A stretch of 38,755 nucleotides of DNA from a virus: the IMG/VR virus record IMGVR_UViG_3300025913_000073, positions 1 through 38,755 of that record. One strand, 5' to 3'. Below are positions 1-38,755 of the stretch, one piece after another; position 1 is the first letter of the stretch; each line of letters opens with the position of its first letter. Made by a program: the position numbers and the translations under genes. The notes beneath the pieces are model-generated. The model did no database searches. It was not told the DNA's origin and saw only the letters and a program-made list of their open reading frames with translations.

Positions 1-1581
1 GGCCAAATAGTGTGTTCCCCATCACCAGGATATGAATTAATTTTTGGAGATTATTATTCTATCACTGAAATAACTCCCGAAGAAAGAGACGTTTTGCACG
101 GTATTGCCCGGCAGTTTAATGAAGTTGTAGAAGAAATCACAATACCAAAAAATAAATTAGAAAAAACAAAAGGTCTTTCTTCGTTTGATGATTATAACGA
201 ACGAGGCAATGTGGTAGCCTTGTTGGAGAATCACGGATGGAAAATAGTCCACCAAAAAGGCCCAAAGACAATTTTCCTTCGACCAGGGCAAACAACATCA
301 CAAAGTAGCGGTAACTATGACCACGACAAAAGATGGTTTAGTGTTTTTACAACCAGTAGTGAATTTGAACCTGAAAAAGCATATTTACCATACGCTGTTT
401 TTGCAGTTTTAGAATGCAATAAAAACTATTCAGATGCAAGCAAGAAATTATATGAACTAGGATTTGGTGACAGAATTGAAGAAAAAAGTAAAGAGGTGTC
501 CAGTACCAGAATTATTCAATCCAGAATAAAAACAGAAGATAATGACTATTCCTTTTTGGCCACACCTGCGGACTATGATGAATATTTACAACAAGTTATA
601 GATGGCACACTGCCAATGGGTTTAACAACAGGGTGTCCTTCATTGGATGAACACTTTTTGTTTAAGGAAGCCAGTTTAGTAATGACTAATGGCATTGACA
701 ATACAGGTAAAAGCGTATTTACGTGGTGGCTTTTGTTATTAGCGGCAATGTTACATGGATGGAAAGGAATTATATTTTCCAGTGAAAATACGCTTGGGGC
801 ATTCATGCGAAAAATGATCCAATTTTATTGGGGTAAACCCTTGCGGGGAAAATTTGCTATGAATTCAATGGAATATCAAATAGCAAAGAAGTTTATTGAA
901 GATCATTTTAAAATGATAAAGGCACAAGAAGACTTGTATAATTACAAGGATATAATCAACATGGTTAAGAAAACCAGAAAGCTAGGAAAGTTTGATTATG
1001 GAATGATTGATCCATACAATTCATTAAAAATTGATTTAAGTGGCTATAGTAAGCTGAATACACATGAATACCATTACGAGGCGTTGAGTGAAATAAAATC
1101 TTACGGACAACAAACAAAATTTGGTTGGTTTGTTAACCACCATGCTGTAACGGCGGCAGCACGTGCAAAAGACGGTGAAAAGAAATATCCCGTTGCCCCT
1201 AACAAAGCCGATACCGAAGGAGGTCAAAAGGTAGCCAATAAAGCAGACGATTTTTTAACGATACACAGAATAACCCAACACCCAACAGAATGGATGGTAA
1301 CCGAATTGCATGTTAGAAAAATAAAAGATACCGAAACTGGTGGTAGGCCAACCTCAATAGATTCACCAGTTAAATTTGAAATGTATAAGAATGGATGTGC
1401 CTTTATAGAACGCACAGAGGGATTAGGTCGCTGCATTGATCCAATTCAACAATGGCATTTAAAAAATGAACCAGCACAAGCGGAAATAAAAATTCCAATT
1501 CAACCCATCCATACCAATGGGAGTCACAGAGACATGTGGACACCTTACAAGGATGATCTAGGTAATGATATAACATTTTAA
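1..1581 (+). CDS. Primase-helicase, 5' end missing (PrimPol-type remnant plus RecA/DnaB-like ATPase)
   Basis: The frame is open from base 1, so the gene begins before the window; the GTG at 10 is just the first permitted start codon. The N-terminal part visible here (P-S-P-G-Y-E, then EITPEERDVL) resembles the end of the bifunctional primase/polymerase domain of Bacteroidota elements. The C-terminal half is a RecA-fold helicase domain: a P-loop GIDNTGKS near base 691, a Walker-B-like strand FDYGMIDPYNS near 990-1020, the sensor-like GWFVNHHA near 1126, and KADDFLTIHR near 1241, typical of DnaB-type replicative helicases. Expected role is priming and unwinding during phage DNA replication. The next gene follows after 9 bases, so it probably heads a replication-linked operon. 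The ATPase assignment is fairly sure; the primase part is inferred from a short remnant. Confidence 0.8.
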   Translation, partial: GQIVCSPSPGYELIFGDYYSITEITPEERDVLHGIARQFNEVVEEITIPKNKLEKTKGLSSFDDYNERGNVVALLENHGWKIVHQKGPKTIFLRPGQTTSQSSGNYDHDKRWFSVFTTSSEFEPEKAYLPYAVFAVLECNKNYSDASKKLYELGFGDRIEEKSKEVSSTRIIQSRIKTEDNDYSFLATPADYDEYLQQVIDGTLPMGLTTGCPSLDEHFLFKEASLVMTNGIDNTGKSVFTWWLLLLAAMLHGWKGIIFSSENTLGAFMRKMIQFYWGKPLRGKFAMNSMEYQIAKKFIEDHFKMIKAQEDLYNYKDIINMVKKTRKLGKFDYGMIDPYNSLKIDLSGYSKLNTHEYHYEALSEIKSYGQQTKFGWFVNHHAVTAAARAKDGEKKYPVAPNKADTEGGQKVANKADDFLTIHRITQHPTEWMVTELHVRKIKDTETGGRPTSIDSPVKFEMYKNGCAFIERTEGLGRCIDPIQQWHLKNEPAQAEIKIPIQPIHTNGSHRDMWTPYKDDLGNDITF

Positions 1582-1590
1582 ACACAGAAT

Positions 1591-1872
1591 ATGGAAGAAT
1601 TAATTTGCCCCAAATGTGGCCCGACTACCGAATACTACACCGAATTAAAATCAAACAACAATGTTGCCCGGTGTCTTAAATGTGATTCGTTTATTAAAAA
1701 CCTCCCACATGCTGAACCTACTTTCTATGTCGGCAAATACAAAGGGAAAAAGATTTCAGAAATAGAAGACATTGGATATTTGAAATGGGCATTAAAAGAG
1801 ATGAAACTTTCAGCAAACATGCGTTCTGCTATTGAAAAAAGAATTTCTTCTTTTGAAAATTTAGCCAGATGA
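1591..1872 (+). CDS. Zinc-ribbon protein with DUF3820-like C-terminal domain
   Basis: This 93-residue protein has two Cys pairs (C6/C9 and C28/C31) that would form a zinc ribbon. The second half, beginning FYVGKYKGKKISEI and continuing to YLKWALKEM, resembles the DUF3820 module, which also occurs at the C-terminus of exonuclease-X-like proteins. It probably binds nucleic acid or a replication partner, but no catalytic residues are visible. It lies 9 bases after the primase-helicase, and its stop overlaps the next start as ATGA, so it is co-translated with both neighbours. Function is inferred; the Cys pattern is seen directly. Confidence 0.7.
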   Translation: MEELICPKCGPTTEYYTELKSNNNVARCLKCDSFIKNLPHAEPTFYVGKYKGKKISEIEDIGYLKWALKEMKLSANMRSAIEKRISSFENLAR

Positions 1873-2123
1873 TACGCACCCAGGACGGTCATAATGTAAC
1901 GGATAACCACTCCGTATTTGAAATAACCTATAGAAGATACAACGATGAGACTAGTCTTGCAGAACCAACTATGATAAGAGCAGATGAAGGGCCAAATAGA
2001 ATCTGGTACTCCTATGCAAACTGTAAAAAGGTATGTGATAAGATAAACTTAAAACTAAAATATCCAGACCTTAAAGACGAACCACAATCAGTTAAACTAC
2101 TTAATGAAAAGATATGCCGATGA
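1869..2123 (+). CDS. Small conserved-looking phage protein, unknown function
   Basis: An 84-residue protein of mixed composition. No motif, signal peptide or membrane segment is visible. The start overlaps the preceding stop (ATGA at 1869) and its own stop overlaps the next start in the same way, the hallmark of a real tightly packed phage operon gene. The middle part (RRYNDETSLAEPTMIRADEG) suggests a small beta-rich domain, but I do not recognise a family. Given its place behind the primase-helicase it may be a replication or early accessory protein; this is context only. Confidence 0.6.
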   Translation: MIRTQDGHNVTDNHSVFEITYRRYNDETSLAEPTMIRADEGPNRIWYSYANCKKVCDKINLKLKYPDLKDEPQSVKLLNEKICR

Positions 2124-2308
2124 CATTAACCCTTAACCAAGATGTACTAAACTCCCATAATCAAGTAATGGGCTTAAAGGGGCATACGGTAACGTTAATC
2201 TCCGATGCACATAGGCCTGTGCTATTAGTTCGCAATGAAAGGGACGAATCTTTTTCCGTTCGTGAAACTGGAACAGACTATGACCAACAAAAAAATAAAA
2301 TCAAATGA
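2120..2308 (+). CDS. Small phage protein, unknown function
   Basis: The protein is about 62 residues and starts MTLTLNQDVLNS. An in-frame ATG lies two codons earlier at 2114, but the ATG at 2120 makes the ATGA overlap used throughout this operon, so I prefer it. The sequence (GLKGHTVTLISD, RPVLLVRNERDESFSV) reads like a compact all-beta fold such as a small SH3-like barrel. No catalytic motif is visible and no family is recognised. The stop overlaps the start of the following gene. Confidence 0.55.
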   Translation: MTLTLNQDVLNSHNQVMGLKGHTVTLISDAHRPVLLVRNERDESFSVRETGTDYDQQKNKIK

Positions 2309-2619
2309 AAAAGTATTTCAAATCAGTCGTAACCAAAAAAGATGACGGATGGATGCAGTGTTCGTTCGGACGTAGTGGGATTGATGGGAATGATTATACC
2401 CTTACAACCCACTATCTTAAAGCCGATGAAGTTCCAGATGAAATGAATGATGCTAAAACCGCCACCGAATTTATGGCCGGATTACTCAATGCGTATTACA
2501 ACGGCATAAACGTTGTTGATATGCCACCTGATAAAGTTTGTGCAGCAGGATTAATAGACCAGGATGGGCATGACAACCCCGCTCAGATTAAACTACCTTT
2601 GGATATACTGAAAAAATAA
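2305..2619 (+). CDS. Phage protein, unknown function
   Basis: A 104-residue acidic protein, last of the gene block following the primase-helicase. Its start overlaps the preceding stop (ATGA). It contains the segment YLKADEVPDEMNDAKTATEF, predicted helical, and ends in KK followed by TAA. No known motif is visible. After it comes a 185-base gap holding a promoter-like element and strong inverted repeats, so it probably marks the end of this transcription unit. Confidence 0.6.
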   Translation: MKKYFKSVVTKKDDGWMQCSFGRSGIDGNDYTLTTHYLKADEVPDEMNDAKTATEFMAGLLNAYYNGINVVDMPPDKVCAAGLIDQDGHDNPAQIKLPLDILKK

Positions 2620-2620
2620 T

Positions 2621-2652
2621 TTTGGTTAATTCAGATTAGCTATATACCTTAG
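2621..2652 (+). promoter_or_regulatory. Bacteroidota-type promoter
   Basis: TTTG at 2621-2624 is followed after 20 bases by TACCTTAG at 2645-2652. This fits the Bacteroidota primary sigma consensus TTTG-N19-21-TAnnTTTG with one mismatch in the -7 box. Transcription would start near 2657-2659, exactly where the 5' arm of the inverted repeats below begins. It would drive the Acb2/Tad1-like gene and the small genes after it. Confidence 0.5.
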
Positions 2653-2656
2653 CCCC

Positions 2657-2784
2657 GTTGTTCAATTCTTTTGTCAGATATGAGTTTACAAAAACAAAAC
2701 ATAGTCTAAATATTTTGCACGGTGTGTGTGGCAGTCTCTCCTACCTCGGTATCTGCTGATTGAACAACACGCACACACCGTGCA
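2657..2784 (+). ncRNA. Structured leader or small RNA with possible pseudoknot
   Basis: Two perfect inverted repeats interlock. Helix A: GTTGTTCAAT (2657-2666) with ATTGAACAAC (2759-2768), extended inside by CAGATA (2675-2680) with TATCTG (2750-2755). Helix B: TGCACGGTGTGTG (2716-2728) with CACACACCGTGCA (2772-2784). The order A5', B5', A3', B3' is that of a pseudoknot; the two helices use different bases, so both could form at once or exchange. The element lies between a promoter-like sequence and the start codon at 2805. No known riboswitch is recognised. Confidence 0.5.
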
Positions 2785-2804
2785 GAACAAAACCCAATAA
2801 AGCA

Positions 2805-3053
2805 ATGTCCGACACACAAATGCCAACACGCGACCTAACATTTGGAGAAAAGGCTGTAGGGATTTCCTTCAACCCTGGCAAACACGAAGAAGTTGAAACC
2901 ATCAAACGTGCCTGCGCTGACTTCATTGACCAACTTAACACGGCCCGCAATACAACCGAAAGCGGCGACAAAAAGCGTATGTATTCCGAAGCCATCACCG
3001 CAATTCAAACCGGACAAATGTGGGCTGTAAAGGCCGCTACCTGGCAATACTAA
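2805..3053 (+). CDS. Acb2/Tad1-like anti-defence sponge protein
   Basis: This 82-residue protein starts at ATG 2805; an in-frame TTG at 2760 falls inside the structured leader and is unlikely to be used. It contains FGEKAVGISFNP, a helix EEVETIKRACADFIDQL, and AIQTGQMWAVKAATW at the C-terminus, the pattern I associate with the Acb2/Tad1 helical-hairpin family. Members of that family form oligomers that bind and sequester the cyclic nucleotides made by CBASS, and Tad1 also binds the cyclic ADP-ribose isomer of Thoeris, so host effectors are not switched on. It is the first gene behind the promoter and pseudoknot leader, and small unknown genes follow. The family call is from recalled pattern; which ligand it binds cannot be read from sequence. 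Confidence 0.65.
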   Translation: MSDTQMPTRDLTFGEKAVGISFNPGKHEEVETIKRACADFIDQLNTARNTTESGDKKRMYSEAITAIQTGQMWAVKAATWQY

Positions 3054-3064
3054 AACATCCAACC

Positions 3065-3289
3065 ATGACACACGAACAAGAATTACTTAAAAGGGCCGTT
3101 GCCGAAATACGGGGCCTTCGTATCGAAAATAGAGTTTTAGCAGCAAGGTTGGATATGTTTGATAAAATGATTTCTTTGTTTCAATCAGAACCACCAAGAC
3201 ACGGCGGTATGATGGCTCCCGATTTAACGTGGGAGATCGACAAGTGTATTGAGAAAGCAGAAAAGCCGGAAAACCATGTCAGCAACTAA
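3065..3289 (+). CDS. Small helical phage protein, unknown function
   Basis: A 74-residue protein starting MTHEQELLKRAVAEIRGLR. I chose ATG 3065, 11 bases after the preceding stop, rather than an upstream alternative start at 3020 that would overlap the Acb2-like gene. The first 45 residues look like a heptad-type helix (LLKRAVAEIRGLRIENRVLA), so a coiled coil or DNA-mimic-like helix is possible. No catalytic motif is visible. Its 3' end overlaps the next gene by 14 bases. It may belong to the same accessory or anti-defence block. Confidence 0.55.
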   Translation: MTHEQELLKRAVAEIRGLRIENRVLAARLDMFDKMISLFQSEPPRHGGMMAPDLTWEIDKCIEKAEKPENHVSN

Positions 3290-3656
3290 AGACTTAGCTG
3301 AAATACTCTCAAAACGCGACCCGATAAAGTATAAGGCGCTTATTGAGCGTGCTGCGAATAACGGATACCACGATCATAAATTCGATAAGATACCGGGCCA
3401 TCCCGAATATGGTTTTTGTACGTGCCCTAAAATGCAACTGGTATCTGATTTGGGGGTATTCCCTGAGCTAAAAGATATTCGCCAACAAGTAATGGATGGT
3501 GTCTACGACGAACCAGCCGACAAAGAAGATCAAGCCGAAATGAGAGGATGGCTAATGGATGAAGGTTCACCCGATGCTATGTTTACTACTTTAGGTTTTG
3601 ACGTACCCACAAAACAGGAGCGCGAACAATGGAAGAAAAAATCTAAATTCAATTGA
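3276..3656 (+). CDS. Phage protein with His/Cys cluster, unknown function
   Basis: A 126-residue protein with start ATG 3276 (MSATKDLAEIL), overlapping the preceding gene by 14 bases. Residues about 32-60 hold a cluster of His and Cys (YHDHKFD, then GHPEYGFCTCP) that could bind a metal. The C-terminal half is acidic and helical, ending in a run of Lys. I recognise no family. It lies among small genes after the Acb2-like gene, so an accessory role is likely. Confidence 0.6.
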   Translation: MSATKDLAEILSKRDPIKYKALIERAANNGYHDHKFDKIPGHPEYGFCTCPKMQLVSDLGVFPELKDIRQQVMDGVYDEPADKEDQAEMRGWLMDEGSPDAMFTTLGFDVPTKQEREQWKKKSKFN

Positions 3657-3657
3657 T

Positions 3658-3822
3658 ATGCCACATCTAACGTCTATCACCCATCCCGAAGCACTTCTAT
3701 ACCACTACCACTTCGCCCCCAAAGTCTTCCATCCAGACGATGAACAAGGTACAACAATAGAACAGGAAGATGGAGACGACGACACCTGGATTGATAATGA
3801 TACCGAAAGCGGGGAGGAATAA
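3658..3822 (+). CDS. Short acidic phage protein, unknown function
   Basis: A 54-residue protein starting MPHLTSITHPEALL. A longer version using a TTG start at 3598 would overlap the previous gene heavily, so the ATG one base after the preceding stop is preferred. The last 25 residues are strongly acidic (Glu/Asp), as in several small phage inhibitors that mimic DNA charge, but nothing specific is recognised. Confidence 0.45.
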   Translation: MPHLTSITHPEALLYHYHFAPKVFHPDDEQGTTIEQEDGDDDTWIDNDTESGEE

Positions 3823-3826
3823 AGCC

Positions 3827-3979
3827 ATGAGAGACTACGGAATAGATACAAACAAACTTTTTTGTTTTCCCGTAAAAAAAGCTAAAGATTGCTTGTTCTC
3901 CCGTAGGTTAGGTATTCGTGGGAAGATTATTTTTGGTTACTCAGTTTGCTTACGACTTTTTAATAAAAATATTTTATGA
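3827..3979 (+). CDS. Doubtful small basic reading frame
   Basis: A 50-residue frame starting MRDYGIDTNKLF, rich in Lys, Arg, Cys and aromatic residues. It starts 4 bases after the preceding stop and overlaps the next start as ATGA, which favours reality. Against it, the composition is unusual and the DNA is more AT-rich, with a short inverted repeat (AAACAAA...TTTGTTT) at its start. It could instead be an untranslated leader for the gene at 3976. Confidence 0.3.
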   Translation: MRDYGIDTNKLFCFPVKKAKDCLFSRRLGIRGKIIFGYSVCLRLFNKNIL

Positions 3980-4227
3980 CCATAACAGTAGACATATCTA
4001 CCAAAGAGTTTGAAAAGATACAGAAAGGAGAGCAAACCTTTTTCATCATAAAAAGCGACAAGGTAAGCGAAGTAGGAGATCAGATAATCTTCCACGAGCA
4101 ATTGGACGACCAATCCTACAGCGGAAAAGAAGTATCCCGCCAGGTAACCTACATCATCGCAGATCACAAGGGGTTGCGCCCGGCATACAGGACAATTGGA
4201 CTAAAAGAAAAAGATTCAAATGACTGA
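3976..4227 (+). CDS. DUF3850/ASCH-like protein
   Basis: This 83-residue protein has the pattern of the ASCH-superfamily DUF3850: STKEFEKIQKGEQTFFI at the start, then VGDQIIFHE, a GKEVSRQVTYI strand, and a GLRPAYRTIGL end. ASCH folds are related to PUA domains and bind RNA; the family is widespread in phages with no settled role. It overlaps the methyltransferase gene by 8 bases and so is probably translated with the glycosylation block. Confidence 0.65.
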   Translation: MTITVDISTKEFEKIQKGEQTFFIIKSDKVSEVGDQIIFHEQLDDQSYSGKEVSRQVTYIIADHKGLRPAYRTIGLKEKDSND

Positions 4228-4870
4228 TCACTACTGCCCTATCTGTTTCAATGGATCGTCCTTACGCCTTACAAAAGGTCGAACAGATTACTACGAATGT
4301 AGTAACTGCCATTCTCTTTATGGAGGGATACTTGACCAAGACGGGCTTGTAGGAGGCGAACATGAGGTAGAGCGGAACGAAAAACAAAATCAACTAAGGA
4401 TTGAGCGAATTGATAAAATGGCATTTGGAATCCCCAAAGAAGAAGTAAGGATTTTGGATTTCGGTTGTGGAAATGCGCTTTTAATAAAGGATTTAAAAAA
4501 AGATGGTTACATTCATGTTGACGGATTCGACGCATACAATGAAGAATACTGTCAATTGCCCGGTAAAGAAATGTACCATATCGTTACAATGGTAGAAACC
4601 ATAGAACATCTATCAGCAAATTATATCGAACTGGATGTGATATGGAAATCATTGGTTAATGGAGGTCGGTTAATGATTGAAACGGGAATTTTGGACGCAG
4701 CTTTTGAAGATGGCCATACCATCGATGATTGGTTTTATATCAATCCTGCCGCGGGCCACAGTACCATATTCAGCTTACATGGGTTGGATGTATTGCTATG
4801 TACTCATGGATTTTTCCCACGCCAAAGATTTTCTAACTATGTATCCCATTACCAAAAGATAGTAAGATGA
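4220..4870 (+). CDS. Zinc-ribbon class I SAM-dependent methyltransferase
   Basis: This 216-residue protein begins with a zinc ribbon (C6/C9 and C27/C30) followed by a Rossmann methyltransferase domain. Motif I is ILDFGCGNALLI, and METIEHL matches the post-motif II His-Glu signature of the Methyltransf_23 type. A later NGGRLMIETG strand fits motif IV. Such enzymes often sit in polysaccharide or nucleotide-sugar clusters and methylate sugars or small acceptors. It overlaps a downstream glycosyltransferase-like gene by 4 bases (ATGA), so a sugar or glycan substrate is the best guess; DNA methylation is less likely because no DNA target-recognition domain or NPPY/DPPY motif is seen. Confidence 0.8.
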   Translation: MTDHYCPICFNGSSLRLTKGRTDYYECSNCHSLYGGILDQDGLVGGEHEVERNEKQNQLRIERIDKMAFGIPKEEVRILDFGCGNALLIKDLKKDGYIHVDGFDAYNEEYCQLPGKEMYHIVTMVETIEHLSANYIELDVIWKSLVNGGRLMIETGILDAAFEDGHTIDDWFYINPAAGHSTIFSLHGLDVLLCTHGFFPRQRFSNYVSHYQKIVR

Positions 4871-5688
4871 AGACCGGAATAACTTTAGTGACGATGGCGC
4901 AGGGGAACCCACTAGCCTTAAAAGAGACACTCAAATCTTTCGAAGGCGTGGCAGATCAAATTATTTTCGGTGATGTTTGTTTATTCGAAGAAGACAGAAG
5001 GCTTATTTATTCCTACCAAAATGACTTTAATTTAAAAATAGTACAGTACCCTTTTAACTATATTTTCAAAAACGGTTTTTCTTCCATTCTTAACGATTTA
5101 ATCAGCCATTCTAGCAATGATTGGAATATATACATGAATTGCAGCGAGATAATTTCTAAGGGCAAAGAAAAGATAGTAGAAACAGTACATGCCAATAGTG
5201 AATGCAATACTTTTTACTTCGATCATTCGGAGGATCGCCACCATTGGTATCGTCTAAACCGAAAATCGGAATTGCATTGGGCCGGGAATATACATGAACA
5301 ATGCGGGCCTGAAGACCTATTCCGCCCTTATCACCGTCCCTTATTCACTATGTCTGACCTTCCGAAGGATAATAATGATTTACTGAAAGCTAGATGTTAC
5401 GATTTTGCAAAAGAATGTTGCTACTTTCATAACTACAAAAAACTTATTGACTTCCCAGAACAGCAGGGATTTACTGATAGTGGGTGGTTGGCATTTGCAA
5501 GAGATAACTATGATTCATTTACAGCGCGATTAGAAAAGAAAGGGGATTTTTATCGGGCATTTCTTGAAGGCGATTTAGATATGCTCATGAGATATGTTTT
5601 TGAAAACCCGGAATTTGAAAAGGAGCGGTTGGAAAGTTCTTTATTGATCGAATACCAGGCATCACCTATGTTTCTAGGTAAAAAATAA
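4867..5688 (+). CDS. GT-A (family 2-like) glycosyltransferase with altered metal motif
   Basis: A 273-residue protein with the layout of family 2 glycosyltransferases of the WaaE/KdtX kind: N-terminal GITLVTMAQGNP strand, a central WNIYMNCSEII strand, and WAGNIHEQ further on, which matches the conserved W-x-G-x-x-H-E acceptor region. Where relatives usually have a DxD metal-binding triplet (as in YLDADE), this protein has N-C-S. That could mean a metal-independent or inactive enzyme. It is translated with the methyltransferase upstream and is followed 4 bases later by another glycosyltransferase. The sugar donor and acceptor cannot be inferred. Confidence 0.7.
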   Translation: MKTGITLVTMAQGNPLALKETLKSFEGVADQIIFGDVCLFEEDRRLIYSYQNDFNLKIVQYPFNYIFKNGFSSILNDLISHSSNDWNIYMNCSEIISKGKEKIVETVHANSECNTFYFDHSEDRHHWYRLNRKSELHWAGNIHEQCGPEDLFRPYHRPLFTMSDLPKDNNDLLKARCYDFAKECCYFHNYKKLIDFPEQQGFTDSGWLAFARDNYDSFTARLEKKGDFYRAFLEGDLDMLMRYVFENPEFEKERLESSLLIEYQASPMFLGKK

Positions 5689-5692
5689 ATAT

Positions 5693-6721
5693 ATGCAATT
5701 TTCAATACTTATTCCCCACTATAAAAACGGCAAAGCAACGGCATATGCTTTGGCTCAATTGCTAAAGTATAAAGGGCATCATGAATTGCAAATATTAATC
5801 GTGGACAATAATTCTGGAGATGGGAGTACTAAATACTTTGAACCATTTGCCGGTAGTTTTGAATACTATGAATACCCCAAAGACAGAATTCAAAGTCATG
5901 GTTGTGGATACGATTTCCTAATGCCCTATGTAAAAAATGAATGGGTGGTTACAATGGAATCGGACAGTTTTCCTACATCTGAAAAATGGCTTGATAAATT
6001 TGAGGAAGAAATCAGATACGGGTTTAAATGTATCGGGTCAACCTTGCAACTTTCTGGCGGAAACTACTTACATCCTGCCGGGAGTTTGTATAATAAAAAA
6101 ATATGGGAGCAGGCAAAGGAATATTGTGATAATATTCCCTATCATTACTTCCCAAATATGGCAATGAAAGAAGGATTTGCCTGTCATTTGATGGTGCATA
6201 AAAGCATAGTAAATGCTCTTTTGTCTAAACCAGAAGACTATATAGAGTTAGCAGAAGGCTATAAGCCGTACTTTCCACAGAAAGCCGAAGCGCAAGCCAC
6301 ACATTATTTTCCAGTACGTGGTCCTTTTCATAACGGAATGGGAGGGTTACAGGAATCCATTAAAACTTATAGCCAAAGGAGTTATTGGACGGATGTTCCC
6401 ACCATCCTATTGAATGAAAAACAGAAGCTCATAAAACGAATTGGATATGAACCTGGGCAATGGTTGTATTTTTGGCAGCAAGCGATGGGATATAAAATAT
6501 TAGACTTGCCTTGTGAAATAAAATGGTTACAAGGAAGGGAAGGGCAACAACAAGAATACACGCTTACTTGCTCGGGCTTTAAACATCTATGGGCGGGTTC
6601 TGCTTATTTAGACATGAAAGGAACAGAAATGAGTGATGTGTATGAATTTAAAAAGAACCAAATAGAAGAACTTTATAACTCATTACCTGAACACCAAAAA
6701 ATTAACGATGGAATCGTATAA
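5693..6721 (+). CDS. Family 2 glycosyltransferase
   Basis: A 342-residue GT-A glycosyltransferase. It opens FSILIPHYKNGK and has VDNNSGDGS, the usual nucleotide-binding start of GT2 enzymes. The metal site is WVVTMESDSFP, with E-S-D in place of the common D-S-D, still acidic at both key positions. The C-terminal 120 residues (containing RSYWTDVPTILL and HLWAGSAYL) form a family-specific region I do not recognise. It presumably transfers a sugar onto host surface glycan, virion protein or modified DNA base, together with its neighbours. Confidence 0.8.
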   Translation: MQFSILIPHYKNGKATAYALAQLLKYKGHHELQILIVDNNSGDGSTKYFEPFAGSFEYYEYPKDRIQSHGCGYDFLMPYVKNEWVVTMESDSFPTSEKWLDKFEEEIRYGFKCIGSTLQLSGGNYLHPAGSLYNKKIWEQAKEYCDNIPYHYFPNMAMKEGFACHLMVHKSIVNALLSKPEDYIELAEGYKPYFPQKAEAQATHYFPVRGPFHNGMGGLQESIKTYSQRSYWTDVPTILLNEKQKLIKRIGYEPGQWLYFWQQAMGYKILDLPCEIKWLQGREGQQQEYTLTCSGFKHLWAGSAYLDMKGTEMSDVYEFKKNQIEELYNSLPEHQKINDGIV

Positions 6722-6800
6722 GCCAAGTAAATTTGAATATGGGTTCTGTATTGGGGTTGTTTTAACCACAATTTCTTTATTAATTTATTATTATAAATAA
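6708..6800 (+). CDS. 30-residue single-span membrane peptide
   Basis: A short frame starting ATG 6708, overlapping the end of the glycosyltransferase gene by 14 bases and stopping 2 bases before the next start. It encodes MESYKPSKFEYGF followed by a hydrophobic stretch (CIGVVLTTISLLIYYY) and a final Lys, i.e. a soluble N-terminus plus one membrane span. It fills exactly the gap between two genes. Function unknown; a membrane anchor, host-membrane toxin or superinfection-exclusion peptide are possibilities. Confidence 0.45.
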   Translation: MESYKPSKFEYGFCIGVVLTTISLLIYYYK

Positions 6801-6802
6801 TC

Positions 6803-7669
6803 ATGGAAATTAATAGTTCATTTCTTTCAAGTGGCAATAGTGGCGACACATTGGCCGCATTGCCTTCCATGAAAGAATTTTATAGAAAAACAGGGATTAA
6901 GCCTACCCTATTTTTGCGAAAAGACGTAGAAGCATTTTATTATGAAGGGGCCGTACATCCAGTCAAAACTGAAGGTAAAAATGTGATGCTTAATCAGCAA
7001 ATGATTGATATGCTGACCCCTCTGTTAAAATCGCAACCATTTTTGGAAGATGTTAAAACATGGGTGGATGAAGAAATAGGCTGCGATCTAGATTCCATCC
7101 GGGAAACAAATGTAGGCATGCCGGGTTTGAGTATAAACCGCTGGTATTTCTATGTTTTCCCCGATTTGGCCTGCGATCTATCTAAGCCTTGGTTAACCGT
7201 TCCAGATAGCTATAAAGACCTTGCAAAAGGCAAAGTAATCATAACCCGGACAGAACGCTACCGAAACGAAAGTATCGATTATTCGTTCCTAAAGCCTTAT
7301 GAGGACGATCTAATATTTTCAGGGACAATGAGGGAATACAATACATTCTGTATGACGTTTGATTTGAATATCAAAAAGCTAACCGTCGATAATTTCCTTA
7401 CCCTGGCACAGGCCATCAAACAAAGCCGCTTCCATATTACCAACCAAACAATGGCCAACCAAATTTCCACAGGTTTAATGCACCCATCGATATTGGAGAT
7501 TTGTACTTACGCTCCGAATTGTATTCCTATCGGAGAGAACCGGTATGACTTTTTAGCACAAGGGGGGGTGGAGTATTATTTTCATAAACTTTTTGGCGAT
7601 CTGGATTCGTATATAGGCAAAATAAAAGCTGCCCATAAAGAGCAGCTTTTAGAAAAGAAAGATAATTGA
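6803..7669 (+). CDS. Family 9-like (GT-B) glycosyltransferase
   Basis: A 288-residue protein resembling the ADP-heptose:LPS heptosyltransferase fold. It begins SSGNSGDTLAALPSMKEFYR, matching the G-x-G-D-x-x-A-x-P signature of GT9 enzymes, and the C-terminal domain has ITNQTMANQIS, the usual donor-binding region after an SRFHI strand. It is slightly shorter than cellular heptosyltransferases (about 320-350 residues). As the last gene of the glycosylation block it faces a minus-strand gene end to end, with only its stop codon between, and its 3' end carries a terminator hairpin. Donor and acceptor are unknown. Confidence 0.65.
   Translation: MEINSSFLSSGNSGDTLAALPSMKEFYRKTGIKPTLFLRKDVEAFYYEGAVHPVKTEGKNVMLNQQMIDMLTPLLKSQPFLEDVKTWVDEEIGCDLDSIRETNVGMPGLSINRWYFYVFPDLACDLSKPWLTVPDSYKDLAKGKVIITRTERYRNESIDYSFLKPYEDDLIFSGTMREYNTFCMTFDLNIKKLTVDNFLTLAQAIKQSRFHITNQTMANQISTGLMHPSILEICTYAPNCIPIGENRYDFLAQGGVEYYFHKLFGDLDSYIGKIKAAHKEQLLEKKDN
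7624..7650. terminator. Bidirectional intrinsic terminator
   Basis: A perfect 9-bp stem, AAAAGCTGC (7624-7632) with GCAGCTTTT (7642-7650), and a 9-base loop. The A run on one side and T run on the other let it work on both strands. It lies inside the last 15 codons of the glycosyltransferase gene and just beyond the stop of the minus-strand gene 7670-7930, so it would end both convergent transcripts. Confidence 0.6.
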
Positions 7670-7930
7670 TTATGCGTTCGCTAGGGTCGCCAACTGTGCA
7701 GCAGTTTCGGCGCAATAAAACACATCGCCAAAAGAATTGGCGGCGGCAGCAGAAGGCAGCCGAAGCATCCCGTACACGTTATACCCGGAACTAAGGCTTC
7801 GCGTGGGCGAATTGGATACATCGTAAATAAGGACACCTGTAGTTGGAAAATAGATTTTTTGAGGGGAATCGCGATCTAAAACGCGTTGGTTAATTTGGTA
7901 GACGTTTACCCCAAATACATTACTGGCCAT
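7670..7930 (-). CDS. Lone minus-strand small protein, unknown function
   Basis: An 86-residue protein starting ATG at 7930 (MASNVFGVNVYQINQRVL). It is probably real: it exactly fills the gap between a convergent plus-strand gene (stops adjoin at 7669/7670) and a divergent promoter region, and the bidirectional terminator follows its stop. The body is beta-like (KIYFPTTGVLIYDVS, GYNVYGML), and it ends with an Ala-rich helix (AETAAQLATLANA). No signal peptide, membrane span or catalytic motif is visible, and no family is recognised. Upstream, the minus strand has a TAGTTTTA sequence that could be a weak -7 box, but no clear -33 element. Confidence 0.55.
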   Translation of the reverse strand: MASNVFGVNVYQINQRVLDRDSPQKIYFPTTGVLIYDVSNSPTRSLSSGYNVYGMLRLPSAAAANSFGDVFYCAETAAQLATLANA

Positions 7931-7979
7931 TGTGAATGTTTTAAAAGTGATTGTTAATTAACGAGTAAAACTATTTTTA

Positions 7980-8012
7980 TTTGGTGGCATTCATCGCTTT
8001 GTATTATATTTG
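7980..8012 (+). promoter_or_regulatory. Strong Bacteroidota-type promoter for the chaperonin operon
   Basis: TTTG at 7980-7983, a 21-base spacer, then TATATTTG at 8005-8012: a perfect match to the Bacteroidota -33/-7 consensus. The start of transcription would be near 8018-8020, giving a short leader before ATG 8034. It sits in the divergent gap between the minus-strand gene (start 7930) and the small basic gene that precedes groEL. This is the best promoter match found in the window. Confidence 0.7.
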
Positions 8013-8033
8013 AGGGGACAAAAGGGTGACAAA

Positions 8034-8201
8034 ATGGGGGCTAAAAAGGTCAAATCGGAATGGAAGGACATAAAATTCGATGTCAACAGGTGGGTTTACG
8101 ACAACCGCCTTAAACCTTTTACAAAAGAGCATGGGATGTCAATGCGTGCCGCTATGCGCTTTATAATCAATCAATTTTTTAAGGATAAACCATTATACTG
8201 A
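8034..8201 (+). CDS. Small basic protein, possible ribbon-helix-helix regulator
   Basis: A 55-residue protein starting MGAKKVKSEWKD. A longer form from a TTG at 8010 would begin inside the -7 box of the promoter and is rejected. One strand (DIKFDVNRWVYDN) followed by two helices (LKPFTKEHGMS, then MRAAMRFIINQFFKDK) is compatible with a ribbon-helix-helix DNA-binding fold, and the charge is strongly positive. It is first behind a strong promoter, and the groEL gene starts 4 bases after its stop, so it could regulate the chaperonin operon itself. The fold is inferred. Confidence 0.5.
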   Translation: MGAKKVKSEWKDIKFDVNRWVYDNRLKPFTKEHGMSMRAAMRFIINQFFKDKPLY

Positions 8202-8205
8202 TTTT

Positions 8206-9813
8206 ATGGACAAAAAGGTACTTTTTGGCAAGGATGCAAGATCCGCAATATTGGAAGGCGTAAAGAAGATAACCGATGCCGTCCGGGTTACAATGGGAGC
8301 GTCGGGTAAGTGCGTATTAATTGGGGAGGCGGTATACCAGGATGGATTTTTACGGCAACTTCCTACCATTATTTCAAAGGATGGATTCACCGTAACAAAG
8401 TATTTTTCCCTTTCCGATCCCATTGAAAACCGGGGGGCTTTGCTCATAAAGGAAGCCGCTTTCCGTACCGTAGAATCTGCTGGGGATGCTACAACTCTGA
8501 CCTGCATATTATCCGAAGCCATTATCTCGGCTGGCATAGAGTTGGTTAATCAAGGTGCTAATTCGCAGGAAGTAAAAAAAGGGATTGATAGCGCCGTCGA
8601 AAAAGCAGTAGCCGAATTAAAGGAAATGTCCATCCTTATAGGGGATAACAACGATAAAATATTCCAAGTAGCCAGTGTGAGCGCCAATAATGATCCCGCG
8701 ATTGGTAGGTTGATTGCCGACGCCTTTAAGAAAATCGGGCCGGAAGGCATGATCGACATTGAGGCCGGTAAAAGCGTAAAAACCGAAATCAAGATTGCTG
8801 ATGGTTACAAATGGCAATACGACAACTGGATAAGTCCATTTTTCGTCAACAAACCCGATAAGCAAGTTTGTGAATTCGAAGACCCGCTTATCCTTCTTTA
8901 CCAAAGCCGGATAACCCACCACACACAAGTTAAACGAGCCGTAGAACTGGCAAACGCCAATAGCCGCCCGTTGCTTATCGTTTGTGAAGATGCTGAAGGG
9001 GAGGGGCTTGCCTTTTTAGCCATCAATAACCACAACAAGGCGGTCCGGGTATGTGTGACAAAATCCCCCGCCTTCCGGGAAGAACGCCGTATAGAAATGG
9101 AGGACATTGCTCTTTTAACAGGAGGCACTTATATAAGCGATATCCGGGGCGTGGATATCAAAGAAATTGAAGTGGAGAACCTGGGGCAGGCCAAAAAGTG
9201 CATAGTAAGCAAAGAGGAGACGATCATTATCGGGGGCATCCACGATGGCGAAGGGTTGGAAAACCTCTTGAATGAGCTAAGGATGAACTTAGCGCAGGCT
9301 AAAAACGAGGAGGAGCGCCACCCTATTGAAAAACGAATTGCCAAACTGACAGGAGGAGTAGCGGTTTTCCAAGTAGGAGCGGCCACCGAAACCGAAATGA
9401 AGGAAAAACTTGACCGGTTTGACGACGCAGTTCGGGCCACAAAGGCGGCTATTGCTGAGGGATTTGTGGCGGGCGGCGGTACGGCATTTATAAGGATAGC
9501 CCAAAAAATAGAGTTTCCTAATGGAGAATCCCTAACTGACTTCCAGAGGGGGGAGCGGCTTATATTCAGTATCTTATCTTCTCCGTTACGGCAAATGGCA
9601 ATGAACGCCGGGGTTGAACATGAGAAAGTATATCATAACGTATGGGTTGCTTCAAATAATATGGGATACAACACTAAAACCGCCCAGATCGAAGACTTAG
9701 TAGAATCCGGCATAATCGATTCCACAAAAGCCCTTCGCTGCGCTTTGGTAAATGCCGCTTCCATTGCGGGGATGCTTATAATTTCTGAATGTTTAATAGA
9801 GGCAGTAGCTTAA
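8206..9813 (+). CDS. groEL: Phage-encoded GroEL chaperonin
   Basis: This 535-residue type I chaperonin aligns by eye along its length with bacterial GroEL. The start KKVLFGKDARSAILEGV matches the equatorial domain. The ATP site keeps SKDG (the D52 region), GDATT at residues 93-97 (host form GDGTT) and D407, equivalent to the catalytic D398, in FDDAVRATKAA. VAGGGTAF and GIIDSTKA are also kept. It differs by an insertion of about eight residues before SKDG, by GASGK replacing the usual GPKGR, by polar changes in the apical substrate groove (Lys at the position of L234), and by the lack of the Gly-Gly-Met tail; it ends ECLIEAVA. It should form an ATP-driven folding ring for phage proteins. It is followed by an HNH gene and two GroES-type genes. 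Confidence 0.92.
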   Translation: MDKKVLFGKDARSAILEGVKKITDAVRVTMGASGKCVLIGEAVYQDGFLRQLPTIISKDGFTVTKYFSLSDPIENRGALLIKEAAFRTVESAGDATTLTCILSEAIISAGIELVNQGANSQEVKKGIDSAVEKAVAELKEMSILIGDNNDKIFQVASVSANNDPAIGRLIADAFKKIGPEGMIDIEAGKSVKTEIKIADGYKWQYDNWISPFFVNKPDKQVCEFEDPLILLYQSRITHHTQVKRAVELANANSRPLLIVCEDAEGEGLAFLAINNHNKAVRVCVTKSPAFREERRIEMEDIALLTGGTYISDIRGVDIKEIEVENLGQAKKCIVSKEETIIIGGIHDGEGLENLLNELRMNLAQAKNEEERHPIEKRIAKLTGGVAVFQVGAATETEMKEKLDRFDDAVRATKAAIAEGFVAGGGTAFIRIAQKIEFPNGESLTDFQRGERLIFSILSSPLRQMAMNAGVEHEKVYHNVWVASNNMGYNTKTAQIEDLVESGIIDSTKALRCALVNAASIAGMLIISECLIEAVA

Positions 9814-9954
9814 TTTTCACCGTGTGGAACGTAGTATTTATATTATTCGTATCTTTGATTTGCCTAAAAATTCAGATGCATTATATTGAATACTAGTAAT
9901 TTATATTATTTTTTGTTACTAGGAGGTGAAATGATAAGTAAATAGTTCCACACA
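9814..9954. promoter_or_regulatory. Intergenic region with inverted repeats, SD-like sequence and weak promoter signals
   Basis: This 141-base AT-rich gap holds an outer inverted repeat, GTGTGGAAC (9822-9830) with GTTCCACAC (9945-9953), which surrounds an inner one, CTAGTAA (9893-9899) with TTACTAG (9916-9922). TTTG 9859-9862, a 19-base spacer and TATATTG 9882-9888 resemble a promoter. AGGAGG (9921-9926) precedes an ATG at 9931 that opens only a four-codon frame, ended by TAG at 9943-9945. The region leads into the HNH gene. Confidence 0.4.
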
Positions 9955-10389
9955 ATGTTTGTCGAAACAAAATATCAACGAAAACTGAAAATTAAAAAGC
10001 GCCAACAAGCGGCTTTTCGGCGGTTCATCAGGGGCCAAGGAACACCTATTAACATTCGAGACTACATCGGCTTGAATTGGCAAGAAACCAAAATTCTTTT
10101 GGAAACCCGGATGTTGGATTCAATGAATTGGAATAACTACGGTTCACATTGGGTAATCGATCATATTGCGCCATTCTGGATTTTTGATCTTGAAAATGAA
10201 AAAGACCTCAAAATGCTTTGGCATCCCGATAATTTAATGCCCATGTTATGGGAAGATAATATCCACAAACAAGGGGCTTTAAAGTGGTCAATATTAAAAC
10301 TTTCCCGGATAAAAGAATATTCAATTACTATTGAATTGCTTATCAACAGATTAATAAAAGAAGATAAACATTTAGACAAATATTTATAA
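9955..10389 (+). CDS. HNH homing-type endonuclease
   Basis: A 144-residue protein with a basic N-terminus (KLKIKKRQQAAFRRFI) and an HNH nuclease core: WVIDHIAPFWIFDL, then HPDNLMPMLWEDNIHKQG. The Asp-His of the first strand and the later Asn and His residues form the metal site typical of free-standing phage homing endonucleases. It is inserted between groEL and groES, genes that are normally adjacent, which suggests a mobile gene that entered the chaperonin operon. Its last base overlaps the groES start codon, so groES translation is still coupled. It could instead serve in DNA packaging, but it lies far from the terminase. Confidence 0.8.
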   Translation: MFVETKYQRKLKIKKRQQAAFRRFIRGQGTPINIRDYIGLNWQETKILLETRMLDSMNWNNYGSHWVIDHIAPFWIFDLENEKDLKMLWHPDNLMPMLWEDNIHKQGALKWSILKLSRIKEYSITIELLINRLIKEDKHLDKYL

Positions 10390-10658
10390 TGGCAATAAAA
10401 GTAACGAATAACGCCGTTTTTATAATCCGGGATAAGACTGAAACAGAAACCACCACAAAACTATTCATACCGGACAAGGGGCGAGAAAAGCCCAATACAG
10501 GCGTTGTTTATGGGGTGGGTGGATTGGTCAAAGACCCGGAAATCAAGCGCAGCAAAGGTAAGAAGGCGTTGTTTCACAAAGGAACTGGACAAGAGATTGA
10601 ATACGAAGGGGAAACCTACCTCGTTTTGGATGCGGGCCATATAATTGGTATAGTATGA
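10389..10658 (+). CDS. groES: GroES co-chaperonin, single domain
   Basis: An 89-residue protein, close to the usual 95-97 for GroES. It has the beta-barrel pattern: NNAVFIIRDKTETE, then NTGVVYGVGG, a KKALFHKGTGQEI strand, and the C-terminal YLVLDAGHIIGIV, which matches the E-D-I-L-A-I end of bacterial GroES. The mobile loop region is ETTTKLFIPDKGREKP, without the standard G-G-I-V-L but with a hydrophobic L-F-I patch that could dock to the phage GroEL. It should form a lid ring on the chaperonin. Its start overlaps the HNH stop and its stop overlaps the next start (ATGA). Confidence 0.85.
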   Translation: MAIKVTNNAVFIIRDKTETETTTKLFIPDKGREKPNTGVVYGVGGLVKDPEIKRSKGKKALFHKGTGQEIEYEGETYLVLDAGHIIGIV

Positions 10659-11197
10659 TACCAGTTAATGGGAAAATAACCGTAAAAGTTGATATGAAAC
10701 AAAAAGATACCTTCACCATCGGGGGTATTACAGTTTCAAGCGCCCTGAAATTTGAAACGAATTACAGGGAACGCTCGCCTGTTGTCGGCCTGATAGTAGA
10801 GGGGAACAGGTTTATTAAGCCTGGGCAAATAGCTCTATTTCACCACAACCATTTCTATCCCCCCTCCCCGTATTTCTTAATGGACGATCTTTTCAGCGTC
10901 CCCTTTAACCATACGGTTTTTGGTATTCTTACAGAAGAAGGCGAAATAAAGCCCATGTGCGGGAACATGATATGTCAACGCGTTGAAATACCCACATTCC
11001 TGCCGGTTCCGGTAGAGCAAAGAAAAAAGTATACCGACCGCGCAATTATCATAGACCCAGGAACCCAACCTTACAAAAAAGGCCAGTTAATATTTCACAA
11101 ACCATCTGCCGGTTATGATATAGTCTACAACTATAATAACATGGAAATCAGGGTTACAAAAGTCCACGCTGACATGGTTGTAGGCTTTATAAAGTGA
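10655..11197 (+). CDS. Tandem two-domain GroES-like co-chaperonin
   Basis: This 180-residue protein is twice the length of GroES, and each half resembles one. Half one (about 1-92) has GKITVKVDMKQKD, a mobile-loop-like IGGITVS that recalls the canonical GGIVL, then VVGLIVEGN, KPGQIALFHHN and a closing HTVFGIL. Half two (about 96-180) has GNMICQRVEI, AIIIDPG, KKGQLIFHKPS and DMVVGFIK, but a different loop (FLPVPVEQRKKYTD). This resembles in layout the chloroplast Cpn20, also a double Cpn10. It probably makes or caps a lid for the phage GroEL, alone or mixed with the single-domain GroES. The family call rests on pattern; an alternative is a beta-rich virion protein. Confidence 0.65.
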   Translation: MIPVNGKITVKVDMKQKDTFTIGGITVSSALKFETNYRERSPVVGLIVEGNRFIKPGQIALFHHNHFYPPSPYFLMDDLFSVPFNHTVFGILTEEGEIKPMCGNMICQRVEIPTFLPVPVEQRKKYTDRAIIIDPGTQPYKKGQLIFHKPSAGYDIVYNYNNMEIRVTKVHADMVVGFIK

Positions 11198-11213
11198 AAA
11201 TTCATTAATTTAG
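11178..11213 (+). promoter_or_regulatory. Possible promoter before the head module
   Basis: TTG (11178-11180), a 25-base spacer and TAATTTAG (11206-11213), one mismatch from TAnnTTTG. The spacer is longer than usual, so this is weak. It would start transcription about 10 bases before the portal gene. Confidence 0.25.
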
Positions 11214-11229
11214 GGTTAAATTCCTAAAA

Positions 11230-13716
11230 ATGGCCGATAACGTAGCTCCTTATAGTCAAAATTCGTTGCCAACCGATCCATTACTTTCCCGGTTCTTTCT
11301 TTCTCCGGAAGAAAAGGCTTCCAAAGAAAAAGGGAAGCAGATCATGCGGGAATTTTACCGTATACAATATAATAATGATTCAAATCTTAATTTCTTCCGA
11401 CTACGCTCACTAAGATGGATAGAGGTATTGCTTTGGATGAAGGGAAGCCAGAGAATGAATGAGTTCTTGGACTACATGAACGTAAATTCTGCTGATAAGT
11501 CATTCGTTCAAATAGATATGACGCCTAGCCGGATAGCGGCCCAGTTCATTGGCACTCTTATCGAAAGCATGGCAAAAAATAAAACCTACGCCTGCGTTGA
11601 CGCCATAGACGACGGTTCCTTATCCGAAAAAGAAGATCGATTGTATGAAGCTCTTTTCCGTATGCATGATGTGGATACCATTAACCAAACCCAACAAGCG
11701 TCAGGTATCCAGGTAGAACCCACAAACGCATTTGTCCCCGACGATGAATTATCTGCTAAGGTCTATTTTGAACTGGAAGATCGCCTCCCCAAAGAAATAC
11801 GCTTTGAAAAAATAATCGCAAAGCTAAAAGACGATATCAGTTTTGAATCTGTTTTGAACCGTAAAACCCTCTTTGATCTTGCTGCCCTTAATATTTTCTG
11901 CACTAAAATAGAATGTGTCGCTCCCGGTGAATATTGTGTCGAGAAATGTACGCCTACTAATATGGTTTACAATTTCTTCATGAATGATACGGGCGAAGTA
12001 GAAGTAGACCAAATCGGACAATTCAAAAGTGTAAAAGTGCGCGACTTCCGGGAAAAGTATGGCAAGAACGATTACCGGCCAAATGGATTAACCGAAAAGC
12101 AAATCTTTGAACTGGCAAAACAGTCCACCAATAAAAACATAGGCGTATTTAATTACCTGTGGAATGAAAACTGGTCTATGTTGCCATTTAATTATAACCG
12201 TCCTTACGATGATTGTTGTATTCTTATCCTTGACGCAGAAATAGACTGTGGCGAAGACGTATACTATGTGGAGAAAACGGATTCATTTGGCAAAAAGAAC
12301 TACGAACAAAAAAAGAGCATTCCATATCAGCAAACTAAAAAAGACGGGACAGTAATCGAGCAACCTAAGCCCGATAATACCGAAATAATCAAGCGCAAGA
12401 AAAACACCTGGATGCGCGGAATATATGCTCCTTATGGAGACACGATGATATACTGGGGACCACCGGATTTGATTATTACCCCTTTCACAAATGTTTCCCG
12501 ACCCTTATCTTCCTACACAATAGTTATTCCCGGAAACGATGGCGAATATATCCCTTCACTGGGAGAGCGCATGATGGAGCCATTACGGGAATATCAATTG
12601 GTAAAACTCAAACGGAAACAACTTATCGCAAAACTAAAACCCAGTGGTATCCGTATCGATGTGGAATCGGCCAGAAATATTGACCTGGGAAATGGGGATT
12701 CGGTGGCATGGGAAGAAGTAATGCGCATCTACGACCAAACCGGTAATGAGATATGGAGCAGCAAAGGGATTGATCCTCTTATGAAAGAAGCGCCGCCCCT
12801 TAGTAATACCGTGCATGACGAAGCCGTAGAAAAGATTATAGGGTGTACAACCGTAATGGCGGGAATCGTTAATGAGATTCGCCAATTGGTAGGCGTCCCA
12901 ATGTACCGGGATGGCAGTGATGTAGGAGATCGGACAGCCGCAAAACTGGCCGAAGGTCAAAACGAAAGCTCCTACAACGTAACTGACTATATATTAGTAG
13001 CTAATAATAAAGGTTGGGAAGATACCTTTTACAAAATATGCTTGCTTCACTGGAACGATGTCGTTAAAAAAGAACCGGAATCCAAAGAAGATATGATGAA
13101 TACCCGGTTTAAAGTACGGGTAAAAACCAAATCAACTGAATATCAAAAACAACTTTTGGAAAATGATATTCAACGTTACAGCCAGATGCCAGATGCACAA
13201 GGAAACCCATCCCTGACAATTAAGGACGCAATAATGCTCCGGGAGATTGATGATTACAAGCTCGCGTGCTGGTATTTGGACGTAACATTTAAAAAGAACC
13301 GGCAACATGCAATTGATGAAAGCCAACGACTACAACAACAGAACCAGGAATTACAACAGCAATCTGCGATGCAGGCCCAAAAACAGGAAGCAGAACTTCA
13401 ACAAGAGAAACTGGCCGCCGAAAAAGAAATGCTTGATTTTAAAGCTACCAAGGACAAAGAATTGGCAACCGTCAACGGATTGTGGCAAGCAATCGGCAAA
13501 GGCGTAATATCTCCCGATATAGCCTTACCGGTTATTCAGCAATTAATCCCCAATATTACCATACCTCTCGTTATGGAAAACCAGGCCATGCAGGAAAATA
13601 TAGCCGCAAATCAGCAACAGGAACAAATGGAGCAACAGCCCGCCGCACAACAACAGGGCGCGCCAGAGGAAGGACAATCCGAAGAAATGCAAGAAGATCA
13701 ACCACAAATGCAATAG
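11230..13716 (+). CDS. Portal protein
   Basis: An 828-residue protein in the position and size range of portals of short-tailed Bacteroidota phages. It forms the dodecameric ring at the capsid vertex through which DNA enters and leaves. Supporting features: N-terminal FYRIQYNNDSNLNFFRLRSLRW, a region before the stem with GEYCVEKCTPTNMVYNFF, a likely stem/clip area with MMEPLREYQLVKLKRKQL, and a C-terminal stretch from about residue 690 rich in Gln and Glu forming long coiled helices, usual for the barrel end. It is followed by a small gene and TerL, the classic portal/terminase association. No frameshift is seen. The name rests on order, size and general pattern. Confidence 0.75.
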   Translation: MADNVAPYSQNSLPTDPLLSRFFLSPEEKASKEKGKQIMREFYRIQYNNDSNLNFFRLRSLRWIEVLLWMKGSQRMNEFLDYMNVNSADKSFVQIDMTPSRIAAQFIGTLIESMAKNKTYACVDAIDDGSLSEKEDRLYEALFRMHDVDTINQTQQASGIQVEPTNAFVPDDELSAKVYFELEDRLPKEIRFEKIIAKLKDDISFESVLNRKTLFDLAALNIFCTKIECVAPGEYCVEKCTPTNMVYNFFMNDTGEVEVDQIGQFKSVKVRDFREKYGKNDYRPNGLTEKQIFELAKQSTNKNIGVFNYLWNENWSMLPFNYNRPYDDCCILILDAEIDCGEDVYYVEKTDSFGKKNYEQKKSIPYQQTKKDGTVIEQPKPDNTEIIKRKKNTWMRGIYAPYGDTMIYWGPPDLIITPFTNVSRPLSSYTIVIPGNDGEYIPSLGERMMEPLREYQLVKLKRKQLIAKLKPSGIRIDVESARNIDLGNGDSVAWEEVMRIYDQTGNEIWSSKGIDPLMKEAPPLSNTVHDEAVEKIIGCTTVMAGIVNEIRQLVGVPMYRDGSDVGDRTAAKLAEGQNESSYNVTDYILVANNKGWEDTFYKICLLHWNDVVKKEPESKEDMMNTRFKVRVKTKSTEYQKQLLENDIQRYSQMPDAQGNPSLTIKDAIMLREIDDYKLACWYLDVTFKKNRQHAIDESQRLQQQNQELQQQSAMQAQKQEAELQQEKLAAEKEMLDFKATKDKELATVNGLWQAIGKGVISPDIALPVIQQLIPNITIPLVMENQAMQENIAANQQQEQMEQQPAAQQQGAPEEGQSEEMQEDQPQMQ

Positions 13717-13719
13717 CGT

Positions 13720-14058
13720 ATGGCAGATGAATTAAAAGAATCCCAAAAGAGAATAGAAGTCTTGGAGCAAAAATTGTCATTGTATGAAACTGACGCTACC
13801 ATGCGTGGGTTTTATTCTTTAAACAGGATAGTCAATCAGCAAATAGATTATCTAAATTCATTTAACCTTAAAACAGAAATATCTTCAAATCCCAAAGAAG
13901 ACAAGGCGTATGACCGGGCCAAGGGATTATGGGAGGGGTTGAAAGGCTTGATAAGCGATCTTAATTCTTTAAAATCAGAATTAAAGATAACAGGGGATGA
14001 AGATAAAGATAAAAAACGGTTGCCATTTAATGATCGAATAGCAGAGAATAGGTCATAA
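13720..14058 (+). CDS. Small coiled-coil protein upstream of TerL
   Basis: A 112-residue protein beginning MADELKESQKRIEVLEQKLSL, a clear heptad coiled coil. The remainder is helical and charged, ending with Asp/Lys repeats. It starts 3 bases after the portal stop, and its stop overlaps the TerL start by one base. Because it directly precedes TerL, a small-terminase-like or portal-accessory role is possible, but no helix-turn-helix DNA-binding motif is visible, so this stays open. Confidence 0.6.
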   Translation: MADELKESQKRIEVLEQKLSLYETDATMRGFYSLNRIVNQQIDYLNSFNLKTEISSNPKEDKAYDRAKGLWEGLKGLISDLNSLKSELKITGDEDKDKKRLPFNDRIAENRS

Positions 14059-16184
14059 TGAGTGAGTATATTCAAATATATGGGTCAAATATAAAACTCC
14101 CCGAACGCCCCAAAGATGAAGATGCGTTAAATTATGGCCTACCCAGAAAAGAGCAAAAATGGAAGCGTAACGAATTACCTTCATTTTTTGACAAAGTTGA
14201 ATATAATAAGTCTGGGAATCTAATACTTACCGAAGAACAAGAGGATTACGCAGCGCAAGAAGTTAGGCGATGCAAAGAGGGCGTATGGATGTGGATTGGA
14301 GAAAAACTCCGATATATACCCAAACGGTATTATTTTTATTTACAATACTATACGCTGGAAGACGGGACGGCCCCGGAATTCCGGGAAGCTGATAGGCTAT
14401 ATTTTTTGTTTTTTGAATGGTGGTTTTTAGTCCTTTGGTGCCTGGGGATTATTCGAATAAAAAAACGTAGGCAAGGTGCATCTTCTCAGTCCTGCTCCAA
14501 CATTCTTTATGAGGCCATTTTTTATAGGAACTCCAATTGCGGTGTAATATCCAAAACAAAAGAGGATAGTAAGGATACGTTCACTCAGATGATAACAATG
14601 GCATATCGTCTTTTACCCGTATTCTTAAAGCCCAAACAAGTAAATAAAGAAGATAGCGTAACGGAATTAGTTTTTGCCCATAAATCCCAAACAGTTAAAC
14701 CCGGCACTGCCGCAGGTGTTAAAGAAGAAGAAGGGCATAATTCTAAGATAAACTATAAAGCCCCTGTGCTTAATGCGTATGATCGGGGTAGAATGTCATA
14801 CGTATTGGGGGATGAATTTGGTAAGTTACCCAAAGAAGTTCCGGCATGGCAACTTTTAGCAATTATTTCAAATACTTTAAAGAAGGGTGTTAAGCGCGTA
14901 GGTTGGATAGATTTGCCATCTACCGTGAATGAAATGACTAAGGGCGGCGGTGATGAATATAAAAGGATTTGGGATAATTCAAACCAGTTCAAGAAAAAAC
15001 AAACAATAAACAGGCTCGTTAGATTTTTCCAACCAGCTTATGAAGCCTATGAAGGATTTATCGATGAATTTGGAGATAGTGTTATTGGCGTTCCAACGGA
15101 AGAGCAATACGAATACTTAGTAAATAAATGGGTTCAATATAACGAAGATGGCGATCTTATTTCTGAGCTATCTGAGGCAGATATAAAATTAGGCGCTAAA
15201 CACTATGTAGAAATAAAGAGAAGAGAAGGATTGGAGGGTGAAGACCTGGAAGAAGAAGTGCGGATGAATCCATGTGATGAAGATGAGGCATTTAAGTATG
15301 CCGGTGCGGGGTGTGAATTTAATGCAACTAATATACAAAACCAGATAAAGGAATTGGAAGATAATAAACCATTCCTACGGCAAATGCGCCTTGTTCCGGA
15401 AAAGAAATTAGAAAAATCAATATTCCCTGGAAAGAAAGATAGGGAATGGGAAATTGCCAAACCAATGGATGATGCAAAAGGGGGATGGTTTTTTTTAGAA
15501 TTGCCGAACAAGCCAAATCACTTTAAATTTAATGGAGGACAATACGAGCCATTAAATAAGAGTATGTACCAGATAGGGGTAGATACTACTAAAGACATGA
15601 TTACTTTGAATGGCTCCAAGCCCGTCATTCTCGTATTTAAAAAATCCTGCATTGTAGAAGGTGAAGAAACTGGTATGTATCCGGTAGCTATGTGGATCGC
15701 TGATACACGATTGGATATACATTTTGATGAACAAGTGTTGTTAGCTTGTAAATTATTTGGCTGCACGGCTAACTACGAAATCGATGCCCGAGGCGATTAT
15801 TATCGTTATTTCCATAAACAAGGTTGTGGGGCATTTTTGGAATGGACGCCCAAAGTTGCACAAAATCCAGTTAAGAAAAATAATAAAATAGAACCCGGTA
15901 CCCGTTCCGGCGATCCTTTCCAGTTATCAACCCAACTCCAAATCGGGAAGATGTATATAGATGGTACAGATAAGGATGTATATAATGGCCATGTCCATAG
16001 AATAAAATTCATTACATTATTACAGCAATTAAAAAGATACGATCATAATAACCGCACTCCGTTTGATCAATGTATTGCATTATTCATGGCACTCCTGCCG
16101 ATATTTGGAGAACAACAAGCGCCGATATTGCCGCCCGATAAGATAAAAGTACTTCCAACTTATAAAATCAAGATGGTCGCATAG
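14058..16184 (+). CDS. terL: Large terminase subunit, TerL
   Basis: A 708-residue packaging motor. The ATPase half carries a Walker-A-like KKRRQGASSQS near residue 138 and a Walker B MSYVLGDEFGK near residues 247-257, the D-E pair being the catalytic one. The nuclease half begins YQIGVDTTKDM near residue 505 and includes YEIDARGDYYRYF, fitting the acidic metal-binding residues of RNase-H-like terminase nucleases. The degenerate Walker A (K-R-R-Q-G-A-S-S) is like that of crAss-like and related phage terminases. It translocates DNA into the prohead through the portal and cuts it. It overlaps its upstream neighbour by one base, and its 3' end overlaps a convergent minus-strand gene by 17 bases. 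Confidence 0.9.
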   Translation: MSEYIQIYGSNIKLPERPKDEDALNYGLPRKEQKWKRNELPSFFDKVEYNKSGNLILTEEQEDYAAQEVRRCKEGVWMWIGEKLRYIPKRYYFYLQYYTLEDGTAPEFREADRLYFLFFEWWFLVLWCLGIIRIKKRRQGASSQSCSNILYEAIFYRNSNCGVISKTKEDSKDTFTQMITMAYRLLPVFLKPKQVNKEDSVTELVFAHKSQTVKPGTAAGVKEEEGHNSKINYKAPVLNAYDRGRMSYVLGDEFGKLPKEVPAWQLLAIISNTLKKGVKRVGWIDLPSTVNEMTKGGGDEYKRIWDNSNQFKKKQTINRLVRFFQPAYEAYEGFIDEFGDSVIGVPTEEQYEYLVNKWVQYNEDGDLISELSEADIKLGAKHYVEIKRREGLEGEDLEEEVRMNPCDEDEAFKYAGAGCEFNATNIQNQIKELEDNKPFLRQMRLVPEKKLEKSIFPGKKDREWEIAKPMDDAKGGWFFLELPNKPNHFKFNGGQYEPLNKSMYQIGVDTTKDMITLNGSKPVILVFKKSCIVEGEETGMYPVAMWIADTRLDIHFDEQVLLACKLFGCTANYEIDARGDYYRYFHKQGCGAFLEWTPKVAQNPVKKNNKIEPGTRSGDPFQLSTQLQIGKMYIDGTDKDVYNGHVHRIKFITLLQQLKRYDHNNRTPFDQCIALFMALLPIFGEQQAPILPPDKIKVLPTYKIKMVA

Positions 16185-16332
16185 ACTTTTCTCTTTGTTG
16201 CTTATGCTCTTTTACGATTTGAGTAAGAGCATGTTGTTGTGATAACTTCCCATTACCTTTTTTTGCCTTCATTTCGGCCTGAATTAATAAAACGTAAGCT
16301 CGGACTTCGGAAGGCATCTCATATCGGATCAT
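16168..16332 (-). CDS. Lone minus-strand small basic protein
   Basis: A 54-residue protein read from ATG at 16332 (MIRYEMPSEVRAYVLLIQ). A TTG start at 16383 would lie within the promoter upstream and is rejected. It is helical and basic (EMKAKKGNGKLSQQ, then HALTQIVKEHKQQREKS), consistent with a small DNA- or RNA-binding regulator. It sits between TerL and the scaffold gene against the direction of all neighbours, with its own promoter-like sequence, and its 3' end overlaps the TerL end by 17 bases. Its transcript would be antisense to the TerL 3' end. Confidence 0.5.
   Translation of the reverse strand: MIRYEMPSEVRAYVLLIQAEMKAKKGNGKLSQQHALTQIVKEHKQQREKSMRPS
16204..16232. terminator. Weak hairpin after TerL
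   Basis: ATGCTCTT (16204-16211) pairs with AAGAGCAT (16225-16232), 20 bases beyond the TerL stop. There is no T run after it, and it lies within the minus-strand reading frame, so it may be a chance palindrome or a weak pause site. Confidence 0.25.
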
Positions 16333-16350
16333 TGTGGTATTATTTGACAC

Positions 16351-16383
16351 CAAAGGTAACCGATTTTCTTGTAGGTAAAACAA
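16351..16383 (-). promoter_or_regulatory. Minus-strand Bacteroidota-type promoter
   Basis: Read on the minus strand: TTG (16383-16381), a 22-base spacer, then TACCTTTG (16358-16351), a perfect TAnnTTTG box. Transcription would begin near 16345, about 12 bases before ATG 16332 of the minus-strand gene. This fixes the choice of start for that gene. Confidence 0.5.
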
Positions 16384-16434
16384 TCTATATCAACATAATG
16401 GTAGTTTTATGGGTATTAAAAATATCCCCATTTT

Positions 16435-17604
16435 ATGGCAGACGATATAGTCACCGAACAATCCACAGAACAAGTAGACGCCAAAACCGAATTGGCCCAA
16501 AACATGGCCATTGCTTTGGGTACTGCAATGCCCGCAGAGCAGCAGCAAGCCGCCGCGCCTACCGCAGAAGAAGCCGCCGCCGCACAAACCCAACAGGCCG
16601 CCGCCGTTGTGGACTATTTCGGGCAAATCAAAGAGAAATTCGGCTATCAAAGCCATGAGGATGCCATAAAAGAAATAGAGGATTTACGGGCATTTAAAGC
16701 CGCTCCTCCGGTAAAAGAAATAGAATTTGAAAATGATGATAGTAAGCGTCTTTTTGAGGCTGTAACTAAGGGCGACCGGGCAACTGTTTATCAAATCCTG
16801 AAAAAAGAACAGGAAATAAACCAATTTATTACCGCCGAAGTAACTCCTGAAACCGCAGCAGGGATAGTGAAATTAGGCATGCAGCTAAAGTATAAAGACC
16901 TGAGTGCAGCCGAAATAGACTATAAATTTAAAAAGACATTTGCTCCACCTCCGAAGCCCGTTCAAGACTTAAATGAAGAACCGGAAGACTACAATGTACG
17001 TCTTAGCGCATGGCAAGAAATGGCCGACGATAAAAATATGGAACTCCTGATCGAGGCCAAACTTGCCAAACCGGAACTGGAAGCTGCAAAATCAAAACTC
17101 GTATTCCCCGATATAGTTACTACCGAAGATGAAGCGTTTGTCCAATACAAGAAAGCGTTGGAGCAACAAACCCAGATTCAGGCAGAACAGGAAAAATCGA
17201 ATGCTGCAATTATCGCAGCCTATAAAGCACTCACTCCCAAAGAAATCGGAGTAAAACTGAATTTTATTGACGAACCCAATAAGATCAATTTCGATTTCGA
17301 GTTTGAACCAGACCCCGAAAGTTTTTCTAAGACGATGCCGATGGTAATGGACACCCAGGCCTTCTTTGATAGCTTTAATGATAAGGACGGAAACCCTGAT
17401 CGCAAAGCCTTTTTAGAAGCGGTGTATTTTGCCAAAAACAAAAATCAGGTAATCTTAGAAGCCATCAAGCAAGGGAAAAACGCGGCTATTAAAGCCATGT
17501 TACCCGATAATCAAGGCGGTATAGTAAGGCAATTGGTTCAGACGCCAGGTGAACCCAGTGAACTGGATAAGGCTATGGCAGCGGCTGGAATACGACGCCA
17601 ATAA
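16435..17604 (+). CDS. Scaffold-type head assembly protein
   Basis: A 389-residue acidic helical protein directly upstream of the capsid gene, the standard position of the internal scaffold. The N-terminal 60 residues are an Ala/Gln-rich low-complexity stretch (PAEQQQAAAPTAEEAAAA). Long helical segments follow, and the C-terminus is short and basic (DKAMAAAGIRRQ), as in many scaffolds whose basic tail binds the capsid protein. There is no clear protease motif (no visible Ser-His-Asp pattern), so I do not call it a prohead protease. It should guide procapsid assembly and then leave or be cut away. Confidence 0.65.
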   Translation: MADDIVTEQSTEQVDAKTELAQNMAIALGTAMPAEQQQAAAPTAEEAAAAQTQQAAAVVDYFGQIKEKFGYQSHEDAIKEIEDLRAFKAAPPVKEIEFENDDSKRLFEAVTKGDRATVYQILKKEQEINQFITAEVTPETAAGIVKLGMQLKYKDLSAAEIDYKFKKTFAPPPKPVQDLNEEPEDYNVRLSAWQEMADDKNMELLIEAKLAKPELEAAKSKLVFPDIVTTEDEAFVQYKKALEQQTQIQAEQEKSNAAIIAAYKALTPKEIGVKLNFIDEPNKINFDFEFEPDPESFSKTMPMVMDTQAFFDSFNDKDGNPDRKAFLEAVYFAKNKNQVILEAIKQGKNAAIKAMLPDNQGGIVRQLVQTPGEPSELDKAMAAAGIRRQ

Positions 17605-17633
17605 CCGTCATTCATTTTTAAACAAACACACTC

Positions 17634-19043
17634 ATGCCATCAGCAATAGTCAGGGGTGCAACCGGGCAACCGGGCCCCGCCGCGTATCCTTCAGGGATAA
17701 CGACCGGCATATTCAATGAACTCAACTTCGTCATTCCCGATTATATTCCCGGAATTATCGCCAAATACGGCAATAGCTCCTATATGTTGGTAAGCGACAT
17801 ATTAGGCCGCTCTACCGTAGAAACGACCAATACAACCACCAATACCTTTTCTCACTTTGAAAAAGGGCGTCCGTTTGGTTCTGGTATCGTTTTAAATACC
17901 GTAGCAAGCGGTGCATCCGGTGCGGCAGTCAGCGTAACACTTAAAAGCCCGCAATCGTATAATGATGGAGCGGCAGGCACACAATCGCCGTTCTTGTTGA
18001 ATCAAACCGTAAAAGTACGCTCTAACGGCTTGAAATATAAGGTTACAAACATTACCCGGACTACCGGCGCATTTGTGGTCGAACTTACTCCATTGGGAGC
18101 ATATACCGTTCGGTCCGGAACTGGAACGTCCATTCTGGCTGGTGAAGGTTTGGAAACATTTGGTAACCAATTGGCCGGGGAAAGCTCCGATTCACAAGGG
18201 ACAATGCAACAAAAAATGTTCCGCTATGACAATACTTGTACTGTCCTGCGGGCATCTACCAAAAGTTCCGATTTGGCTGCCATGAACAAAACCCAAATAG
18301 ATTTTGGGGGCGGTAAATTCTACGAACCTGCACTGGCCGTTCAAACCATGAACATCAACATGATGATGAACGTGGAAGATGCGGTATTCGAAGGTGTTCC
18401 CTATTCCAACATTTCCGGAACTACTGGCACAGTAGGGATTCTTACTGACATTGGCGCACGCGGATCGGAAGTGGATTACGTTTCAACCATGTTCGCTATC
18501 GGTGATTTCCAGAATTTCACCAACGTACTGGATGCCAATGGCGGCCCGCGTGAATACCATTTCATTCAGGATTTGAAACAACGCCAGGACATCAATAACC
18601 TTTTATTCGGTATCTACCGTAACGGCGCTATAAGCTACGGAAGCGTAGGTATGAGCGAAGAAGCATCGGTATCCTATGGCTTCAAAAGTTTCTCTACGGA
18701 TACCTTTGATTTTCACTTCCACCGTTACAAAGGCTTTACCGCACAAGCCGTATTCGGTTATGTACCCACTGTGGGTGATTACCGCGCAAACTTTGGCGTA
18801 GGTGTTCCGCAAGGTACTGTAGTAGATGCCAAAGACGGTGATGCAACGCGCCCATATATGCAGTGGGTTTATCAACAAAACCCCGATATTACAGCCGGCC
18901 AACGTATCTATAGCTGGTCTCTGGGTTACACGCAACCAACCAAAACCACGGAAGCCTCTAACAAATACGAACAGATTTGTTATCCAGGTTCCCGTACAAT
19001 AGCAGCAGAGCAGTTCGCCTTACTTCGTGGGCTCGTAAGTTAA
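17634..19043 (+). CDS. Major capsid protein
   Basis: A 469-residue protein immediately after the scaffold-like gene, with beta-rich composition and length typical of HK97-fold capsid proteins of large Bacteroidota phages. The N-terminal part (IFNELNFVIPDYIPGIIAKYG) and the region about residues 85-160, rich in Gly, Thr and Val with VTLKSPQSYND and TVKVRSNGLKYKV, suggest an inserted surface domain. The C-terminal half (SYGFKSFSTDTFDFHFHRYKG and NKYEQICYPGSRTIAAE) fits the P-domain. It is the likeliest client of the phage chaperonin. A hairpin follows 29 bases after its stop. The name rests on order and size; the fold was not checked. Confidence 0.75.
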   Translation: MPSAIVRGATGQPGPAAYPSGITTGIFNELNFVIPDYIPGIIAKYGNSSYMLVSDILGRSTVETTNTTTNTFSHFEKGRPFGSGIVLNTVASGASGAAVSVTLKSPQSYNDGAAGTQSPFLLNQTVKVRSNGLKYKVTNITRTTGAFVVELTPLGAYTVRSGTGTSILAGEGLETFGNQLAGESSDSQGTMQQKMFRYDNTCTVLRASTKSSDLAAMNKTQIDFGGGKFYEPALAVQTMNINMMMNVEDAVFEGVPYSNISGTTGTVGILTDIGARGSEVDYVSTMFAIGDFQNFTNVLDANGGPREYHFIQDLKQRQDINNLLFGIYRNGAISYGSVGMSEEASVSYGFKSFSTDTFDFHFHRYKGFTAQAVFGYVPTVGDYRANFGVGVPQGTVVDAKDGDATRPYMQWVYQQNPDITAGQRIYSWSLGYTQPTKTTEASNKYEQICYPGSRTIAAEQFALLRGLVS

Positions 19044-19072
19044 TGATTTTCAATAGGGTAGTAAGATCGAAA

Positions 19073-19104
19073 AGGGGGCATCAATATCGGTGCCTCCTAA
19101 TTTT
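19073..19104 (+). terminator. Hairpin after the capsid gene, possible attenuator
   Basis: AGGGGGCA (19073-19080) pairs with TGCCTCCT (19091-19098), 8 bp including one G-U pair, with a 10-base loop, then AATTTT. It lies between the capsid gene and the following head gene. It could be a weak terminator or RNA-end protector that keeps capsid message more abundant than downstream message. Confidence 0.45.
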
Positions 19105-19119
19105 AAAATAAACAAAAAA

Positions 19120-20070
19120 ATGGCAGACGCTACATCAGTAGCCCCAAGAAAAAAAGAGATCATAAAGATCGAGGGGCACGAAGTTGAAAAAGGATCAAAA
19201 GAACACATTTTCCTTACCACGGAATTTGATCCCGACAAAAAGTATATGTTTGAATTGGCCGAACCAAATCTGGAACGGGAATTACCCATTATAGATGTGC
19301 GGGAAAAACGACCTGTGCCTCATCAAAAGTTTAAGCCCTATCAAAACATAGTCCTTACCTCCCAAATCGTATGGAACGGTAGCCGGGTAAACATAAGGTA
19401 CTATGATGGTTGTGATTCTATCTTCGTATCACAACAACCCAAAGAAAAGGATGTAATCGATCAGTTTATTAAGCAAACACGTGTTCGTGCTTTTTTGGAA
19501 GGCAGATTCGGAGCGAATGGAGATGAAAAACAGTTATTGCGTTATTTGATTATCTGTAGTTGGAATGGGGAATCGGAGTTTAGAACGCGCACGGCTAACA
19601 GCATATTTAAACCACTGGATAAAAGCAAACAAGCGCTTGCGGAATCCAGCAAACTGGATCAAATCGAAACGGCTTTACAATATGCCAAAGAGGCTGGAGA
19701 ATCTAAGATGATGATTCACGCCCATTACCTGGGAATACCAACGACTGATTATGAATCCGGTAACGATTTGACGCCCAGTGAAATTAGAACAGCATACCGT
19801 CAATGGGCTATAAAAAATTCAGAAGAATTTATCAAGTCCTACGGTAATAAGAATATCGAAATAAAATATTACATCGATAAGGCGGTTGAAAAAGGATTGA
19901 TTTCTAATAAATTCAATCCCAATAAGGCCACCTGGAAAGAAAGTAATAGCATTATTTGTGATGTTTCCGGATTAAAATCAAATGAGGCAATTGCTGAAAA
20001 AGTATTTGAATTTAGCCAGACAGAGGAAGGAGCGGAATTTAAACTACAATTAGCAGCATTGTTTAATTAA
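19120..20070 (+). CDS. Head-associated conserved phage protein
   Basis: A 316-residue protein starting ATG 19120 (MADATSVAPRKKEIIK). A GTG at 19090 in the same frame would begin inside the hairpin and is rejected. It has no recognisable enzyme motif. The N-terminal half is beta-rich (KYMFELAEPNLERELP, then QNIVLTSQIVWNG), the remainder helical and charged. It lies between the capsid gene and a strong terminator, closing the head module, so a minor head, decoration or head-completion role is likely. Function is inferred from position only. Confidence 0.6.
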   Translation: MADATSVAPRKKEIIKIEGHEVEKGSKEHIFLTTEFDPDKKYMFELAEPNLERELPIIDVREKRPVPHQKFKPYQNIVLTSQIVWNGSRVNIRYYDGCDSIFVSQQPKEKDVIDQFIKQTRVRAFLEGRFGANGDEKQLLRYLIICSWNGESEFRTRTANSIFKPLDKSKQALAESSKLDQIETALQYAKEAGESKMMIHAHYLGIPTTDYESGNDLTPSEIRTAYRQWAIKNSEEFIKSYGNKNIEIKYYIDKAVEKGLISNKFNPNKATWKESNSIICDVSGLKSNEAIAEKVFEFSQTEEGAEFKLQLAALFN

Positions 20071-20097
20071 AGTTCTTTCAAACAACTTTTAAAAACT

Positions 20098-20128
20098 AAA
20101 GTCCCTACTTCAGTGTGGGGACTTTTTT
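20098..20128 (+). terminator. Strong rho-independent terminator
   Basis: AAAGTCCCTAC (20098-20108) pairs with GTGGGGACTTT (20115-20125), 11 bp with one T-G pair and a six-base loop TTCAGT, ending in six Ts (20123-20128). It sits 28 bases after the head gene stop and 12 bases before the next start codon, so it would end the head transcript. No promoter is visible between it and the next gene. Confidence 0.85.
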
Positions 20129-20140
20129 CAATATTAATGA

Positions 20141-20836
20141 ATGGCATGGAACGTTAACCAAATTTATGGATTCCAAAAATGGTTGGTGAGAAAGAACCAG
20201 GCGGGAGGCATTACGGCTACCGACTTTTTCTACTCCTGGAATGCAGAGCAATATGCCATGCATGAAGACCTTTTGGGCCATTGGCAAAATCGTTCCAATG
20301 GAAAAACAGGACAGAATACGGGGATGATCCAAGATGAAACTATCTTAATAAAGATGGCTCCATTCACATTGCCAGCAGTATTAACTATTTCGGGTGGTTT
20401 TGCAGATTGGCCTAGTGATTTCATGTACGGGTTAGCATTAAGGATTAATGGGAAAAAGGTCTATCATTATAACAAAGACGAACGTTGGTCAATTGAAGAT
20501 TCCGTTATTGATCCTCCCACTATTACCGATGATAGTTATTACTATACTGAATATGCCAGTTTAACGGACGGTATCAGGGGCCGATATGGATTTTTACCAA
20601 TTACGGTGACGTCCGCTAATTTAGACTACATAGCTACATGTGCCGATGTGGTTTGGGCCTATACGTTCGATGGCCAAGGGAGACAAGTATATGATCCAGT
20701 AAATAGTGTTCAACCTAAATGGTCACAAAATACTATAATCGAGATCACGAAGAGAACATTAAAATCTCTAGGGGTATCATTTAAAGATCAGGACTTTGCA
20801 CAATTTGGGGCTTCAAACATTGTAACCGGAGATTAA
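20141..20836 (+). CDS. Connector-region structural protein
   Basis: A 231-residue, aromatic-rich protein (GFQKWLVRKNQAGG, GGFADWPSDFMYGL, YYYTEYASL) that is probably mostly beta. It is first in the tail module, 2 bases before the next gene, and has no enzyme motif or signal peptide. By order it is comparable to ring or head-tail connector proteins of crAss-like phages. The exact role is inferred from position. Confidence 0.55.
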   Translation: MAWNVNQIYGFQKWLVRKNQAGGITATDFFYSWNAEQYAMHEDLLGHWQNRSNGKTGQNTGMIQDETILIKMAPFTLPAVLTISGGFADWPSDFMYGLALRINGKKVYHYNKDERWSIEDSVIDPPTITDDSYYYTEYASLTDGIRGRYGFLPITVTSANLDYIATCADVVWAYTFDGQGRQVYDPVNSVQPKWSQNTIIEITKRTLKSLGVSFKDQDFAQFGASNIVTGD

Positions 20837-20837
20837 C

Positions 20838-21491
20838 ATGGCAGTACCTTATAATCGTAAACAATTAATTGAACGAGTAAAAAAACACATATCGGATGGA
20901 TTTCCGAATGATGATTTTACACCTAGTTCAAATGAAGTTATGTTGTATATAGATCAGGCAATTGCCTTTTCTATAGTGGGGAAAGCCTATGAGAATGCAA
21001 AAATAGAAGGCGTTTTAGCGGTTCCGGAAGCCTTTCATGTGACTTATAATTTGGGGATAATGTCCCAGGATGCAAATACAAATGAATGGTATGCTACATT
21101 ACCTCAACCGCCGTTGTCTCTTCCGTTAGGATATAGCATTTCAGATGTTTATTTTACGTCCGCAAGCATGGGGAGAAGCGAATCGGCTTTTCCTATAAAG
21201 AACAAACGGGTTTCATATCGTAACTATATGCCACGACCAACTGGGACAAGTTATCGGGTAGAAAATAGCCGAATATGGGTTATGGCAAGTAACGGTCAAC
21301 CTTTATCGGGCGCAAGTTTATATGTCCAAATGCCAGTGAATAGAACTAGTGATATTACTGAACCTATGAATTTGCCAGACGATATTATTATGTCTGTATT
21401 TGATACAGTAGTAAAAGAATTACAGCAACGTTACCAAGTGCCGAAAGACATCATAAAAGATGAACTTCCAGCCGGTAATAAAACCAGTTAA
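20838..21491 (+). CDS. Connector/ring protein
   Basis: A 217-residue protein with the typical arrangement of adaptor proteins that bind under the portal. An N-terminal helix (KQLIERVKKHISDGF, and later EVMLYIDQAIAFSI) is followed by a beta-rich central part and a C-terminal helix (DDIIMSVFDTVVKELQQRY). It lies between two other connector genes with 1-2 base gaps. Function inferred from position and pattern. Confidence 0.6.
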   Translation: MAVPYNRKQLIERVKKHISDGFPNDDFTPSSNEVMLYIDQAIAFSIVGKAYENAKIEGVLAVPEAFHVTYNLGIMSQDANTNEWYATLPQPPLSLPLGYSISDVYFTSASMGRSESAFPIKNKRVSYRNYMPRPTGTSYRVENSRIWVMASNGQPLSGASLYVQMPVNRTSDITEPMNLPDDIIMSVFDTVVKELQQRYQVPKDIIKDELPAGNKTS

Positions 21492-21493
21492 TT

Positions 21494-22228
21494 ATGGGGT
21501 TAGCTAAATATATATCACTAAAATCATGTGTCGCCATGTTTATGGATGAACCTCCAGGAAAAAGCATAGGAGATTTTGACCAATGTTGGATACTTGCTTT
21601 CCGCGCAATGGATAAACTTAATTATTCCTTTGCTGCCGAACCCAAAACCGTACGGCTTCCTGTATCTGGCAACAAAACGGTTATATTCCCCAGTGATTAC
21701 AGATCGTGGTCGAAAATCGGCATATTAAATAATAACGGAGAAGTAACAACCCTTAAAATAAATAACGCCTTAACTACTTTCAAGGATACAAATCCAAACA
21801 GGTTATCCCAAATTAATGGAGACGTAGCGGATGGGTTACCTCTATTAACAGCTAACACATTTTTCCTGAATTATTATTACAATGGTACGTATGCCCCATT
21901 GTTCGGGGTTGGAGGTGGGTTAATTCAATTTGGCGAATGTAAAGTAGACGAAGTTAACAATGTGATTATACTTCCCCCTGATTTCAAATACGATTCTATT
22001 ATATTGGAGTACATGAGTTCACCGGAAAAAGATGCAGATTATCAGGTAAGAGATAGTCTAAAAGAAGCTATTATAGCCTTCATTAAGTGGAAAATGAAAC
22101 TGGGAACAAGAGAAGAATTTTACGCAGAAGCAGTCGAAGCGAGGCGTACTTTACCAGGAAAGAAAGTTACACTACAGGGCATAAATCAAGTAATTAGGGA
22201 AAGCAACGGAATGAAATTATTAGCCTAG
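21494..22228 (+). CDS. Tail adaptor, tubular-A-like protein
   Basis: A 244-residue protein with features of the gp11/tubular-A class of short-tailed phages: helical N-terminus (DQCWILAFRAMDKLNY), the strand FPSDYRSWSKIGILNNNGEV, repeated in related phage adaptors, then IILEYMSSP and a C-terminal helical part (KEAIIAFIKWKMKLG). It is expected to form a ring between portal and nozzle. It precedes the giant nozzle gene by 4 bases, the usual A-then-B order of the T7 tail. Confidence 0.65.
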   Translation: MGLAKYISLKSCVAMFMDEPPGKSIGDFDQCWILAFRAMDKLNYSFAAEPKTVRLPVSGNKTVIFPSDYRSWSKIGILNNNGEVTTLKINNALTTFKDTNPNRLSQINGDVADGLPLLTANTFFLNYYYNGTYAPLFGVGGGLIQFGECKVDEVNNVIILPPDFKYDSIILEYMSSPEKDADYQVRDSLKEAIIAFIKWKMKLGTREEFYAEAVEARRTLPGKKVTLQGINQVIRESNGMKLLA

Positions 22229-22232
22229 CAAT

Positions 22233-25200
22233 ATGGTAGAGTTAAAGCAATTAGCAGGAATAATGAATTTAGACGACACGGAGGAAGTCATTCCGGCCGT
22301 ACACCATGCTAATGCCCGTAACATAACATTCCGGGGAAATGGGAATAATATGCGGGTGCAGAATATTCCAGGTACTACGCTCATACCAAATGCCAATTTG
22401 CCAACCGGAACAAATATAACCGTAGGCGCATGGTATGATCAGGTTAAAGGACGTTTATTTTTTTGGAATTACAATTCAAATAATAAGCATGGTATTTACT
22501 TTTACAAACCTTCTACAAATTCAATAACTCAATTAATTCAAAACACGGTTGGAGCCGATGCAGATGCACTCACTTTATCAAAAACCAGAATGATAATTGC
22601 AGCAGGCATTATTTATGGAGATTCTTTACAAGGAGATATTCTTTATTACCTGGATTCCAACGGCAAACCGTGCAAGATAAATATTGATCGTAAATTATCG
22701 GGAGGGTATGGCACTGTGCAGCGTTCTTATCTGGAAGTAGCTAAAGAGCCACCTGATATACCCCCACAAGTTGCCTACGAAGACGATCCAACCCGTAACA
22801 TCAATAATGTCCGCAAGAAATTATTCATTCCTAAGTGTCGTTTTTGGTTTGACGATCATGACAAAAGTACCTGGAGCGAATGGGGTGAAGTCGCAATACC
22901 ACTCAATCCATTTGACAAATCCATAGACCAAAATCCAACTAAAAATGCAGATATAGCCGTAGTTGTACAAACCGGAAAGAACAATGTAAAGAAGATTGAA
23001 ATAGCCATGGCCGTAAGCCTTGGAAATGAGTTTAGTGATTTCTTTTCTGTGGCAGTTCTGGATAAATCAGTTTTGAATATCCCGGATAATGACACTTACT
23101 TATTTCGGTTTTATAACGATAAGGCATACAATTATGTAGAAACAAACACCAACCCATTAATTAGTGAAAGCATTCTGCTATTTGATTTGGTGCCATTATG
23201 GGCGCAAGCGCAGGAAATAATAAACGGTAATACGCTTATTTATGGTAATATTACGGAAGGTTATCCTAATATTACCAGTTTTACAAACGGGACATTCACA
23301 ACAAATATAGCATCCGGGCAAAAAAATATAAATCTTACCAATGCTTTCTTTTTATTCCTTACCACACAAGGAGGCAAGACATCCAATGGAACTGGTAATA
23401 TTCATGCGACTGTAGCGGGTAATATATATCAGGGGATAGTGTTTACAATCATAACTACTTCCAAAACTATAACCTATACCTCTGTATTTGGGGATACGAC
23501 TACATCTGTTATAAATGGGTTAGCAGCAAGTGCGGCCGGGAACGGTTTTACAGTAGTAAGCTCTGATGCCAATAATTTATACATAAAACAAACAAATGAG
23601 AATCTTAATAGATTCAATTCTGACGTAACCACCGCTAATCTAAATATAATTAATAGTACGTACCCTGCGTATGATTGGACTAGTGTGTATGATTTTGGAT
23701 TGGTGTATTACGATGAAAAAGGAAGGACAAATGGGGTTGTAACCACCGTGCAAATGTCTGCACAGTCTATCCGTTATAACGAAATTTCGTCTATTTCTCA
23801 ATTACCACTTTTTACTTTATCCATTTATCACCGACCACCTCTTTGGGCTGTTTACTATTCCGTAGTAAGAACAAAAAACCTAAGCAAGTCAAAATTAGTC
23901 CAGTGGATAAGTGATCGTACTTTTAAAGATACCAGTACTTCATCTACCGATGTTCTGTATGCTTATATTTCAATTGAGAATCTTAATACTTTTGTTGCGA
24001 ACAATCCAGGTTCTCCATTGACTTATCAGTTTTCGGCAAATGACCGTATCCGGTTCTTTAAATTATTCAATAATGATCTTAACAATCCAATATATAACAC
24101 AGACAAGGATTTTGAGATACAGGGACAGATAATCAATCCTATTATAAATGGAGTTCAACAAACAGGCCAATTTATAAAAATAGTCTTACCAACTACCGAT
24201 ACGACGTTTGATTTCGGGACGCAGGTACATGCGCCTTTTCCAAACCCATTAAAATATGCCAATTATTTTATAGAATTATATAGCCCCGCCCAATCTGTAG
24301 CCAACGGTCTGGATGTTTATCACGAGTTTGATGAACGATATGCTATTATCGATGCCGGAACGGGCTCACAATACCATCAGGGGCAAACACAAAACCAAAG
24401 TTCAAACCTTGTCACTCCTGCAATAATTCTCCTTGAAAAAGGGGATGATTATTATCGGATAAGAAGTATTAACACCGGAATAGAATTAAAATACCAGATT
24501 GAAAGTGGTTTTGGAAGTGATTCAGATGCCGGACAAATCACATTAGGATGTGCTTTACAAAGTTCATCTTATAATGATCCAAATATATTGACCGGAAATT
24601 CTCCTTATCAAAATCTAACCGGATTCAACATTTCTACAGATAATTCCAGGTGGATTATAAAAATAGTTACAGGAACTTTTATTTTCAGGATAAAAGGGAC
24701 TATATCAATCACGTTTGCAGATGACAGGCCGGATGATAGTTATTATTTTGCGCTATCAAATAATCTTGGGGTAGGAACAATCTTAGTGCCAGTATTCGAT
24801 TCATCTAAAGCAGGAACTTATTCTTTTGCCGTTGATACTACATTCACATTAACTTCCGGACAGCGCATATTTATATTTGGATTATCGGTGCCAAATTTCG
24901 ATCATACACGTAGCTTTACTTCTACGACACTTACTATTACAAGTGAACAGTTTTTCACGCAAGCGATGATCGATCCTAACTTTTCGGATTTTTATCCCAG
25001 TGCTGTTAATTCGAATGGCCGGTCTTTGGTCATTAATCCGGATGCAGCCCAAACCACATTTCCGGTTATGATGCGGTGGGGGCAATCTTATCAATTGGAT
25101 ACAAACATTAACCAAAGCAACCGCTTTTATTCTACCACCTTTGATACGATTGACCTGGGACGTGGCAGTATACAGAAATTCAAAGTTAGGGATAGAATAA

Positions 25201-26162
25201 TGCGCATATTTCAGGAACGCGGATGTGGCCAGGTAGGAGTTTATACTAAATTCATTCAGGACAGTGGAGGCAGGAATACCCTTACCACAACCGACGACAT
25301 TATAACAGCTAATAATATTCAGTATTATACAGGGGAATATGGTATAGGATTGCATCCGGAAAGCCTTGTTCATGGCAAAATTCAGGATTATGGGGTGGAT
25401 TACATACGTGGATATCAATTCAGGTTGAGCAATGACGGTGTTATCCCCATTTCTGAGTTGTACAAAGGACAATATACTATTAGAAATTTAATCATACCAT
25501 ACAACAAACCATTTGTACGACCCGATGGAACTATATCCAAAATACTGGGTTGTTATGATTATTTTGAAGAGCAATATATATGTGCGATGCAATCGGGGTC
25601 TGCCGGAGTTTTTGTAATTGGAGGACAAACCTTTTCTTTTAACGAAAAAAGGAATTCCTATGTATGTTTTTATGATTTCAACCCGGAATGGATAGCTTCT
25701 GCAGAAGAATTGGTATATAGTTGGGTAGGTGGAGATTTGTACATTCATAATAACCAGGCATTAAATAATACTTTTTATGGAACTACATTTCCGTCTATAT
25801 TAGAACTTGTATTCAATGACAAGATGGCCATTAAAAAAATATTCAATACCGTTTCTTACCAATCAAATAGATATTGGACAAGTGAATTAGGTGGGGATAT
25901 AAAAACTTCCATGATAAACCCCCAAACCGGGTTGCAACAAATAAGTGAATTGAGATTCGTTGATTACGAAATAACTGATAATGTCAGATACGCAGCATTT
26001 TTACGTGATATAAACAGTATGCAAAATCCTCAAATTGCTTTAGTGGAGGGAGATTTTCTAACCGGAGCATGGCTAAAAATTAAATTTAGGTTTTCTGGTT
26101 CTGGTTTTGTGTGGCTTTTTGCGCCTTATATTACCTATCAACTAAATCCAAGAAATCTTTAA
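22233..26162 (+). CDS. Giant tail nozzle (muzzle, tubular-B-like) protein
   Basis: A 1309-residue, beta-rich protein directly after the tubular-A-like gene. T7 tubular B is about 800 residues; crAss-like phages have a nozzle or muzzle of about this larger size. The start (NARNITFRGNGNNMRVQNIPGTTLI) and WYDQVKGRLFFWNYN give a propeller-like pattern typical of nozzle proteins. Residues about 370-480 are Thr/Asn-rich and look like an inserted domain. It should form the lower tail tube through which DNA exits. No signal peptide or catalytic site is evident. The function is inferred from gene order and size. Confidence 0.7.
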   Translation: MVELKQLAGIMNLDDTEEVIPAVHHANARNITFRGNGNNMRVQNIPGTTLIPNANLPTGTNITVGAWYDQVKGRLFFWNYNSNNKHGIYFYKPSTNSITQLIQNTVGADADALTLSKTRMIIAAGIIYGDSLQGDILYYLDSNGKPCKINIDRKLSGGYGTVQRSYLEVAKEPPDIPPQVAYEDDPTRNINNVRKKLFIPKCRFWFDDHDKSTWSEWGEVAIPLNPFDKSIDQNPTKNADIAVVVQTGKNNVKKIEIAMAVSLGNEFSDFFSVAVLDKSVLNIPDNDTYLFRFYNDKAYNYVETNTNPLISESILLFDLVPLWAQAQEIINGNTLIYGNITEGYPNITSFTNGTFTTNIASGQKNINLTNAFFLFLTTQGGKTSNGTGNIHATVAGNIYQGIVFTIITTSKTITYTSVFGDTTTSVINGLAASAAGNGFTVVSSDANNLYIKQTNENLNRFNSDVTTANLNIINSTYPAYDWTSVYDFGLVYYDEKGRTNGVVTTVQMSAQSIRYNEISSISQLPLFTLSIYHRPPLWAVYYSVVRTKNLSKSKLVQWISDRTFKDTSTSSTDVLYAYISIENLNTFVANNPGSPLTYQFSANDRIRFFKLFNNDLNNPIYNTDKDFEIQGQIINPIINGVQQTGQFIKIVLPTTDTTFDFGTQVHAPFPNPLKYANYFIELYSPAQSVANGLDVYHEFDERYAIIDAGTGSQYHQGQTQNQSSNLVTPAIILLEKGDDYYRIRSINTGIELKYQIESGFGSDSDAGQITLGCALQSSSYNDPNILTGNSPYQNLTGFNISTDNSRWIIKIVTGTFIFRIKGTISITFADDRPDDSYYFALSNNLGVGTILVPVFDSSKAGTYSFAVDTTFTLTSGQRIFIFGLSVPNFDHTRSFTSTTLTITSEQFFTQAMIDPNFSDFYPSAVNSNGRSLVINPDAAQTTFPVMMRWGQSYQLDTNINQSNRFYSTTFDTIDLGRGSIQKFKVRDRIMRIFQERGCGQVGVYTKFIQDSGGRNTLTTTDDIITANNIQYYTGEYGIGLHPESLVHGKIQDYGVDYIRGYQFRLSNDGVIPISELYKGQYTIRNLIIPYNKPFVRPDGTISKILGCYDYFEEQYICAMQSGSAGVFVIGGQTFSFNEKRNSYVCFYDFNPEWIASAEELVYSWVGGDLYIHNNQALNNTFYGTTFPSILELVFNDKMAIKKIFNTVSYQSNRYWTSELGGDIKTSMINPQTGLQQISELRFVDYEITDNVRYAAFLRDINSMQNPQIALVEGDFLTGAWLKIKFRFSGSGFVWLFAPYITYQLNPRNL

Positions 26163-26173
26163 ATATATTTATT

Positions 26174-26860
26174 ATGCCAGGAGAAGAATTATTAGCATCA
26201 GCAGCATCGGGAGTGGCTAGTGGAGCTGCTAATTCAATTAGCGGTTTGATAAGTGGCATTACCGGGCTTGTGCAGAAACACAAGGCTAATAAATTATTAG
26301 CACAAACTAAGCGTCCTACGTATGCCATTCCAAATGAGGTTTTACAGAATCAAAAACAAGCCGAATTAAACGCTCGTCAAGGTCTGCCATCGGAACAATA
26401 CCAACAAGGAATGCAGAATATTGCGCGACAACAAAACCGGGCATTACAGGCCGCTACAGATCGACGCGGTGGCTTATTGGCAGTTTCTGCTACCCAACAA
26501 AATGCCAACGATGCCACTTTAGGACTAGACGTTGCAAATGCAAAACAACGATTGCAAAATCAACAGGCTTTATATGGCGTCAATAGCCAGGTAGCGCAAT
26601 ATCGGGATAAGGCTTTCCAGATAAACCAAATGCAGCCATATCAACAACAATATAATTATGGCATGAATTTACTGGCTAGTGGCAATCAAAATCTAGTATC
26701 AGGAATTGATAAATTTGCAACGGGCGCTTTGAGGGGTGCTGCCAGCGCGTTGGGAGGAGCAGGAAGTAATGCAAGCGGAGGAAGACAAGCATATAATCCG
26801 TATCTACCGTCAACCTCTCAGGATAATCCGTATGGAACCGGAGGCCCACAAATATTTTAA
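26174..26860 (+). CDS. Small internal virion (ejection-type) protein
   Basis: A 228-residue protein starting ATG 26174 (MPGEELLASAASGVASGA); a longer version from 26111 would overlap the nozzle gene by 52 bases. Residues 5-35 are Ala/Gly/Ser-rich and weakly hydrophobic, then a long Gln/Asn-rich helical region follows (RQQNRALQAATDRRG, NAKQRLQNQQALYG), then Gly/Ser-rich C-terminal linkers. This resembles the small ejection proteins of podoviruses (T7 gp14 position). It would be packed inside the capsid and released with DNA to help cross the host envelope. Confidence 0.55.
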   Translation: MPGEELLASAASGVASGAANSISGLISGITGLVQKHKANKLLAQTKRPTYAIPNEVLQNQKQAELNARQGLPSEQYQQGMQNIARQQNRALQAATDRRGGLLAVSATQQNANDATLGLDVANAKQRLQNQQALYGVNSQVAQYRDKAFQINQMQPYQQQYNYGMNLLASGNQNLVSGIDKFATGALRGAASALGGAGSNASGGRQAYNPYLPSTSQDNPYGTGGPQIF

Positions 26861-26870
26861 ATAATCAAAA

Positions 26871-28343
26871 ATGCCTCAACAAGCAGCATTCGGAGATTCT
26901 TTTTTAGTTCAAACGCCGTCTTTGGATAAGCTAAGTAATGATTTATACTTAGAACAAAAGCAACGGGAAGCAAAGCAGCAACAAGAAAATGCCGCCTTAG
27001 ATGCTAATATGCAAAAGCAACTAGGAAACATCCGTGAGGCAGATGTGAATGATTTCTTTAATACCTGGGATAAATATAAAACTGCAAAAAAAGACCTTCT
27101 TAAATATAAAGGGAATGACTCAAAACAAGCCTATCTATTACAGCAACAAGCAAATCAGGCGCTAGCTGAACATTGGAACATTATCAATGGTAGTAGAGAT
27201 CAAAAAGAAAGGGAAAAAAATTTGATAGCCGGTCATGGATCACATGCAGATGAATATGATGATAATTTTAATACATTATTAAGCACAGCTCAAAAAACAC
27301 CATTAAGCAAATTACAAAATCACCCATTGGGAGATTTATCAAATCCGGGAACCTATGCTTATAAAGGTACTAACACAGATTTTCAAAAAATAGCCAAAGA
27401 AGCAGCCGGGCAAGCAAAACCAGTTTATCAGGTAGAAGCTCCCGTAGATGCCAGCGGATTGCAAACAAAAATAACTCCATATCTATACCCTAATAGTCCT
27501 GCACAATACTTTCAAAGTTATATGGGAGCATTGGCACAACATAAAGCGGGGAGAGATGCGGCATTAGCGTGGGACAAAATACCACAAGACCAAAAACAAT
27601 ATGTTGATGAAACGTATAATGATCTCACACCGGAACAATGGCAACGGAGAACGGGAAGTCAAACACCACAAAAATTAATTCCGGCTAATCCCGATAACAA
27701 AGCAGAACAATTTGCCATCTTTCAGGCAAAGTTACACACTATAAGTAATGAGCCAAAAGAAGGAACACCGGTATTCAGAGAAAATGCGGCGAAGAAATTC
27801 CAGATGGAAACAGATCGCCAAACCATGATGGAGAGACTTCGTCATTCGGACGCAAAAGATTTGATTGACTATAAAAAGAAAATTGATCCAAATGATACTC
27901 AATTAAATGGTTTATGGGTAGATAAGGTAATTCAAAATCTAAAAGAAGATGCCAAGACAGCCCCAACAGTAAGGTATACGGAGAACGGGAAAGTAGTACA
28001 CGAACGTAATATAGCATTAGACCCTACTTTAGCTTCTTCTTTGCAAAAAGCAGGAATTACGCCATTATATATTACTTACATGACAAATGGTAAATTCCGG
28101 GTAGTCTATCCATTGAAAGGAAAGGATGGTAATCCGATAAAGATTTCTACCGGGCCAAATGCGGGAGATTATGCCGTGGATGAAACATTGTCTACCCCCA
28201 TATCAGAAGAACAATTGGGATTGGCATTAGGGAAAAAGAATGTTACAGGTAAACAAAGGGATAAGGAAATATTTAATATCGTAAATAAAGCATCAAAAAA
28301 AACTACTCCCAAACCTAAAAACGATCCATTGGGATTATTTTAA
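26871..28343 (+). CDS. Internal virion/cargo protein
   Basis: A 490-residue, strongly helical, Gln/Lys-rich protein (KQREAKQQQENAALDANMQ near the start, then KAKKDLLKYKG-like basic stretches) without enzyme motifs or signal peptide. It lies between the two other predicted internal proteins with a 0-base gap to the next, and ends NDPLGLF. Order and composition match the second ejection protein of short-tailed phages (T7 gp15 position). Function inferred. Confidence 0.55.
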   Translation: MPQQAAFGDSFLVQTPSLDKLSNDLYLEQKQREAKQQQENAALDANMQKQLGNIREADVNDFFNTWDKYKTAKKDLLKYKGNDSKQAYLLQQQANQALAEHWNIINGSRDQKEREKNLIAGHGSHADEYDDNFNTLLSTAQKTPLSKLQNHPLGDLSNPGTYAYKGTNTDFQKIAKEAAGQAKPVYQVEAPVDASGLQTKITPYLYPNSPAQYFQSYMGALAQHKAGRDAALAWDKIPQDQKQYVDETYNDLTPEQWQRRTGSQTPQKLIPANPDNKAEQFAIFQAKLHTISNEPKEGTPVFRENAAKKFQMETDRQTMMERLRHSDAKDLIDYKKKIDPNDTQLNGLWVDKVIQNLKEDAKTAPTVRYTENGKVVHERNIALDPTLASSLQKAGITPLYITYMTNGKFRVVYPLKGKDGNPIKISTGPNAGDYAVDETLSTPISEEQLGLALGKKNVTGKQRDKEIFNIVNKASKKTTPKPKNDPLGLF

Positions 28344-31300
28344 ATGCCAGGAGATAAAGAAACCATAGAGCAATTTGCCGCACGTATAAAGGCCAAATAT
28401 CCCCAGTACAAGGATATTAATGATACCGATTTGGTTAATAGAATTGTAACAAAGCATCCTGAATACAAAGATTCCGTTGATCTTTCAGGGGCAACCCGCC
28501 AAACTCAAACCGAAAGCCCTCAATTTCAACAAGGCCCGATAGGTAGTGTTATTCCGGATTATGCTCCGGCAAATCAAAGGATAGCTTCCGATAGCCGCGT
28601 TCAAAAAGCAACCATATTACCAGTTCAGACTAAGACGGTTCAGGTAGGGCCTGTATCCAAAGAAATTGTTCAAACGGTAGCAGAAAAACATGCCGACGAA
28701 GTGGCCGCCGCCCAACAACGGGTTAATCAAACCTTACAAAAAAGCGATGGAGCTATAAAAAACCTTCTTACTGATTATAAGAAACAACAGGAACTGTCGG
28801 GTATCCAGGATCAACTCCACCAGCGAGGTGTAGATGCAACCAGTAATGGTGAGGTTGCGCAAAGAATATCATCCCTCATTCCAAAAGCCACTATTCATGT
28901 AAGCGAAGAAGAAGTAAAAGACTATAAGAATGCAATGCGGGATGATCCTAATTTAGGCCGCGAAGCATTACATGAATATGCCCGGTTGAATCCTGGGGAA
29001 GCAAAGAAAATAGCGGCAGATGCATATCTCCTTGATTCCAAAGATCGTTCCCATAATGCCGAAAAAATCCTACAGAATAAAGAAGGCATAGAAAAGGGGA
29101 ATCTTGAATATTCTATCTGGCATGGAGGGAAAGTCCAGAAACCAGAAGGTTTTGCCGAATCCCTGGGGCGCGGATTTGACCAACGCACCCAACAGTTTAA
29201 CGACTACAATTTTTTAAGCAGCGCCAAAGACGAAGATATTATCAATGAAATGGAGAAAAGGCGCAAAACTCCACATAATGAAGACGAACCGGTGCCAGTA
29301 GCATCCGGGTTATCGGGCGGTTTTGGGCAAATGGTGGGTGCAGAAGGGCCAACAATGGTTAAGGGTGCTATTCCTGCCATCCTTTCCGGCGCAACAGGGG
29401 GTGGCGCGGCCGCCGCTGCGCCGTGGTTGGGTGCATTACTTACATCTCCCGACTTCTACGAAAGAGGGTATGCCAATTCCTTTACCCAGAATTATAATGA
29501 ACTTCGCGACCAAGGGCATGATGCGGCAGACGCCGTAGCGATAGCCAAAAACCGGGCATCTTTTGATGCTAAGGCTGATGTGGCAATGGGCGCATTAATG
29601 ACCGCTACGGGGGCGAAAATGGGCACTCCCGGCATTCCAGGAAAGCTAACGCCGGGATTTGTGGGTGCAGTTAAAGGTGCTGTGAAAGAAATGGCCGCAT
29701 CTTCACCGGAAGCGGCAGGAGTAGGGATTTTGGGAGGCCTGACACAAATGGCTAAAAACATCCATTCCGGTAAAAAAGGAACTGAAGGCATAGCAGAGGC
29801 GGCATTAGTTCCGATTGCCTTTCATTTCGGTATAAAGTCCATTGCAGCCGGAGCGCAAATAGTCGGCGGTACGTTGTTCAAATCTTCCGTCGATAACATG
29901 GCAAAACAGCCGGAAGAAGCCGTTAATAAAACCATCGGTGAACAGGTTGAAAATGGGGAAATAACCCCCGAAAAAGCCACCGAAATATATAATGTCATAA
30001 ATGAGAAGCGCCAACAGAATGCCGTTCTTTTTGACAAAGCCAAAGAAGCGGTTTCAAAGGGCGCAGTAAAAGGAGTAGAGGGTGAACCATTACAAGCGGA
30101 TATTAACAATCCGGAAAAGTTCGACGCTCATTTAAAGCATATCGCAGATCAGGCACACGATCCCAAGACCGCTGAAAACACGGTCGAAGTATATGGAAAA
30201 GACTTGGTAGACGTAGCCAAACAATTGCATCCGGCTGAAGATATCCCGGCATTAATAGAAGCCAACCGTAAGTTTGATTTAAAAGAAGTTGATGAAGAAA
30301 TAAAAAAACTTAGCAGTGAATCTGAAGATTACGGGAAGAAAAAAGAAGCACTGGAAAAACAAAAAACGGCAATCAATGATTATTACGATAACTACGGGAA
30401 ACACCACGAAGATATTAATTCACCTCAAATAGAAGACAATGGCAAACAAACCGAAACCGACCAAACCCTACCCCAAACCAATGAAGTAGGGAAAGAAGGG
30501 GCCGCGCAAGAGCCTGTCCCCTTTTCTAATCAACAAACAGAAGCCGCCAAAGGATTTTTACAACAAGGAATAGAATCAGGACATATCGATAAAGAATATG
30601 CTCCCTTTGCCGATCATGCTGATCATCTTTTAAATTACATAAGAGATCAGGTTAAAGCGGGTAAAGGCAATGAAATGGAACAGGAGTATATTCTGGAACT
30701 TGTTACATTATCTCAAAGCGAAACGTCTTATCCAATTGTAAGAAATATAAAACCAAAAGAAAATGCCACTACGCAGCAAGAGCCAGGAACGGTGGATGTG
30801 GGCCAACCACCCGTTAATGGCGGCACGATGGGAGAAGGAAACACCAGATCGGAAATCCCTCCCGGAGAAAGTCAGCCAGAAGCCCAAAGCCAAAGTGTTG
30901 GCCAAAAAGAAGTAATTCCGGAAGACGATCTTCCTTTTAGGAATGAACCCGGAGATGAATCCATAACAGGTATTCGTAATTCAATTACATCTAAAAATAT
31001 TGAAGAAGCAGGATTGCGCCCCGTCCTTCAAGAAGCAAAGCGAACTCATAAAGAAGTTTGGAATGCTGCATTGGAAAAAGTTAAGAAAGGATATGATCCG
31101 CAAGTTCTGATAGACAAATTGAAAAAGAAACCACGCCCGTTGACGGACGAAGAAGATGCCTTATTGCTTATACATCAGGTAGATAAAGAGTCTCAATTGG
31201 ACGCTATAAATAGAGGAATTACGGAAGCAGGACAAAAGGGGGACGAAGGGCAATTAGCTGAACTGGGATTACAAAAAGTAAAAATAAAAGACGACCTACA

Positions 31301-33404
31301 GGAAATCTACGACATAGATAAAGCGGTCGGTACAGCTAATGCACGTGGATTAAGTGCAAGACAAATGATGTCGGATCGCCGGTATTCCTTAGTGGCAATG
31401 GAAAATGAGGCATCGGCGTTGAAGGAAGGGGTGCCATTAACAAAAGAAGAAAAAGAGGCAATAGAAAAAAGGTATAACGATATTAAGGATGCAAGGGATG
31501 CGATTAAAAAAAGAGTAGACGAATTAGAGGCTGAAAATAAGGAATTAAAAGCTAAAAAAAGTTCAAGCAACCACAAAAAAACAAAACAAGAATATGCAAA
31601 ACAAAGGGAGGAGATTTTAAAAAACATGCGGGATGATCTTTTGAGAGCGGCCAGGGGAGGGGAAGGATTAACCGCTTCTGTACCATTCGCCGCTCAACTC
31701 AAAGCCGTTGCTCCCCATGTAGCAAAATTGGTTAAATTATATGTAGAACAAGGTGTAGATAATATAACGCAAATAACAAAAGATATTTATGGGTTATTGA
31801 AACCAACTATGCCGCAATTAGAAGAAAGTCACATACATGATTTAATATCTGGGGAATTTAATGCAAAAGCACCAAAAGAAGGAGAACAAATAAATGATCA
31901 AGGGATTCCACTGCCAATAAAAGAACAAGCCCAACAGGTAAAATATGCTGTCACCGATCCCAAGCTAATGAAGTTAAGGGCAAATTATGAAAGAGCGAAG
32001 GAGGCATGGGGGGATGAAGTTCGAAGAAAAGAATTAGCGGGAAGAACAAAGTCCGAAAAAATACAGGATGCTTTTGTTAAATGGGAGCGGGCATTTAAAC
32101 TTTCTGGCATTACCACAATGGCAAAATTAGCGATGGCGGCTGCAACGAGAATTTCAGTGACGCCCATAGAAGAAGGAATCGGAGGTTTATATTCAAAAGC
32201 GCTCCCGAAAACCGCCGCGAAGGCAACTGGCGAAGGAGGTCTTAATTTAAAAGCAGAAGCCAAGGCCATAACATCGGCCTTCACACAAGGAATGAAAGAT
32301 TCTGCTGATATCTTAAGTAAGAAAACACGAGGCCAAAGTGATATTGAAGCAGTATTTGGTAAAAAAGGAAATCTACCACCAGAAGCTATCGGATTTTTTG
32401 GACAATTGCATAGTGCAACGAAAGCGCCGGTAAAACGTGCTGCATTTGAAAGGTCAATGTATAAAAGGATCAAGGCCAATCTTAAAGCCGGGGTAGATGT
32501 ATCAGACCCGATGCTGCAAGCAAAAATATCAATCCAGGCGTATAAAGATGCTAACAGAGCAATTTTCATGCAGGATAATTTCCTTTCTGATAGTTATAGG
32601 AACTTTGTCAATTCTATCGAGCGGTCAAAAAAATACCCGACACAAGGTAAAATAGCCGCAACGGCTCTGCAATGGTTAATCCCATTTGTGAAAGTTCCCA
32701 CGAATATAGTAGGAGAAGTGGGAACACATGTAGGGGGTGTTCCTATTGCTGCTGGTAAATTATTGCATACTGCATTTACGAAAGGTATAGAAAATCTTTC
32801 CGAAGAAGAAGCTGATATGATCATGCGTAATCTTAAAAAAGGAACTATTGGAGCGGGTGCATTGTTATTAGGCTATTTTAACCCGGCTAATTTTGGAGGG
32901 TATTATGAGAAATACGAGAAAAGGGCTCCAGGTGATTTGAAGGCTGGACAAACGAGGGCATTCGGCCTTACTATACCTGTTTGGTTACAAGAAAGCCCCA
33001 TATTTCAAACAATGCAATTGGGGGCTACTATTAGGCGCGTACAAGATAAAATAGTACACGGAGAGCCAGAAGGAATAGGAAAGGGGATTTGGGCTGGATT
33101 ATTGGGATTGGTTGAGCATGAACCATTGGTGGATCAACCTGCCCGGATTATGGGAGCTATCAAAGACCCGAAAGAACGGGAATATTTCCTGGGACAATTA
33201 GCCAAAGGAACCATAGTACCTGCTGGCATTTCAAATATCGCCCAATGGACTGACCCGGCAGAATCCAGAAAACCCGGAAGTATTTTGGAGAGTGTAGAAA
33301 CCGGCATTCCGGGCCTTCGTGAAAATGTTCCAGAAAAAGCACCTCCTAAAACAAGCGGAGGTGGTGGCAAAAAGGGAGGGAAGAAAAGAGAGCGTAGACA
33401 TTAA
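28344..33404 (+). CDS. Giant internal ejection/cargo protein with LPD38-like C-terminus
   Basis: A 1686-residue protein. Residues 1-50 form a small repeat-like domain (FAARIKAKYPQYKDIND followed by LVNRIVTKHPEYKD) that I have seen in large proteins of Bacteroidota phages. Residues about 320-510 are Gly/Ala-rich and hydrophobic. Residues about 1030-1095 are a charged coiled coil. The C-terminal third includes AALQWLIPFVKVPTNI near 1444 and a membrane-like GTIGAGALLLGYF near 1500, typical of the LPD38 type of large polyvalent/ejection protein. It ends in a Gly/Lys/Arg tail. Its place corresponds to T7 gp16. No lysozyme-type motif was found. It probably enters the host envelope during DNA delivery. 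Confidence 0.6.
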   Translation: MPGDKETIEQFAARIKAKYPQYKDINDTDLVNRIVTKHPEYKDSVDLSGATRQTQTESPQFQQGPIGSVIPDYAPANQRIASDSRVQKATILPVQTKTVQVGPVSKEIVQTVAEKHADEVAAAQQRVNQTLQKSDGAIKNLLTDYKKQQELSGIQDQLHQRGVDATSNGEVAQRISSLIPKATIHVSEEEVKDYKNAMRDDPNLGREALHEYARLNPGEAKKIAADAYLLDSKDRSHNAEKILQNKEGIEKGNLEYSIWHGGKVQKPEGFAESLGRGFDQRTQQFNDYNFLSSAKDEDIINEMEKRRKTPHNEDEPVPVASGLSGGFGQMVGAEGPTMVKGAIPAILSGATGGGAAAAAPWLGALLTSPDFYERGYANSFTQNYNELRDQGHDAADAVAIAKNRASFDAKADVAMGALMTATGAKMGTPGIPGKLTPGFVGAVKGAVKEMAASSPEAAGVGILGGLTQMAKNIHSGKKGTEGIAEAALVPIAFHFGIKSIAAGAQIVGGTLFKSSVDNMAKQPEEAVNKTIGEQVENGEITPEKATEIYNVINEKRQQNAVLFDKAKEAVSKGAVKGVEGEPLQADINNPEKFDAHLKHIADQAHDPKTAENTVEVYGKDLVDVAKQLHPAEDIPALIEANRKFDLKEVDEEIKKLSSESEDYGKKKEALEKQKTAINDYYDNYGKHHEDINSPQIEDNGKQTETDQTLPQTNEVGKEGAAQEPVPFSNQQTEAAKGFLQQGIESGHIDKEYAPFADHADHLLNYIRDQVKAGKGNEMEQEYILELVTLSQSETSYPIVRNIKPKENATTQQEPGTVDVGQPPVNGGTMGEGNTRSEIPPGESQPEAQSQSVGQKEVIPEDDLPFRNEPGDESITGIRNSITSKNIEEAGLRPVLQEAKRTHKEVWNAALEKVKKGYDPQVLIDKLKKKPRPLTDEEDALLLIHQVDKESQLDAINRGITEAGQKGDEGQLAELGLQKVKIKDDLQEIYDIDKAVGTANARGLSARQMMSDRRYSLVAMENEASALKEGVPLTKEEKEAIEKRYNDIKDARDAIKKRVDELEAENKELKAKKSSSNHKKTKQEYAKQREEILKNMRDDLLRAARGGEGLTASVPFAAQLKAVAPHVAKLVKLYVEQGVDNITQITKDIYGLLKPTMPQLEESHIHDLISGEFNAKAPKEGEQINDQGIPLPIKEQAQQVKYAVTDPKLMKLRANYERAKEAWGDEVRRKELAGRTKSEKIQDAFVKWERAFKLSGITTMAKLAMAAATRISVTPIEEGIGGLYSKALPKTAAKATGEGGLNLKAEAKAITSAFTQGMKDSADILSKKTRGQSDIEAVFGKKGNLPPEAIGFFGQLHSATKAPVKRAAFERSMYKRIKANLKAGVDVSDPMLQAKISIQAYKDANRAIFMQDNFLSDSYRNFVNSIERSKKYPTQGKIAATALQWLIPFVKVPTNIVGEVGTHVGGVPIAAGKLLHTAFTKGIENLSEEEADMIMRNLKKGTIGAGALLLGYFNPANFGGYYEKYEKRAPGDLKAGQTRAFGLTIPVWLQESPIFQTMQLGATIRRVQDKIVHGEPEGIGKGIWAGLLGLVEHEPLVDQPARIMGAIKDPKEREYFLGQLAKGTIVPAGISNIAQWTDPAESRKPGSILESVETGIPGLRENVPEKAPPKTSGGGGKKGGKKRERRH

Positions 33405-33434
33405 AAATCAGTAACTTTAATAAACTTTTATATC

Positions 33435-33962
33435 GTGGCATTTAATGGCAGTTTTACAGCAGTACAAGCGGCAAATGGTACAGATTTACTCTTTACCGAT
33501 AATTCCACTGGTTCAGATGCAAACCTGACAGGCCGACGCATTTACCCATACAAATCGGATGCAACCGTATTGCTCCCAACTGGAAATACATTGGGTTATA
33601 TAGATTGGCCCATTTCTGCCGGGAGTACATTAACAGTTTCCGGATTATTGCAAAAAGATTATGCACTTAATATAAATGTTTTGTGGTTAAGCAGTAGTCC
33701 TTTATCGCCACCTAGTACTTATACACTAACTACTTTATACGGTTTTGTACGGAATACAAAGAATTTCATTTATAATAAACTACAAAACTTAGATGCACAG
33801 CCAGGATTACTCAATGACCAACAATGGCAAATGAGCCTCTTTAGTTTATATAATGAAATAAGTAATTGTGCGTTATCGGTTGAATATTTTGATTTATATA
33901 AAGCACAAAATGCCTTGGATCGCGCACTTAGTTTGATGAGAAATGATAAATTCAATTTTTGA
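33435..33962 (+). CDS. Virion-associated protein of the adsorption module
   Basis: A 175-residue protein with a GTG start at 33435, the only reasonable start because the next in-frame ATG is far downstream. The N-terminal 100 residues are beta-rich with small polar residues (FTAVQAANGTDLLFTDNSTG, and later WPISAGSTLTVSG), the C-terminus helical (YFDLYKAQNALDRALSLM). It overlaps the Ig-domain gene by one base (TGATG). Position suggests a tail or fibre-attachment protein; no family is recognised. Confidence 0.55.
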   Translation: MAFNGSFTAVQAANGTDLLFTDNSTGSDANLTGRRIYPYKSDATVLLPTGNTLGYIDWPISAGSTLTVSGLLQKDYALNINVLWLSSSPLSPPSTYTLTTLYGFVRNTKNFIYNKLQNLDAQPGLLNDQQWQMSLFSLYNEISNCALSVEYFDLYKAQNALDRALSLMRNDKFNF

Positions 33963-34834
33963 TGGCAGTTAATATACCATTATATATACAATACGGTCAA
34001 ATCGGCCAGTTTTCATTAGCTAATAAATACGCTAATGATGCTATATTTAATGGGGTTAATTTAGTGCCATCGTATATTTCATTGTTACGTACCATTCAGG
34101 AAACGGTTTCGGATCAATACAGTTTAAGTGGGTCTACCCCGGCGTTGGAGGGATTGGCAAATTATATGTTAGCCTTATCGGGAGTATGGCCGGTCAATAC
34201 AACGCCTGTAGCTACCCCCTTTATCATAGTTACGCAACCACAAAGCCAAACGGTAAATGCCGGGACTAATGTTAGTTTCATAGTTGTAGTGTCGGGAGGG
34301 GTTCAGCCTTATACATACCAATGGAAAAAGAATGGATTGGATTTGTCCGGCGAAACGGCACAAACATTATCATTAACAAGCGTAACCAGTGGAGATGCCG
34401 GAAATTATTCTGTAGTTATTACTGATAATACGGGACAAGTGTTAACAAGTAACAATGCATTATTATTGGTTGTTGCGGCTGCTATTACCGGGTCATATTA
34501 TTATGGAGATACGGATTATTTCGCGGCTCTTTCCGCCGGAACGGATGCAATTTCTTACCAAGGCACTTTCTCGATAACTCATAATGCGCCCATAGTACCT
34601 CCGTATCCATTGGCAGCAGGAAACAATAAAATGCTAGTGATCCGTGTGCCAGTAGGAGAAAGTCTTAAAACAACCTGGTTTAATACTGCATTTAATAACG
34701 GAACTATTCAACCAAGCGACGGTATTTTCAGAGTGCCATTAACTCCAGCAGGGTTGCCTTTATATACATATTATTTGACAGAGTTAGCTTCGAGTTTTGA
34801 TTTCAATAATCCAAACGTATTAACGCTTTCGTAA
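33962..34834 (+). CDS. Ig-like domain virion protein
   Basis: A 290-residue protein starting ATG 33962 (MAVNIPLYIQYGQ). Residues about 85-175 are an immunoglobulin-like domain: VTQPQSQTVNAGTNVSF, a central YQWKKNGLDLSG with the core Trp, and SVTSGDAGNYSVVITD, in which D-x-G-x-Y is the canonical Ig C-terminal motif. Such domains on phage virions are thought to bind surface glycans weakly and aid adsorption. The stop overlaps the next start, so it is translated with the tail spike. The rest of the protein is unrecognised but beta-rich. Confidence 0.75.
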   Translation: MAVNIPLYIQYGQIGQFSLANKYANDAIFNGVNLVPSYISLLRTIQETVSDQYSLSGSTPALEGLANYMLALSGVWPVNTTPVATPFIIVTQPQSQTVNAGTNVSFIVVVSGGVQPYTYQWKKNGLDLSGETAQTLSLTSVTSGDAGNYSVVITDNTGQVLTSNNALLLVVAAAITGSYYYGDTDYFAALSAGTDAISYQGTFSITHNAPIVPPYPLAAGNNKMLVIRVPVGESLKTTWFNTAFNNGTIQPSDGIFRVPLTPAGLPLYTYYLTELASSFDFNNPNVLTLS

Positions 34835-37800
34835 TGAAAAAACTATTATTCATATTATTTATACTAATTGGATATTTTTCCAAATCGCAAATTCAGTATA
34901 ACCCCTCTCTTTTTACCGTATCCAATAAAAGTTTTGGAGTGGCGCAGGGCGTTACCACAGATGCACGTAGTTGGATAAGGGATACTACTATTCCTTCTCC
35001 ATTCATGCGAAACTATGCAAGTCGGTCCGAAGCAAATACATATCTATATTTGGCGAAATATAGAGTAGGACATTTTTCTCTATATATAGATTCCGCAGGC
35101 GCAACCTACGAATATTGGTATAGAAACTGCACAAATGACACGTGTCTTGTTCTAAAAAATAACAATCCCACTACAACAGATAGTTCCATATTCGCTACTC
35201 TCTATCGCGTAGATACTGCTAAAACGAATCTTCGTACTGAAATAGCAGGTAAAGTATCCACTACACTCCCAACCGGCCAAATATTGGCAGGGAATTTATC
35301 TAATGTAGCTACTCCAGTAACACCTGGAGGGGTTCTTTCTATGACTTCGGGCGGTGCTTTTGATTATGTAAATAACTCCATACTGTTTTCAAAAATACAG
35401 ACAATACCTTCTCATACGGTAATAGGAAATCCAACAGGAAGTACGGCAACCCCACGATCTACCTATTTAAAGTATGGTTTTCTGTTCGATAATGACAGCA
35501 CTAAAATTGATACTACATTGCTTAAAAATGTATTTGGTGCGGGTTCTATAGGATGGGGATTAACTGGTAATGCCGGAACCGTTGAAGGAACAAATTTCAT
35601 AGGTACAACGGATAATATTCCCCTTAGTTTTCGGATTAACAATGTAGCTAGTGGTTACATCGGTAATGGTACGACATTCAACACGTTCTTCGGGTCAACG
35701 GCTGGATCGTCCATAACATCCGGACAAGGCAATACGGGTGTGGGATGGGGTTCTGCACCTTCTCTTACTTCAGGAGGTAATAACACTTCAATGGGGGCTT
35801 TTGCGTTAGGATCTACAGACGTAGGGCAATTTAATACTGCTATAGGAGTGGGTTCTTTGAATGCAAATACCGCAGGAAGCAATAATACCGCCATCGGAAA
35901 TATAGCCTTACAAAATACTTCCGGAAATTTCAATACTGCTTTGGGAAATGCTGCCGGAATAAACATAACTACAGGGCATCATAATATAGTAATTGGAGCC
36001 GATACAAATACTACATTGCCCCTTACAACCGGGTCATATAATACCATAATCGGTGGAAATATCAGTACGATTAACCCCTCTTTCAATAACTCAGTTTTAA
36101 TAGCTACCGGAAAAGGAACAGAAAGATTACGGTTTGATTCAGTGGGTAATCTTAAAATAACCCATCAGACATTAATTAATGATACATCTACTTATAAAGT
36201 CCTGACACAAAATGCAAGTGGGAACGTTCGTACAAGTAACTGGTTGGGCAGCAGTGTAAGCATGGATAGCACCCTGTTTTACACAAAATACCGATCTGAC
36301 ACATCCCGGACAAATATATACAATGCTATAAATGGAAAACAAAATACTCTTACACTTACAACAAGTGGTAGTAGCGGACCCGCTACCCTTATCGGGGCTA
36401 CCCTTAATATTCCACAATATAGCGGAGGCGGGATGACAAACCCGATGACCACGGCGGGAGATTTAATTGTCGGAGGGACAGGAGGGGCACCCACTCGCGT
36501 AGGTGTTGGAACAAATAACCAATTGTGGACAGTTATAAGTGGCACACCACAATGGGCAACCTCGGCTGATCCGTCTGTATTTAATATTGTTACCCAATAC
36601 GGAGCCGATCCGACAGGAGTAGTAGACGCATGTCCTTTAATTCAACAAGCTATATTAGATGCATTTGCTGCCGGAGGTGGCGTTGTATATGTTCCCATAG
36701 GAGTTTATAATATTGCATGCGCCCCGACGCACAATATTGGCGGGATTGATATGAACGCGCAGTTGTATATACCCTGGGATACGACTTTACAAACAACTAC
36801 AATCGTTAAAATAGTTGGCCAAACAGTTCCAACAAATACAGAAGCAACGCCTTTTTATTTCCCCAATGCTTCCATACCTTTTACCGGGCCGGTTTTCTAT
36901 TCCACGACTACTGTTAACAACTCTACTCATGCCGGTTGCGCGGTAATTGGGACAAACGGGCCGCAAAACTCGCTATTCGGAACTTTTAATTACAATGGAT
37001 TGGAGGTAGAAAATTTAACTATAATAGTCAAAAACAATCCAAACGGGGCCGGCCCGGAAATAGGGGGTATTAATCTGGCTAATATGGGTGGACGAATTGC
37101 CTTAAAGAGTTTAAATTTCATGGTTGACACCATTGGTACTTATCTTACTTATCCGTCACGGGAACTAAGCGGATTTGAATTACCAGACAACGGTGGTGGT
37201 GCTCAATATGCTGTCAGGGATGTAGTTGCTTCAGGTATTAAACGGGGATTTGTTTTTGGAGAACACGTAGTGGCTTTAAACTGTAATGCTGGCTCTTGCG
37301 TAAATGGTATATCTTTTAAATCGGGGAGTCACTATTCTTCCGTAGACCACTTTCTTGCCACATGGTGTATCAATCAGATAGACTGGTACAATAAAGGAAG
37401 TAGTCAGGGATTATTCGTAGATGTGAATGCTTTGGACATTGAGTGGGGGTTAGGAAATCCGCAATGGTTTAACTCCGCTACACTGATACATGATACGGCC
37501 AGTTTAATAACCGGCACAGTTAAATACTACGAATTGGCGCAAGGGGGGAGTACCCCGTATAGTCAGTCATTACCCGTTGATGGAGGACTTAATATTGATA
37601 CACTAAGTATTAAAATACCGCGTGTTGCTTATAACAGAAGCACCTCTACAAATTTTGTGCGGGGTAATTTTGCAGCCGGAATAGCGCAACAGGGATTGCC
37701 CGCCTCCTCAGGAATTGGATTAGCTGATGAAACATTTCTATTAGTTGGTAATACCAATGCTTCAGCGGGTACAAGCCATTTACCAGAGTTTTTAACAGTT

Positions 37801-38755
37801 GTTAATCAACCCACTACTGCAACGGGATTAATAAGCAGATGGATGAGTGTTAATACAGCTATCCCCGGTTCCGGTAGTGCAGAACGGAGGGCTTTTGTAT
37901 TGGCAACGGCTACCAATGGTACTTTGACCTCAACCCTGGCAAATGTATCTGTACTAAGCAACGGTACTTCCACCACAATGCAACAATGGGATAGTACCTA
38001 TGTTAGTTTCCCAACTGCTAATGCAAGATTTGGTAATCTTACCGGAAATCTTTTAATCGGCACATCTACAGATGCGTCATCCCGGATGCACGCAGTAAAT
38101 ACAACGGGAAGTATAACTACAATGTTTTCGGGTCTTAACGCGAGTGGAAGTAGTGCCGCAGGTGCTGATTTTGCACTGTTTAATGACGCAGGTACAGGCG
38201 CGAACCATGGATTTCACGGTTATATGCTTTCTTCAACATTTTCCGGGTTTAATAACTTAGCCCAGTTTTTCAACTATGAGAACGGAGCTATGAGATTTGG
38301 AACGAATAACAAGCAATTCATAATAGGGTTCCCTTCAGGAAATACCCGATTTGGAACCACGACAACGGACGGCAATGCGTTTGTACAAACAGATCCAAAT
38401 ACAACTAGCACAGCTTCTCTATTGCTTGCCCCGAGTTCTGCCGTGAATGTTTCTTCCCCAACATCGGGTATGCTTTGGTGGAACGGGACTAACTTAAATT
38501 TCAGAACGGGGAGTAGCACAGTGGATTTATTGGCTGGAGGATCAGGAGGTTCAGATACCCTTAAACTGGTAAACGAAGGAACGGGTCTTCCACTTACCTG
38601 GGCCACCGCAGACACGGCACATATAAGTACGATACTGGCTACGAATGGGTTAACCGGAAGCAAGTTGTCAGATAGCACTTTACAAATTGTATTGGGGGGC
38701 ACACTCACTCAGAATACAAATATAGCGGGAGCTTCAAAAGCTATGAAGTTGGGAA
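34834..38755 (+). CDS. Tail spike/fibre with signal-like N-terminus, NTxxG repeats and pectate-lyase fold, 3' end missing
   Basis: The frame is open from ATG 34834 to the end of the window, at least 1307 residues. The first 19 residues (MKKLLFILFILIGYFSKSQ) look like a Sec signal peptide with possible cleavage after SKS. Residues 300-407 hold seven NTxxG-type repeats about 17 residues apart, like the YadA-head beta roll. At 589-606 the sequence reads YGADPTGVVDACPLIQQA, the start of a pectate-lyase-type beta helix as in phage spike depolymerases. Near residue 1073 is LLIGTSTDASSRM, typical of spike C-terminal regions. The gene overlaps its neighbour by one base. It probably recognises or cuts surface polysaccharide. 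The catalytic residues cannot be named. Confidence 0.75.
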   Translation, partial: MKKLLFILFILIGYFSKSQIQYNPSLFTVSNKSFGVAQGVTTDARSWIRDTTIPSPFMRNYASRSEANTYLYLAKYRVGHFSLYIDSAGATYEYWYRNCTNDTCLVLKNNNPTTTDSSIFATLYRVDTAKTNLRTEIAGKVSTTLPTGQILAGNLSNVATPVTPGGVLSMTSGGAFDYVNNSILFSKIQTIPSHTVIGNPTGSTATPRSTYLKYGFLFDNDSTKIDTTLLKNVFGAGSIGWGLTGNAGTVEGTNFIGTTDNIPLSFRINNVASGYIGNGTTFNTFFGSTAGSSITSGQGNTGVGWGSAPSLTSGGNNTSMGAFALGSTDVGQFNTAIGVGSLNANTAGSNNTAIGNIALQNTSGNFNTALGNAAGINITTGHHNIVIGADTNTTLPLTTGSYNTIIGGNISTINPSFNNSVLIATGKGTERLRFDSVGNLKITHQTLINDTSTYKVLTQNASGNVRTSNWLGSSVSMDSTLFYTKYRSDTSRTNIYNAINGKQNTLTLTTSGSSGPATLIGATLNIPQYSGGGMTNPMTTAGDLIVGGTGGAPTRVGVGTNNQLWTVISGTPQWATSADPSVFNIVTQYGADPTGVVDACPLIQQAILDAFAAGGGVVYVPIGVYNIACAPTHNIGGIDMNAQLYIPWDTTLQTTTIVKIVGQTVPTNTEATPFYFPNASIPFTGPVFYSTTTVNNSTHAGCAVIGTNGPQNSLFGTFNYNGLEVENLTIIVKNNPNGAGPEIGGINLANMGGRIALKSLNFMVDTIGTYLTYPSRELSGFELPDNGGGAQYAVRDVVASGIKRGFVFGEHVVALNCNAGSCVNGISFKSGSHYSSVDHFLATWCINQIDWYNKGSSQGLFVDVNALDIEWGLGNPQWFNSATLIHDTASLITGTVKYYELAQGGSTPYSQSLPVDGGLNIDTLSIKIPRVAYNRSTSTNFVRGNFAAGIAQQGLPASSGIGLADETFLLVGNTNASAGTSHLPEFLTVVNQPTTATGLISRWMSVNTAIPGSGSAERRAFVLATATNGTLTSTLANVSVLSNGTSTTMQQWDSTYVSFPTANARFGNLTGNLLIGTSTDASSRMHAVNTTGSITTMFSGLNASGSSAAGADFALFNDAGTGANHGFHGYMLSSTFSGFNNLAQFFNYENGAMRFGTNNKQFIIGFPSGNTRFGTTTTDGNAFVQTDPNTTSTASLLLAPSSAVNVSSPTSGMLWWNGTNLNFRTGSSTVDLLAGGSGGSDTLKLVNEGTGLPLTWATADTAHISTILATNGLTGSKLSDSTLQIVLGGTLTQNTNIAGASKAMKLG
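35731..36054 (+). repeat. Seven coding repeats of NTxxG type, period about 17 residues
   Basis: Within the tail spike, NTGVG, NTSMG, NTAIG, NTAIG, NTALG, NIVIG and NTIIG begin at residues 300, 317, 334, 351, 367, 384 and 403. The near-regular spacing (17, 17, 17, 16, 17, 19) suggests stacked turns of a left-handed beta roll, as in YadA-type adhesin heads. Confidence 0.75.

Follow-up and report, generated by a model that had tools for sequence, protein, structure and literature searches.

The gene at 10655..11197 (+ strand) of the window, which is the whole stretch of DNA analysed here (a 38.8 kb linear virus record), was confirmed by computation to encode a real tandem GroES-like protein of 180 aa, as first described; its neighbours include genes for a phage GroEL and a canonical single-domain GroES. 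The protein is a distant member of an annotated, widespread phage family, and not a first. We consider it probable that it acts as a Cpn20-like lid subunit, probably mixed with the single GroES, in the folding of a head protein, likely the capsid protein.

Position and gene order

The two-domain ORF was read from the sequence as an ATG at 10655 with a stop codon ending at 11197, and its assignment as a two-domain GroES-like co-chaperonin draws on the ORF, the GroES profile match of both halves and the match to Panino CDS0088. Along the + strand the order is GroEL (8206..9813, 535 aa; PF00118 E 1.3e-48, phrog_5725 E 8.5e-131), an endonuclease-like insert, single GroES (10389..10658, 89 aa; Pfam PF00166 E 1.1e-13), the two-domain gene, the portal gene as its downstream neighbour (11230..13716, 828 aa; phrog_6547 portal E 3.3e-26), the terminase large subunit or TerL gene (14058..16184; phrog_6681 E 5.2e-73), and a gene for a head virion structural protein (17634..19043; phrog_13704 head and packaging E 1.1e-17). 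Going by position alone, the product of 17634..19043 is likely to be the major capsid protein, and is a candidate client. The stop codon of the single GroES gene and the start codon of the two-domain gene overlap by four bases, as read from the sequence (ATGA); the ATGA overlap is present also in the relatives L002 and L091, and in L003 the two genes overlap by 17 bases. The order GroEL, GroES, 180-aa gene, portal, terminase is common to three IMG/VR relatives (80, 67 and 45% identical). Since the contigs of two of these three are 74 and 76 kb, roughly half of the genome is probably covered by the window.

Several other features of the region were recorded. The insert between GroEL and GroES is an Endonuclease VII/HNH-like ORF (9955-10389; phrog_1035 E 2e-4) and looks like a mobile endonuclease inserted into the chaperonin operon; L002 has a different endonuclease-like ORF upstream of GroEL, and in L091 GroES directly follows GroEL. 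Just upstream of GroEL, on the minus strand and thus opposite to its neighbours, is an 86-aa ORF (MASNV...SLSSGYNVY...; 7670-7930) conserved in L002, L003 and L091. The L003 terminase (9085-11172) looks very unlike that of the window, although GroEL-to-portal is conserved, which suggests module exchange. An ORF of at least 1307 aa (34834-38754) runs past the window end and is likely to encode a tail fibre or tail-spike protein.

Two GroES-like halves in one chain

The 180-aa protein had no significant sequence match in Pfam, PHROG, NCBIfam or PDB, and neither it nor either half separately matched Pfam Cpn10 (PF00166); the 89-aa gene does match. A window-clade profile of each half was therefore compared with a GroES sequence set, with 100 column shuffles as the control. 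Half 1 (GroES-like domain 1, residues 1-95, 10655..10939) scored 25.3, whereas the shuffles reached at most 17.2 (0 of 100 at or above the real score); half 2 (GroES-like domain 2, residues 96-180, 10940..11194) scored 19.9, a value reached by one of the 100 shuffles. Two GroES domains in a row, as the preliminary description had proposed, are thus upheld, and the profile search that it had suggested for each half gave a match in register for both, more weakly for half 2. The hhalign alignments put both halves in the GroES register from the first strand, unforced, with IKPMCGNMICQRVEI of half 2 aligned to IRPLHDRVIVKRKEV; in the profile alignment the stretch of the GroES roof hairpin is passed over in each half. 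Judged by sequence, half 2 alone is the weaker half, its assignment as GroES-like being supported mainly through relatives: the sister-family domain 2 (see below) scored 31.1 against GroES, with 0 of 100 shuffles reaching that value, and domain 2 of Pachyviridae matches PF00166.

The two halves differ in their loops. The mobile-loop region of domain 1 (residues 17-36, 10703..10762, KDTFTIGGITVSSALKFETN) contains TIGGITVSSA, which hhalign places exactly onto the GroES loop SAGGIVLTGS, so that IGGITV of half 1 corresponds to AGGIVL of GroES and the docking motif GG-I-x-[VLF] is present; IGG does not vary among the four relatives. The corresponding region of domain 2 (residues 112-130, 10988..11044, IPTFLPVPVEQRKKYTDRA) is non-canonical, lacks the docking motif, and is the least conserved segment of the whole protein: mean pairwise identity within the clade is 0.36 for this loop, as against 0.64 for the half-1 loop and 0.60 overall. 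The canonical-like mobile loop is accordingly confined to the first half, just as had been noticed at the outset. Domain 1 carries in addition an invariant HHNxF motif, which the window clade has in common with the sister clade and which GroES does not show.

Structure models and likeness to known lids

Structure prediction, which the preliminary description had put forward as a check, gave a GroES-like beta-barrel for the sister family, whereas the AlphaFold model of the window clade, made from four sequences, was uninterpretable (pLDDT 36). When the window clade was pooled with the sister clade in one MAFFT alignment, the first strand was misplaced, and this alignment was left out of folding. 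The sister-family protein was modelled at pLDDT 76.6, and the solved structure that matched it best across the two domains was Chlamydomonas Cpn20 (7ekq_R; Foldseek E 6.4e-4; Z 10.3 with 157 residues aligned at rmsd 4.9 across residues 1-187, VIA), in keeping with the resemblance to Cpn20 first suggested. GroES and T4 gp31 structures came next, on domain 2. The structural re-alignment tests mostly domain 2, and the support for sister domain 1 is mainly the full-length Cpn20 match together with the sequence profiles.

Chloroplast Cpn20/Cpn23 (7ekq_R, 7ekq_Q) has two GroES domains head to tail, as here, and Cpn20 coexists with single-domain Cpn10/11 and Cpn60; the proposed parallel to Cpn60/Cpn10/Cpn20 holds in the window, where the two-domain chain accompanies a PF00166 single GroES and a phrog_5725 GroEL. 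Unlike Cpn20, the phage domain 2 has no conserved docking loop, and the phage roof stretch is absent. Sequence searches matched bacterial GroES and not Cpn20, giving no special sequence relationship to Cpn20, and the origin of the phage protein is probably independent of the chloroplast one; it seems that a fusion of the Cpn20 kind arose here separately from the plastid one. Bacterial GroES (PF00166) is alike in the register of each half and in the docking loop of domain 1, but the phage protein differs from it as a tandem fusion, below Pfam detection, with the roof hairpin stretch missing. The phage lid for GroEL, T4 gp31 (1g31, 2cgt), is matched by sister domain 2 at Z 6.8 and 6.4; gp31, however, is single-domain and replaces host GroES while using host GroEL, whereas this phage encodes a GroEL of its own and a single GroES as well.

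The sister family and its phages

Aligned over more than 90% of its length, the window TerL shares 24-26% identity with the TerL proteins of phi13:2, Maribacter phage Panino and ctfjg026; with the Elemovirus TerL it shares 30%, over part of its length. In all four phages a protein of 180-200 aa adjoins the terminase or portal: phi13:2 gp96 (also phi18:3 gp96), Elemovirus gp32, Panino CDS0088 and a 187-aa protein of ctfjg026, which belong to phrog_13932 ('co-chaperonin GroES'). In the isolates the annotation reads 'chaperonin cpn10' or 'co-chaperonin GroES'; the ctfjg026 protein is annotated as hypothetical. Domain 2 of phi13:2 gp96 scores above the Pfam cut-off for Cpn10 (PF00166 E 1.4e-7), and domain 1 of elemoB gp32 matches phrog_3188 GroES at 3e-4.

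A direct search with the window protein found no match to phrog_13932. Profile against profile, the window clade and the sister family aligned over domain 1 with E 1.2e-6; by hhalign, domain 1 matched domain 1 at E 9e-8 and domain 2 matched domain 2 at E 0.039. When whole phage genomes were searched with the window-clade profile, exactly Panino CDS0088 'co-chaperonin GroES' was found (E 5.7e-6); the search did not reach the phi13:2, elemoB or ctfjg026 members, and returned nothing in two GroEL phages without the two-domain family. A weak match, Bacillus phage G gp16, was dropped, as the protein had no GroES pattern when read. The window-clade profile identified no relative in a scan of bacterial genomes, and so neither a host nor a bacterial tandem GroES.

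The window protein resembles phrog_13932 in its length (180-200 aa), its two GroES-like halves, its place beside terminase/portal, and the company of a single GroES and mostly of GroEL; it differs in sequence (about 14-26% identity), in a shorter stretch after HHNxF, and in its gene, which in the window clade overlaps the single GroES gene next to GroEL. The two co-chaperonin genes are kilobases apart in Elemovirus and Pachyviridae, the overlap being limited to the window clade. In every locus read, the two-domain gene was beside the portal or terminase gene or one small gene away; the window gene is followed by portal (11230) and TerL (14058), the placement of a related podovirus, and its relatives' order is alike. 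The ctfjg026-type protein is encoded at more than 500 IMG/VR places, and a query of this type retrieved 85 INPHARED records, all of them Flavobacterium, Cellulophaga or Maribacter phages except ctfjg026 itself, the Manatee Spring phage, an environmental genome.

GroEL was present in 13 of the 15 genomes with a two-domain protein, and a canonical single GroES/Cpn10, always a separate short gene, was over cut-off in 14 of the 15. Elemovirus, Panino, ctfjg026 and a number of IMG/VR genomes each carry all three genes. The statement that no phage was known with this combination was thus wrong, since these deposited genomes carry it, and a trio unique to the window was likewise rejected. Pachyviridae (phi13:2, phi18:3) have the single and the two-domain co-chaperonin; phi13:2 is without GroEL, so that its two co-chaperonins would work with host GroEL. 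GroEL and GroES are listed in Panino (PMC11590407) and chaperonin cpn10 is a core protein of Pervagoviridae (PMC8776804), the tandem being described in neither. We found no paper describing a tandem phage GroES; our coverage of the literature was incomplete and an earlier description is possible, but the tandem, Cpn20-like nature of the family seems undiscussed in the papers searched, and in the databases the family is hidden under the plain name GroES.

Proposed function and alternatives

We propose that the two-domain protein would contribute two neighbouring lid segments to the closing of the GroEL barrel, as Cpn20 does; the domain 1 loop would dock onto GroEL and domain 2 would mainly fill the ring. 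Its synthesis would be translationally coupled to that of the single GroES, which it would probably join in a mixed ring. With no roof hairpin of the GroES type in either domain, a more open lid is expected. Mixed rings have precedent in chloroplasts, where Cpn10 and Cpn20 form hetero-rings of seven GroES domains, and T4 gp31 makes the chamber larger, to the benefit of its capsid protein gp23 (PMC5780408). The restriction of the docking motif to domain 1, the gene overlap and the roof loss are most simply read as a mixed ring that has a smaller number of docking loops and a more open top. The protein served would be one of head morphogenesis, most likely the capsid protein; GroEL binding, the mixed ring and the client are what we infer from these features. 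In its fullest form, a chloroplast-like trio evolved independently by a virus, in which one mixed seven-domain ring, only partly docking, makes an asymmetric and roofless lid dedicated to a head protein, the proposal is a tentative one and rather less likely than not.

Two other ways of reading the protein keep its GroES ancestry. It could form the lid alone, in place of the single GroES, as three or four chains giving six or eight GroES domains. Such rings are workable, in that Cpn20 homo-oligomers and concatamers of six to eight domains function with seven-fold GroEL (PMC5780408), and the distance between the two co-chaperonin genes in Elemovirus and Pachyviridae means that they could be made separately. 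A homo-ring, however, would dock through just three or four loops, given that no conserved loop is present in domain 2, and the overlapping genes of the window clade suggest joint use; we therefore regard a lid of this kind as unlikely. Somewhat less likely still is a GroES descendant that has taken on some other task in head assembly or packaging, such as holding the portal or terminase, and does not close GroEL. The gene does adjoin terminase/portal even in genomes that lack GroEL or have GroEL and GroES at other sites, almost all the genomes have a separate canonical GroES, and domain 1 has an invariant motif of its own in HHNxF; yet conservation of the GroEL-docking motif of domain 1 across clades is hard to explain without contact with a chaperonin, and GroEL accompanies the protein in most of the genomes.

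That the protein is a virion structural component whose barrel merely resembles GroES is very improbable. Small beta barrels are common in virions, and the gene does sit among head genes, but the Pfam and PHROG matches of the relatives are to GroES and to no virion family, and Cpn20 and GroES come first in the structure search with the sister model. Moreover, in phi18:3 a virion proteomics note is attached to the portal and other virion proteins but not to gp96. This, with the steady position in the head module, suggests that the protein assists the assembly of heads and is no part of the virion.

For asking what leads certain phages to bring a complete chaperonin set, and what is gained by a two-domain lid, this family offers many natural examples, including those of cultured Flavobacterium, Cellulophaga and Maribacter phages, such as Elemovirus in Flavobacterium sp. 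BAL314 and phi18:3 in Cellulophaga baltica. It allows tests with purified proteins of how an even-numbered or mixed lid sits on a seven-fold barrel, and of whether the lid sets the choice of client.

The GroEL of the window was also seen to be altered in a segment of the apical helix, the one through which E. coli GroEL contacts GroES: in the alignment it reads HHTQVKRAV in place of NIREMLPVL. The change is common to the window clade and absent in the elemoB and immuto GroEL; from sequence comparison, it may reflect co-evolution with unusual lids.
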